From assembly GCA_034231615.1 (NCBI GenBank), contig CM067309.1, forward strand, positions 37,475,750 to 37,539,749: a DNA stretch of 64,000 nucleotides, read 5' to 3'. The translations under genes were made by a program, and so were the position numbers. Shown in pieces: positions 1 through 64,000 of this stretch. The stretch's first letter is position 1; the number at the start of each line of letters is the position of its first letter. This stretch comes from Meghimatium bilineatum. Lineage: Eukaryota; Mollusca; Gastropoda; Stylommatophora; Philomycidae. A model generated the notes under the pieces. The model made no database searches and was not told the DNA's origin. It was given only the letters and a program-made list of their open reading frames with translations.

Positions 1-520
1 AATGAAAACAAGGTTACAACCAAATTTTTAGAAATAATCCCAGATCTCGTGAGAGAAAAAAATAATAAAAACAACAACAGCCATGGCATCACTAAAGGGG
101 TAACTTCATCATTGAAATGTTCAGCAATGTTAGAAGAACATTTTAGAAGGACTGGGTAAATTTTTTTTTTAAATATTGCCATTTTTTTCTCCCCTTAAAA
201 AACATGTATAGTTAAGAAAAATTCTGAACATTTTGCTATTTCAGAGTGCAATGCCACAAGTTGGACGACCCTCTACTCAGGGGGGGGGGTGTTTGTCAAC
301 AGAACATTACAACATAAAATCATATAAATTTAATGATAAAATGCTGGTCGGATTTTCATTTATTTTTTTTAAATCTATAGTGATATCTTCTAGAAATATA
401 ATATTGCATGGTGGTTGGTCTGATGGCAAGACAAGATAACAATTAGACATGCATACATCAGATCCATTTTAGACTATAATCTTCCTGTGCAGACCACATC
501 ATAAAAAACTCTTGCACACA
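1..520. other. No gene recognised
   Basis: AT-rich sequence with homopolymer runs, including a G run at about 281-290. The 68-codon open frame here has no similarity I can recognise. Confidence 0.5.
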
Positions 521-644
521 CTTATACTCTGTTCATTCTAAGAATGAAGAAGGTCCGTGCTTATGATTGACTGTTGGACGCAGAGCACATAAATCAAATG
601 TTAACTGCGCAATAATTTCGCATTAGAACATAACACTGTTGTTA

Positions 645-843
645 ATTAAAAAATTCTTGAGACTAACGGGAATTGAACCAGTCCGTTCTACGGCACCAAA
701 TCGCCTAGCAACAATTGCACACGCGTTTTTCAGTACTTGATTAACCGCATCTCCAAAAAAAGATGCGATTTCATCAAGCCATTCAAATCGTGCATACAAA
801 GTCACCCGAACGGACCAATCGAGACAAGGACTATTACAACAAC
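645..843 (-). repeat. Left arm of a ~200-bp inverted repeat with tRNA-like B box
   Basis: The reverse complement of this stretch matches 1217-1413 almost base for base, over about 197 bp. Its outer end, read on the minus strand, contains GGTTCAATTCC, a perfect pol III B box, preceded by TTGCTAGGCGATTTGGTGCC. A matching A box is weak. The arm may be a tRNA-derived SINE or a terminal inverted repeat. Confidence 0.7.
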
Positions 844-889
844 TAAAACTAATACTTGTATAACTAATACGGATATTATGTTATGTGTT

Positions 890-1190
890 TGTTGTTCATC
901 ATCATCAAGTGCCGTCTCCGCAACGAAGGTTGGCTGCAACGTATCTCCAACATCTCCTGTCTCTTGTCTTGGTGGTGCACTCTGCTAGACTGTAACCTGT
1001 CCATCGTGTAATGTTACTCTCCCACTTGTATCTCTGCCTACCACTTGCTCGCTTCCCTTTGACTTTACCCTCAAGTAAGGTCTTCAATAGGGTGTCATGT
1101 CTTTTAATGTGTCCAAAGTATTTTATTTGCCTGATCTTTATTTCTCTTAGTAGTTCTTTCTTCATGTGTTTGTTGTTACTGAGGATATTT
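890..1190 (-). mobile_element. LINE-a 3' fragment
   Basis: The minus strand encodes ...LLREIKIRQIKYFGH and RASGRQRYKWESNITRW, ending LRCGDGT, the C-terminal end of a non-LTR retrotransposon reverse-transcriptase ORF. After the ORF comes a GATGATGATGAA tail. It is a close relative of the copy at 28447-28735 and lies between the inverted-repeat arms. Confidence 0.75.
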
Positions 1191-1216
1191 CAATACCTGT
1201 ACGGGATGTTTGTTGT

Positions 1217-1413
1217 TGTTGTAATAGTCCTTGTCTCGATTGGTCCGTTCGGGTGACTTTGTGTGCACGATTTGAATGGCTTGATGAAATCGCATCTTTT
1301 TTTGGATATGCGGTTAGTCAAGTACTGAAAAACGCGTGTGCAATTGTTGCTAGGCGATTTGGTGCCGTAGAACGGACTGGTTCAATTCCCGTAAGTCTCA
1401 AGAATTTTTAAAA
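1217..1413 (+). repeat. Right arm of the ~200-bp inverted repeat
   Basis: This pairs with 645-843. Differences are few (GTGTGCACG/GTATGCACG, GGATATGCGGTTAG/GGAGATGCGGTTAA). The arms enclose about 370 bp that hold a LINE-a 3' fragment. Confidence 0.7.
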
Positions 1414-1478
1414 ATTGTCCTCTGGCTTCCTACTTAAATTTACTTGTTAATTTAAATCAATTATTGCTAAGTGAAACA

Positions 1479-1715
1479 TGTCTATCACAACAGTAATGTA
1501 TGTTTTAAATGTCTATCACAACAGTAATGTATGTTTTATATGTCTATCACAACAGTAATGTATGTTTTACATGTCTATCACAACAGTAATGTATGTTTTA
1601 CATGTCTATCACAACAGTAATGTATGTTTTACATGTCTATCACAACAGTAATGTATGTTTTAAATGTCTATCACAACAGTAATGTATGTTTTATATGTCT
1701 ATCAAACAGTATTTA
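1479..1715. repeat. 31-bp minisatellite, ~7.5 units
   Basis: The unit TGTCTATCACAACAGTAATG + TATGTTTTAYA recurs seven to eight times with changes only at the unit junctions (TAAA/TATA/TACA). It starts about 65 bp beyond the inverted-repeat arm. Confidence 0.95.
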
Positions 1716-1779
1716 AAATAAATGTCCATGTAATATATCTTTGACATTCCATGATAAATTACTATAGCCGGTGTTATAT

Positions 1780-2090
1780 CGTTGCGCAGGCGCAAATAGG
1801 TCAGGGTGCAACCATTATAGTTCCTTGTCTATTGTTTATCTCCAGGTGGAAGCTAGTTGATAGCATCCACACTTGCCGTTAAGTGGTTACGTGTAGGGGT
1901 GGGAGATGTAAGTTTCTGTTCAAGGTCAGATATGCCGTCTGAGTTGTACTGAGTCCACGTTTGAGGAGGGTGGTCGTGATGTTATCGGTCCATCTCTTTC
2001 TCGGTCTTCCCTTGTCTCTGTATCCAGATGTCCGTTTGTTATAAGCTCTCAGTGGTATTTGGGAGGGGACAGGGTTGCTATGGCGTAAGT
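1780..2090 (-). mobile_element. LINE-c 3' fragment
   Basis: Shares CACACTTGCCGTTAAG, GTAGGGGTGGGAG and CCAYNGTTTTCTTGG-like blocks in the same order with 56350-56580, where the same text is antisense to an RT C-terminus. It is therefore a minus-strand 3' end of that LINE family. Confidence 0.6.
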
Positions 2091-2299
2091 TCTGAATAAT
2101 TAATTATATTATTGTTTTTAAATTTCATCAGCAAAATAAAAATCACCTGTTTTCGGGGTAACATATGGGTGTGTTATGATTGACTATTGGACGCAGAGCA
2201 CATAAAACAAATGTTCAATCTTAGAATGACCCACTGCTCAGACCCACTGTTTGACCCACTTCAATCTTAGATGAACAGAGTATAGACAGTACAAAGCCA

Positions 2300-3545
2300 T
2301 GCTCTCCACTTCATTTGTGGTGGTATGAGTAAAACACCAAGAGTGGCCTGTGAAATCGATGCAAACAGTCACTAGACATTAGAAGAGAAAAGGCAACTAT
2401 AGAAGTTGTGGAAAGATACAAACAACTCCAACAAAACCATCCTAACAAAGAAGTAGTCAACATATGGACATGCAAAACAAGAGTAAAACAAAAATCCCTG
2501 GTACAGCTAGCAGAAGAACTAAACAAGAACATCACCTTCCTGAAGATAGAGAGGAATCTGAAAGAGTGGAATCAAATATCCCACCAAATGCAACCCTCAT
2601 ACTTCCCCAAATAAACCCTACACTAATTGACAAGTCAGTAACCAAGACAACAAACCAAAACACCCTGTCCAGTGCACTAGAGACTATTGACTCCTACCCC
2701 ACGGACTGGATCCAAGCATACACAGATGGGCCTTCAAAGCCACCATCAATGCAGGATATTCTCTCATAGTCCTCCCTCAGAAAACATCAATAGAGTTATC
2801 CGCTTCTTGTGTAGGGTTCTGCAGCAACTATGATGTAGAGGTGAAAGCAATATCAGAAACACTTACATACATCACCACCAAATACACAAACAATGCAACA
2901 CGTCTCAAAAGCCTAGTAATATTCACAGACTCCATGTCTGCTCTACAAGCCCTTGAAAATTGGAATCCAACAGCAGAAAAAAAAACTATAGGCCTAAACA
3001 ACATATTTCAAGCTACAAACATACTTACATCCTATGACATCAATACTACACTACAGTGGATACAAAGCCACACATGTATCGGTGGGAATGAAAGTGCTGA
3101 TAACTGGCAACAACAGAAAATGAAACAAGTATGTCCCAACCAGGAATTCTTACTAACCTTAAAACAGCTAAATACATTATCCGCAACAAGTGTAAACAAC
3201 AATGGATGACTGCTGGCCACTGGCTCAAAAGGAAGAGTGCTATACGCAGACATGTCCCAAGCACATCCACATGACAGCATAAATAGACTACACTGCAACG
3301 ATCAAACCACAATATTTAGTCTGCAAACAACACATGTACAACTTAACAAAATATATAAAGAATTATTGCACATTGTGCACCATACTGCAACAGACAAGAA
3401 GAGGAAACAGTGAAACACCACCTTATTGAATGCCCTGCATTACAAAACATACGAAAACAACTGTTACCACAAAACCCCTCCATCACCAAAATCCTTTATA
3501 CAGACACAACACAGCTGAAGAAGACATGCACATACCACCACCTGG
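2300..3545 (+). mobile_element. Decayed LINE with RNase H domain (I/Jockey-like C-terminus)
   Basis: Broken frames carry RNase H landmarks in order: AYTDG-like at about 2717 (with a shift), the acidic helix VEVKAISETL (about 2840), FTDSMSALQALENW (about 2925) and LQWIQSHTCIGGNESAD (about 3050). A C-terminal zinc-type box follows: EEETVKHHLIECPAL (about 3400). Stops and frameshifts throughout make it non-functional. RNase H downstream of RT is typical of I, R1 and some Jockey-group elements. Confidence 0.8.
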
Positions 3546-3709
3546 CACAGTGAAGAAAGTGTGAAAACTCGCAGGGATCGGATAAGTAAGCAAGTGGTAT
3601 TCCAGAGAAATTTGCCGGGACTGACAATTAAAAGTTGGGACTGTCCCTGACAAACTAAACCCCTACATATGCACATATTAATGATAATGGTTTAAGGAAA
3701 AATGTTTAC

Positions 3710-5698
3710 CTTGAGGCTCTGTCAACAGGACCATCGATGGTTGGGATGGTGATGTTGTATTCATGTTTGTGACAGCAGATTCTCTTGTAGTTCTTTGATG
3801 AACATGGCACAGTAGGTCAATGGAATGAGGTGTGAGAGATTGCAGATGCTGGGATGAAAGTTTCTGAGAAATACTATATTGGTTGACTAGATGATTTTCT
3901 TGACTAATCCTGCTAGATAGAGCACTGGAAGAAGGCCGCTGCTTTGATTTCACATGTCGAACAGATGAAGATTGAGATGTTTCATTTATATTTGGATGAC
4001 GCTGAATGGTATGCTTTGTGGATGATGATGATGATTCTTTGTACAACTGTTGTGGTATGTGAGATGATATTAAGTATGGTTCACCACCAACTGATGAAGG
4101 ATGTGTGGCAGCAAGTATATAGTTTGTGTTATGTTTAAAGCCACGATTTGTTTGATTTTGTCTGTGAGATGTTTTAGTGTGTCTTGGTGCCAGACTGTGA
4201 GAACGTTTACGTTTTTGGCATAAGCTGGGGTCATTTATGGAAGTTGTATGACCCGTTACTGTACATGTATGTTGATGTCCACTTCCATGATGGGAGGCGG
4301 AAATCTGTAAAGACTTTCCTGGTATAGGTGCTGACCCAACAAATATATGTCTGCTGGCATCACCTGAAAGTTGCAAGTTGATATCTTGATTTCTAATCTC
4401 TGAAAAATCACCACTGGCGCAGTCACCACCACAACTTTCATTTCTATCAGTATACTTCCCTGGTGTCTGACCACAACTACTGCAGCCATTTAATCTTGGA
4501 AGAGATAATGACAAGGAAGAATCCCACGAACACGTTCCAGTACTAGCGTCTGATAAACACAACGATGAAGTAGAAGATGTAGACTCCAGGTTTGTTACTG
4601 GTTCAACTAACATTTTCTTAGTTACCTCCCTTTGAATCAACGTTTGATCTGTGCGAGTAGACACATAATTTCGTCTGAAGAATATGGAAGGGTGATGACA
4701 TACAAGTGAATTGTGTTTGCTGTTCTTTCTTCTATGTCCCTGTGTAAACGATGCTGCCTTTTTGGTGCTTATTTTGCAATGTTCATCCTTGTCATCACTG
4801 GAACTAAATGATCCTTTACCACAATATACATTAGAATCGAAACTGCTTATATCACTGGAGTCTCTGTGTCTACTGCTACCATATGTACTCCTGTTGCTTC
4901 CATCTGCATTGGCTGAAGCACACGAGTTTCTGCAGCAATCACAGTCTCCTGATGTCTCACTAGGGTTTACATCCGATGAACATGATCCATACACTGCCGC
5001 AGTACTTGCGAGTCTTATAGCTTCTTGGTGTAGAATTTGTGCATTTGATTTTGCAGTAGAATAAGGTGGTGACATCGACATCTGAGCTTGGCCTCGATGT
5101 GGTAACTGAATGTACATATGTGCTTCATGGAACGAAGATGTTGTTGAAGGCGAAATATGATATGAACAGGTGCAGTCAGTGACAGCTGAATATGAGGGGT
5201 AAACTTGAGTATGTACAGGAGAGGAATTGAGGTAGTAAGAGGTACCCACAGGAGAGGTAGCCACAGAGGGATTATATGTTAAACAAGGCATGTCTGTTGG
5301 CAGTGTATGCTGGTCCGAGAATTCCAGTATACAAGTGCAGTTTCCAACAGTGTCTGAAGTTACGAATTCCGACACACGATCATGCGATCTTCCCGTTGCT
5401 AATCTTGACCCAAGATACGAGCAGGTGGATGATGGTGCAGAGCCAAATGTTCCTCTGCATGATGGGCAAGTGTGAACACAGGTCGATGTTGCACTAGTTG
5501 GTTGACGATGATGAGGAATATACTCAGAATAAGGCAAAAAATAACTCGTCCTTAACCCTGAAATATTTTGATTATGTACAGAATGTTGCGAGGCTGCCTG
5601 CTGTTGTTGAGGCACCAAACTATGCTCTCCATCAATAAGAGGATGTTCTTGTGGTGTGCCGCCATTATCTCTGTGATTTCTTGAATGGTGTACGTGGT
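3710..5698 (-). CDS. znrf3: ZNRF3/RNF43 exon: long cytoplasmic tail
   Basis: A 1989-bp exon opens after aatttcag and encodes about 662 residues rich in Ser, His, Thr and Cys with no folded domain. Two short stretches recall the Ser-rich, Dishevelled-interacting part of vertebrate RNF43/ZNRF3: AVYGSCSSDV (compare GVYGSCSTF) and YGSSRHRDSSDISSFDSNVY (compare RNF43 GSSSTFCSSLSSDFDPLVY). In the family this tail links the ligase to Dishevelled and Frizzled turnover. The frame stays open to a stop at 3678-3680, but a strong donor CAAG|GTAAAC at 3710/3709 and the lack of a nearby poly(A) signal favour splicing to a further exon not identified here. Confidence 0.85.
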
Positions 5699-5829
5699 CT
5701 GAAATTAAATTTTCAAATAGAAATTGTTTACCTAAACTGAAATTAAAGTTTGCTATTCTACAGCAGGGTTACTAAAGATGGGGAAAAATTACCCTGTGAG
5801 GGGGGCGCGTATATTAGATTGCCAAGGCC

Positions 5830-6148
5830 GCCTCTGCCGAAGACGGATGTGTCTGGCCATTAGAAAATAGAACTACGGCACAACTCATTTCAATTCTCGA
5901 CTATATCATGTTGGAAATCTAGTATGCCATTGTCCTGCTACAGGAGAGATCGAGCGGTAATTTGAGAATGAACGCTGAAGAAGAAAGAATAGATTGCCGA
6001 AGACGGATGTTCCAGACCAGTGGCACATATAATATGGCAACACAAAGCATTTCTATTCTCTGGATTATATCCCAGTGAAAATATATTAGAACCATTGTCT
6101 AGCTACAGGATGGATCCAGCGGTAATTTGAGAATGAACGCTGAAGAAG
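5830..6148 (+). mobile_element. Two head-to-tail SINE-B copies
   Basis: Each begins GCCGAAGACGGATGT and ends TTTGAGAATGAACGCTGAAG (about 5836-5985 and 5996-6148). TAGATTGCC flanks the first on both sides (9-bp TSD). The internal ATGTTGGAAATCTAGTA...GTCCTGCTACAGGAGAGATC block is the diverged form of the unit amplified at 26.7 kb. Confidence 0.8.
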
Positions 6149-6186
6149 ACTAGATATACTATGCTTTATCACACCCTATTTTTTCT

Positions 6187-6392
6187 TACAGTATACCCAT
6201 GTAACACTCATTTTATATACCTATGTAACACTCATTTTATATACCTATGTAACACTCATTTTATATACCTATGTAACACTCATTTTATATACCTATGTAA
6301 CACTCATTTTATATACCTATGTAACACTCATTTTATATACCCATGTAACACCTATTTTATATACCCATGTAACACTCATTTTATATACTGTC
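6187..6392. repeat. 24-bp minisatellite, ~8.5 units
   Basis: The unit ATACCTATGTAACACTCATT + TTAT is repeated with CCY variation. It begins about 40 bp after the tail of the second SINE-B copy. The 83-codon ORF across it is a by-product. Confidence 0.95.
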
Positions 6393-6434
6393 CACACACA
6401 AAAAAACACTAATTGGAGGACAGCAAACCGTATA

Positions 6435-6530
6435 GCTATTCTTTAGTCGTCACTTACAATATGCAAGAAAGGTAACATATGCTACTATTCGTTGCTCCCC
6501 CTTGGGCCTATCAACACACAGGAGAATATA
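6435..6530 (-). mobile_element. SINE-A fragment
   Basis: TTTAGTCGTCACTTACAATA, AAAGGTAACA, GCTCCCCCTTGGGCC and CAACACACAGG follow the order of the SINE-A 5' end, at lower identity than most copies. Confidence 0.6.
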
Positions 6531-6698
6531 TAATTCAGTGCATTTACTCTCCTACTTCAGGAGAATCTCACACCTATTTATGTTATTACGTGCACGTTGT
6601 GAGTGAACGAAGAAGTTGTTCGCTATATACAATAACATAGAAAGAAGCACATTTTCTTCTTCTTTTCCCCCAATATGCTTGATTATTACTCAAATATT

Positions 6699-7910
6699 TG
6701 GGGTGCAAAGGGAACACATTGCTCTAGGCGGACCCAGGGTTAGCAGATAACCAAGATCCCAAATGTACCTCCACGCGGTGCACCCTGGAAACATAAATAC
6801 AGCAGCTCGAGCTGATTCTGGCCAAACCATTTGGGGATCGTGTCTGAGAATGTGGAGGTAGCAGATGGAAAGAGATTTGATTGCACAAGAGACAGACAAT
6901 ATCTCCGACACCACCAGCATCACCACATATAGCGACACTGTCAACATACTGTGAAGCAAGTCAGTCCAGTCCGAACATTGGAGGGGCGGCCAATGTGAAA
7001 TGCACGTAAAGATAGATGCATGGCGAGAGACAAATAGATTTCATACCGAGTACAATGAAACAATGAAAGGGCAGAACAGCGCTAGAGGGCAGCGCGAACT
7101 GCAAATAGAAAGTGAAAAGTCCCTAGGAAAGGGGAACTACAAGCTCCGTCAGCTCGAGACGAGCTTCTAGTTACCTGTGTTCCTTACAGGCAGAGACCCA
7201 GACCCATCCATTGGCGTTTGGTAAAGCAAGAAGACCTAACCCAACTTTAATGTCGAGCCTTCCTAAACCGGAAATATGCTCGCGAAGAGAAAGGGTTCCG
7301 TAAGCGCTCAGGCACAAAAGGGACAACGATTTAGCCCTGGCCCAACTCTACTGTCAGGTTTTCCTACACCGGAAATACACTTGAAGAGAGAAAGGGTTCA
7401 GTACCTGATGGGCTCAGGCGCTATTGGGACAAGGACGCTCAGCTCGAGAACGCCTTGCTCTCAAACGCGTGGTGTGAGACTCGAACTTGGACAAGGGGTA
7501 CACGATGTCGGTGAATGACACCTTGGCTAAGAGGGCGAAAGAGCCAGGGTCCAACTCCTCTGTTGAGTTCTTCCCCTTAAGGAACCAGGCTCACGGATGA
7601 GAAACGGTTCAGTACCCAATGGGCACAGGCACAGCACGTCCAATTACACGAGGCAAGTTCATAGACAGTGGAACACCTCGTTCGAGTCAGACGAGAGCAA
7701 AAATCGTCTGGGCGAAGAGTCTCCACTACGCGTGCTTGGAGACAGATATAGAGGCTGTCACAGGCTAAGGGTAGCCCACCCGAATTGTCAAGGCATGCCG
7801 AAATCGGATGTGCTAGGCCTACAAGGCGCATAACGGTGGCACAAAGTAATCACGCTCCCGGCGGAAATCGTGATGGTTACAATGGAGCGAACGAAAAACA
7901 AACAAAACAA
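6699..7910 (+). mobile_element. Element C, copy 1 (full length, 1.21 kb)
   Basis: Begins GGGGTGCAAAGGGAAC and ends GGTTACAATGGAGCGAACGA followed by an AAACAAACAAAACAA tail. ACTCAAATATT flanks both sides (6688-6698 and 7911-7921), a clean 11-bp TSD. The interior has diverged ~110-bp subrepeats (CCGGAAATA...GAGAGAAAGGGTTC...GGGCTCAGGC). No RT or transposase motif is visible. The tail and TSD indicate target-primed reverse transcription, as a large SINE or an internally deleted LINE. Confidence 0.85.
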
Positions 7911-8309
7911 ACTCAAATATTAATATTGACAAGATTTATACGGTTTTATATCTACTGTAGAATGACATAATTTGCTATTACATTTTGCTACTTTGCAAGA
8001 AATATAATTAAATTTGAATATTTAAGCAACACTGTTGGCTGATCTGAAATGATGACACACTTAATGCTCAAGAATATGGATACATCACCACTGGATCCCA
8101 ATCATTCGCCCTGTGTGGTGTGATTGTAGACAGCCCCTTCTTTTACTAGTCGGGTGCTATGTTGTGTTCTTGACTAAGGCATTTTGGTAGAAACGGCGAG
8201 TTTTATTATTTCCTGTGTGCCTCCAGTGATTAGTAACATTTCATACCCTGTTTACAAGCCCCTCCCTCCAAGTTAGTTCATGGTACATCTTAATTTTTTT
8301 ATATTTTTT

Positions 8310-8560
8310 CTTTATACCCATTTGTGCTTTGCCGCGTCAGGGGTAGAATAGCGCTATGGAAATTGATTTTTTGTGTGCTTTTTGTTTGTTGTCGCTGACT
8401 CCTTTATTTCTGTAATCCATCGTTTGCAGAGTCTGCCCCTGGCTTTATAACCATCGTGTCTGAAAAGTAATGCTCAGTGTCTGATGGTAGTCTGGAAGCA
8501 TGTGAAAACCACTTAATCTGTTGTCTTCTGATGTAATCCAGGATTGACATCAAATAATAT
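8310..8560 (-). mobile_element. LINE-h 3' fragment
   Basis: The minus strand reads GYKARGRLCKRWITEIKES and then YSTPDAAKHK, parallel to 52790-53065 and 15985-16165. It is the basic C-terminal end of a non-LTR RT protein. Confidence 0.6.
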
Positions 8561-8574
8561 AATAATTAATATAC

Positions 8575-8855
8575 CGCCCGCCCGTGTGTTGCCGCCGCCC
8601 GAAAGGGGAGCAAAGAATAGCAACAGTTTATCTTCCATGCATGTCGTAAGAGGTGACTAAGGAGGTTATGGGATGGAGTTGGCTGTCCCATTCCATATAG
8701 GGTAAGTGACCCAAAGACATGCTGAAGTCGGATGTGTCAGACCGAAAGGCGCAGATATCGCAGCAATGCTGTAAACCATGACACAGCGCATTCCGTTCTC
8801 CGGAGTACATCCTGCTAATCTGCAGGAGTTTGAGAACGAACGCAGAAGAAGAAGA
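8575..8855 (+). mobile_element. SINE-A, full length
   Basis: Starts CGCCCGCCCGTGTGTTGCCG and ends GAACGCAGAAGAAGAAG. AATATAC flanks both sides (8568-8574 and 8856-8862), a 7-bp TSD. It carries the family landmarks TCGTAAGAGGYGACTAAGGA, GGGATGGAGTTGGC, GAAGTCGGATGTGTCAGRCC and CTGCAGGAGTTTGAG. Confidence 0.9.
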
Positions 8856-8984
8856 AATATACTTCCCCTATACATCGCGACATGGCAGAGTCAACTACGA
8901 TCCTGATATAATATACTGGAGATAGTTTAGGAAATCCATGATAACCTTCGCAAGCTGACACGGCACTTGATAATGAGAACTACA

Positions 8985-9190
8985 CCATCATCATCATTAA
9001 GTGCCGTCTCCGCACCGAAGGTTGGCTGCTACGGACCTCCAACATTCACTGTATCTTGCCTTGGTGGTGCACTATGTTAGACTGTAACCTGTCCATCTCG
9101 TGATGTTACTCTCCTACTTGAATATCTGCCTACCTCTTGCTCGACTTTACCCTGAAGTAAGGTTTTGAACACGTCATGTCTTTTAATACA
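8985..9190 (-). mobile_element. LINE-a 3' fragment
   Basis: Read on the plus strand: CATCATCATTAAGTGCCGTC, TCCGCACCGAAGGTTGGCTG, GTGGTGCACTATGTTAGACT. It matches the 3' ends at 890-1190 and 28447-28735. Confidence 0.75.
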
Positions 9191-9439
9191 AAATACTTTA
9201 TTTGAACATTATTTCTTTTAATATTTCTTTTTTTTCCATACGAAGTTTGTTTTAACATCTTTATTTGTTTTCTTCTCTATCTACGAAGTTCTCCCTATTT
9301 TTCTATATAACTACATCTCAAAGCATTAATTCGGTCTTCTGGTTGTTTGTTTATTGTCCATGTTTGAAGAGAATATACCACTTAATTGTAACTGTATTCT
9401 GATTGGTTATTGCTGTACCATCTAGTATACCTCTACATC

Positions 9440-9990
9440 TGATTGGCTATTGTAATATTATCTAGGTGCCAAAAAGTCAGCTCTGTGACTTTCCAGCTGT
9501 CACCAATATGTAAACACCCATCACATTGCATGGCTGCAAAACGACAATTGATAAACACAAAAATTTATTTTTATACCAACTCTGTGTTACCAATGTCAAA
9601 CATCGCCATTGACAAAACACTAGCGAAAAAGATCACAGTTTGCGAAATGAGATGTTTGAGGAAAGCTATAAATGTCACGAGAAGAGACCGCCGAAGAAAT
9701 GAAGATATGAGGAAAGAAATATAGATCGAGAGGCAGCAAACCAGATGGTTTGGTCACATCATGAGAATGCAACCTGCGCAACCAGCACTTCGTGTATACA
9801 TCAGCAGAAGACTGGGCTACAAAGCGCGAGGAAGACCAAGAACTGGGTGGGAAGAGAGAATCACACACAAATTAAATAGACACAGGCTTACCATGGCCAA
9901 TGTAACTCAAATGGCCAAAGACAAAAAAACTTTGAATTCCCCCCCCCCCTCCCACGACGCTTAACTACACAAGTGGAAATGACAATTGAC
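9440..9990 (+). mobile_element. LINE-c C-terminal fragment
   Basis: Encodes CEMRCLRKAINVTRRDRRRN, a stop, then ERQQTRWFGHIMRM and ARGRPRTGWEERI, the RT C-terminus of an RTE/L1-like element. The 3' part (ACCATGGCCAATGT ... CCACGACGCTTAA ... GAAATGACAATTGACAGACA) recurs at 37985-38150. Confidence 0.75.
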
Positions 9991-10115
9991 AGACAGACAG
10001 AGAGAGGCAGGCAGGCAGACAGACAGACAGAGAGAGGCAGGCAGGCAGACAGACAGAGAGAGGCAGGCAGGCAGACAGACATACAGAGAGAGGCAGGCAG
10101 GCAGGCAGACAGACA
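9985..10115. repeat. (CAGA)/(GAGAGAGGCAGG) simple repeat
   Basis: Alternating GACAGACAGA and GAGAGAGGCAGGCAGGCA blocks, probably grown from the GACAATTGACAGACA tail of the LINE just upstream. Confidence 0.9.
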
Positions 10116-10129
10116 GATAGAATATGATC

Positions 10130-10502
10130 TAGTGTTAATGTCATGTCTGATTACCAAAATACCACAATCTGTGTGGCTATTGTCATATAATGTACTCGGG
10201 GCTTCACATCTAACTGTCTGTGTGGCTATTGTCATATAATGTACTCAGGGCTTCACATCTAACTGTCTGTGTGGCTATTGTCATATAATGTACTCGGGGT
10301 TTCACATCTGTCTGTGTGGCTATTGTCATATAATGTACTCGGGGCTTCACATCTAACTGTCTGTGTGGCTATTGTCATATAATGTACTCAGGGCTTCACA
10401 TCTAACTGTCTGTGTGGCTATTGTCATATAATGTACTCTTGGTGTCACATCTGTCTGTCTGCCTATTGTCATCTAATGTACTTGGGGCTTCACATGTCTT
10501 AC
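10130..10502. repeat. 49-bp minisatellite abutting the RING exon's splice donor
   Basis: The unit TGTACTCGGGGCTTCACATC + TAACTGTCTGTGTGGCTATTG + TCATATAA repeats about seven times. The final partial unit (TGTACTTGGGGCTTCACATG) runs to within a few bases of the donor at 10502-10501, so the array fills the first 370 bp of the znrf3 intron. Confidence 0.95.
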
Positions 10503-10776
10503 CTGAAATATGCATTTTGCACAACGGACATGTTCCCTGACCTTCCAACCAGGGATCCACACAACGAGAATGGAATTCGTGGTCGCATGGCAACACTCGT
10601 AGTATCTGACCCGTTTTATAACCTTCCAGACAGATGGCGCAGCTGTCTGATATGGAGCTATGAATGCTAGCATCTGAACTGGGAAAGTACAAATCCTGAC
10701 TTCTCTTGGTAGGATGTCTGTATTTTCTTATCTTCAACTTTGCGATAGTGTCTTTAATGATGCTGCTGTTTGACAT
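10503..10776 (-). CDS. znrf3: ZNRF3/RNF43 exon: RING-H2 domain
   Basis: A 274-bp exon (91 codons plus one base) begins right after ttttcag. Its first codon happens to be ATG, but it continues the membrane exon in phase and is not a true start. It encodes a basic juxtamembrane helix ([15 protein letters not shown]) and then a complete RING-H2: CAICLEGYK...[15 protein letters not shown]...GTCPLCK. The spacing is C-x2-C-x14-C-x-H-x2-H-x2-C-x10-C-x2-C, with all eight zinc ligands present. This is the catalytic module that recruits E2~ubiquitin on the cytosolic face. The donor TCAG|GTAAGA touches a 49-bp minisatellite that fills the adjoining intron. Confidence 0.96.
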
Positions 10777-10799
10777 CTGAAAATTGGAATAAAAAAGGA

Positions 10800-11890
10800 A
10801 TCCTAAACGAAACGAAAGATTTAAAGTAAATTAAACGAAAAAATAAATGGTGAATAATTGCTGGAGTGGTGCATATTTATTTTATATTGTCATTGAAAAC
10901 TTGTCTATTGTGTTCCGTGGTTTCTAAGTTCCTCTACATTGAACTGATGTGTGTAATTTTGATGTGTTGAATATTTTTTTTAATGTAATCTTCACTTTAC
11001 TTAGCAGAATGCGATGATTTGATGCCACATCAGTTCATATCCATACTTTCACATTTTGTAGTTTGTTTGTTGTTGTTTGTTTATTACTGGATTTGCCTTT
11101 CTTGAGAAAGTCACGCTCTTTTCAACCGTGAAATAATTTTCTTTGGTTATATCGGGGCGTATCTTGTGGTCGAATGACCTGGGTGGTGTCCTGTTATGGA
11201 CTGAGGGAATGACCTGGGTTCTGGTCAGTCCTGAAAAGGACATTAAATAATGGGGGGGGGGGGGAATGAAAGTTAGTCCTAAAAAGGACTGTTTTCATAA
11301 ATCATTGAATGTTGTTTTGGATCCTGATTTGCTGTCACTTGCTTTCTTGGTTATTCTCGATACTTTTGATCTGGTGTCTTGTTTTCTTGATAATCCTGGA
11401 AGCTAAACATTTTGACACAGCTATGGTTAATTTGGTTTCCTGTTGTGTGGTCTTGTGATCTCGATGTGATTGTGTATTCTTGCATGTTGAAGAAATATTC
11501 TTTCTTTCATGTTGAGAATAAAGCAACTGGGATTAAAATATGGCGCTGACAGAAATCATTACTATGAAATCACCGCCACCATAACGCATTTAAAATGGCA
11601 TCTTGAAGCGCGACCATGGCCGGGAAAGAAGACCTCTGTACAGAAAATAAACATTACTTCATTCGTGGTATTTTTTAAAATTATTTTCGTAATTTTCGTT
11701 AGTCACTATTTATAAACTTGCAATCGCATGCTAAAAATAACCAAAGCTGACCAATGCACGGAAATAATTAAAATAGATCTTTCATATCACGTTTAAATTT
11801 CTGTACACAGGTCTTTATACTGGAGACCGGACATGCTTCAAGTCGACTATTATCGTCTTCTATTATAACTTTGCGGCTCTTCTCTTCTTC
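10800..11890. other. znrf3 intron, nothing recognised
   Basis: AT-rich sequence. Two short hairpin motifs of the type AGTCCT...AGGACT occur near 11235-11290, with a G run at about 11253. No coding or TE protein match recognised. Confidence 0.4.
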
Positions 11891-11899
11891 TTTATTACG

Positions 11900-12960
11900 T
11901 TTTGTAATTGTTAAGGGGAATGAAAATATTAACGTATACAGTAATGAAGTAGACCATTACCAATATCTCGGACACATAATCACAAATGATGGTAGATATG
12001 AAATAATTTGTTGTTGAAATGCGTTTCATGTTTGCCTGAATATATATGTATGCACCCTTTGTGGTTGGGAGGGAGCCAGAGATGTACTGTGCAGCACTGG
12101 GGGGGGGGGGGGAGGAAATTGACAGCACTGTTTTTTTCCTATGGCTTACACCCATCATAGAGGCACAGTGACTCAGGAAGTGACAATCCTTTTGACTTGA
12201 ACATTTGGTTGCATGCCTGGAGCAATAGAGAAGTTCGACCTAACCAGTAGTCAATTGGTGGCGGGGAATGAGCACAGTGAACCCTATCTTGGCTACAGTG
12301 GCTAGGAGCAGTGCATAGGTTGAAACCTACCTTCCTGGAGGTGTGATAGTTATTCTCTGGCTCTGTCCCGGGATGGGCCGAAAATCCACAGACTTCCCAG
12401 AAATATTATGCCATTTAATGGCATTAGGTCAAAGGGCATGAGCCCATGGACCGCTGAATCAGCAACCAACCAACCATGAAATGAGTTAAATGAAGAATCT
12501 GAATGGCTAAAAGTACTTTCAATGACATGAGAAAAAATATGAGCATGGAAAGAAATAACAAATAATAGGAAATGTGTGACACGGAAGTGAAAAGGAGAAT
12601 AGGAAGGGGCTAACAGTACTTTCATTGACGTGGGGGGAAATATTAACATAGAAAGCTTATCCCAAACAAGCTAAAAATGATAATTTTAAAACGCTACATC
12701 TATTCTACATTAATATATGGTTCAGAAACATGGACAATAGACAAATAAATAGAAGACATAAGTGATGCGTTTAAAATGTAGTTTATAGAAGAATAGAGAA
12801 CTGTTGACCACCACCTTTTTGAATGCCCAGCCCTGGATGACGTCAGGAAAATGTTTCTCCCTCCAGGGCCAGATAAATGGAACAAAACAACAACTCACAA
12901 ACACATGCATATATCACACAATGGCATTGGGTCAAAGGGTATGAGCCCATGGACAGCTGG
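11900..12960 (+). mobile_element. Patchwork of decayed LINE fragments
   Basis: NEVDHYQYLGHIITNDGRYE (about 11945-12000) is an RT thumb motif. SLIYGSETWTIDK-like residues appear near 12710. DHHLFECPALDDVRKMFLPP (about 12815) is a C-terminal zinc-type box. GGTCAAAGGGYATGAGCCCATGGAC occurs twice (about 12428 and 12930), suggesting two 3' ends of one family. No intact ORF. Confidence 0.6.
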
Positions 12961-13990
12961 ATCAGCAACCAACCAATCAAAGACGAATAGAGAAAAAGTT
13001 ATGAAAAGATAAAAACAAAGTGGTTCTGGAAAAATAACTGTTAAAGGAAATAAGGTTATTAAAGGATTAAGAGTTTGTGCAGAAATATGCCCTGCTATGT
13101 TAGGCATTAAGGCACAGGATAATCTAGAACAGTGATGAGGAAATTTCAATCTCTCAAACCATTTTTTTCTTTCCCGTCACAACAGTAACATATGCGCTAT
13201 CCCAAGAGCTAAAACTACTAAATGGATGTAGAAAAATACAACTTTCTTTTTAGCTCAATACAACATGTGAAAAGCTTAATCTCACCCCCGACCCAAAATG
13301 GTTGCCCACCTTTTTGGGGGGAAAAACCTAAAGTACATACCTGCCTTACAGACCTGTGTCTCCACTTGAGCTGTAGATTATAAATATGATAAAGGCAATA
13401 TTAGTAGTCATAATTCAAGTGGGATTTCAACAGTAATATGCCGTCGGACTACGTGACTGCGAACTACGCGATTTCTACTAATCACTTCCAGGCGTAATTT
13501 GTTTCTCCAGCCAATAGAAAGTTCAGATTAGCCTTTAGCAATCACGTGCAGTGTCGAAGTTCAAGACATGTTACTGTCGAACATTCACGTCATAACGCAT
13601 ATATAGGGTGTCTATTGAGTCGCTGTGCAATGACGGCACACAGATTTCCACTAAGTACTCACAATTCATATGACGTAGGGTCACCACCACTTAAATGAAT
13701 GCACAGTGATTCTGTAGACATCCGGTGTAAAATGGAGACGATACTTACAGAGTGTAATATTTACACAAACAAACATTGACGATTTCATTGGAGACCAGTT
13801 ATTAAAACATCATTGGGGGGGGGGGGGTGGAATTGTTGTGGCTACAGAAAATAATATGTAATGTGCGATGTGTGGACACGGAGAAAACTCGGTCGTGTGG
13901 TGTCACCAATATCAACAACAACACGCTTTGAATTGTTATGAATGTATTCATTAAAATCACACATTACGAACCAGTACACAACTTGTAGTT
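12960..13990. other. znrf3 intron, nothing recognised
   Basis: No coding segment or element recognised. It includes a 14-G run at about 13816 and a CATATATAGGG box at 13598-13608 that has no gene next to it. Confidence 0.4.
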
Positions 13991-14380
13991 TTGTTTGCTG
14001 TGGTCATCAACAAACCATCACATCTAGAGAATGTCTATGCTAGCAACCCCACCGACGACGGATGTGTCGGGCCATTGACGCAAATAAAACGGCGACACGA
14101 CGCACTTTCATTCTCTAAACTGCATCCTGCTGGAAATCTATAATGGATCATAGTCCCGATACAAGAGAAATCCAGCGGGAGTTTGAGAATGAATGCTGAA
14201 GAAGTATGCTAGCAATAAACGTTTGTTTTCTATGGGGTCATCAGCTGCCCATCACACATAGAGAGTTTCTATGCCAGGAATAAACCACTGGTTCATTATG
14301 TCGTCATCGAATGTTCACCATACGTTATAGCCTTGTATTAAGGCAACTGTTTATTCTGTGGTCATCAAATGACCAGTGGA
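13990..14380. repeat. ~65-bp diverged tandem repeat hosting SINE-B
   Basis: GGTCATCAACAAACCATCAC / GGTCATCAGCTGCCCATCAC / CGTCATCGAATGTTCACCAT recur at about 65-bp spacing once the SINE-B insertion is removed, each followed by (C/T)TATGCYAGSAATAAAC-like text in the first two. Confidence 0.5.
14047..14204 (+). mobile_element. SINE-B, full length
   Basis: Begins CCCCACCGACGACGGATGTG and ends TTTGAGAATGAATGCTGAAG. TATGCTAGCAA is duplicated at 14036-14046 and 14205-14215 (11-bp TSD). Its core reads GGAAATCTATAATGGATCAT, a diverged, single-copy version of the 57-bp unit. Confidence 0.9.
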
Positions 14381-15560
14381 CATGAAATGACCACTATAGA
14401 CTATAATTATTATAGATTACACAGTAAAGTTCTCTACCATGTTCAGTCTAACCTCTGCCTGATGAACCAATCACCAACAATCACGCCCTGTTGTGTATTG
14501 GAACAAATAAGACACTATATCAACCATCCACGGTTGATGATCAGAATACATGTAGAAGTCCTAAAATACAGATATGTTACTAAACAACATTTTTTCGAAT
14601 AAAAATATCAGAATCAAAGAAATGTGAACTATTAAAATCCATACACCGCCATAGATCAAAGAAGATATAATCCTTTATAATATTATAACTTTGGCGGTTC
14701 GGTAAACAACCAGCGTGACCTTGACCCGGTTCACCGATTCCTTTGTAAAGTACAAATTATGCATTTAGAACGAAAACTATTTAATAATGCTGTTTGAGGT
14801 GTCTGATTACAGCAGACAACCCGGCGTTATGAAAACTGTTTGATGTGCCTGGGATCGATTTATGATCAAAGCAATTTTTTTAATCAGTAACTGTGCAGAC
14901 GACAAATGATTTGTATCATGCACTCATGAATGACTTCACACGGAACATCTAGCTGAATCTGAAATTTGAAGCACCAGTGGGATGTTTCATCGCTTTATCT
15001 ATACTGCTGGTGTGTCAAATAAACGTACTGGATCAAGTTTTCTCAAAGTAAGTGATAGCTACCCCCATGAGGGAACGGCTGAAAAGACATGTTAAGCTAT
15101 CTCAGAAAGTTCAAGGGACATAGGGGAGACCATTAAAATAAATGAACAACTGAACTAATCAAAAGGGGGAAAAAAATAATGAAGCTACTTGTTACTTCGT
15201 AAGTACACGAAGGTAAACAAGATAGTGATATTCTATTAATAGAAAGTGGACCTTAACATCGTTTTGCATATCGGTCATCGTATCATCAATTTTTTTTAAT
15301 TGTGCCATTTTTAATGACATTGGTCGTGACATATATGTCACAGCGTGTACTACAAAACAATGAAGAAGACGCTGACAGAGACAATGTACATGTTCAGAGA
15401 ATGAAAGAAATGTTGAGCGAACAGGGGAAGAGGCACGGACGTGGGTCATCTCTGTAAAAACAAAGAGAACCCATAATTGACTGGCACCCACTCGTCTCGC
15501 AAATAGAGTGAACACGTTTTCCATCTTCGACTATGTCGCATCCAAATAGCGTTGAGATGT
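14380..15560. other. znrf3 intron, no gene recognised
   Basis: A 110-codon minus-strand ORF at 15192-15524 begins MENVFTLFARR. It has no recognisable domain and no splice or promoter support, so I treat it as chance. Confidence 0.4.
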
Positions 15561-15660
15561 GGTCGAATACGTAAAACGTGTTAATTCAAGATGTGAGGCA
15601 GGTGGGTGTCATTTGAGGGTACCTGGTTCAAATCCCGTTTGCTGCATAATTTTTCTTTAT
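15560..15660 (+). mobile_element. Possible tRNA-derived SINE head
   Basis: TGGTTCAAATCCCG (about 15621) fits a B box, with GGTCGAATACGTAAAACGTG upstream as a poor A-box region. No body or TSD was recognised. Confidence 0.3.
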
Positions 15661-15714
15661 TAATAAATCCTCAATGATTCTATATTATATTACTGACAAC
15701 TGACTGGGACTGAG

Positions 15715-15895
15715 TTTATTTGTGTACTTTTAGATGACTGAAGAAATGGCAAAAACTGAGCTTTTGTGTATACTTTTAGATGACTGACGGAATGGCAACA
15801 CTGAGCTTCTATGTATACTTTTAGATGACTGGCGGAATGGCAACACTGAACTTCTATGTATACTTTTAGATGACTGGCGGAATGGTAAGCAGTTC
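15715..15895. repeat. 45-bp minisatellite, 4 units
   Basis: The unit GTATACTTTTAGATGACTGG + CGGAATGGCAACACTGARCTTCTAT; the first unit is the most diverged. Confidence 0.9.
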
Positions 15896-15984
15896 GTTTA
15901 TGGGGGTGCCTCTTGCGCAGTGATGTTGGTTTCTGGTCAAGAATCTAGACCTTTATGTTCAGGTTATTTTTGTACATTAAAATC

Positions 15985-16165
15985 AGATCTTTAGTATATC
16001 TTTCTATCTATACGATGTGTCCCTTGTTTGCCTTGCGACGTCAGGGGTGGAAAAGTTCTCTGGAGATGGCCTTCTTGTGCGCTGTTTGTAAGCTTGTTCC
16101 TGTGGCTTCTTTGATTTCTGTGATCCATCTTTTACATAGTCTGTCTCAGAGCCCTTTAGTATATA
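15985..16165 (-). mobile_element. LINE-h 3' fragment
   Basis: TTGCGACGTCAGGGGTGGAA...GAGATGGCCTTCTTGTGCGC...GATTTCTGTGATCCATC is the antisense of the text at 52840-53030 (GATGGATCGAATAAATCAAA, AAGGCCATCTCCAGAGAACT, CCCCTGACGCCGCAAGG). Confidence 0.65.
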
Positions 16166-16459
16166 TATATATATATATATGTAGAAATCACAACCATAGA
16201 TAATGAAAGGAAGCAGCCAGCGAGCTATTCCTCGCGTAGGAAGACCATTCCATTATCACCCTGTGTGTCCCTAGGTCCCAGACCTAATTTCTTCTGTATG
16301 AGCCGTGTTGAGTAACGGCGACAGTCGAGTTAGACTCTGGATACACCTTCTTAGACGAGGTGTTGCTTTACCACACACATCGGGGGTCTGGGATTTGACC
16401 TATGCATTTCTCACGCACTTGCCTCGCCTACTTGTGATGGCCTTCCAATCAATCGCCAG

Positions 16460-16627
16460 CAGGGCCGGTCTTGGGCCATTGCAACCTCTGCGGCCGCAGT
16501 GGGCCCCGCACTTTCATAGGCCCATAAATTCATATTAAAATTTATTTTATTATCCTCTTCCCTACCCAGACTGGGCCCCGCGCAATCCGTTTCGCATAGG
16601 GCCCCTCAATTGTTAGGGGCGGCCCTG
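16460..16627. mobile_element. hAT-like MITE
   Basis: The ends are CAGGGCCGGTCTTGGGCC and GGGGCGGCCCTG, imperfect inverted termini sharing CAGGGCCG. ATCGCCAG (16452-16459) and ATGGCCAG (16628-16635) form an 8-bp TSD with one mismatch. The size and TSD length are those of non-autonomous hAT elements. Confidence 0.75.
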
Positions 16628-16942
16628 ATGGCCAGGCGCGGCCTGTGTATTTGACTCTGCCATTGCGTGTGGTACCCAAAGAAGTTGGTAGAGTAAGCCT
16701 AACTCGGACGAAGATCTTCACAGTGGACCCATATAATACTCACGTGGCAGACAGGTAATGGAGTTCTACTGGATAACGACTGACACTATCACTGTCGGAT
16801 GCCTACATGAATTAATATACACACCAAAACACAGAATATAATGATACAATTGGCTTGACACTATTTTAAACCATATAGTGGAGGTCGCGCTTCCGGTAAT
16901 CTTGTCACATTTCCGGAAAAAGAGATAAAATGATAATCGTAT

Positions 16943-17095
16943 TCTTCTGTTTTTGTTCTCAAACTCTTGCAGATTATCAGGATGTAGTCCGGAGAAATAA
17001 ATGCTTTGTTTAATGGTTTGCAGATTGACTGTGATATCTGCTCGTTTCGGTCGGTCACATACGACGTCAGCAAGGCTTCTGAGTCACTTTGACCA
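16943..17095 (-). mobile_element. SINE-A fragment
   Basis: TTCTCAAACTCTTGCAGATT, ATCAGGATGTAGTCCGGAGA, then diverged middle text through GACGTCAGCAAGGCTTCTGA. The 5' portion is missing. Confidence 0.7.
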
Positions 17096-17334
17096 TTTAG
17101 TGGATTGCACAGTAAAATCCACCATCAAAACAGTGGCTATCGAGAGTAAACGCATACAATCAGAATCAAAACAGGTTTTGATACATCATGTTTTCGGATA
17201 TTTCCGTTCATTTCGTTTGTTATCGTTCACACTCGATACATTGTATATACATAGTGACCAATGTCAAACATGACATACAAAATCTTGTTTTGATTGTGCT
17301 AGCAGGCATTTACTGTTGATAGCCATGCTCAAAA

Positions 17335-17745
17335 ACCGGGGTAAAAAGGGTACCGCACTGCACTCGGCGGACCCAGTGTTGGCAGATAACCAAAATCCCA
17401 AAAGTACTTCCTCGTGGTGACCCTGGAAACAGAAGTACAGTTGCTCGTGCTGATTCTGGCTAAACCTTTTGGGGATCGTGTCTGTGAATGTAATGCAGTG
17501 ATGGAAAGAGAATTGACTGCAAAAGAGACAGTTAAGATCTTCGACACCACTGCGCCAACACATGCAGTGGCACTGTCGACACACAGTAAAGCTGATCAGT
17601 CCTGTCCGATAATTGAAGGGGCGATCAAAGATAGCGAGAAGGTAGATGCATGGCGAGAGACGAAAAGACAACATATTGAGTATAATGAAAGGACAGCACA
17701 GCGCCAGATAGCAGCACCAAGTGCAAATAGAAAGAGTTAACGCTC
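17335..17745 (+). mobile_element. Element C, 5'-region fragment
   Basis: CGGCGGACCCAGTGTTGGCA, GATAACCAAAATCCCAAAAG, CTGGAAACAGAAGTACAG and CTTTTGGGGATCGTGTCTG align with 6715-7130 of copy 1 at lower identity. A 108-codon ORF (17414-17740, ...MERELTAKETVKIFDTT...) stays open here but is broken in the other two copies. It may be remnant coding of an autonomous relative. Confidence 0.65.
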
Positions 17746-17834
17746 CAATGAGGATATTTTTATTATTTCCGTGAATTTCGTTGGTCGCCCTTGGCTTTTA
17801 TTTGGTATGCTTTCTCCAAGTATATTAAACTTGA

Positions 17835-18275
17835 CTAACGAAAATCACGAAAATAGTCAAATCGTCCCCAATGAAGTTGTGCTTACTATCTGAGTCATGT
17901 GACGTATTCTCTCCAGAACCTTTGCCTTCCCAATGAACTATATTGAACCTCCCTCTGTCTTGGGCAATGCGGCTTGCATTTTCCAAGGAAATATTAATGT
18001 TATCTTTAATGTCGTCAGTCAATCATCTTCTTGGTCTGTCCTTTCTCCTCCCACCAGGTACTGCCCTCCATTATGTGTCTTTCTAAACAGTTGTGTCTCT
18101 TTATATGACCAAACAGGCGTAGTTTTCTTTTTGCTATTGTATTTAGTAACCAACATTCTGGAATCTACTTTCTGTACAGAGATTTTTACTGGCAAAGCTA
18201 TTGGTTTGTGGGTAGAAGATTTACGCCTCCCTTTGTTTAGGCATGCTTCCTTCAACGTGGCCTTATAGTCCACTC
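17835..18275 (-). mobile_element. LINE-b C-terminal fragment
   Basis: Minus-strand reading gives TPVWSYKETQLFRKT, DDIKDNINISLENASRIAQD and a GAATACGTCACATGA end. It is related to 28260-28846 and 34080-34380. Confidence 0.7.
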
Positions 18276-18278
18276 TGA

Positions 18279-18775
18279 TTGTATGAAACCGTATGGTCAA
18301 CCCATCGGTTGTATGAAACCGTATGGGCAGTCCACTGGTTGTATGAAATCGTATGGTCAACTCACTGATTGTATGAAACCGTATGGTCAACCCACTGATT
18401 GTATGAAACCATATGACCAGTGCACTGGTTGTATGACATCGTATGACCAGTCAGTTGGTTGTATGACACCTTATAACCAGTCCACCGGTTGTATGAAACC
18501 GTATGGGCAGTCCACTGGTTGTATGAAACCATATGGTCAACCCACTGATTGTATGAAGCCGCATGGGCAGTCCACTGGTTGTATGAAACCGTATGGTCAA
18601 CCCACTGATTGTATGAAATCGTATGGTCAACCCACTGATTGTATGAAACCGTATGGGCAGTCCACTGGTTGTATGAAACCGTATGGTCAACCCACTGATT
18701 GTATGAAACCGTATGGGCAGTCCACTGGTTGTATGAAACCGTATGGTCAACCCACTGATTGTATGAAACCGTATG
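18279..18775. repeat. 30-bp minisatellite with 60-bp higher order
   Basis: The unit TGTATGAAACCGTATGGTCA + ACCCACTGAT alternates with a GGGCAGTCCACTGGT version, giving a 60-bp dimer, about 16 monomers in all. The length is a multiple of three, so both strands stay open for about 150-165 codons. That is a consequence of the period, not evidence of a gene. Confidence 0.95.
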
Positions 18776-18989
18776 AGTATTAAAAAGTGTGAGAGCTATA
18801 ACTTCCAATAATCAAATCAAAATAATCTTCATATATTGTGTTCATGTGGGGGCGGGCCATAAATTAGGTCAACAATTCTGCTAATTTATGACCCCCTCCC
18901 ATCCCCACCGTCAAGAATTCTAGGACTCCAACCCTATGAGGCCTTTTTTCCTTAATTATGTCAAAAATTGTTGTTAAAAGTTAACACTT

Positions 18990-19165
18990 TGAAGGACATG
19001 AGTGTTAAACACGACGGACATGAGAGTTAAACGTGAAGGACATGAGAGTTAAACGTGAAGGACATGAGAGTTAAACATGAAGGACATGAGAGTTAAACAT
19101 GAAGGACATGAGAGTTAAACATGAAGGAAATGTTAGTTAAACGTGAAGGACATGAGAGTTAAACG
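18990..19165. repeat. 22-bp minisatellite, ~8 units
   Basis: The unit AAGGACATGAGAGTTAAACR + TG ends about 100 bp beyond the donor of the transmembrane exon. Confidence 0.9.
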
Positions 19166-19263
19166 TGGCGTGTAAGTATGTATATTGTAGGTAGGTAGGA
19201 ACGTACGTAGATAGCTGAGACATGGGTACTACATGCAGGCAGGATAAAACTTAAAAAATGTAC

Positions 19264-19350
19264 CTTCAGCACGATCAGAACACAGATCATACAGAAGAAG
19301 AGAAATACGGCTACAAATATTCCCATTCCAAAGTATTCTTTCTGGTTAAT
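19264..19350 (-). CDS. znrf3: ZNRF3/RNF43 exon: transmembrane segment
   Basis: An 87-bp exon (29 codons) has acceptor ctgtttcag and donor AAG|GTACAT. It encodes INQKEYFGMGIF and then a run of hydrophobic residues (VAVFLFFCMICVLIVL) ending in Lys. Vertebrate ZNRF3 has EYFDMGIFLAFFVVV at this point, so this is the single membrane-spanning helix. The open frame continues upstream for hundreds of codons only because the adjacent intron is a stop-free minisatellite; the real exon starts at 19350. Relative to vertebrates, five or six basic residues after the helix seem absent, or sit in an unseen micro-exon. Confidence 0.93.
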
Positions 19351-19489
19351 CTGAAACAGAATGTCAACAAATGAAGGAGTGGATTTTAGTGGGGTAGCTT
19401 GTGTGGATGAGAGTGGATTCTGTAGGTGGTGGTGATTTTTGTGAAATGTACGTGTGGTTGAAGGGGAATGCGTGTATGTGATTGGGAAC

Positions 19490-20400
19490 GTGTGGATGAA
19501 GGGGAATGTGTGTGTGAAGGGGAACGTGTGTATAAAGGGGAACTTGTGTAAATGAAGGGGAACGTGTGTAAATGAAGGGGAACGTGTGTAAATGAAGGGG
19601 AACGTGTGTAAATGAAGGGGAACGTGTGTAAATGAAGGGAAACGTGTGTAAATGAAGGGAAACGTGTGTAAATGAAGGGAAACGTGTGTAAATAGGGCAA
19701 CGTGTGTAAATGAAGGGAAACGTGTGTAAATAGGGCAACGTGTGTAAATGAAGGGCAACGTGTGTAAATGAAGGGAAACGTGTGTAAATGAAGGGAAACG
19801 TGTGTAAATGAAGGGTAACGTGTGTAAATGAAGGGTAACGTGTGGATGAAAAGTAACGTGTAAATGAAGGGAAACGTGTGTAAATGAAGGGTAACGTGTG
19901 GATGAAAAGTAACGTGTAAATGAAGGGGAACGTGTGTAAATGAAGGGGAAAGTGTGTAAATAGGGCAACGTGTGTAAATGAAGGGAAACGTGTGTAAATG
20001 AAGGGTAACGTGTGTAAATAGGGCAACGTGTGTAAATGAAGGGAAACGTGTGTAAATAGGGCAACGTGTGTAAATAGGGCAACGTGTGTAAATGAAGGGA
20101 AACGTGTGTAAATGAAGGGTAACGTGTGTAAATAGGGCAACGTGTGTAAATGAAGGGCAACGTGTGTAAATGAAGGTCCCGTGTGTAAATGAAGGGAAAC
20201 GTGTGTAAATGAAGGGTAACGTGTGGATGAAAAGTAACGTGTAAATGAAGGGAAACGTGTGTAAATGAAGGGTAATGTGTGGATGAAAAGTAACGTGTAA
20301 ATGAAGGGGAAAGTGTGTAAATGAAGGGGAAAGTGTGGATGAAAAGGAACATGTGTAAATGAAGGGGAACTTATAATGAAAGGGGGCGTGTGGATGAAAT
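19490..20400. repeat. ~18-19-bp minisatellite, ~48 units, upstream of the membrane exon
   Basis: Three interleaved variants occur: AACGTGTGTAAATGAAGGG, AACGTGTGTAAATAGGGC and AACGTGTGGATGAAAAGT. Blocks of variants recur (for example 19840-19920 and 20210-20300), pointing to segmental duplication inside the array. A 397-codon minus-strand ORF is this array read through into the true exon at 19350. Confidence 0.95.
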
Positions 20401-20529
20401 GGAATGCGTGGATGAAGGGCTAAATGTGGATGCTGTTTGTGGATAAGATTAATTTTTCACGATAAGAATGATGTTTGTAGATGCGATTCATAGTTGTGTT
20501 TATAAATGATAAACTTGAATGAGCATGAT

Positions 20530-20710
20530 GTTTGTGGATGAGTGTAGTGGATGAGTGATGTGGATGAGTGTAGTGGATGAGTGATGTGGATGAGTGATGT
20601 GGATGAGTGTAGTGGATGAGTGATGTGGATGAGTGATGTGGATGAGTGATGTGAATGGGTGATGTGGATGAGTGATGTGGATGAGTGATGTGGATGCGTG
20701 TAGCGGATGA
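20530..20710. repeat. ~13-bp minisatellite
   Basis: GTGGATGAGTGAT and GTGTAGTGGATGAGT alternate about 13 times. The motif resembles the GTGGATGAA units of the array just before it. Confidence 0.85.
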
Positions 20711-20982
20711 GAATGATTGTTTTTTAAAATATTCTCTCAGGTTGGCTATAATGGTTATTTTTTTTGGATCATGGTAATTTAAGAATTTTTCTGTAACATT
20801 CTGTTTCAAAATTTGCTATTTTATTTTTCACTTTGTTGGTGATTGCCCATGTTTGCCACTGGGAATATGCAAGCTCTTAGGAATGCTAGTTTTGTTGTTT
20901 TGCAACAGCTCAGCCATATGCTTTTCATTTGTGTCAGCTTCATTGACGGGATAGCCACACTCCCTCTGATTTACTCATTACT

Positions 20983-21270
20983 TCTTTATTCTTCTTCTGC
21001 GTTCGTTCTCAAACTCCTGCAGATTAGCAGGATGTAGTCCGGAGAACGGAATGAGCTGTGTCATGGTTTACAGCATTGCTGCGATATCTGCGCTATATTT
21101 CGGCCTGACACATCCGACTTCAGCATGGCTTTGGGTCACTGACCCTATATGGGATGGGACAGCCAACTCCATCCCATAACCTCCTTAGTCGCCTTTTACG
21201 ACATGCGTGGGAGGTAAACAGTGTTGCTATTCTTTGCTCCTCTTTAGGGCCCCGGCAACACACGGGCGTC
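20983..21270 (-). mobile_element. SINE-A, full length
   Basis: Plus-strand text runs TTCTTCTGCGTTCGTTCTCA ... CAACACACGGGCG. CTCATTACT is duplicated (20974-20982 and 21271-21279). The right-hand TSD is also the start of the 34-bp array. Confidence 0.9.
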
Positions 21271-21640
21271 CTCATTACTAATTCTATAATAACTTCCTTC
21301 TGACTTCATTACTAATTCTATAATAACTTCCTTCTGACTTCATTACTAATTCTATAATAACTTCCTTCTGACTTCATTACTAATTCTATAATAACTTCCT
21401 TCTGACTTCATTACTAATTCTATAATAACTTCCTTACCTTCTGACTTCATTACTAATTCTATAATAACTTCCTTCTGACTTCATTACTAATTCTATAATA
21501 ACTTCCTTCTGACTTCATTACTAATTCTATAATAACTTCCTCCTGACTTCATTACTAATTCTATAATAACTTCCTTCTGACTTCATTACTAATTCTATAA
21601 TAACTTCCTTCTGACTTCATTACCAATTCAATAATTCAAT
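21271..21640. repeat. 34-bp minisatellite, ~11 units
   Basis: The unit TTCATTACTAATTCTATAAT + AACTTCCTTCTGAC. One unit carries a CCTTA insertion (21431-21440). It spans from the SINE-A TSD to 17 bp from the splice donor of the 21657-21806 exon. Confidence 0.95.
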
Positions 21641-21656
21641 TACCAGTGATAATTAC

Positions 21657-21806
21657 CTCATGCTTTCCTCCAAGCTGCTCCTGTGGGCTGTATATGATTC
21701 GAATCCTGGCGTGATTGTGAGAGCTGACAATACCCATCAGCTTGGCGGCATCAGAGCCTTGTATGATGATAATTGGCATCTTGAGTTTAACATCTGCTTG
21801 GTGGAG
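21657..21806 (-). CDS. znrf3: ZNRF3/RNF43 exon: C-terminal ectodomain
   Basis: A 150-bp exon (50 codons) is bounded by ttttgccag and GAG|GTAATT. It reads LHQADVKLKMPIIIIQGSDA, then AKLMGIVSSHNHARIRI, ending in QLGGKHE. Vertebrate ZNRF3 has RPVVYVKGADAIKLMNIVNK followed by VARARI at the same place, so this is the last ectodomain strand-helix pair before the juxtamembrane linker. A 34-bp minisatellite begins about 17 bp beyond the splice donor, in the intron. Confidence 0.95.
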
Positions 21807-22189
21807 CTGGCAAAAGTAAACATAGAAATCCATCTTGGAATAATCTGCATAATACTAACTTTAAGAATATATTTTATTATATTATTTATTACATAACTAG
21901 TGAGTCGCTAAGTACAAAATGGCAAAGATTAGTAACACTGAAATTGCCAAACATGTCGTAAGAGGCGACTAAGGACGTTTGGCATATTATTTTCACACCA
22001 TCAGAGAATGTGGTTTCTTCTCAAAGTATTACAAATTGCTAAGAGTTGAGTCATGTGTAGGAAATAGAACTCAGGACCACCCTCTCCAATCCACCCAACT
22101 TGTACCAAAGGATATAAGAGGTCTATCACCCATAATTCTTGAATATTGAAATAAAAAAATCAGATCAAAATATACAATGCTGAAGTAGG

Positions 22190-22800
22190 GTCCTGTCGAA
22201 ACAAAAGTCGCATATATCGCAGCTGATCTGTAACAGTAAAGTAATTCTCCCTTTTTGACTTAAGATGTAAGGATATAACGCTATGTCCGTAGATTTTATT
22301 GATCCCGTCATTAAGGTAACGATGAATAAAGAGCTAGGCCGATAGATTTTATTGATCGCCAGCGTACCTATTCATGATGTGGTCTGCACCACTTCCACCA
22401 TCTTTACTCTCCCATGAGATCTGGTACCCATTTCTTTAGGCTGGGCTGACCTATGAGCCAGCGGTAACTTTTATTAAAATGTTACCAGTTAAACAGGAAA
22501 TTGAACCTTGGATCACCAGACGAAGATGCCAGTGCGCTATTCACAAGCTTTTATACAGACTACGACAAAGTGTACGGATCTCTGGAATACATCCTGCTAA
22601 CATACGGGAGTTTGAGAATGGATGAAGAAGCCTTTCTGACATGCTTGTATATCGTGAGCCCAGGGGGAGTATGAATATGTCTCATGTTCCTTGTACAGCA
22701 CATTTTCTTCTGCGTAGTTTCTCAAACTCCTGCAGATTAGCTGAGTATAGTCAAGAGAATGGAATGAGATGTCTTGGTTTACAGCTTCGCTGCGATACGT
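22190..22800. mobile_element. Scattered SINE-A fragments
   Basis: Pieces include about 22190-22255 (plus orientation), 22575-22630 (ACATCCTGCTAACATACGGG, GAGTTTGAGAATGG) and 22700-22800 (minus orientation). All are truncated. Confidence 0.55.
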
Positions 22801-22834
22801 ATTAACTATTACTCAATTTTAAGCGATACTTCTT

Positions 22835-22992
22835 CTTCGGCGTTAATTCTCAAACTCCCGCCGGATCTCTCTTGTAGCAGGACAATGACCCTACTAGATT
22901 TCTAGCAGGATGTAGTCCAGGGAACGGAAATGCGCTATGTCGATGTTTAATTTAAGCCAATGGCCTTACACATCCGTCTTCGGCAGTTTAAG
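22835..22992 (-). mobile_element. SINE-B copy
   Basis: TTCTCAAACTCCCGCCGGAT, TCTCTTGTAGCAGGACAATG, ACCCTACTAGATTTCTAGCA, GGATGTAGTCCAGGGAACGG and CACATCCGTCTTCGGC occur in the exact order seen around the 57-bp array, but with one copy of the core. Confidence 0.85.
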
Positions 22993-23044
22993 GAATACAA
23001 ACATTAACTTGTGAAAGAAAATACCATTTCTCTTTCAGACCATA

Positions 23045-23172
23045 ACTAATAGTTATTAAATCAATTATTGCATCAATTACTGCATCAATTATTGCATTAA
23101 TTATTACATCAATTATTGCATCAATTACTGCATCAATTATTGCATTAATTATTACATCAATTATTACACTAT
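23045..23172. repeat. AT-rich minisatellite
   Basis: CAATTATTGCATCAATTACTGCAT repeats with TTAATTATTACAT variants. It ends 16 bp before the TSD of the next SINE-A. Confidence 0.8.
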
Positions 23173-23197
23173 TATTTTAGTATCATCATCTGTTATC

Positions 23198-23458
23198 GTC
23201 TTCTTCTTCGTTCTCAAATCCTCAGATTAGCAGGATGTAGTCCGGAGAACGGAATGAGCTGTGTCATGGTTTACAGCATTGCTGCGATATCTGCGCATTT
23301 CGGCCTGACACATCCGACTTCAGCATGGCTTTGGGTCACCAACCCTATATGGGATGGGACAGCCAACTCCATCCCATAACCTCCTTAGTCGCCTTTTACG
23401 ACATGCGTGGAAGGTAAACAGTGTTGCTATTCTTTGCTCCCCTTTCGGGCCACGGGCG
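23198..23458 (-). mobile_element. SINE-A copy
   Basis: ATCTGTTATC is duplicated at 23188-23197 and 23459-23468 (10-bp TSD). The 5' end is shortened (TTTCGGGCCACGGGCG lacks CCCGGCAACA). Confidence 0.9.
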
Positions 23459-23659
23459 ATCTGTTATCTTAAGATCAAAGAGTTCAGGGATACACGGGGA
23501 TCAAACCTGTGCCTATTGTACAAGGTAACTCATTCCTTTGTGCTGTCGTCTACAACAAGAAATATTATTATCTCTGTGGTTGAGTCCATTTTGGGAAATA
23601 GGTGGAGACAATATGCTACCCTACCTTCAACAACCAAAATCATTGGCAGTTATATTCTA

Positions 23660-23945
23660 TTTCTTCTGAGTTCCGTTCTCAAACTCCTGCTAATTATCAG
23701 GATCTCATCCAGAGAACAGGATGCATTACATTATGGTTTACAGCTTTGCTGCGATATATACGAAGTTCGGCATGCCACATCCGACTTCAGCATGGCTTCT
23801 GGGTCACTGATTCTATATGGGATGGGAAAGCAAACCCCGCCCCATAACCCCCTTAATCGTTTCCTGCGACATGCATGGAAGGTAAACAGTGTTGCTATTC
23901 TTTACTTTTCTTTCGGGCCCCGATAATACAAGGACGAAAAGTCGC
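23660..23945 (-). mobile_element. SINE-A copy, diverged
   Basis: TTCTTCTGAGTTCCGTTCTC, GGTTTACAGCTTTGCTGCGA, GGGAAAGCAAACCCCGCCCC and TTTCGGGCCCCGATAATACA. No clear TSD. Confidence 0.8.
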
Positions 23946-24160
23946 ATAAGTGACTTTACCCAATTATGTATATACCGGTATAGAGAACGGAATGTGGGTA
24001 TATATGTCGTCTGGTTTTTTTGTGGCACTTTTTTTTCCACAATTTAAATGGTTGTTTCCCTTAAAAGTTCGATGTTTTTTTAATGTATCCTTTAAACTGA
24101 TTTGCAACATGATTTGAACATAATCATGCAACATGATTTGTATAACATTCTGCAAGTATT

Positions 24161-24441
24161 CTTCTTCTTCTTCTGCTTTCGTTCTCAAACTCCTGCAGAT
24201 TAGCAGGATGTAGTCTGGAGAACGGAATGCGATGTGTCATGGTTTACATTATTGCTGCGATATCTGCACATTTTGGCCTGACACATCCGACTTCAGCATG
24301 GCGTTGGGTCGATGACCCTATATGGCATGGGACAGCCAACTCCATCCGATAACCTCCTTAGTCGTCTAATACGACATGCGTGGAAGGTAAACAGTGTTGC
24401 TATTCTGTGCTCCCCTTTCGGGTCCCGGCAACACGCGGGTG
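24161..24441 (-). mobile_element. SINE-A, full length
   Basis: TCTGCAAGTATT is duplicated at 24149-24160 and 24442-24453 (12-bp TSD). The 5' terminus reads CACGCGGGTG in place of CACACGGGCG. Confidence 0.92.
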
Positions 24442-24924
24442 TCTGCAAGTATTGTAAAAACAATTTGTATTTTAAAATGTATTTTGTTTTAATTGTAAAA
24501 ACAATTTTTGCCAGACAAAAAATTGTGCAAAGAAAACAAATTTCATTTTTACAAATATATTTTTCTTATTTAGTACCACTTTAATTAGTTTTCAAAAATG
24601 AAATATTCCACTTTATACCACTTTAGTTTTTTAGTTTATTTATGCATCAATTTTATATATATATTTTTTATAAATTAATTTCCCACCTAAAATCAAAGTA
24701 TAGAGAAAAAGGGTAACACACCCAGAGAAACATTAACATACAACCGTTCCTAATTATTATTATTTTTTTTACATATTATACATACGTGAACCTAATACAC
24801 TTGAAATATTCAGTAAACATATTTTTATGTCGGAAAACTTCAGTGTAAATGAGGGTTAGCGGCAAGTGTGGACCAGAAGTGTCATAATCCGCCTGGGCCA
24901 CGACAATAAACTGGTGATACTTAC

Positions 24925-24999
24925 TGCATCGGCTGCCACTGGGTTGTCTGTGATGTCAAACACGACGGCAGTAGCGCCCCTTTGTACTGCTTTCTTTGC
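24925..24999 (-). CDS. znrf3: ZNRF3/RNF43 exon: ectodomain RGATAVVFD segment
   Basis: A 75-bp exon (25 codons) is framed by tttcctacag and GTAAGT. It encodes AKKAVQRGATAVVFD followed by ITDNPVAADA, nearly residue-for-residue the vertebrate ZNRF3 segment AKRAVQRGATAVIFDVSENP. It continues directly from the preceding exon's ...SIFGK, as in the vertebrate protein (...VLGKAKRAVQRG). It lacks an ATG and is too short for gene callers that need long ORFs. The segment is part of the extracellular protease-associated-like fold. Confidence 0.95.
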
Positions 25000-25524
25000 C
25001 TGTAGGAAATAGAAAATACAGTGCGACCAATTTTGGGTACTACAAGGATATATCCACGATTGTGGATAACAGTGGATATGTGAAAAATTCAGGGAAATTA
25101 TCTCAGAAATAAATGTGTGAGAAAATACTGACGTTATGTCATAATATATTATGTTATTCCATCTATACCAGAGGTTCCCAAACTGGTGTCTATATGGACT
25201 CCCAAGGGTCGATTTCGACTTGCAATGTCACTTGATATGTTAGATTTAAAAATTGGAAAATTGGGGGTGGGGGAATGAGATGTACTTTTTTCAATAAAGA
25301 TATGAATTAAAATAGTACATGTCCTTGTTACAATTGTCTACTCTACAAAAACCTGATCATAGCGAGCAGCACTGTGTCCGATGTAAAAAAAATCAATATA
25401 TTTGAAGTTAATGTGTTTAGGAAAATTCAATATCAGGCACGCAGGGGCTATGAGAAAAATAAACATCTGCAAGGCGTCTACAGGGCAAAAAGATTAGGTA
25501 TTCACTGATCAATAGGCATATCGA

Positions 25525-25930
25525 AGACTAGAATTTGTAACGGCAACCTTGATATGGATAACATAATTAGAAAGACTAGAATTTGTAACGGCAACCTTGA
25601 TGTGGTTACCGTCTTTAGAAAGTCTAGAATTTGTAACGGCAACCTTGATATGGATAACATAATTAGAAAGACTAGAATTTGTAACGGCAACCTTGATGTG
25701 GTTACAATCTTTAGAAAGTCTAGAATTTGTAACGGCAACCTTGATATGGATAACATCATTAGAAAGACTAGAATTTGTAACGGCAACCTTGATGTGGTTA
25801 CCATCTTTAGAAAGTCTAGAATTTGTAACGGCAACCTTGATATGGTTACAATCTTTAGAAAGTCTAAAATTTGTAACGGCAACCTTGATTTGTAACGGCA
25901 ACCTTGATGTGGTTACCATCTTTAGAAAGA
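25525..25930. repeat. 48-bp minisatellite, ~8.5 units
   Basis: The unit TAGAATTTGTAACGGCAACC + TTGATATGGATAACATAATTAGAAAGAC alternates with a TTGATGTGGTTACCATCTTTAGAAAGTC form, giving a 96-bp dimer. Stop-free ORFs on both strands are by-products of the period. Confidence 0.95.
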
Positions 25931-26680
25931 GATGATGGTGCCGGTTTCGTCTACGTATTAGATATAACAACCGAATAAAAAAACATAGATACACAATGAC
26001 CAGATTTTTTAAACAAGGGTAACTACAATATCCACATAACATGGAAACAAAAATTGAAAAAAAAAATATTTTCTATTATTAGACCATGAACTCTAGCTTT
26101 TCCTGAAAGTAATCTAAAGAGGCTTATTATCCTAAGAACGTATTTCTTTGTTTCTGAATTAATGGGTTATAAATACAATTTTGTTCATTGAATAATTCTT
26201 TTCTTTTTTTTAAATGTTATTTCTTGACTAATTCTATGTAATTTCTTGCCTAATTATAAACTGTCTGTTCTTGATTAATTCTAAAAATATAATTTTTTGA
26301 TAAATTATAAAAATGTCATTATTTTTCCTTGACAAATTCTTAAAATGTTATTTATTTATTGTGAAACTCCAAAAATGTTACTAATTTCTTGACAAATTCT
26401 AAAATTGTCATGTTTCTGCAATAACGATAAAAAATGTGAATATATTACTCGGAGGATCGGAAAAATATATAGGAACAAAAACATCGAGTATAAAAAGAAT
26501 GTGCAGATTGCAGCCCAAATATCCTCATCTTAGCTGCCGACTATAATTTTTAATGGCAACCTTGATAAGAGAAAGAGGTGCTGGTGTTGGACTCGTCTGT
26601 CTATTCGATGTAACAACAGAATGAAAAATATGGATACACCATTAGCAGATTAAAAAAATATTAAAAGGTTAAGTACAATA
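25895..26680 (+). repeat. Direct duplication of ~135 bp (25895-26035 and 26545-26680)
   Basis: Both parts run GGCAACCTTGAT..., AGAGATGATGGTGCCGG / AGAAAGAGGTGCTGGTG, GTNTATTMGATRTAACAAC and end TACAATATC. The first is the seed end of the 48-bp array; the second is an unexpanded, diverged copy. The AT-rich text between them shows weak TTGACWAATTCTAAAAATGT repetition. Confidence 0.6.
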
Positions 26681-26698
26681 TCTTGAAAGAAAGAAATT

Positions 26699-27998
26699 CT
26701 TTTTCTTCTTCGATGCTCATTCTCAAACTCCCACTGGATCCCTCTTGTAGCAGGACCATGGTCCTACTAGATTTCATTCTCAAACTCCCACTGGATCCCT
26801 CTTGTAGCAGGACCATGGTCCTACTAGATTTCATTCTCAAACTCCCACTGGATCCCTCTTGTAGCAGGACCATGGTCCTACTAGATTTCATTCTCAAACT
26901 CCCACTGGATCCCTCTTGTAGCAGGACCATGGTCCTACTAGATTTCATTCTCAAACTCCCACTGGATCCCTCTTGTAGCAGGACCATGGTCCTACTAGAT
27001 TTCATTCTCAAACTCCCACTGGATCCCTCTTGTAGCAGGACCATGGTCCTACTAGATTTCATTCTAAAACTCCCACTGGATCCCTCTTGTAGCAGGACCA
27101 TGGTCCTACTAGATTTCATTCTCAAACTCCCACTGGATCCCTCTTGTAGCAGGACCATGGTCCTACTAGATTTCATTCTCAAACTCCCACTGGATCCCTC
27201 TTGTAGCAGGACCATGGTCCTACTAGATTTCATTCTCAAACTCCCACTGGATCCCTCTTGTAGCAGGACCATGGTCCTACTAGATTTCATTCTCAAACTC
27301 CCACTGGATCCCTCTTGTAGCAGGACCATGGTCCTACTAGATTTCATTCTCAAACTCCCACTGGATCCCTCTTGTAGCAGGACCATGGTCCTACTAGATT
27401 TCATTCTCAAACTCCCACTGGATCCCTCTTGTAGCAGGACCATGGTCCTACTAGATTTCATTCTCAAACTCCCACTGGATCCCTCTTGTAGTAGGACCAT
27501 GGTCCTACTAGATTTCATTCTCAAACTCCCACTGGATCCCTCTTGTAGCAGGACCATGGTCCTACTAGATTTCATTCTCAAACTCCCACTGGATCCCTCT
27601 TGTAGCAGGACCATGGTCCTACTAGATTTCATTCTCAAACTCCCACTGGATCCCTCTTGTAGCAGGACCATGGTCCTACTAGATTTCATTCTCAAACTCC
27701 CACTGGATCCCTCTTGTAGCAGGACCATGGTCCTACTAGATTTCATTCTCAAACTCCCACTGGATCCCTCTTGTAGCAGGACCATGGTCCTACTAGATTT
27801 CATTCTCAAACTCCCACTGGATCCCTCTTGTAGCAGGACCATGGTCCTACTAGATTTCATTCTCAAACTCCCACTGGATCCCTCTTGTAGCAGGACCATG
27901 GTCCTACTAGATTTCCAGCAAGATGTATTCCAGAGAATGTAATTGCACTGTATGCCATTTTATTTTGCGCCATTGGCCAGACACATCCGTCTTCGGCA
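26699..27998 (-). mobile_element. SINE-B copy with internal 21-unit expansion
   Basis: The outer ends are ordinary SINE-B: TTCTTCTTCGATGCTCATTC on the left, then CCAGCAAGATGTATTCCAGA ... CACATCCGTCTTCGGC on the right. AAAGAAAGAAATT is duplicated exactly at 26686-26698 and 27999-28011 (13-bp TSD), so the whole 1.3 kb sits in one insertion site. The core found once in other SINE-B copies is here repeated 21 times. Confidence 0.93.
26714..27913. repeat. 57-bp palindromic satellite, 21 near-identical units
   Basis: The unit is CATGGTCCTACTAGATTTCA + TTCTCAAACTCCCACTGGAT + CCCTCTTGTAGCAGGAC, 57 bp = 19 codons. The junction forms the perfect palindrome GGACCATGGTCC, flanked by GTAGCA/CTACTA. I noticed only two substitutions in the array (C>A near 27065, C>T near 27490). 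Open frames of about 410 codons on both strands are artefacts of a stop-free period divisible by three. Confidence 0.97.
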
Positions 27999-28259
27999 AA
28001 AGAAAGAAATTTAAAAAAAGAGAGCTGCCCACTCGCATTAGGAGACAGCTCGTATTCTTTGGAGACACTATGACAAGATGCGAGCGGAGCATAACGTGAC
28101 AACAACCAAGTTAAAGAGAAAATTATGGCATGAGAGATCGTCAATATCTTAAATAATTTGCAGAATTAGAATTAATTCTACACCTAACCCCCCCCCCCCC
28201 TTCCTAAACTCTGAAATCCCCCTTTCTACTCCGATGACACTTGTGACATTAAGTCGTGG

Positions 28260-28846
28260 CATAAATATAGTTTCCTCTAACATTAGCCATTTTGTTTTTC
28301 TGGTGTCATTAAACTACGCCTGTTTGGTCATATAAAGAGACATAACTGTTTAGAAAGACAAATAATGGAGGGAAGAGTACCTGGGAAGAGGAGAAGGGGC
28401 AGACCAAGAAGACGATGGACAGACGACATTTAAGATAACATGAATAAAGAGGTGCTAAAGACACTTAATATGAAGAAAGAACTACTAAGAGAAATAAAGA
28501 TCAGGCAAATAAAATACTTTGGACACATTACAAGACATGACACCTTATTGAAGACCTTACTTGAGGGTAAAGTCAAAGGGAAGCGAGCAAGAGGTAGGCA
28601 GAGACACAAGTGGGAGAGTAACATCACACGATGGACAGGTTACAGTCTAGCGCAGTGCACCACCAAGACAAGCGACAGGAGATGTTGGAGATACGTTGCA
28701 GCCAACCTTCGTTGCGGAGACGGCACTTGATGATGATGAATACATCGCTAGAAAATGCAAGTCACATCGCCCAAGACAGAGAGAGGTTCAGAGAGTTCAT
28801 TGGGAAGACAACGTTCTGGAAGGAATACGTCACATGACACATTGTC
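28260..28846 (+). mobile_element. LINE-b C-terminal fragment, split by LINE-a
   Basis: The left part (28260-28446) encodes ...RRRGRPRRRWTDDI. The right part (28736-28846) resumes with NTSLENASHIAQDRERFREF and ends GKTTFWKEYVT-stop. The uninterrupted relative at about 34240-34330 shows the two halves joined. Confidence 0.85.
28447..28735 (+). mobile_element. LINE-a 3' fragment nested in LINE-b
   Basis: Encodes EVLKTLNMKKELLREIKIRQ, IKYFGHITRHDTLLKTLLEG and GKRARGRQRHKWESNITRW, ending LRCGDGT-stop and a GATGATGATG tail. ATGAATA on both sides (28440-28446, 28736-28742) is the TSD. It is 5'-truncated, as is usual for LINEs. Confidence 0.88.
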
Positions 28847-29109
28847 TGCTAATGACGTAATTGCATTGACGGCGAGTCAATAGTGCGCACAATAACACAC
28901 TGGAAGTGAACGTGTGCATAATATCTAGCTTCGTGCACATGTGTTATCTTTAGTCCCATACAAACTATGTTATCCTTGGTCTCATCATCAAGTACCACGT
29001 TAGTTTCACATTAATTTTCCTGGCAGTCCATGGTATTCTCAGCATTCTTCTGTAGAACCACATCTATATTGTTTCTAATTTCCCACTTTCTTGTTTGCTT
29101 ATTGTCCTT

Positions 29110-29580
29110 AATCTATACAATTATTTTATCATTAATCTATACAGACAATTATTTTATCATTAATCTATACAGACAGTTATTTTATCATTAATCTATACAG
29201 ACAGTTATTTTATCATTAATCTATACAGACAATTATTTTATCATTAATCTATACAGACAGTTATTTATCATTAATCTATACAGACAGTTATTTTATCATT
29301 AATCTATACAGACAGTTATTTTATCATTAATCTATACAGACAATTATTTTATCATTAATCTATACAGACAATTATTTTATCATTAATCTATACAGACAAT
29401 TATTTTATCATTAATCTATACAGACAATTATTTTATCATTAATCTATACAGACAATTATTTTATCATTAATCTATACAGACAATTATTTTGTCATTAGTC
29501 AATGCAGACAATTATTTTAACACTAGTCTATACAGACGATCATTTTATCAGTCAATGCAGACAATTAATTTATCATTTAA
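29110..29580. repeat. 28-bp minisatellite, ~16 units
   Basis: The unit TCTATACAGACARTTATTTT + ATCATTAA decays at its right edge (GTCATTAGTCAATGCAGAC). Confidence 0.95.
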
Positions 29581-29587
29581 TGTTTGA

Positions 29588-29790
29588 AGAGAACGTTCAT
29601 TTTCAAATTCCTGCAGATTAACAAGATGTAGTCCATAAAATGGATTGTGTTATGTCATGGTCTACAGCTTGACTGCGATATATGCGCCTTTCGGTAAGGC
29701 GTGGTAAAACATTGATCATCTATGGGTTGAAACATCAAATTCCACCACAAAACCTATTATACTTGGTCGCCTCTTACAACATACATCGCA
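29588..29790 (-). mobile_element. SINE-A copy, diverged
   Basis: TTCCTGCAGATTAACAAGAT, GTAGTCCATAAAATGGAT, GTCATGGTCTACAGCTTGAC and CTTGGTCGCCTCTTACAACA. It lies directly beyond the 28-bp array. Confidence 0.7.
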
Positions 29791-30559
29791 AGAAAATGAA
29801 TGTATGATTAATATACGTAAATTTCACGATCTAACTGACGTATCTTAAATGTGAAATTTTTGACAAATGACTGTACTTTTAAATAGAAAACAACAAACAG
29901 CCACGGGCGTTGTTTAAGAACTTGGGTGTAGTTCTAGACCTACAGAGGATCAGTCAGGCGTCGCCGCGAGAGTCTTTGAATTTATTCTGAGGAGGCCAAA
30001 CCACAATTGGAACGGGGAACAGTTTAATAGACTGTACCGTCCATGACCTTCAAATAACCATATGAACGCACCGGTAGTCAAAGGAGAGTTCTGTAAAGGG
30101 CAAGAACTTAGGGTAAGTCACTGTATTACTACGCCAATCTAGCACAAGTCTGCGCCTTAATGAAAGGGACGTGCCTTCTAAAAGACACCCCCTTCACAGA
30201 GACGTACTCAAGATCACAGTGTGAATTAAAAGAGGAAAAAAAAGTATAATTCTATTGATAAAGGTATCCTTATTTGAGAGCTTCTATAGAGCAAACGTTT
30301 GCCGGCAATCAGTTTTTGTGATACATATTTAGTAAGCACTCACAGCAGACATGCAGAAACATGCCTTCAACTGCAAGAATTTCAGAGGAGTTTTATGCAT
30401 TTTTAAAATAGTTTAATTTTAAAATACGATAAATGTGCACATAAATAAAAAATAAAGCAGGTTCACAAAAATCATTATTTTCAATAGTAAAACTTTCGTT
30501 ACTGCATGTTTTCCTGTGAAGGAGTGCAGGGAAGTTTTCTATGGGCTGTGGAAATAAAG

Positions 30560-30712
30560 GCCGCTTTGCCATAGCAGACGCCACGACATGTACAGGAAGG
30601 ATTTTGATTGTACCTCCAAAAGAAAAAAATCCCGTCCCAACCGTGGATTGAACCCGGGACCTCAAGGGTCTGAGAACGACATTCTAACCACCCGGCCAAA
30701 TGCTCCATTTTC
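30560..30712 (-). mobile_element. tRNA-derived SINE (family G)
   Basis: The minus strand reads GGAGCATTTGGCCGGGTGGT + TAGAATGTCGTTCTC ... CCCGGGTTCAATCCACG. TGGCCGGGTGGTTAGA is a good A box and GGTTCAATCC a good B box, spaced as in a tRNA. The 3' body is not shared with other copies here. Confidence 0.65.
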
Positions 30713-30779
30713 AATCGTAAACTACAAAACTCGCATGGTTTGTGACGAGATAATTTCCTGTCAAATGTTATATTGCAAG

Positions 30780-30970
30780 GAACAGTAAAATGTGGAAGGA
30801 ATAGAGGAAGACAAAGAAAAACACGAAAGACAACATCAAATAATGCAGACGACTTTTCTACTCTCATCAGCATCGATGTGGATAGAGAAATGTTTGGAGG
30901 ACTGTGTGTAGATGCATTCAATTCTGTACCACTATTACCCTGAAGGGCTGTGCGTTTTATAAATGTAAAT
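30780..30970 (+). mobile_element. LINE-e 3' fragment
   Basis: RGRQRKTRKTTSNNADDFST then REMFGGLCVDAFNS, ending ACCCTGAAGGGCTGTGCG. The same end appears at about 35075 (ACCCTGAAGGGTTACGGG). Confidence 0.6.
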
Positions 30971-31039
30971 TTTGGTGTAAATTTAGTAACTCGGCTGTAC
31001 CTAAGATTAAATTTATTTATATATAGCTTGTCTCATGTG

Positions 31040-31562
31040 CCGTACAGCACAAGCCAAATCAACATTCCAAAAAGTGAGAACCATTTTGTTCAATGGAAGA
31101 CTATCAATGCAGACTCGAATTAGAGTGCTGAGATGTTATATCTAACCTATTCTTTTTTATGGATGTGAAGCATGGACTGTAAACAACAAAATTCATAGCG
31201 AATTAGAGACTACAGAGATGTGGTTTCTGAGAAGAATGATGAAATACCATGGACAGCTAAGAAAACTAATGCAGATGTTCTCATTGATGCTGGCGTAAAA
31301 ATATCAATCATATCAAACATTAGGGGCAGACAGTCGAGGTTTCTAGCGCATGTGCTGAGAAGAACACAGCTTGAACACTTAATAACCACTGGAAAGATCA
31401 AGGGGAGAAGAGATAGGGGACGACATAGAGAAAAGTTGCTAGATAGACTAGTATTGTGATATGGTAGAAGTTTATCAACCGAGCTTATTGACAACATAAG
31501 AGACAGAGTCGTGGAGTACCATGATCGCCTACGCCATTCGGGATGGCACTTGATTGATTGAG
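31040..31562 (+). mobile_element. LINE-d C-terminal fragment
   Basis: Frames across one shift give WTVNNKIHSELETTEMWFLR, NADVLIDAGVKISIISNIRG, RQSRFLAHVLRRTQLEHL and GKIKGRRDRGRHREKLLDRL. It ends with a CACTTGATTGATTGA tail. A minus-strand copy lies at 41385-41870. Confidence 0.8.
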
Positions 31563-31599
31563 CTGTACTTAACATTGAATGTATTTATATATAGTTTGT

Positions 31600-31960
31600 G
31601 TCATGTGACGTATTCTTTCCAGAGCGTAGTGTTCCTTATGAATCTCCTGAAATTCTCGAGGCCTCTGGCAAGTCGCCCCGTCTCCACTAGCGACATGTGC
31701 ATGCATTCCTGAATATCTCTTGTCCAACGACGTCTTGGTCTGCCTCTGCCTCTACTTCCTTCTATCGCCCCCTCCAACAACACCCTTCCATGCCATCGTG
31801 TCTCTTCACATGGCCTAGAACACTCAACTTCATTTCTGAATATGGTGTTTAAAAGCAAGCCTTCTTGTACGTTGATTTTGCTAAAATAAATTGGCTGGTC
31901 TTCCTTCCTGTTCATCATATTCTCACGACTCTTCATTTCAAAAGCCATAAATAAATTACA
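31600..31960 (-). mobile_element. LINE-b-like C-terminal fragment
   Basis: The minus strand gives RGRGRPRRRWTRDIQECMHM, SLVETGRLARGLENFRRFIR and NTTLWKEYVT-stop, the same terminal sequence type as LINE-b but a different subfamily. Confidence 0.75.
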
Positions 31961-32157
31961 GATAGTTTACATAATACATTTTACAGATAGCTTAATAGAT
32001 AGCTTACAGATGTAAATTTAGTAATCTCGGCTGTTCCTAGCTTCGAATGTACTTATAGAAAAAATTGGACGCTAGCAATAATTACAAAAGTATCGAAAAC
32101 CTGATTTGTGTACACGCTTAAAATGTTTACGTATGTGGTAGATTTTTCAACCCAGAA

Positions 32158-32342
32158 CGCGTGTTTATTTCGGTTCGGGTAAACCCATTGTTTTGTTGAT
32201 GTGATGTTTATTTCGGTTCGGGTAAACCCATTGTTTTGTTGATGTGATGTTTATTTCGGTTCGGGTAATCCCAATGTTTTGTTGATGTGATGTTTATTTC
32301 GGTTCGGGTAATCCCAATGTTTTGTTGATGTGATGTTTATTT
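32158..32342. repeat. 43-bp minisatellite, ~4 units
   Basis: The unit TGTTTATTTCGGTTCGGGTA + AWCCCAWTGTTTTGTTGATGTGA. Confidence 0.92.
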
Positions 32343-32584
32343 GGCATGTTTCGTGCTTCACGTACAAAACAGCAAAAGCATATATTCTGAATTTATAAAA
32401 AGTCGAAATATGTTGAAATTTGGCTCATACATTCGTAAAGTTTAGGAAAGTAAAAGACATTATCTGCTTTTTACTGTAAGAAGATGTTACATTCCCCCCC
32501 CCCCCCATACCTCGACAGACGTTACGAGAGCGACGGCATACTGCTGGTATTTTGTCAGTGGAATGGTGACCACAGAAATTGCTA

Positions 32585-32672
32585 GAAATTCCAATTGCGA
32601 ATAGTCCACTATAAAAATGCGCTGTATCGCAGTTTTGTTTACGCCAATGACCCGACACATCCGTCTTGGGCT
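32585..32672 (-). mobile_element. SINE-B fragment
   Basis: AATGCGCTGTATCGCAGTTT, GTTTACGCCAATGACCCGAC and ACATCCGTCTTGGGC form the 5' half of SINE-B. Confidence 0.65.
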
Positions 32673-32679
32673 GAGAGAT

Positions 32680-32868
32680 ATTCATTCAGGGCGTATAGAT
32701 GAACCCAGTATTTTTAACTTTTGTGATTTTCAGGCAAAATAAATACGTTCAGTAGGTTGCCATTGCTACCTGAAGATACGGATTCACAGTTGCCTGTGGC
32801 CGGATTTGAGCCTCTACCTTGGCCGTCCGAGGCGCGCTTTTGTGTCACCCAGCCACAGAGCCGGACAA
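32680..32868 (-). mobile_element. tRNA-derived SINE (family D)
   Basis: The minus strand begins GGCTCTGTGGCTGGGTGACA, with GAGGCTCAAATCCGGCC as B box. The body is AGCAATGGCAACCTACTGAA ... TTTTGCCTGAAAATCAC ... ATACTGGGTTCAT. The body is shared with 47545-47690 and 57526-57732. Confidence 0.8.
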
Positions 32869-32887
32869 CATCAGCAACACCAACTTT

Positions 32888-33125
32888 TATTTATAGTTTT
32901 TCATAATTTTTCCTGTTATAGTTTTTTAATACTTTTTTTCGTGTTATAGTTTTTCATATTTTTTTCCTGTTATAGTTTTTTAATACTTTTTTCATGTTAT
33001 AGTTTTTCATATTTCTTCCTGTTATAGTTTTTTAATACTTTTTTCATGTTATAGTTTTTCATATTTGTTTCCTGTTATAGTTTTTTAATACTTTTTTCAT
33101 GTTATAGTTTTTTCATATTTGTTTC
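32888..33125. repeat. ~52-bp AT-rich minisatellite
   Basis: GTTATAGTTTTTTAATACTT + TTTTCAT alternates with GTTATAGTTTTTCATATTTG + TTTCCT about 4.5 times. Confidence 0.85.
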
Positions 33126-33269
33126 CTGAATGCTGCCACTAACGAATCATTTAGTTTTTTTTTTCTTTTTCCCTCAATCTCCTACTTATTAACAAGTCTT
33201 GGTCCAGAGAACAGAAGTTGCTTTGTGGGTAGACTGAAATGTATGTGAGTTTAACCAATATATTCTACT

Positions 33270-33590
33270 GCAACATTGAACATACTAAGAATGGGCTTGC
33301 ACAAAATAGATCTACATGGCGTTCTAAAATTAAAAAAGAGCGCACCATCTTGTGAAAAGGAGAGAAATGCAGCAGCTCAACAGCGGAGAGCAGCTAGAAA
33401 GTCACGGATATACCAAGATCCGTCTACAGTCGTCATTCCATGTCCAACTATCCAAGGACATTTACAGCTCGAATAGGGCTCATTAGCCATCTACGAACTC
33501 ATAATCAAGGACATAACTAAAATTGAATTTTCAAAAGTGGATGTAACAAATGGTCATCATCACTTGTGATGGACGAACAACACACACTAA
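33270..33590 (+). mobile_element. LINE-i C-terminal fragment
   Basis: After one shift, the frame reads WRSKIKKSAPSCEKERNAAA, QQRRAARKSRIYQDPSTVV, then RIGLISHLRTHNQ, the C-terminal zinc-finger-like end of an L1/Tx1-type ORF2. Its 3' end (CATAATCAAGGACA ... TTTCAAAAGTGGATGTAACA) recurs at 60645-60760. Confidence 0.65.
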
Positions 33591-33597
33591 GAATGAG

Positions 33598-33693
33598 GCA
33601 GCCAGCCCCACGCATAAACCTCCTTAGCTGCTTCTTACGATATGCATTACATGCCACAGCATTGCTACTCTTTCCTTCTCTTCATGGTCCCCG
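33598..33693 (-). mobile_element. SINE-A fragment
   Basis: AAACCTCCTTAGCTGCTTCT, TACGATATGCATTACATGCC and CTTCTCTTCATGGTCCCCG match the SINE-A 5' third. Confidence 0.6.
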
Positions 33694-33732
33694 AAAAAAC
33701 TAGTTTGGTCTGAATTGGCAAACAAAAATAAA

Positions 33733-33776
33733 AGCCGGAAGTTGTTTTAAACTAAAAACTCCGGAAGTTCGTCGGT
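33733..33776 (+). promoter_or_regulatory. Tandem ETS-like CCGGAAGT motifs before the candidate exon
   Basis: CCGGAAGT occurs at 33735-33742 and 33761-33768 in the same orientation, the second 8 bp before the ATG at 33777. In animals, paired CCGGAAGT sites of this type mark TATA-less housekeeping promoters bound by ETS/GABP factors. Promoter activity here is inference. Confidence 0.3.
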
Positions 33777-33977
33777 ATGGTAGGCCAGGATTTGTTGTTC
33801 GTGAAAACCAACACACGTCGTTTGGGTGGAATTTTAACAGTCACTTGCTTGGCCATTGTTTGTGTATGGGTGAGATCGAAGCAGAAACTAAGCCGTAAGA
33901 CCTGGAAGGCAAAAGATAAACGGATGAGGAGAAGAAAGCAGCGGCAGAAACAGCCAGGACACAGCCAGTCTGGCAAG
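33777..33977 (+). CDS. Candidate first exon of an unrecognised membrane protein, nested antisense in znrf3 intron
   Basis: An ATG in fair context (GGTATGG) opens 67 codons, MVGQDLLFVKTNTRR..., up to a very good donor GGCAAG|GTATGT. Without splicing, two more codons lead to a stop at 33984-33986. Residues about 17-32 (GGILTVTCLAIVCVWV) could form one membrane anchor. The rest is strongly basic (RMRRRKQRQKQ). Two CCGGAAGT motifs lie 9-42 bp upstream, and CpG stays frequent around it, unlike most of the window. I do not recognise the protein. It could be a 5' exon, a 69-residue microprotein, or chance. Confidence 0.35.
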
Positions 33978-34079
33978 GTATGTTAATCCAAACCAATCAG
34001 ACACAAGAATGGTCAAATAATCAAGAGATTTGTAAACTCAAACAGACGAGAGACAAACGAGAGACGAACGAAGGCGAAA

Positions 34080-34380
34080 ACCGATTGATCAGTGTTTTTG
34101 GTTAGCCTGTCGTCTAGTTGATCTTCTCGTTCGCAATTTAGCATGTCTGCACAGCACGATGGTCATATAAAAAGAGACAACTTTAGAAAGACAAATAATG
34201 AAGGGTTTGAGCACCTGGGAGGAGGAGGAAGGGCAAACCAAGAAGACTATGTACTGATGACATTAAAGATAACATTAATATATCGTTGGAAAATGCAAGT
34301 CGCTTGGCCCAAGACAGATAAGGGTTCAGGGAATTGATTGAGATGGCAACGTTTCGGAGAGAATACGACACAAACGCAGC
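34080..34380 (+). mobile_element. LINE-b C-terminal fragment, uninterrupted
   Basis: GATGACATTAAAGATAACAT continues to TAATATATCGTTGGAAAATG with no insert, giving the empty site for the LINE-a insertion at 28447. It contains stops and a frame break. Confidence 0.75.
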
Positions 34381-34424
34381 ATGTCCGGTTTTCTTGATAA
34401 ATGTTGCTGTATCTCAAAACTTAT

Positions 34425-34625
34425 CAGTGCTCCCATAGAGTTTTCTATGGGCCAAAGATCAGTGCTTCTAGTTACCATAGAGTTTTCTATGGACCAAAAC
34501 TCAGTGCTCCCATAGTTTTCTATGGGCCAAAGATCAGTGCTCCCATAGAGTTTTCTATGGGCCAAAACTCAGTGCTCCCATAGAGTTTTCTATGGGCCAA
34601 AGATCAGTGCTCCCATAGTTTTCTG
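34425..34625. repeat. ~35-bp hairpin minisatellite, ~6 units
   Basis: The unit AGTGCTCCCATAGAGTTTTC + TATGGGCCAAAGATC. CCATAGA...TCTATGG forms a 7-bp stem inside each unit; some units lack AGAG, which shortens the stem. Confidence 0.9.
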
Positions 34626-34800
34626 TAGATGTATGTTTGTGGGCAGGGCTTTTCATTTAACTGGTTTAGTGTAATGCAGCAGTCTTTCAAGATATGTTCC
34701 GATGTCTGTGCTGACTGGCCACATGGACACAGTGGTGATGGAATCAGTCTTATTCCATTTAAGCGGATGTTTAGTCTGTTGTGAAGATACTTTTCAGTTG
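34625..34800 (-). mobile_element. RNase-H LINE C-terminal fragment
   Basis: The minus strand reads LNIRLNGIRLIPSPLCPCGQ then SAQTSEHILKDCCITLNQLN, a CxC...H..C zinc-type C-terminal box of I/Jockey-like elements. Confidence 0.6.
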
Positions 34801-35115
34801 GATGGAGGCTTGTTTTCAGAGTATTGCTATACCTTACAGAGTATTGCTATACATTAGCATGGTTCGGACATGTATGCAGGCACTATTCTTTGTCAAAAAC
34901 AATGATGCAGGGAAATATCGAGGGTGGAAGAAGCAGAGGAGGGAAAATAAAGGCATGGACAGACAACATCAAGGAATGGACAGGGCAAGATATTTCTACA
35001 CTCATCCGCATCGCTGAGGATAGAATTTGCTGGAGGACTCTGTGTGCTGAGGCATCCAATGTGGTACACCTACGACCCTGAAGGGTTACGGGTTTATAGA
35101 TAGATAGAGTGCTAT
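34800..35115 (+). mobile_element. LINE-e C-terminal fragment
   Basis: WFGHVCRHYSLSKTMMQGNI, AWTDNIKEWTGQDISTLIRI, AEDRICWRTLCAEASN, then a stop and a GATAGATAGATAG tail. Confidence 0.75.
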
Positions 35116-35373
35116 ACCTTACAGTGTATTGCTATACATTTTGTGTCTCCTTGTCAGGTTTTTCTATGACTTATTTTTGTTGGTAACACGTATACCTATT
35201 TTTGTTCATTTTGATATTTCCCTGTGTTACCTCAGCTACTAATTTCCTGCTTAGGGTTGTTACCCAAAACTGGAACGTTTATCCCAACAGAAATATTTCT
35301 TTTGGACAAAAGAACTGAACATGCACACACATTCTGAAATTGCCACAGACAATAAACAGTTTATACGACTCAC

Positions 35374-35493
35374 CTTGCCAAAGATAGACAAACACGGTTC
35401 GAACTCAAACTCAGGCCGTTCCAACTTGACCACACCCACCCAATCATAGAGATCGTCGTAATCGTTTGTGTTACACAGGCCGAGAGGGTGGAG
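35374..35493 (-). CDS. znrf3: ZNRF3/RNF43 exon: N-terminal part of extracellular domain
   Basis: A 120-bp exon encodes 40 residues beginning [11 protein letters not shown] and containing [12 protein letters not shown] and EPCLSIFGK. The same order occurs in vertebrate ZNRF3 ([31 protein letters not shown]). The two cysteines, residues 7 and 34 of the exon, match a conserved pair in the protease-associated-like ectodomain that faces R-spondin. The acceptor is tctcaag before CTC and the donor is AAG|GTGAGT; both borders are on codon boundaries. Upstream coding for the signal peptide and first strands must lie at higher coordinates. I scanned for it and recognised nothing up to the window end. 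Confidence 0.92.
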
Positions 35494-35560
35494 CTTGAGA
35501 AAACAAGATAACATGTCAATCAATATGGTCAACCAATCAATAATCGTTACTATAAATTAT

Positions 35561-36887
35561 GTTTGTTTGTTTGTTTTGCGTTCGTTCCATTGTAACCATC
35601 ACAGATATCCGTGCGATTTCCGCCGGGAGCGTGATTACGTTGTGCCACCGTTATGCGCCGTGTAGGCCTAGCACATCCGATTTCGGCATGCCTTGACAAT
35701 TCGGGTGGGCTACCCTTAGCCTGTGACAGCCTCTATATCTGTCTCCAGGCACGCGTAGTGGCGACTCTTCGCCCAGACGATTTTTGCTCTCGCACGAGGT
35801 GTTCCACTGTCTATGAACTTGCCTCGTGTAATTGGACGTGCTGTGCCTGTGCCAATTGGGTACTGAACCGTTTCTCATCCGTGAGCCTGGTTCCTTAAGG
35901 GGAAGAACTCAACAGAGGAGTTGGACCCTGGCTCTTTCGCCCTCTTAGCCGAGGTGTCATTCACCGACATCGTGTACCCCTTGTCCAAGTTCGAGTCTCA
36001 TACCACGCGTTTGAGAGCAAGGCGTTCTCGATCTGAGCGTTCTTGTCCCAATAGCGCCTGAGCCCATCAGGTACTGAACCCTTTCTCTCTTCAAGTGTAT
36101 TTCCGCTGTAGGAAAACCTGACAGTAGAGTTGGGCCAGGGCTAAATCGTTGTCCCTTTTGTGCCTGAGCCCATCGGGTACGGCACCCTTTCTCTCTGCAA
36201 GTGTACTTCCGGTATAGGAAACCTTGACAGTAGAGTTGGACCAGGACTACCATCGTTGTCCCTTTCTTGCCTAAGCCCATCGGGTACAGAACCCTTTCTC
36301 TTCGCGAGCATATTTCCGGTTTAGGAAGGCTCGACATTAGAGTTGGATTAGGTCTTCTTGCTTTACCAAACGCCAATGAATGGGTCTGGGTCTCTGCCTG
36401 TAAGGAACACAGGTAACTAGATGCTCGTCTCGAGCTGACGGAGCTTGTAGTTCCCCTTTCCTAGGGACTTTTCACTTTCTATTTGCAGTTCGCGCTGCCC
36501 TCTAGCGCTGTTCTGACCTTTCATTGTTTCATTGTACTCAGTACGAAATCTATTTGTCTCTCGCCATGCATCTACCTTTACGTGCATTTTACATTGGCCG
36601 CCCCTCCAATGTTCGGACTGGACTGACTAGCTTCACTGTATGTCGACAGTGTCGCTATATGTGGTGATGCTGGTTGTGTCAGAGATATTGTCTGTCTCTT
36701 GTGCAGTCAAATCTCTTTCCATCTGCTACCTCCACATTCTCGGATACGATCCCCAAATGATTTGGCCAGAATCAGCTCGAGCTGCTGTATTTCTGTTTCC
36801 AGGGTGCACAGCTTGGAGGTACATTTGGGATCTTGGTTATGTGCTAACCCTGGGTCCGCTTAGAGCAATGCGTTCCCTTTGCACCCC
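35561..36887 (-). mobile_element. Element C, copy 2 (full length, 1.33 kb)
   Basis: Reverse complement of copy 1 over its whole length. ACTATAAATTAT is duplicated exactly at 35549-35560 and 36888-36899 (12-bp TSD). The tail is AAAACAAACAAACAAAC. It has one more ~110-bp internal subrepeat than copy 1, explaining most of the length difference. It lies about 60 bp upstream of the znrf3 exon at 35493. Confidence 0.88.
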
Positions 36888-36947
36888 ACTATAAATTATA
36901 ATGTGGGATAACTCTTTAAAATGTGTAGAGGACTGATTTGTATTATA

Positions 36948-37164
36948 CTTGGGTTATTCCATATGTATTCCGTCACTCTCAACAAAGCGGCACACATCCT
37001 GCTGAGAGTATCACTCTTAGTACGTAACTCTATAGCTTCAAGCGATATACCTCGGGGATCTCCGAAAAAAATTCACTTGATAAACACGAAGACGCAAGCG
37101 GGATTCGAACCAGCGACCTCTTGAGCACAAAGTGAGCGACTTAACAACTACACCAGTTTGACTC
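36948..37164 (-). mobile_element. tRNA-derived SINE (family E)
   Basis: The minus strand starts AAACTGGTGTAGTTGTTAAG (A box) and continues GAGGTCGCTGGTTCGAATCC (B box). The body is TCGGAGATCCCCGAGGTATA, CGCTTGAAGC ... ACGTACTAAGAGTGATACT. The same body is at 61035-61249. Confidence 0.85.
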
Positions 37165-37269
37165 CCCCCCCCCCCCCCCGAAAAACTCGTTCTCCCCATC
37201 CAGTGGTATCCTACCCTTAGTCCTACTAGACATGGCGGTAAACCTCCTATTTTCTAAGTAACATTTTTC

Positions 37270-37410
37270 CCTTCTACGTTCATTCTCAGACTTCTGCAGA
37301 TTGGAAGGATGTAGTTCAGGGAATGGTGTCGGTTGTCATGGTTTACAGCATTGCTGCGATATCTGCACTGTAAATAAATCTGACTTCATCGTGGCTTCTG
37401 AGATATTTAT
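37270..37410 (-). mobile_element. SINE-A fragment
   Basis: TTCATTCTCAGACTTCTGCA, GATGTAGTTCAGGGAATGG and ATGGTTTACAGCATTGCTGC, with the 5' half lost. Confidence 0.65.
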
Positions 37411-37534
37411 TTTATATTTGTTTAAACTGTATATAACAAATGTATGTTATATGCATATTTGTCGGTCTGGACCATGTTTTTATAACGGGATTCAACTGTA
37501 TCAGGTTACATGCATCAATGTCTTCATTTTATGT

Positions 37535-37745
37535 AATTTATTCAGGACATTCATGGAACCCCTTAGGTTTGGAAGTAGTGCCGTCCCAGTAGGCCATATT
37601 TCCTCCCTTTATTCTTGGTAGAGTTGCCACGCATGATCTGTAGTGTCTAGGCTCCAGTCCACAGCTGCAGATGCATGTCTTGTCAACTTTCAGCGTTTCA
37701 AACATCCGACTTCTCATTCTGTTGTTAACAGTTCGTAACATGACG
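37535..37745 (-). mobile_element. RNase-H LINE C-terminal fragment
   Basis: The minus strand encodes MLRTVNNRMRSRMFETLKVD, KTCICSCGLEPRHYRSCVAT and ends PKGFHECPE-stop, a C-terminal cysteine box resembling I/Jockey-like non-LTR elements. Confidence 0.65.
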
Positions 37746-37839
37746 ATGGTTTATTCTTTGCATGATTTATGGATAATTATGTGCAACTGTTGGCTGTATT
37801 TGTTTACACTTTTTCTTAAATTCAATTTTGTGTCTTCTT

Positions 37840-38150
37840 CTTCTGTGTTCGTTCTCAGACTCATGCATCTTAGTAAGACGTAGTGCAGAGAAAGCAATGT
37901 GTTGTGTCATGGTTTACAGTTTTGCTGCGATATCTGAGTTTACATTACAGTTTACATATTCTTTCGTGCATACAATAGCAGAAATTCTGGCTACGTGGCA
38001 CAAGAGACCAAGAGCTAGATGGGTGGAAACAAAGAAACATTACAGGAACACACGCTGACCATGGCCAATGTGCCCCACATGTCCATGCACTTATTTTCCC
38101 CCACGACGCTTAAGGAAAAAATTGAAATGACGATAGATAAGCATTTTGGA
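37840..38150. mobile_element. SINE-A fragment (37840-37940, minus) followed by LINE-c 3' end (37985-38150, plus)
   Basis: The first part has TTCTGTGTTCGTTCTCAGAC and ATGGTTTACAGTTTTGCTGC. The second has ACCATGGCCAATGTGCCCCA, CCCCCACGACGCTTAAGG and GAAATGACGATAGAT, matching 9890-9985. Confidence 0.65.
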
Positions 38151-38960
38151 AGGAATGTTACTTAAATATAAAATGGCTAGATCTAGTCGGAACATTACTA
38201 AATTGGCCAGGAAAAAATAAGATTAGACTTGATTTGTTGTAGTCTTGGAAATTTAATACAAAATATAAATCTGTGAATATCAGTGTTACCACTGCAGTTT
38301 ACAGAAAAAACCTCAGATGGCACTGGAAAACCCAGATAACCGCATGCTATATAATTCAATATGGCTAAATCCAGGGCATTAGTTCGGGAAACGAGTATAT
38401 AAATATTTTTCTTGTTTCAAAGTAGTATGGGCAACATTGTTTATGGAAAAGTCACTATTTCCATGAAATTCTCACTGACTTTTTTTAGGGGGGGGGGGGG
38501 GGGGGGTTCGTTAACGACGGTACCCTGCTATAAGAGATCCGGAGAGACAGAACGATTGAAAAGAAACGATGTGGTAACGTATAATTAACTAATTTGTATG
38601 AAAACTGAGATGATTCAGTTCTTTCTTAAAACATTCAATAAATCCGTTTTTTTGTGAGCATGGATGGAGCTTGGCGATCGTCAGTAAAGGACTGCGGGCA
38701 GAATTAAAACAAGTCTATATGTATCATTTTTTCGAGTTTTTTTCGTGCATTACGATGTTCGGCCTTGGAATGCGACATAAATTATACACACAGTGATGAA
38801 CGCACAGCGAGGATCAATTAAAATCATCACAAATGAAGGCTGTTTTGATTCGGCTTGTAGGTCTTGCCTGTTGATAGCCACGGCTGGAGCCCATCTGTAG
38901 TAGGGTCACTTAAATTTCTAATGTTAGCTGGAGCCCATCTGTAGTAGTACCACATATGTT
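38150..38960. other. No gene recognised
   Basis: AT-rich sequence with a ~19-base G run at about 38488. GCTGGAGCCCATCTGTAGTA is duplicated at about 38883 and 38928. Confidence 0.4.
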
Positions 38961-38982
38961 TTTCTAATGTCAGATCAAATTA

Positions 38983-39070
38983 CATTTGTCGAAGACGGAT
39001 GTGTCGGACCATTATTGCAAATAAACTGGAGACAAAACGTATTTCCATTCTCTGTACTACATCCTGCTAC
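38983..39070 (+). mobile_element. SINE-B fragment
   Basis: GTCGAAGACGGATGTGTCGG, ACCATTATTGCAAATAAACT and CATTCTCTGTACTACATCCT are the SINE-B 5' half. Confidence 0.7.
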
Positions 39071-39740
39071 ATTATGTCTTCTAATTGTTTGTTTAGTGTC
39101 CATGTTTCTGAGCCATACATTAACCAAGAATAAATGCAGAATGTTATAATTCTAATATTTAGCTTCTTTGTAATGTGTTTCTTCTTCTTCTGCGTTCATT
39201 CTCGAAACTCCTGCAGATTCGCAGGATATAGTCCGGAGAACGGAATGCGTTGTGTCATGGTTTACAGTATTGCGGCGATATCTGCGCCTTTCGGCGCGAC
39301 ACATCCGACTGCAGCATGGCTTTGTGTCACTGACCCTATATGGGATGGGACAGCCAACTCCATCCCATAACCTCCTTAGTCACCTTTTACGACATGCGTG
39401 GAAGGTAAACAGTGTTGTTATTCTTTGCTCCCCTTTCGGACCCCGGCAACACACGGGCGAGTAATGTGTTTAAAGGTCAATATTTTTCTCATGCGAATGC
39501 AAGTACTTTTAGCCATTCATATTCTCCTTTTAACTTCTGTTTCACATCTGCCAGCAACGTATTTTGTAATTATGTGTCCGAGATATTGATAATGTTCTAT
39601 TTGTTGTAGTTTCTCTTCATATTTTTGTATGTTTAGCAGTTGTGTTCTTCCGTGATTCTACTGACTATCATGGTTTTTTTTAAATATGTGTATATCTAGT
39701 CCATATTTTTTACTTGATTTCTCGACTTTATCTATTATTT
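39070..39740 (-). mobile_element. LINE-j RT fragment, split by SINE-A
   Basis: The minus strand, after removing 39181-39460, contains GLDIHIFKKTMIVS (an RT motif-like lysine block) and ...YEWLKVLAF. CCATGTTTCTGAGCCATACA is the antisense of YGSETWT. It is non-functional. Confidence 0.6.
39181..39460 (-). mobile_element. SINE-A, full length, inside LINE-j
   Basis: GTAATGTGTTT is duplicated at 39170-39180 and 39461-39471 (11-bp TSD). It carries all family landmarks with few changes. Confidence 0.93.
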
Positions 39741-40600
39741 ATTTTAGTTCCTGCACTGTCTGTTGAAAAGACAGTGCCACGTGTATATTGCAGGTTGTTA
39801 ATTATTTTCCCAAAAGCTTACTGATTTCCATCAATTTTGGCCTAATTCTTAGGATATCCTAAAATTAAAATTAAAAACCTCAAAGATTAAGGCAACTTTT
39901 ATCGAAATAACAACCCCAGCACTACAGACGACGGCTAAAAACCCCACATCTAGTGGGGAAAAAACCCAGCTGTGGCATCGTTGGTGAACACAATCCACAC
40001 TTCAAAATACACCCCCAGCTCACCGTGGTTCTACAATGGCGCCGCCTCGGTATTCATTTGAAAGATACTAGGCAAAGTGTCGTGTTGCAATGCCGGATTA
40101 GTTCAGAAGCGTAGGACAGATAGAGTAATGGAGAGGCGACACCAGAGCCCCGTGTCGCTGTCACATCAAAGGTGTCTCCACTGACATAACATGACCAGGT
40201 GTGTCAGTTTAAGAAGGCAACTGCAGGTATTAATGTCCGTAGCCGTGGAGAACAACAAAGTCTTGCGTGTGATCTTCACCATCGTAAATAAAGCATGTGG
40301 TAGGGGGAATGACACGGAAGTGCAAACATAACCTTGACAACATGGGACATAAAATGATTTACGTAACATGTTTCACGGAACAAAAACATGGCGAATAATG
40401 TCATTTTAGCTTATAAACTGTATGATACACGAGGAATAGATACAGTAGATAAAATCAAGGCAGCGGATAAAAACGGAAAAGAGAGAGGGGGTGGCAGGTT
40501 TTTTTCTTTTAAAGGGATCTTTGTTTACGTGGGGAATTATTTGACTTATTTTTTGGCAACACTGTAAACATAAAAATGGGGGAGGTGCTATTTTGTTTGG
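39740..40600. other. No gene recognised
   Basis: Relatively GC-balanced stretch with no splice-bounded coding segment or TE I can name. Confidence 0.4.
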
Positions 40601-40614
40601 CTTGCTTCCTTAGT

Positions 40615-40870
40615 ACCTCTTTTTCAGTTTCTAAACTCCTGCAGGTTATCAGAATACAGCCCAGGGAACGGAATGTGCTGTGTCATTGTTCAAATCTTAA
40701 CTGCGATGTCTGCACCTTTCTACCTGACACATCCAACTTCAGCATGGCATATGGGTTAATTTTACCAGATATAGAATGGGAAAGCCAACTACATCCCCAA
40801 ATCTCCTTAGTCGGATCCTACGACATGTCTGACAGGTAACAATTTCGCTATTTTTGCTCCCCTTTCGTGA
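40615..40870 (-). mobile_element. SINE-A copy, diverged
   Basis: TTCTAAACTCCTGCAGGTTA, TCAGAATACAGCCCAGGGAA, CTCCTTAGTCGGATCCTACG and TTTTGCTCCCCTTTCGTGAC. Confidence 0.75.
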
Positions 40871-40917
40871 CACTTCACAAATTGACAGCTTCCAAGTATC
40901 TAGTCATGTCTGGCTTT

Positions 40918-41199
40918 CACCCGTGTGTTGCCGGGGCCCGAACGGTGAGCAAAGAATAGCAACACTATTTACCTTCCATGCATGTTGTAAAAGGCGACTA
41001 AGGAGGTTATGGGATGGAGTTGGCTGCCCCATTCCATATAGGGTCAGTGACCCAAATCCATGCTGAAGTCGGATGTGTCAGGCCGAATGACACAGATATC
41101 GCAGCAATGCTGTAAACCATGACACAACGCATTCCGTTCTCGGGACTATATCCTGTTAATCTGCAGGAGTTTAAGAAAGAACGCAGAAGAAGAAAAAGA
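40918..41199 (+). mobile_element. SINE-A, full length
   Basis: Begins CACCCGTGTGTTGCCGGGGC and ends GAACGCAGAAGAAGAAAAAG. ATGTCTGGCTTT is duplicated at 40906-40917 and 41200-41211 (12-bp TSD). Confidence 0.93.
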
Positions 41200-41264
41200 A
41201 TGTCTGGCTTTGTAAGCGAGGGGAGATGTGAAGCGTCCAAGTCCCGCTTCCTATCTACAGTCCT

Positions 41265-41392
41265 GGATACAATTCTGGCCATGTGTTGTCGGAGCCCAAA
41301 AGGAGAGCAACGAATTGGGACACTAATGGCTGCTAGGCATGGCGTAAGGGACAACTTAGGAATTTGGGCTGTTCACTGTCCAATCCTATCAA
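41265..41392 (+). mobile_element. SINE-A 5' fragment, diverged
   Basis: GGCCATGTGTTGTCGGAGCC, AAAAGGAGAGCAACGAATTG, GGCGTAAGGGACAACTTAGG. Confidence 0.6.
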
Positions 41393-41870
41393 TCAATCAA
41401 GTGGCATGCCGAATATCGTAGGCGATCATGTTTCTACTCGACTCTGTCTCTTGTGTTGTCAATAAGCTCGGTTGGTGAACTTCTACCATGCGATAATACT
41501 AGTCCATCTGGCAACTTCTTTCTTTGTCGTCCCCTGTCTCTTCTCCCCTTGATCTTTCCAGTTGTATTAAGTGTTCAAGCTGTGTTCTTCTCAGCACATG
41601 TCCTAGAAATCTTGACTGTCTGCCCCTAATGTTTGATATGATTCATCTTTGTACGCCAGCATCAATGAGAACCCTCTGCATTGTTTTCTTAGCTGTTCAT
41701 GATATTTTCATCATTCTTCTCAGAAACCACATTTCTGTAGCCTCTAATTCGCTTTGAATTTTTTGGGTTTACACTGCATGCTCCATGCTTCACATCCATA
41801 AAAAGGAAGGTTCGACATAACATCTCAGCATCATCTTCACATAATACAACAATTTGACACTCATCTTAAC
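41385..41870 (-). mobile_element. LINE-d C-terminal fragment
   Basis: Antisense of the 31040-31562 element: TCAATCAATCAAGTGGCATG at its 3' end, then CTTCTCAGCACATGTCCTAG and GTACGCCAGCATCAATGAGA. Frame broken. Confidence 0.8.
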
Positions 41871-41879
41871 AACAATACA

Positions 41880-42720
41880 GAAGAACACGTCTTATCAAGT
41901 CTGCGGAGCAAGAAAGACGTGTCTCTCGGCAACACTATTTACAAATTCGAGGAAACAAGCGTGTGTATTCTAAGTCGGGTAAAGTAGAAGTGGTAGTGAT
42001 AGATTAAAGCGATAGAAGTAGAACAGTAAATACTAGAAATAATTAGCAATTGTAAGTGTTCGACTAAAATATTACTACCAGTGATAGATTAAAGTGATAG
42101 AAATAATATAGATTAGATAGGAATATTAGATAAAGTTATTAAGATAGCAAAAGTGTTAGATAGTTAGACAAACTAGAACTAATACATTAGATAAGAAGAG
42201 ACAACACGGTAGAAAGATAGAATAGGAGATAGAAAAGTGATAGGCCATCAGTTAGAACTGTGTACATTCGTAACACCTAGTCCACGTGGCTGAGGAAGGA
42301 AGCCACAATATTTGGAAATTGCTGTCACACGCTAGCAAGCGTAGAATAAGTATTCAAATTTATATATATTAGAAGTCTTAAACTTTATAGAACAGGATTA
42401 GATATTAGATATAAAATAGTAATATAAAATTTAGATAGAAGTGCTAGCTGATATTTAAAAACGTATAATCAAGATATAGTAAGTGTTAGTATAATTGTGT
42501 TCAATTTAAAGTGATAGCATAATAATAATAACAGTGTAGAAACGAAGTTGTAGATAACAAGTAGTGTAGTAATAAGATATATAATCATTTAGTATATATT
42601 AGTGAATAATAATAGCAGGCAAGAGTTCTCGATAGGTAGAAATAGGAGATAGAGCTCTAACATAGAATAGTTGTGTGTATTCAAAGGCAAAAGAGCGCGT
42701 GTCCCGGAAAGAAAACCAAG
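41880..42720. other. AT-rich GATAGA-type sequence, no gene
   Basis: Composition shifts sharply to AT with loose TTAGATAGAARTAGTGATAG repetition and no usable ORF. It may be upstream (5') sequence of the following LINE or decayed simple repeat. Confidence 0.4.
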
Positions 42721-44590
42721 GGTAAGAAACACTATTCAAAATTCACAATGTCACACAATTTAATTAAGTCATTTGCTGATGCCACCAAAGAGCCATCTCA
42801 GAGAAAGGCACCATAAACGGCTAATTCAACGACAATATGAAAGCCGAAAGATAACACCAGAAGAAGGGAAAAAGAAACCGACCAAAGTCAAGCCCATATT
42901 AAAATTAAAATAACACAAGTAGGAGGACAGGAAGCGTCACTGAAGCCAACTGGATGACCAGGTGGGGCTTCCAAATCAATCCATCCAAATCCATAGGAAT
43001 GCTGTTCAGCCGAGGTAACATCCTCAAGGATAGAAACCCAGATATTCAAATAAACGGCCAGCCAATCAAATTTGAGAAAACCACACGATTCCTTGGCATG
43101 ACCCTAGATCGGAGCCTGCGATGGGACAAACATATTAACAATATAGTTGACCACAGCAGAGGGGGGCTTAAACATGCTAAGATATATAAAAGGAAGTGGT
43201 TGGGGAGCGGACACGCAGACACTGCTCACATTCTACAAATCCTTTGTTAGAGGCAAAATGGAGTATGCGAACATTGTATATGAATCGTCCGCCCCATCAA
43301 ATACCAAAAAGCTGAACAATATCCAAAATAAAGCCCTAACCACAATAGCCGGGGTACCACCAATCACATCAGACGAAGCACTTCAAGTTGCCCTAGGTAT
43401 TCTGCCCATAGGGCTCAGAAGAAAGGAGCTAAGACTAAACTACTGGGTTAAGATTGGAAGTGACAGCACACACCCAGCCTACAAATCTTTCTATGAAGAT
43501 GTAAAGGAGGGTAGTTACAAGCTTACAAAGCCTAGATATCCAGCTGGATGGCGTACAAACCAGGAAAAACTACAACATTCAGATATCTGGGACCTGGTAA
43601 CAACTAGGCAAAACCACAAGGCGGATTGCCCTCCATGGGAACTTTTGCGAAAAAACAATCGATACACGATTAACGGAAAAACTTCCAAAAAATTATAAAG
43701 TCCAGAATAGGACCATCAAACACATTAACGATAACACACACACAATCATCTCAAAATATACACAGATGGTTCAAAAGGGGATGATGGTACTACTGCGGCA
43801 GGAGTCGTAATCCCAGAGAGAAGAATTAAAAGGGCATACAGACTCCCTAACAACGTTTCAATATTTTCTGCTGAGCTTACAGCCATACTGAAAGCACTAG
43901 AGCTGATAGGAGAGAACCCACCGGAGCATACCACGATCCTAACGGACTCCCTATCTTCAGTACAAGCGCTTCAACTTAAGAAAGAAAGTGAACGGCCCGA
44001 CCTAGTAGAAGACATTCTACGCATACACACATCCTGGCACAATAAAGGAAAACACCTCAGAATTATGTGGATTCCAGCCCATGTGGGTATAGCAGGGAAC
44101 GAGTTGGCCGATATCGAGGCTAAAGCAGGAAGAGCAATAACACAACCAGAAAAGCTAGCACATTCAATGTCCGAAATCAAATCTTTCATTAGAAAGGAAA
44201 TCAACAAAGAATGGACACTTCAATGGTCAAACAGCTCCAAGGGTAGACATGCCTTCTCCTTCCTAAAAACTCCTACAAGAAAAACTCAAATACGGGACGA
44301 GTTGAAAATTCCTAACAATAGGAAATACCTAAAGCTCAGACTAGGAGTTGCAGCGTTCAAAATAAATGAACCAATATGCGAGGAGTGTTACGAGACAGAC
44401 TCTATAGAGCACTACCTCCTAGACTGCGCCAAATACCGACAACAAAGAACGGCGATGCTAGATTTTTTCAAAAACAACAATATAGAGTGCAACCTGGTAA
44501 ACACACTAGGCCACAAAGTGGACGTAGATTCAAAGAAAATAGTCAAACAATATATATCTCGAACCAAAGAACTAATATAATAAGAAACGA
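42720..44590 (+). mobile_element. 5'-truncated LINE with RT C-terminus and intact RNase H
   Basis: RT thumb residues (WGFQINPSKSIGML; TTRFLGMTLDRSLRWDKHIN) are followed by one frameshift near 43190 and a second stop at 43698. An uninterrupted RNase H plus C-terminal domain then runs from about 43735 to 44580. Catalytic positions are present: YTDGS, SAELTAILKALE, LTDSLSSVQAL, WIPAHVGIAGNELAD. A Cys/His box (CEECYETDSIEHYLLDCAKY) ends the protein. The order RT-RNase H-CxxC fits I/R1/Jockey-group elements. The endonuclease and ORF1 are missing. Confidence 0.88.
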
Positions 44591-45880
44591 AATTGATAAA
44601 TAAAAACTACTATCTGGAAATAGCGATACAGGATAATCTGACATACACAAACAAAAACACTATAGATACGTAGTAAAAAGAAAACAACACACGAGAGCTC
44701 CTCGCGATGGCACAATAGCGACCAATAAAACAAACAAGACGACAAAGGACTCCTACAATAAATCTGCCAACTAGATTGACGGCTTACGTAAACAAGACAA
44801 CAGATACCTATTCAAACATTAGTCATGGACACGGAACACATGAATAACCATACACTAACAAACACATGACAGTGCAGAATAATCCCACAAACACAAACAA
44901 ATACACAACAGCCTACATCCACAAAATCTTGCACGTAAAACGTTTTAACTAGACACAATAACATCCCCCATGACATCCTCACGATTGTGCAAACATGAGT
45001 TTCAACAAATTACAAGCATTCCCAACCTCCCACTAACAACTACAGAGCTGTGCAAATGAGTTTCAACACGACAACCCTCACAAAACACACCCCGTCCACT
45101 TATTAACAACATGGTTGGGCAACCAAATGGCAGTGCAATTGAGTTTCAACAACACAAGTCACACAAACCCACCCCGCACTAACACCCACACGATTGTGCA
45201 TAGCCAGAGCTTCACCGCCAAATAGTCAGACCAATCAACCAATAAACATACACACTCCAAACACTGAACATCACCTTGCCATTGCTATTGAGTTTCAGCA
45301 CAACATACCTCACCCAAAACTAGTCCCAACCCCTGACAAACAACCAAAAATTGTGCACGACCAGAGTTTCACTGTACCAGACCAGTCAATCAATAATCAT
45401 ACACTCTCCAATCAACAAAACACAACCTTACAACAGCGCTAAACCAAAATGAGTTTCAATCCACCACCACACTCAAATCACTACATTCATACCCACAAGA
45501 CCAGAACCAGACAGGACAACATAAAGATACCCATAATACATCAGACAGGACACGAATAAAACACCTAAACCCTCATAATACAGACGACATATGTGCAAGA
45601 GCGAGGAGTTCTCATACCACACCATAACATTAAAAATTACACCATCAGATAACAATCACTAATGGGAAGAAAGCTCAACCAACAGACTGAATAAAACCAA
45701 AACAACCTCAAGTATAATTTAGACAAGGGAGGGGGGGAGGTCCAAAACACTGGTATTATCGTGAGAATGAAGTATGAAAGGCCAATAATACCAGTATACC
45801 ATATATACAGATGAGTAATATCGAGGTACACAACTGTATAAGTGTGTACGAGTATGTAAAACATCTGAGTGCATGGATAT
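44590..45880. other. Probable LINE 3' flank, CA-rich, no gene
   Basis: ATGAGTTTCAACAMVACAA recurs loosely five or six times at 90-120-bp spacing (44997, 45056, 45140, 45289, 45450). No supported ORF. Confidence 0.45.
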
Positions 45881-45889
45881 TTATGTTAT

Positions 45890-46412
45890 GTAAAATATGT
45901 GGATACATGAGTACATGATATGTAAAATATGTGGATACATGAGTACATGATATGTAAAATATGTGGATACATGAGTACATGATATGTAAAATATGTGGAT
46001 ACATGAGTACATGATATGTAAAATATGTGGATACATGAGTACATGATATGTAAAATATGTGGATACATGAGTACATGATATGTAAAATATGTGGATACAT
46101 GAGTACATGATATGTAAAATAAGTGGATACATGAGTACATGATATGTAAAATATGTGGATACATGAGTACATGATATGTAAAATATGTGGATACATGAGT
46201 ATATGATATGTAAAATATGTGGATACATGAGTATATGATATGTAAAATATGTGGATACATGAGTATATGATATGTAAAATATGTGGATACATGAGTATAT
46301 GATATGTAAAATATGTGGATACATGAGTATATGATATGTAAAATATGTGGATACATGAGTATATGATATGTAAAATATGTGGATACATGAGTATATGATA
46401 TGTAAAGCACAA
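45890..46412. repeat. 32-bp minisatellite, ~16 units
   Basis: The unit GTGGATACATGAGTACATGA + TATGTAAAATAT. Left units carry GTACATG and right units GTATATG, so the two halves were homogenised separately. Reverse-strand ORFs of 147-218 codons are artefacts. Confidence 0.95.
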
Positions 46413-46429
46413 GTGTGTATGGATATTTA

Positions 46430-46635
46430 TGATGTGTATGTGTAAAGTATATGGGTGAATGTATACTTATGATATGTAAAGTATATGGGTGAATGTATAC
46501 TTATGATATGTAAAGTATATGGGTGAATGTGTACTTGTGATATGTAAAGTATATGGGTGAATGTGTACTTATGATATGTAAAGTATATGGGTGAATGTGT
46601 ACTTGTGATATGTTAAGTATATGGATGCATGTATG
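46430..46635. repeat. 34-bp minisatellite related to the previous array
   Basis: The unit GTATATGGGTGAATGTRTAC + TTRTGATATGTAAA repeats six times and shares GATATGTAAA with the 32-bp unit. Confidence 0.9.
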
Positions 46636-46639
46636 ACCA

Positions 46640-47150
46640 TATGTGTGTAAGAACCCATTGCTTAATGGAAAAATACTATATGTATATATAAGCATTGAAT
46701 TAGTTTTTTAATTTACATTTATTGAATTTTTTTTTAAATAATTTTTTTTTAAAAAGGGAAAAAAATACATTTCCTCCACAGAGTCTACAAGACCATCCAA
46801 ACTTTTGGATGCCAACAAAAGACCCACAACCATCTATGTCCAGGAGGAGAACCAAGACCCACGAGCCTAACACCAAACGCACCAAGTACAACAAACAAGT
46901 CCTTCTTAGGACTACATCCCAATCCCCCAATATTTTTTTTGTCCTTATAAGGACACGCAGACCAGACCCCAGGTCAAATCACCAGTGCCTAATAGTACAA
47001 CCCAGGCCATTGGGCCACAATATACGCCCCTGATATAACTAAAGAAAAACCATTCCACGGTTGAAAGGAGCGTGTCTGACTAGACAGACAAATCCACCAA
47101 CAAACAAACAAACAACAAACAAACATCTCAGCACTCGACTTAGGGTCTGC
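46640..47150. other. No gene recognised; two 14-16-bp palindromes
   Basis: AGTCCTTCTTAGGACT and GTCCTTATAAGGAC lie about 35 bp apart near 46899-46955, resembling those at 11235-11290. Confidence 0.4.
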
Positions 47151-47300
47151 ATTCCTATCTTACAGATGGTGGAAATTACCCAGAAACCATCTGTCGGATA
47201 TGTCGGGCAAATTGCGCGCATACATCGCAACAGAGCTGTAAACCATGACACAAGCATTCCGTTCTCTGGACTATATGCTGCTAATATCCAGGTGTTTGAT
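47150..47300 (+). mobile_element. SINE-A fragment, diverged
   Basis: AGAGCTGTAAACCATGACAC, AAGCATTCCGTTCTCTGGAC and TATATGCTGCTAATATCCAG. The end TTCAGCGTTCGCTC is unlike other copies. Confidence 0.6.
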
Positions 47301-47319
47301 CTGGACTTCTTCAGCGTTC

Positions 47320-47385
47320 GCTCTTAAGTAACCACAACGAAATTATCGTGTGATTTCCGCCGGGGAGCGTGAAGTACGTTGTGCT
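47320..47385 (-). mobile_element. Element C 3'-end fragment
   Basis: GTGTGATTTCCGCCGGGGAG + CGTGAAGTACGTTGTGC matches 35610-35645 of copy 2. Confidence 0.55.
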
Positions 47386-47394
47386 GCAAGTTCT

Positions 47395-47690
47395 ACAGTA
47401 GAAATGTGATTATTTGCACCCCGGTTGGCCACTTTGTGACCTGGACGTTCCGAGGTCCAGTACATCCATTTTCGTCATTCCTTTATTTCGGGTTTGGTCC
47501 CTATGATCTGGACTATATGCTGCTAATATGCAGGTGTTTGAGTGTCCCGAATCCTGCGGCAAGTAGTTGTGCTTCCGGACCATTCAGTTAGCAATGGCAA
47601 AATACTGACGGTAAACACTGCGAAGAAAATCACTTTTTAAAAAAACTGGGTTTATGGATACGTCATGAGTAGGATATGCTACCGTTTTCT
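47395..47690 (+). mobile_element. SINE family D copy
   Basis: The body GGACCATTCAGTTAGCAATG, GCAAAATACTGACGG, GAAGAAAATCACTTTTTAAA, ACTGGGTTTATGGATACGTC, GGATATGCTACCG matches 57600-57732. The tRNA-like head (GTTGGCCACTTTGTGACCTG ...) is poorly kept. Confidence 0.65.
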
Positions 47691-47699
47691 TTTTCTGTA

Positions 47700-47832
47700 A
47701 TCCAGATACGGTTCAAATAGCGCCCTCCAAATATAGATACGTTTCAAATAGCACCCTCCAAATCCAGATATGGTTCAAATAGCGCCTTCCACATCCAGAT
47801 ACGGTTCAAATAGCGCTCTCCAAATCCAATTT
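47700..47832. repeat. 30-bp minisatellite, ~4.4 units
   Basis: The unit AATCCAGATACGGTTCAAAT + AGCGCCCTCC. It begins about 10 bp after the SINE-D end. Confidence 0.9.
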
Positions 47833-47834
47833 AA

Positions 47835-48255
47835 TAGCGCTTCTAACTTATTCAAAATTACTAAACGAACTGAGCTTTATTTTTGTAATCTTCGGTCGCA
47901 TTGAATGAATTACCAGAACCGTGTCACCCATTTATGGTTAAGGGCTAATATATAACCTAATTATATTAGATCCGCGGTTGAAAGGAGCGTACGTCACCAT
48001 ACGAGGTACTTATTTATTTAACAACTTAATCGTGAGTTAACAAAAGCTTAAAAATTTTACAATATACTCCAACTGGTGTTCCGTAGAAATCATGATAATA
48101 GAACAAATGTTCGGAATTAACTGAGACTTGAGGAGACATATGTCGGCATTTTAAAAATGAAAATACACGGCTGCAAATGATATGAATTTCATTGACAAGT
48201 ATTTTGAACAGAACAGTAAAAACAATTTATTAATGTATTTTACATTCTTTTTCTT
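47835..48255. other. No gene recognised
   Basis: AT-rich. GCGGTTGAAAGGAGCGTACG (about 47972) repeats ACGGTTGAAAGGAGCGTGTC of 47058. Confidence 0.4.
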
Positions 48256-48257
48256 GC

Positions 48258-48515
48258 TTTGTTTTCGTTCTCAAACTCCTGCTGGCTGGTAGGATGCAAC
48301 CCAAAGCACAGCAAACATTGTGTTATGGGTTACAGCTTGGGTGCGATATTTTTTTGCGCTTTTTTCAGACTGGCACATCGAATTACATCTTGACGTTGGG
48401 TCACTGAGTCATGAGGGTGAAACAGCTAACTGCATCTCTAATCCACTTTAGTCTGCTCTTATGACATGCATGACAGGCTATAGTGTTGCTATTATTTCCT
48501 TCTCTTTCGGGGCAC
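48258..48515 (-). mobile_element. SINE-A copy, diverged
   Basis: CGTTCTCAAACTCCTGCTGG, GGTAGGATGCAACCCAAAGC, CTTTAGTCTGCTCTTATGAC and CTTCTCTTTCGGGGCACTGA. Confidence 0.7.
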
Positions 48516-48684
48516 TGATACGATACATGTGAACTAATCTTAGTTTCTGCATTTTCCCATTGTCAATCTATGACTGTGAATTATGTGCATCACAGAATTT
48601 GTGAAGAAAATGATTATAACAATATTTGAAACTAAATTCTAGAGAGATATGATTAGAAAGTAATGAACTGGAAACATTACATGA

Positions 48685-49530
48685 ATACCATGGACTAGAA
48701 CAATCATTAGAATACCATGGACTAGAACAATCATTAGAATACCATGGACTAGAATTATCATTAGAATACCATGGACTAGAACAATCATTAGAATACCATG
48801 GACTAGAACAATCATTAGAATACCATGGACTAGAACAATCATTAGAATACCATGGACTAGAACAATCATTAGAATACCATGGACTAGAACAATCATTAGA
48901 ATACCATGGACTAGAACAATAATTAAAATACCATGGACTAGAACAATCATTAGAATACCATGGACTAGAATTATCATTAGAATACCATGGACTAGAACAA
49001 TCATTAGAATACCACGGACTAGAACAATCATTAGAATACCATGGACTAGAACAATCATTAGAATACCATGGACTAGAACAATCATTAGAATACCATGGAC
49101 TAGAACAATAATTAAAATACTATGACTAGAACAATCACTAGAATACCATGGACTAGAACAATCATTAGAATACCATGGACTAGAACAATCATTAGAATAC
49201 CATGGACTAGAACAATCACTAGAATACCATGGACTAGAACAATCATTAGAATACCATGGACTAGAACAATCATCAGAATACCATGGACTAGAACAATAAT
49301 TAAAATACCATGGACTAGAACAATAATTAAAATACCATGACTAGAACAATCACTAGAATACCATGGAATAGAACAATCATTAGAATACCATGGACTAGAA
49401 CAATCACTAGAATACCATGGACTAGAACAATCATTAGAATACCATGGACTAGAACAATCATTAGAATACCATGGACTAGAACAATAATTAAAATATTATG
49501 ACTAGAACAATCATTAGAATACCATTTACT
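48685..49530. repeat. 27-bp minisatellite, ~31 units
   Basis: The unit ACCATGGACTAGAACAATCA + TTAGAAT. AATAATTAAAATA-type variants recur at intervals (about 48915, 49107, 49295, 49325, 49485), suggesting higher-order blocks near 200 bp. Both strands are open over long stretches. Confidence 0.95.
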
Positions 49531-49589
49531 AGAATCTGGAGTAAGATATAATTGAAGACATGTCGCAAGACAGATGAAAACTGCAGACA

Positions 49590-50625
49590 CATGGAACGAT
49601 GACCACTAGGTTTCAAAGAATTCCTGAAAATGAAATGTGGACAAAATACGGCCCGCGTAATAAATTCATCCCGATAACCCATTTTTTAAACTGGCCAGCC
49701 AGACTCTTTTCCTTCGACGTTCGCTCCTACGACCACGTTGATTTCTTTAATAAAGAAATCTTGCCGCAGTTTCACAGTTTCCTTCAGGTTTGTTGGGTAG
49801 GTCGACATCTCTGCTCTACTTCCTTTATGATGTATGCCTGGAGCACATGCCCTACTGTCTGTTTGTCTTCTCCACATGAACACATGTTCTACTGTCTGCT
49901 TTTGTTGTCTCCACGTGACCACATGTCGGTCTGGCCACGTTTCCGCATATTGTACACGCGAATGTTCAGTTTGCAAAGCCATTTCTACGTTGGAAGATTG
50001 TAACCTTTTCTATCCTTCAGATTCTTTTTTATGTTTCCTTAGCCTTTTTTTTTCCACTGTAACTGTGTTTTAATAACATCTTTATTTATCATATAAGGCA
50101 CTGTCCTAAATTTGGCATTTGTTTCCACCTTCTTTGGGCAGTTTATCTGCTCCCTTATTTATGTGTATGTTGCTGTGGGATAGAATCCACTGTACTTAAA
50201 CTTTGCAATTTGCTTAAACTATTACTCACTTTCATGAGCCCTTCTGACAGATTATCTAGATCATTGGCTGCGCAGTTTTGTAGTGTTTCTGTTACTGATA
50301 AAGAGCCGGTACGGAACACTATATTAGTATTGTTGATACACTCTTATTGAGATTGACTATTGCAACTAATTTAGTGCATCTGCCTCTGCTCTGAAGCTGT
50401 TTGAGAATGTTTCTGTATATATTGATGTGTGTATATTTTTGATATTTTTTTAGGTTCGTGTGGTATACCTTCACCTTCGTTTTAATAGCATTTGTTGCTG
50501 ATCCATTTGTATACATAGCGGTCCATTCTATTTCTGGGTATTTGTTGTTGTTTTTAATAAAATATATGTAGCTACTTGTCCTTACGTGGTCTATTTGAGT
50601 GCCCTTTGACAAGATTTTGACATGC
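49590..50625 (-). mobile_element. RNase-H LINE, decayed
   Basis: Minus-strand landmarks in order: EIEWTAMYTNGSATNAI (about 50520; RNase H start, D replaced by N), WILSHSNIHINKGADKLPKE (about 50170), LCKLNIRVYNMRKRGQTD (about 49940) and a CSCGEDKQTVGHVLQAY-type box (about 49870). Stops and shifts intervene. Confidence 0.75.
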
Positions 50626-50629
50626 TTGC

Positions 50630-50740
50630 TCTTTGACATGATTGCCATTTGACATGATTGCCATTTGACATGATTACCATTTGACATGATTACCATGATT
50701 GCCGTTTGACATGATTGCCATTTGACATGACTGCCATGAT
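50630..50740. repeat. ~19-bp repeat
   Basis: ATGATTGCCATTTGACATG recurs about six times with small changes. Confidence 0.85.
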
Positions 50741-50769
50741 TACCTGCTAAACTGATTGAAAAACATATT

Positions 50770-51480
50770 CTTTTGCTATCGTTCTCACGAAGATGCAGGT
50801 TGGAACGATGTAATTCGGAGAATGAAATGCGTTATGACAGTTTACAGCTTTACTGCGATATTTGCACCTTTTGGTCAGACGCATCCGATATCAGCATGAC
50901 TTCTATGTCATTATTATCCTATATAGTTGGGACAGTCAGCTTCACCCCATAACTAGGGCCGGATTTAGACTTGATAGAGCCTTAAGCTATTTGAGATATG
51001 GGGCCCTAAGCTATTTGAGATATGGGGCCCTAAGCTATTTGAGATATGGGGCCCTAAGCTATTTGAGATGTGGACCCTAAGCTATTTGAGATGTGGGGCC
51101 CTAAGCTATTTGAGATGTGGGGCCCTAAGCTATTTGAGATGTGGGGCCCAAAGCTATTTGAGATGTGGGGCCCTAAGCTATTTGAGATATGGGGCCCTAA
51201 GCTATTTGAGATGTGGGGCGCTAAGCTATTTGAGATATGGGGCCCTACGCTATTTGAGATGTGGGGCCCTAATCTATTTGAGATATGGGGCCCTTTAACT
51301 ATTAAGAATATATAGATAGTGTAATAAAACAATTTTTAGGGGCCCTAAGCTATAGCTTGTTTAGCTTATATGTAAATCTGGCACTGCCAATAATCTCCGT
51401 AGTCGGCTTACAAAATGCATGAAAGGTAAATAATGCTGCTATTCTTTGTTCCTCCCTTCGGGCCCGGCAACACATGGTTG
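50770..51480 (-). mobile_element. SINE-A copy split by a hAT-like MITE
   Basis: Left part: CGTTCTCACGAAGATGCAGG ... CAGCTTCACCCCATAAC. Right part: CTCCGTAGTCGGCTTACAAA ... CTTCGGGCCCGGCAACACAT. The two halves join exactly at the family's CCCATAACCTCCTTAGTCG. Confidence 0.85.
50954..51386. mobile_element. hAT-like MITE carrying a 24-bp tandem array
   Basis: The termini TAGGGCCGGATTTAGAC and GTAAATCTGGCACTG are inverted (NAGKGCCRGATTTA). The flanks CCCATAAC (50946-50953) and CCAATAAT (51387-51394) match at 6 of 8 positions, consistent with an 8-bp TSD. The interior is GGGCCCTAAGCTATTTGAGA + TATG repeated about 13 times (50980-51300). Confidence 0.8.
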
Positions 51481-51955
51481 GTCTGGTTCCCTATTATTGA
51501 TTAAAGATCTGAGAGGACACGCCTCATCACAAGTGTAAATGCATCAACACCGGCGTAGACACAAACATACAGTAAATGGGTGACACCGGCTGCATGCTAC
51601 ACCGGATGTCCTACATCACGTGGATAAGGCATACCCCTAGCGACAACAAAAATAGGCTAACCGTAAAGTTAGAAGTAGCGACTTTGATACAAACATTAGG
51701 CAAATCTATTATCTGTCAATGGAAGTCATTTTTGTGTGTGTGATGGTAATTGTGTTCAAAGACATTCCCGTCATTCAAGAGCTCTTATGTTCTCGGAAAG
51801 AAGGATCGTCTAACATTTATTGATAGTAAAATTGCCGGGTAGTGTAAAAATAGTCCAAGTTTCATAGTTTTATCTGAGCGGTTGATTTGTCATATTACAA
51901 ACTTCAACTCTTTATATTTGTTTCCTACTAGGGATATTACTAGTGCTAGCATTTA
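51480..51955. other. No gene recognised
   Basis: Unique-looking sequence without a supported ORF or named repeat. Confidence 0.4.
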
Positions 51956-52066
51956 CACCAGTGTTTCCCAACGTGGGGCCCACGCCCCACAGGGGGGGAG
52001 CAATTTGGCTGTTCAAGGGGGGGGGGGCAATTCGAACAAGTTGTAATTAGCCTTCATTTAGGGAAT

Positions 52067-52542
52067 CTTCTTCTTCTGCGTTCGTTCGTAAACTCCTGCA
52101 GATTAGCAGGATGTAGTCAGGAGAACGGAATGCGCTGTGTCATGGTTTACAGCATTGCTGCGATATCTGCGCCTTTCGGCCTGACACATCCAACTTCAGC
52201 ATGGCTTTGGGGCACTGACCCTATATGGCAGGGTTATTCAATTGGCGGCGCGCGTAGGCCTAATTAAGTGGCCCGCAGATTATTGCTAAAACTGAAATAA
52301 AGTTAAAAAAAACTAAATGTATAAAATCATTCAATGTGGGGTTTTTTTTTAATCTGGCCCGTGATGATCCCCATTTTCTACATTTTGGCCCCCGGGTAAA
52401 TATAATTGAATAGTCATTTTATATGGGATGGGACAGTCAACTCCATCACATAACCTCCGTAGTCGCCTTTTACGACATGCGTGGAAGGTAAACAGTGTTG
52501 CTATTCTTTGTTCCCCTTTCGGGCCCCGGCAACACACGGGCG
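52067..52542 (-). mobile_element. SINE-A inside the hAT-like MITE (middle layer)
   Basis: ATTTAGGGAAT is duplicated at 52056-52066 and 52543-52553 (11-bp TSD). The SINE text is near consensus and is itself interrupted at 52229-52418. Confidence 0.93.
52229..52418. mobile_element. Small hAT-like MITE inside SINE-A (inner layer)
   Basis: Starts CAGGGTTATTCAATTGGCGG and ends ATAATTGAATAGTCATTT, weak inverted ends around TATTCAATT. CTATATGG (52221-52228) and TTATATGG (52419-52426) give a near-perfect 8-bp TSD of the SINE's CCTATATGGG. Confidence 0.8.
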
Positions 52543-52789
52543 ATTTAGGGAATAATTCAGTTTTTTTATTATTAAAAAAACAATAGGTATATGTTACATG
52601 GGGGGGGGGGCGGCATCAGAATTTTAGAAAGATTTTTAGGTGGGGGCATGGTAAAAAAAAAGGTTGGGAAACACTGTTCTATCCTGTCAGTTCGCTAAGC
52701 CAGCCACAGTGTCATTTCAGTGACTACAAATGGTTACGCCGTGTTCTAATCTATCCCATTCAGAAAAGAAATCGCATAGTCCATCTAGA

Positions 52790-53065
52790 AAAGTACTGAA
52801 ACACAGAAACTTTTACTTCCATATCGGCAGGCAGAGATAACAAACCGCCATCTCCCGCCAACAGACAGTATGCCACAGATGGCCATGCAACATAGATATA
52901 ACGGCTAAAAAGCCAGAGGCAGACCATGTAAAAGATGGATCGAATAAATCAAAGAAGCCACAGGAACAAGCTTATAAACAGCACACAAGAAGGCCATCTC
53001 CAGAGAACTCTTCTACCCCTGACGCCGCAAGGAAAAAAGGCTACAGCGTATAGATAGACACACTT
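52790..53065 (+). mobile_element. LINE-h C-terminal fragment
   Basis: RGRPCKRWIE-stop-IKEATGTSL and AISRELFYP at the end of an RT ORF. Antisense copies lie at 8310-8560 and 15985-16165. Confidence 0.65.
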
Positions 53066-53359
53066 AAACGTATTGTTAGAGCCGTGTCTTTCGTGAATCA
53101 CACAGACCCGCTGGATCATCGTCGTCATTCTTCTTAAGTAACTTCTGTGACTGTCACCGTGATTCTCATTGGTCATATTGTGCATACTTTATATCGACAG
53201 CCAATGAAAATCCTTGGAAAAAAAATCAAACGAGGCACGTTAGAGGTGTGCTTTCAAATTTACCCCCACAAGTCTGAGTGATAGATGTTGGTTTGGTTTT
53301 AAAAATAAATAAATCAGTGTGAACTCTTTAAATATAGACAACAAACTTCTATTATTTGA

Positions 53360-53395
<36 letters not shown>

Positions 53396-53491
53396 ACAAC
53401 AACAACAACAAACAGGTGAGAATTTCTCCCGCATTGGCAAAGATTTAACAAGGACATTGAAGATATACGTTGAATATTGTTGTATGTATAT

Positions 53492-53770
53492 TCTTCTTAT
53501 TCTGCCTTCGTTCTCAAACTCCTGCAGATTAGCAGGATTTAGTCCAGAGAACGGAATGCGTTGTGACATGGTTTACAGCATTGCTGCGATATCTGCGTAT
53601 TTCGGCCTGACACATCCGACTTCATCACGGCTTTGGGTCACTTACCCTATATGGGATGGGACAGCCAATTCCATCCCATAACCTCCTTAGTCGCCTTTTA
53701 CGACATGCGTGGAAGGTAGACAGTGGTGCTATTCTTTGCTCCCCTTTCGGGCCCCGGCAACACACGGGCG
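53492..53770 (-). mobile_element. SINE-A, full length
   Basis: TGTATGTATAT is duplicated at 53481-53491 and 53771-53781 (11-bp TSD). Near consensus throughout. Confidence 0.93.
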
Positions 53771-53781
53771 TGTATGTATAT

Positions 53782-54120
53782 GATAGCGATGAAATAATCC
53801 CTTTAGCCGTGAGCAAGCACCTCTTGACACATGATGATGATGAAATAATCCCTTTAGCCGTGAGCAGGCACGTCTTGACACATGATGATGATGAAATAAT
53901 CCCTTTAGCCGTGAGCAGGCACCTCTTGACACATGATGATGATGAAATAATCCCTTTAGCCGTGAGCAGGCACCTCTTGACACATGATGATGATGAAATC
54001 CCTTTAGCCGTGAGCAGGCACCTCTTGACACATGATGATGATGAAATAATCCAAGCACGCACCTCTTAACACATGATGATGATGGCATAATCCCTGTAGC
54101 CGTAAGCAAGCACTTCTTGA
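53782..54120. repeat. 51-bp minisatellite, ~6.5 units
   Basis: The unit GATGATGATGAAATAATCCC + TTTAGCCGTGAGCAGGCACC + TCTTGACACAT. It starts immediately after the SINE-A TSD. A stray partial unit (GATGATGATGAAATAATACC) survives at 54946-54965 beyond a LINE. Confidence 0.95.
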
Positions 54121-54167
54121 CAAATAGTTTGTTCCTTTCTTGCCGCAGGCGACACATAAAGGCAGGG

Positions 54168-54945
54168 GTTTTCTTCTTCTTCTTCTGCGTTCAGCATCTG
54201 TGGTCATGCTATACCATCAGACCTGTCGTCAAGACGAAGTCCACTGTCTTCTCCAGGTCAGAGCGGCTGCCCCATAGCTTTTGCCTCAAGTCTGTATCCT
54301 CTGGCCAGGTCTGCTGTCTCTGCTCTTTGTATGTTGGGCAGTCCGCAGAGGTTTTGATTCTCCATATATTGCTGTCCCCTGCCTGCATTTTTAGTTCTTG
54401 TATGGTCTTGCAGCCTGTGATTTCCCCTTCTTTAAGTATGATGTTTTTAAATGTTGTTTTAGCCCTTCCTTGTTTTCTTTACCCTCAGGTGTCCACATAA
54501 GGGCCTGTTGGTTTATTTTGTTTTCATGTAGTCTTAAAACGTGACCCAGGTATTTCCATCTGCATTTTCTTATGTTTGAAGCATATTCTTGGTGTGTTTT
54601 GTTTCTTAAATCACTATTTGTGACGAAATCGCTCCCTTTTATGTTCATCCGTTTACGGAGACATTTGTTTTCGAAGCTGTTTAGTTTTTGGTCTCTTGCT
54701 TGATTTGATTTCCATCTTTCACTTCCATACGTTAATACTGGGACAATACAGGAGCTTTAGTTTGGTGTTTCTTCCTAGATCTTTTGATGTCCACATATTA
54801 TTTTAGTGAATGTGCTAGCTTCAACTGCTATGAGTGTATTTATTTCTTTTATTGAGTATCCGTCAACAAACATTCGGCTGCTGAATTATAATTGGAGACT
54901 TTTTCGAGTATTTGTTTGTTTACTAAGATGTTATTCTTGATACAG
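54168..54945 (-). mobile_element. LINE-f C-terminal fragment (candidate SINE-A/B partner)
   Basis: The minus strand reads TYGSERWKSNQARDQKLNSF, ENKCLRKRMNIKGSDFVTNS, RKCRWKYLGHVLRLHENKIN and ALMWTPEGKENKEGLKQHLK, a non-LTR RT C-terminus. Its 3' end is GCTGAACGCAGAAGAAGAAG, identical in the last 17 bases to the SINE-A 3' end. It sits inside the 51-bp minisatellite. Confidence 0.82.
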
Positions 54946-54999
54946 GATGATGATGAAATAATACCTCTAGGTGTGAGCTAAAGAGAAACACAAGTCAAG

Positions 55000-55135
55000 G
55001 ACTGAATGTAAAATGAAGAGAGAAACACGCCAAGGACTGAATGTAAAATGAAGAGAGAAACACGCCAAGGACTGAATGTAAAATGAAGAGAGAAACACGC
55101 CAAGGACTGAATGTAAAATGAAGCGAGAAACACGC
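55000..55135. repeat. 35-bp minisatellite, ~4 units
   Basis: The unit AAGAGAGAAACACGCCAAGG + ACTGAATGTAAAATG. Confidence 0.93.
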
Positions 55136-55139
55136 CGAG

Positions 55140-56345
55140 GATTGAAAGTAAAACGACAGTCTGGCATATGGAACAAATCTGGCAAATTAATACTCCCCCG
55201 GGGTTTTATCATCATCGCCAGTGTTCCGTTGAAGACTGAAAGAAAAGCAAATGGCAACACTGTAATCTACAAGAGGTCGCTAAGTACTGATTTATGTGTA
55301 CAAAATCAAGGGATATTTGTTCCAGTGTCAGGTAACAACCCTAAACAGGAAATAAGTGGCTGGGGTAACACAGGGCAAATATCAAACTATCTCATCCACG
55401 AGGGTTAAAAAAGACCAAAAAAGCTACGCTGAAGTGGTCTGTGTCAGGCATAAAGTGACATCTATCACAGCTAAGCTGCAAACAGCACATACCTTTCTCA
55501 AGACTACAATCTGATGATCTTCAGAAGTTTGAAAACAAACAAATAAGAAGATGACCTGATAGAAATATACAGACAAATAATTCAAATCGGACACTTAAAC
55601 AGCGCCAGCAGCTAAACATCAAAGCTATCATCAAACCGATATTATCCATTTGTCAGGTTTTTATCAAAAGAAATAATTACAATCAGTAATTAAAACACAG
55701 CATCAAACAGTACCAGGTTTCGGTGATCGATTGCTTTGTCCTTTTCGCTCGGGCCAACACAATGGATGCCCAGACAATTCCCGTCCGGTGAATGTTACTT
55801 TCACTGCAATAAATAGCCGGCGACCCATGACCTGCGTATCAGGAAACCCGTCTAAGAGCAAATAAGATTGATTGCGTTCTGACCCCGCCGGGTTACCAAG
55901 GTTGATTGTGACAGTTTTAGGCAAAGTAACAATTCTCATTTCTCAGGTTGAGAATTAGCGTTCAGAATATGCAAAGAGAAAAGGGGAGGATACCTGTAAT
56001 GGAGATGAATCAATCACGAAAAATAAGGCAATTTCGACGTTAAGATCGTAACGCACTTTATCAAAAACAAAATATATAACAAAGAGGGCAGAAAGTAACA
56101 TTGAAACTCTGATATGTATTCATCAGTGGTTCCTAAACTTGGGAGGGAGGGGGTTGGGGTTTATCGGGTGATCTCAATAGTGGGCGCGAAGGGACTTTGG
56201 AATTTAGTGCATTAGACTAGAGACATGTTTTCAGTTAAAAGAAATAAGCATATTTCAAAAAAATATATTTAAAAAAAGAAGAATGAATATTGTTCCAATA
56301 CAAATTATTGTTATAACAAGCCGTTAATTTATTTGTTTTTGTCTA
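55140..56345. other. No gene recognised
   Basis: Includes a 78-codon minus-strand ORF (55703-55939, MRIVTLPKTVTINLG...) of balanced composition that I could not match to any family or to the missing znrf3 exon. Near 56120, CAGTGGTTCCTAAACTTGGG resembles a hAT terminus without a partner. Confidence 0.35.
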
Positions 56346-56349
56346 TTGT

Positions 56350-57110
56350 CTTTCCCCAGGTGAATGATTGTTGATCGCATTCACACTTGCCGTTAAGCGT
56401 AGGGGTGGGAGCTTAAGCTGACGTTCAAAGGCCAGATGTGTCGCCGAGGTTTCATTTAGTCCATGTTTGTTCAAGGTTATCTTAATGTTTTCTATCCACC
56501 GTTTTCTTGGCTACCTTAGGCTTTATGCTCAGATATTCTTTTGTTATATGCTCTTGTTGGTATTTGGTTTGGCTTCATTCTCATAAGGTGACCGAACCAT
56601 TTTACTTGCTGTCTTTCAATATGTTCGATACATGATATTATACCAACTCTTTTCCTAATTTCTTCATTTCTTATTTTATCTATTTTGGTAACCATTGCAG
56701 CTTTCCTCAGACACTTCATTTCACATGTTACGATTTTTCTTTGCTGCGAAGCTGTTAAAGACCATGTTTGATATTGGTAGCACAGTGTTGGTATAAAAAT
56801 TGAAGATATCTGTTTAAAAAAAATTAATTTCTATCTTGATTTTTGGGTGAAGAAGTAATGGTGAAATTTGGTAAGTCACTGTGTTTGCTTTCTGGCACCT
56901 TGTTTCTATTTCTTTGTCTAGTCTTCCATCTTCGGGAAAAATGCTGCCTAGATATTTAAATTTGGCTTGTTTCACTTTGGTGTTATCTATTGTTATATCC
57001 ATTGGTGTTGGAGACTTGCTAATTTTCATAACTTCTGTTTTTTGTACATTAATTTCCATGTTGTACGTCTGACATGCTAACAACAATGCATTGGTGTGCT
57101 TTTGCAAAGT
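56350..57110 (-). mobile_element. LINE-c RT C-terminal fragment
   Basis: The minus strand encodes MEINVQKTEVMKISKSPTP, KFKYLGSIFPEDGRLDKEIE and KANTVTYQISPLL, then after a break MKCLRKAAMVTKIDKIRNEE and ERQQVKWFGHLMRM. These are RT thumb and tail motifs of an RTE/L1-like element. The 3' text matches 1780-2090. Confidence 0.85.
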
Positions 57111-57525
57111 TTCCTCATCTTTAATTTAATCGTTTATTTATTTAGTTAATACAAATCACGTGCTGATAAACAGGGCAAATCACTTTATTACCTACACCAT
57201 GGTGCATACCCAGCTTGACCTATAGATTCTCAGAATTATGACGTGGTTGAAAATGTGAGTTGTGTTCAACTGCAATCCAAAAGTTGAGGACCTTTGCAAA
57301 ATGTATAAATGGGCGTGACTAGAAGCAAATGTATTTTCCAGGAAATAAAAAACAGAACTAAGTGAGAATATCCCTAGCGATGTACATCAAAGAAAAGTTC
57401 ATAAACCCCATCCGGCACCGTAATAGCGATGCTGTTAATTGTAATATATATACATACATCATTAAAGTTTCATCCCTGCAGTGTTGCCATTATCTTCTCA
57501 ACAATGTTTTAGAAGTTGTATCCAG

Positions 57526-57732
57526 TTCGGCGCTGTGGCGGTGTAGTACAGGGCGCGTCTGTGGCGGCCAAAGTACCGAGTTCGATCCCCGCCAAAGTAG
57601 ATTATGCATCTAGACCGTTCAGAAAGCAATAGCAAACTACTAAACGTTTTTATATTGCCTAGAAAATCACTACAGTCAACATATACTGGGTTGATGGCTA
57701 AGTACTGAACAGAATATGCTACCAACAATTCC
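57526..57732 (+). mobile_element. tRNA-derived SINE (family D), best copy
   Basis: The head GGCGGTGTAGTACAGGGCGC ... ACCGAGTTCGATCCCCGCC carries a B box (GTTCGATCC). The body is GACCGTTCAGAAAGCAATAG, CAAACTACTAAACG, TTGCCTAGAAAATCACTACA, ATACTGGGTTGATGG, GAATATGCTACC. Confidence 0.82.
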
Positions 57733-57777
57733 AGCAGTGTTGCCACTCTCTTGTCGACAATGTTTTAGAAGTTGTAT

Positions 57778-58770
57778 CCTCCCACTATCACCGCCAGTCA
57801 CACACAGAGTGAGAGACTGGAGAGAATTCAGAATGAAGTGATGCGGATCATCCTTGGGTGCACAATGGACACACCCTGTGTGTTGGTGAGATTTATCCTT
57901 GCTTTTCCGAGCATATCTCGCAGAATTGATATGTGGCGTGCCAGAGCATACCTCAGAGTGAGTTCTGGCATAGACCACCCACGACACAGCGAGCTTCCTC
58001 GTGCGAAGGGAAGCAGGTTCAAGAGTGGTAAATCGTGGATAGTCCGTGTCGAGGACGCCGTTAAACAGATTTACGCCCCAGAAGACATAAATCCTAGCCA
58101 GGAATGGATACTTCCTTTCATGGTCTTTCAAGAGGCAGAGACTGTCATTACACTCAATAGAGAGTGCAGGGAACACAGCGCTGAGAACGTGAGTTCTTAG
58201 GTCAAGGCACTCATTTGCGAACATGCCGACCAAACAGATGTGATTTAAACGGGCGGGTCGGTCATCCGGAAGCACGATGTACATGGGCCTTTATTGCCAG
58301 ATCACACGGAACAACAGTGCACGAAGCCAGTAGAGCATTTACCACAACAACAAGCAGTCTCACAATGGAAGTATATGCCGCAACGTTCTGTAATCGCAAG
58401 TCTATTCTCATGTGTGTATACTAAGTGACTCAATGAACATGATACAGAAAGTCAAAACAGGTGATGTACGTAGGGGATAGGTGGAGTCATTGGAGAGAGC
58501 TATAATGCATAGTCAGTCATTGCTCTTCGTGAGTCTGCACGATCGGAGGATTTTGAGATGAATGAGCAAGAGACAATCTAAAAAATGCGCGAAGATGGGC
58601 GTGGCTCGTAGATAAGACCCTCCCGAAAAAGATTTCAAAAAGAGCATTGAACCAACATAGAACCGGAACCATCAACCGTTATACCCTGAGAGAAGATTGT
58701 CTGAAGTGGAGATCTGAGCACCTATGGGGACATGTCCGGTGTGCGAGGAGGATAATAAATAAACTAATAC
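57778..58770 (+). mobile_element. RNase-H LINE fragment
   Basis: A 142-codon ORF reads ERLERIQNEVMRIILGCTMD, FPSISRRIDMWRARAYLRVS and GKSWIVRVEDAVKQI, the RT thumb/linker of a Jockey/I-like element. It is followed by the RNase H start in another frame (WAFIARSHGTTVHEASRAFT, TTTSSLTMEVYAAT). The remainder is deleted and frameshifted. Confidence 0.8.
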
Positions 58771-59004
58771 CTAATCCCAGCAGTGTTGCCACTATCTTCT
58801 CAGCAATGTTTCAGAAGTTGCATTTCATCAGTGTTGCCAATATCTTCTTAACATTGTATCAGAAGTTGTTATTATCTCCCCTTTCACTTGGGGAGGGGGG
58901 AATTCATATTATAAGAACTAGGTGGGGGGGGGGGGGGTGACAAAAAGTTGAAGTTGCAAAAATACTGTTTTATATATGACAAATAAATTGTCTGTTCTTT
59001 AGCG

Positions 59005-59155
59005 TTTATTCTGAAACTCTCTCTAGATTCCACTTGCAGATAACAATTGTCCTACTAGATTTCCAGCAGGATATAGTCCAGAGAATTGAAATGTGTTATG
59101 TCGCATTTTTATTTCTGCCAACCGCCGAATACATGGTGGCAATTAAACTGTCTTC
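59005..59155 (-). mobile_element. SINE-B copy
   Basis: TTATTCTGAAACTCTCTCTA, GTCCTACTAGATTTCCAGCA, GGATATAGTCCAGAGAATTG; single core. Confidence 0.75.
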
Positions 59156-59309
59156 GGTGGAAATTAAATTGCTTTATTTTGAGAAATTGTTCTAAAAATA
59201 TGAAATAACATGTTCTTTCGTACTTTTTCTTCTAATAATTTATTTACGGGTGGTGGGGTTTTTTCTTTGCATGATTAAACATGGGTATGTATAAATTATT
59301 GTCTTCTGC

Positions 59310-59577
59310 ATTCATTCTCAAACTCCTGCAGACTAGCAGGATGTAGTCCGGAGAACGAAATACGTTATGTTATGCTTGACAGCTCTGCTGCGATATCTGC
59401 GCCTTTCGGTTTTACACATCCGACCTCAGCATGGCTTTGGGTCACTTTGAATACCCCAGATAAAATGGGTATGCCAACTACACTCCTAAACCTCCTTATT
59501 CACCTCGCCGAAATGCATTGCAAGTAACAGTATCGCTATTATTTGCTCCGTTTCGGGCTCCATCAATACACCGGCGC
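59310..59577 (-). mobile_element. SINE-A copy
   Basis: TTCATTCTCAAACTCCTGCA, GCAGGATGTAGTCCGGAGAA, CGACCTCAGCATGGCTTTGG, CGTTTCGGGCTCCATCAATA. Confidence 0.85.
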
Positions 59578-60179
59578 AAAAACATTTCCATAGCTGTGGC
59601 AACCCTGAACAAGACGAACAGATTCATCCACGACACATAAACAAGTTGTGAGAAACACTGCTCTACAGAAAGCGAGTTCGACAGAATATGCATCCTATCT
59701 GAGGGGGAAAAAAACAACTTTCATCACCATTACTGGCTTATTTATGTACGAAACGGGTTTTCACAAGAATATTGACACAATCTTCAGACATAGTTAATTC
59801 ATACATCCCCTAAAAATATGCTAACAAAATTAAATTAAAAACTAAGCTTATCATAACATGAAACAAACCAAACGAACTTCTAACAGTTCCGCCATCTTGA
59901 ATGAACTTTCAATCAGATATGTCCTAAATTAGTTCTCTTCTGCTTTTTTTACAACTTCTAAGCGTTAGATTTCTGATTCTAACAAACCAGCTGATAATGA
60001 TTAAGAAATATCTTCTTTGAGAAGATTTTTCGTCCTTATGTTACTAGGTCTCAAGAAGTTTGTGAAGCATAGTAATACTGACACCTGTTATGTATGTCGT
60101 AATATGCCATTAAGGAAAAGTGGGGTTTTACTATACAATTCCATTGCTTGCGATGAAACATGCTTGTTATGAAGCATGC

Positions 60180-60440
60180 GCGCGTTTCTCAAACTCCTGC
60201 TGATTACTAGGATATAGTCCGGAGAACGGAATGGGTTGTGTTTTAGTTTACAGTGCGTCTGTTTTATTTGTGTTTTTCCGCCTGACACATCCGACTTCAG
60301 CATAGATTATATGTTATTGTGACCCTATATGAGATGGACAGTCAACTCCGCCCCACAACCACCTTAATCGCCTATTATTACATACATGAAAGGTTAACAG
60401 TGTTGTTATTCTTTGCTCCAATTTCTAGCTCCGACAAGAT
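60180..60440 (-). mobile_element. SINE-A copy, diverged
   Basis: TTCTCAAACTCCTGCTGATT, ACTAGGATATAGTCCGGAGA, CACATCCGACTTCAGCATAG, TTTGCTCCAATTTCTAGCTC. Confidence 0.8.
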
Positions 60441-60497
60441 ACGGTTGACAATTCTTCGAGCAAACAGAAGAATTGAATGGGTTATCTGCTTCTTCTT

Positions 60498-60650
60498 CCG
60501 CGTTCATTCTCAAACTCCCGCTGGATCTCCCTTGTAGTAGAACCATAGTCCTACTCGATTCCCAGCAGAATGTAGTACAGAGAATGAAAATGCGTTGTAT
60601 TGCCGTTTTATATACGAAAATTGCCCGAAACATCTGTATTCGGTGAGGAA
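60498..60650 (-). mobile_element. SINE-B copy
   Basis: TTCTTCTTCCGCGTTCATTC, TCAAACTCCCGCTGGATCTC, CTTGTAGTAGAACCATAGTC, CTACTCGATTCCCAGCAG. Its core, AACCATAGTCC..., is the closest unexpanded relative of the GGACCATGGTCC unit. Confidence 0.85.
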
Positions 60651-60800
60651 TTCATAATCAAGGACACAACTTTAACTGAATTTCAAAAGTGGATGTCACA
60701 AATGGTCATCATCATCATCATGTGCTGGACGAATAATAACATGTCTTATACTGTAGACGGCCATGCTACAACATCATCATGTGACTGTCGTGCTACGGCA
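60645..60800 (+). mobile_element. LINE-i 3' fragment
   Basis: TTCATAATCAAGGACACAAC, TTTCAAAAGTGGATGTCACA, AATGGTCATCATCATCATCA, matching 33485-33580. Confidence 0.6.
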
Positions 60801-61034
60801 ACATTTAAATCCTGCATATAGAGAGAACTTGCAGACTCAGGAAAAACACTTCTCTCCCATCAACACAGAATTCCGGAGAAACACCCGGAATTTGTGGTAA
60901 CTGGATTAGCACAACCGCGACCTCCACTAATTTTTGATAGCTGTAAAGCTTCCGTGTAACCAAATTCGCCTAACATCCACGGTTCAAAGGATCATACCTC
61001 TCCAAAAGATGTGTATTTTACATCACGGAATGGC

Positions 61035-61249
61035 AAATCTCACTGGTGTAGTCGTTAAGCTGTTCACTATGTGTTCAAGAGGTCGTGGGTTCGAATCCAG
61101 CTAACCTCGTCTTTTTATAAAGAGGATTTTGTTCGGAGATCCCCGGAAATTATCGCTTCAAGTTACGGAATACGTACTACGGGTGGTACTATGGACAAGC
61201 GGAGCTCCGTTTCGCTGAGAGGGGCGGAGTACATATTGGGTAACTCCTG
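61035..61249 (+). mobile_element. tRNA-derived SINE (family E)
   Basis: A box CTGGTGTAGTCGTTAAGC and B box GTGGGTTCGAATCC. The body is TTCGGAGATCCCCGGAAATT, ATCGCTTCAAG, ACGTACTACGGGTGGTACT, TTTCGCTGAGAGGGGCGGAG, TACATATTGGGTAACTCC. Same family as 36948-37164. Confidence 0.87.
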
Positions 61250-61264
61250 TATAAGGAAGTCAAT

Positions 61265-61595
61265 CCTCGACGCCTTAGGATCCCTCAGAACAATATCTTA
61301 GGAGCCCTCAGATCAGAAACCTTAGGAGCCCTCATATCAAATGCCATAAAAGCACTCAGAACCACTACATTAGGAGCCCTCAGATACAATACCTTAAGAG
61401 CCCGTAGAACAATATCGTAGGAGCTCTCAGAACCAATACCATAGAAGCCCTCAGAACCAATACCTTAGGAGCCCTCATAAACAATACAATAAGAGCACTC
61501 AGAACCACTATCTTAGGAGCCCTCAGAACCAATACCTTAGGAGCCCTCAGAACCAATACCTTAGGAGCCCTCAGAACAAATACCAAGTACAAAAC
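61265..61595. repeat. 24-bp minisatellite, ~14 units
   Basis: The unit TTAGGAGCCCTCAGAACCAA + TACC, with AAGAGCACTCAGAACCACTA variants. It starts about 15 bp after the SINE-E end. Confidence 0.93.
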
Positions 61596-61599
61596 AATA

Positions 61600-62150
61600 A
61601 TCCAATCAACCTCTAAAATGGCTCGCTGACCCTCAAACAGCATAACTTATCTTGATGATCCAACTTTCCCCCCACTTTTCATTGGCTGGCGATACGAAGC
61701 ATACGCAAAGTGACGAATATTTAATTAGATCAGCCAAGATGAATTACGCTGTTTGGGATCATCACCTACGACTATTCTGGAGGAGGGATTCACAAAGTCT
61801 CTAGAGACCGTCTCATTAACTCCCTGTTGCCAGCAAGCCGCTAAAATGGTCAGTTAAGCAGACCTCTTCTGCCAGTAAGCCGATAAAACATTGATTTTTA
61901 TAGTTACCCATAAATGCATTGAGGCAGGGTAGGAAATCTACTACAAGATAAAGAGTTAAAGCAGAATGCCTGGGAAACACCAGTCTAGAATTGAAAGAAA
62001 AAACTGCCCTGCCTGACATAATAAATAGTCGTGTCAAACTCATACTCCCTTCGACTCCCTCCGTCTTCTATCTTCATTTCTTCTCATAACTCCTGTTGGT
62101 TAACATTATGTATTCGAAAGAAGGGAATGTGTTGTTTGTCTGCTGACTGA
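61600..62150. other. No gene recognised
   Basis: Balanced composition with no supported ORF. GCCAGCAAGCCGCTAAAATGGTCAG-like text (read as TGCCAGYAAGCCGMTAAA) occurs twice near 61828 and 61870. Confidence 0.4.
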
Positions 62151-62154
62151 GTCA

Positions 62155-62270
62155 TTACACGATACATAGTCATTATATGATCCAGTCATTACACAATCCA
62201 GTCATTACATGAGTGTAATGAGAAACAGTCATTACATGATCCAGTCATTACATGAGTGTAATGAGAAACA
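62155..62270. repeat. Short CAGTCATTACA repeats
   Basis: CAGTCATTACATGATC and CAGTCATTACATGAGTGTAA alternate about six times. Confidence 0.75.
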
Positions 62271-62465
62271 ATGACCGTCAACAATACAAGACCTATTGGC
62301 TACTCTGAAAACAGGCCTTCTTAATACGTCATTTGATTATGTTCGTTATTTTCATTGGTCACTGTGATTATATTTTGTGAGTCAATGAAAATCAATTGAA
62401 TAATTAAATACGTCATTTTATAAGGCACATTCTCCCATTATCCAATAGTTGGTATATTTCCCCAA

Positions 62466-62690
62466 AGCCGCGTAGCGCAGTGGTTAGGGTTCATTCCCCA
62501 GTTGAGGCGGAAATGTTTTTCAGATCGCAACGGCTCCCGGGTCGACCCAGCCTTAAAATGGGTACCGGATTAATCCGAGAAGTAAAGACTGCGAGGGAGA
62601 GTAGATGGCTACCGCCCTCATTTGCAGAGCCTCTGAAATGTGAGATCTCTAACATCTTACACCCCTACGGCATTAATAAATGATGTGTTA
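62466..62690 (+). mobile_element. tRNA-derived SINE (family F)
   Basis: GCCGCGTAGCGCAGTGGTTA (A box TAGCGCAGTGG) and GGCTCCCGGGTCGACCC (B-box-like). The body is AAAATGGGTACCGGATTAAT ... GCTACCGCCCTCATTTGCAG, ending CATTAATAAATGATGTGTTA. Single copy in this window. Confidence 0.75.
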
Positions 62691-62754
62691 CTTTACTTTT
62701 TTTTTTTTTAAACTATATTTCCCAAAACCACTTGCGAAACTGTACCACTGAAAT

Positions 62755-62815
62755 TGTATATTAAATGGTTTACAGCTTGACTGCGGTTTCTGCCAAGTTT
62801 CGCCTGACACATTAG
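62755..62815 (-). mobile_element. SINE-A fragment
   Basis: AATGGTTTACAGCTTGACTG then TTTCGCCTGACACATT. Confidence 0.55.
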
Positions 62816-63340
62816 TATATTTGGAATCAATAATCTCATATTTTTACAAGTGGTACTTAGATCGACATGCTACACAAAATTATTTTCTTTAATGTGGTGA
62901 AAAAGGGAGGGAAAGATATGCGCCATCAAAAGAAGTCACGCCGTTTAAAGGGGAGTGGGACACTGCAACCTTTTTCACTGAAGTGCATTCGGGTCCTGTT
63001 TAGAATAACCTTGAACCCAGAAACAACCCACCGTTAGCTACATATGCATTCAGTAAAATTTCATTCAATGATGTCTGCTTCGACTGACGTCATCGTGTTA
63101 TATTTTTTGAGTTGTTGGCTAGTTTTAAATTATTGTAGAAGTGTGGCAGTTCAGGTAGTTTTCACAGCCCATATCTATGTCCCTTCGGCGCCCAATTCAA
63201 TGTATAGTGCATAAACTAGAGCTCTCCAGTTCGAGCGATGTTATGATACTGCTAGAGCTCTCCAGTTCGAGCGATGTTATGATACTGTGTGTACTTGTAT
63301 GTTGTTGAGACCCGTAGTCATACCCTCTGTGAGAGATGAT
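62815..63340. other. No gene; one 36-bp direct repeat
   Basis: AGAGCTCTCCAGTTCGAGCG + ATGTTATGATACTG is present twice at 63218-63288. Confidence 0.6.
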
Positions 63341-63685
63341 ATGCACACCAGAGTGCACAGGCCCGCGCTCTATAGATGGTCGAGAATCAGAGTCAGCGAA
63401 CCACAGCTGACCAAGACCCTCAGTACACATCCACGCAGTGGGCCTGGAAACAGGAGTGCAGCAACCCTGCTTAACCTAGCCAAGTACTATGGATCGAAAA
63501 TACGGAAATACCAACCCGGCCAAAAAAATGCTGGCTGAAGACGGATGTATCAGGTCGAAAGGCGCAGATAACGCAACTTGCTATAAAACATGACACGACG
63601 CAGATCACCCTCATACGTCCTTCTCAGGACGGTCAGGGGAATGCTTTCAGAGGGTCCGCCACACGGCGTACAACACAGAAGAAGA
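63340..63685 (+). mobile_element. Composite: element-C-like text then diverged SINE-A
   Basis: GGGCCTGGAAACAGGAGTGC and GAATCAGAGTCAGCG recall element C. From about 63535, CTGAAGACGGATGTATCAGG, TCGAAAGGCGCAGATAACGC, ACATGACACGACGCA and ACACAGAAGAAGATA follow SINE-A/B order with a different segment before the tail. Confidence 0.5.
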
Positions 63686-63689
63686 TACC

Positions 63690-64000
63690 CTCTGTGATGG
63701 TTGTTCTGCAAAGAGCTTCTCTTGGTCTTCCTCTTTTTCCATCTGGTACCCATTTTAATGTTTATAGTGACAATCTGTTTTCATTTATTCTAAGTACATG
63801 TCCGATATAAGTATATAGTTTTCTTGTTATTGTTGTTCTGTTGAAACATATTGCTGCTTGGTGTCTTCTCTTACTTGCATGTTTGACTTGAATTCTTCCC
63901 AACCAACATGTTAAGAGCTTTCTAAGAGTTATTTGCAAATGATTTTAATGTCTTCTCCAGTGCGTTTGTTATTTTTCAACTTTCGTAACCATATGTTAAT
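63690..64000 (-). mobile_element. LINE C-terminal fragment at window edge
   Basis: The minus strand from the edge resembles LTYGYESWKITNALEKTLK-type RT tail text and ends near RRWKKRKTKRSSLQ. Frames are broken; the family is unclear. Confidence 0.45.

Follow-up and report, generated by a model that had tools for sequence, protein, structure and literature searches.

The window (the whole 64,000-nucleotide stretch that was analysed, positions 1-64000) contains a SINE-like retroposon copy at 26699-27998, in which 21 tandem units of 57 bp occupy 26717-27913 with 2 substitutions in 1,197 bases. Nineteen of the 21 units are identical, and the two substitutions fall in units 7 and 14, one in either unit. 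TRF gave a row at 26717-27915 (period 57, 21.0 copies, 99% matches, score 2384), and with this score the array cannot be of chance origin. An exact 13-bp TSD, AAAGAAAGAAATT, bounds the copy at 26686-26698 and 27999-28011. The TSD score of the copy was 13, whereas controls with mismatched flanks reached at least 8 in 2.5% of 1,437 pairs; AAAGAAAGAAATT is purine-rich and is therefore somewhat weaker evidence than 13 random bases. The sense strand of the copy is probably the minus strand, because its low-coordinate end has a TTC run, equivalent to a (GAA)n-like tail when read in sense. The original prediction of 21 near-identical 57-bp units inside a SINE copy with an exact 13-bp TSD was borne out, as were the element coordinates given with it. 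The features are as follows.

26686-26698, unstranded: left TSD AAAGAAAGAAATT, an exact 13-bp match to 27999-28011
26699-27998, minus (probable sense): SINE-like retroposon copy with the array, from alignment to the family consensus and the TSDs
26699-26716, minus: unexpanded tail-side arm (SINE 3' end), with the TTC run at 26699-26711
26717-27913, unstranded: 21 tandem 57-bp units, from TRF and unit comparison
27914-27997, minus: unexpanded 5' part of the SINE, 12% from the consensus
27999-28011, unstranded: right TSD AAAGAAAGAAATT, an exact match to the left TSD

Classical satellites form heterochromatic arrays of many kb to Mb, and at 1.2 kb the window array is shorter than these. As in a SINE-derived satellite, its tandem units are a SINE segment and lie beside SINE end sequence. 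The array is a SINE-derived minisatellite. A minus-strand reading frame at 24856-25227 could be ZNRF3-like, as judged by eye.

The SINE family and its single-unit copies

Alignment to the family consensus recovered the unexpanded relatives that had been proposed at 22.8, 59.0, and 60.5 kb, together with three further full single-unit copies on the opposite strand (5.84-5.99, 6.00-6.15, and 14.05-14.20 kb) that had gone unmentioned. The window therefore holds six full or nearly full single-unit copies besides the array copy, plus shorter fragments. The six copies are listed below.

22830-22984, minus, oriented as the array copy: 91% to consensus
60490-60643, minus, oriented as the array copy: 85% to consensus
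58995-59134, minus, oriented as the array copy: 81% to consensus
14052-14204, plus, opposite to the array copy: 87% to consensus
5836-5985, plus, opposite to the array copy: 85% to consensus
5996-6149, plus, opposite to the array copy: 81% to consensus

In the host genome (1.61 Gb, 32 contigs), a single-unit 69-mer gave 1,308 + 1,279 = 2,587 matches with up to 3 mismatches. Twenty single-unit copies, picked among the near-consensus matches, were fetched; on inspection by eye, one end of most copies consists of CTTCGGC, or a sequence close to it, next to the flank, and the opposite end has a run rich in TTC. TSD scores of at least 8 were found for 11 of 19 single-unit copies and 9 of 18 array copies (window's included), compared with 2.5% of the 1,437 mismatched pairs; this count leaves out one nested single-unit copy (L086) and three array copies (L066, L071, and L072) whose end was too near or whose arm was poorly matched. 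The family thus has the properties of a SINE in that it is a short element bounded by TSDs of variable length, with a fixed 5' end and a simple-repeat tail. Its best B-box match has 4 mismatches and its best A-box match has 1, relative to the Pol III box motifs. We rejected an RNA gene origin of the element, as no Rfam hit at the gathering threshold and no tRNA was found in the window; Rfam hits for L073 were all below threshold. "SINE" is the best name for this element rather than a proven assignment.

In the nested copy (L086, G000:C1:120293750-120294250), the SINE seems to be inserted in or fused with a related, shorter family that has no middle segment, and fragments resembling this shorter family recur in the window. 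Two reading frames in the window, 43147-43698 and 43735-44580, look by eye like the 3' half of a LINE, the latter with an RNase H-like start; this could be a partner LINE of the SINE.

Recurrence and growth of the arrays

A genome search with 301 bases of the array returned 79 matches, merged by hand into 35 loci that include the window's; a further four matches, short and single, on C13, C4, C20, and C19 do not enter this tally. The 34 other loci were fetched, and 32 showed a TRF row matching the SINE (the exceptions were L033 and L036). Units were 56-58 bp long at 13 of these 32 loci and had other lengths, from 32 to 66 bp, at 19. The junction between two 57-bp units gave 880 + 902 = 1,782 genome matches with up to 3 mismatches, compared with 2 + 0 for the control. 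The 100 exact junction matches listed fall, counted by hand, into 24 loci on C1, C2, C3, and the first 32 Mb of C4 (~357 Mb), which would correspond to ~110 loci genome-wide if the rest is alike (extrapolated by hand). Both the 301-base search and the junction pattern are biased toward 57-bp relatives, which bears on the apparent share of this class; the 33-bp unit class is known from five fetched loci. The idea of a single event therefore had to be given up, both on these 24 loci and on the arrays of other unit lengths in other SINE copies, and the window array illustrates a known process well but is not a unique event.

We fetched 20 of the 24 junction loci and found 2 to 14 units at each (L066 runs past the fetched stretch). 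The longest SINE-derived arrays seen are ~3 kb: 3.3 kb at L052, 3.2 kb at C2:2453378, and at least 3.0 kb at L011. The array at L052, met in one of ten 6-kb background pieces, consists of 73 copies of a 45-bp unit with ~80% identity to the SINE. The C2:2453378-2456537 array (G000), about 3.2 kb, is the longest exact 57-bp junction run among the matches listed. Two loci ~150 kb apart on C24 (L031 and L032) hold the same two-unit array, which suggests a segmental duplication.

We also estimated the background of minisatellites in 124 kb, composed of the window and ten 6-kb pieces taken at round-number positions on ten contigs, counting arrays with a period of at least 10 and at least 2.8 copies. 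The window contains 28 merged arrays (9,068 bases) and the ten pieces 23 more, one of which is 4.8 kb long (L047); together, the 51 arrays cover 22,617 of 124,000 bases (18%), so the genome is rich in minisatellites, and a SINE array in the window is near expectation for this reason. SINE sequence makes up 1.7% of the remainder outside arrays (lengths summed by hand), from which 0.89 SINE arrays were expected in the 124 kb and 2 were seen (P = 0.22). The choice of the window for its SINE array tilts this test toward an excess, and even so none was found. We accordingly rejected a special liability of this SINE to form arrays, with the reservation that 124 kb is a small sample with which a few-fold enrichment is still compatible. 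Given that minisatellites form widely in this genome, the SINE may act as a passive substrate for them.

The median relative distance to the contig end was 0.21 for 56 array loci (the merged lists from the 301-base search and the junction matches listed) and 0.36 for the 100 single-unit copies listed (p = 0.003), the latter being near-consensus copies only and themselves skewed to the ends (p = 0.0003 versus uniform). On C1-C4 alone, with 24 array loci and 19 single-unit copies, the difference was not significant (p = 0.26).

Growth in place is well supported for the window array, since its units are near-identical (within-array divergence 0.003 for the first 12 units) while the unexpanded arm lies 0.12 from the consensus. 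The same contrast upholds the view that the expansion is recent, which had been drawn from the homogeneity of the units. In the other arrays, unit sequences are likewise locus-specific. When 66 units from 21 loci (no more than 4 per locus) were compared, a fraction of 0.67 had their nearest neighbour at their own locus; across 500 label shuffles, this fraction averaged 0.036 and never exceeded 0.114. By eye, at least two units had a variant from the consensus in common at 18 of 20 fetched loci, all except L063 and L064, although several loci have certain of these variants in common (A at position 17, for example). These results support independent growth of arrays in other copies of the family. 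The proposal that a satellite was born from one SINE insertion thus stands as to growth inside an inserted copy, but not as to a single event.

For 21 loci, within-array divergence was divided by twice the distance to the consensus, using rounded values; this ratio ranged from 1.0 (L063 and L064) to 0.03, the lowest value, in the window array. Because the ratio spans this range, growth is not tied to insertion, and arrays began or grew at differing ages of their SINE copies. Six small arrays (L053, L054, L057, L059, L063, and L064) have an inner divergence of 0.07-0.15, compared with 0.11 between loci; they fit a duplication at or soon after insertion, and this counts against later growth. Two arrays have mixed unit lengths: in L014, 56/57-bp units give way to a run of 14 units of 50 bp, and L071 combines 57-bp and 41-bp blocks. 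It follows that derived units were amplified in place. At L014 (G000:C5:18979400-18981700), the shortened 50-bp unit looks as if it were taking over in place.

We consider it probable that insertion with a TSD was followed by a 57-bp duplication and then by growth in place, and that this course was repeated independently in other copies of the family. The SINE-like retroposon would have been inserted most likely by target-primed reverse transcription, the TSD itself showing the insertion. A 57-bp piece adjoining the tail would then have been duplicated head to tail, presumably by way of the TTC repeats that bound it, and slippage or unequal exchange at the DNA level may have extended and homogenized the array. 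Repeats of this course in other copies would have occurred at times ranging from about insertion to very recent.

Origin of the 57-bp breakpoint

A 3-bp direct repeat, TTC, lies at both borders of the 57-bp unit. The consensus has 105 direct repeats of at least 3 bp (spacing at least 15), of which the unit-bounding TTC is one; for the longest, 7 bp with a spacing of 28, no matching period was found among 55 array rows, a sample that leans to 57-bp relatives. We rejected microhomology as the sole cause of the preference for 57 bp, 3 bp alone being too little. Nor would a preference for 57 bp be expected from slippage alone.

Folding of the consensus SINE RNA gives a single long hairpin at the 3' end (-55.2 kcal/mol, z = -4.4 versus 200 shuffles), and the 57-bp unit corresponds to the tail-side arm plus the tip of this hairpin. 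The original prediction had placed a palindrome at the centre of the unit and supposed that each repeat can form a hairpin. The palindrome is present, but it is already part of the single-unit SINE, and the folding model places it at the tip of the 3' hairpin that the SINE RNA itself forms; the satellite did not create it. In the family, GGACAATGGTCC is commoner, and GGACCATGGTCC is a variant of it that was present, by a hand count, in 10 of the 100 listed copies with a single unit. The 57-nt unit as single-stranded DNA folds no better than shuffles (z = -0.06), and one palindrome half is missing from the 38-bp units of L020, the 44-bp units of L039, the 45-bp units of L026, and the 51-bp units of L021. 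Expansion driven by the hairpin was rejected on these two grounds.

The main rival to duplication and growth at the DNA level is a putative re-priming of reverse transcriptase during retroposition, which would make the first duplication and leave later DNA-level growth to some copies; we regard it as possible but doubtful. The enzyme would start on the (GAA)n-like tail, copy the hairpin arm and tip, and stall, and the new TTC end would re-prime on GAA near the tail to give a dimer or oligomer at insertion. This would account for the shared 57-bp breakpoint, as the unit comprises the tail-side arm and tip of the predicted hairpin and the TTC-to-TTC junction joins GAA to GAA in RNA. It also agrees with L063 and L064, where the ratio is 1.0 and the two units have no variants in common. 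However, the ratio declines continuously to 0.03, which implies that many arrays grew long after insertion, and the tail is not reached by the 33-bp units, nor by those of 45 bp at L022 and L052. The more specific idea that the 3' hairpin makes the enzyme re-prime on internal GAA, so that a fraction of insertions started with a 57-bp repeat from birth, we hold somewhat more tentatively still. If re-priming is true, retroposition would seed minisatellites at a breakpoint set by structure, and the replication machinery would extend them later.

The spread by retroposition of a master SINE that already had the 57-bp duplication, with the arrays as its descendants, appears unlikely. It fits the occurrence of one junction at 24 loci among the exact matches listed, but no right-arm variant seen at least five times separates 33 array-bearing from 29 single-unit copies (the two lowest p values were 0.055, with none below 0.05; L014 and L072 were omitted for poor alignment). 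The within-locus variants described above and unit numbers that vary from 2 to >50 also argue against it, as does the absence of near-consensus dimers: a 126-mer had 0 genome matches with up to 3 mismatches, although the comparison with 2,587 single-unit matches is weak, as a 126-mer is harder to match than a 69-mer. A dimer subfamily was rejected on the lack of diagnostic right-arm variants and of near-consensus two-unit copies. That the copy number was inflated or collapsed in the assembly, from which alone the array is known, is very improbable, because the 20 fetched loci share the junction but differ in unit sequences and flanks, the 2 substitutions are placed within the window array, and a 1.2-kb array is easily spanned by long reads.

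Relation to known SINE-derived satellites

The window case belongs with the SINE-derived satellites (sSats), for which squamates already provide described cases and a limpet a suggested one. Vassetzky et al. (2023; PMC10702118), who searched 56 genomes, leave undecided, in the part of their account used here, whether sSats are restricted to squamates. According to that account, squamate sSats resemble the present arrays in that a SINE segment is repeated in tandem with terminal units reaching the SINE end, the segment differs among loci, the units number from a few to hundreds (up to 1000), and longer arrays are more homogeneous. They also prefer chromosome ends or subtelomeric regions, for which the evidence here is weaker. 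By the same account they differ in the SINE involved, no tRNA-like head being established in the present element, and in unit length (about 70-290 nt, compared with 57 bp here); the retention of both SINE ends around the array and the recurrence of one breakpoint in many copies set the present arrays apart. PcH-Sat of the limpet Patella caerulea (PMC11121367) is likewise a tandem repeat with a SINE-like segment in an invertebrate. Unlike the window array, it has a 179-bp monomer and makes up about 10% of the genome, mainly in pericentromeric regions, and its description, as far as drawn on here, does not include SINE-bounded nascent arrays. Minisatellites born in transposable elements are reported from human and mouse (PMC9659126, PMC3389668), where, in the portions cited, they lie inside SINE copies (Alu, B1) as here, with different elements and units.

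The present case enlarges the small set of described SINE-derived satellites, here in an invertebrate. More than 2,500 near-identical single-unit copies provide matched controls for dozens of arrays in one genome, and these arrays, of differing age and many with one breakpoint, constitute a natural experiment on the onset and growth of tandem repeats.
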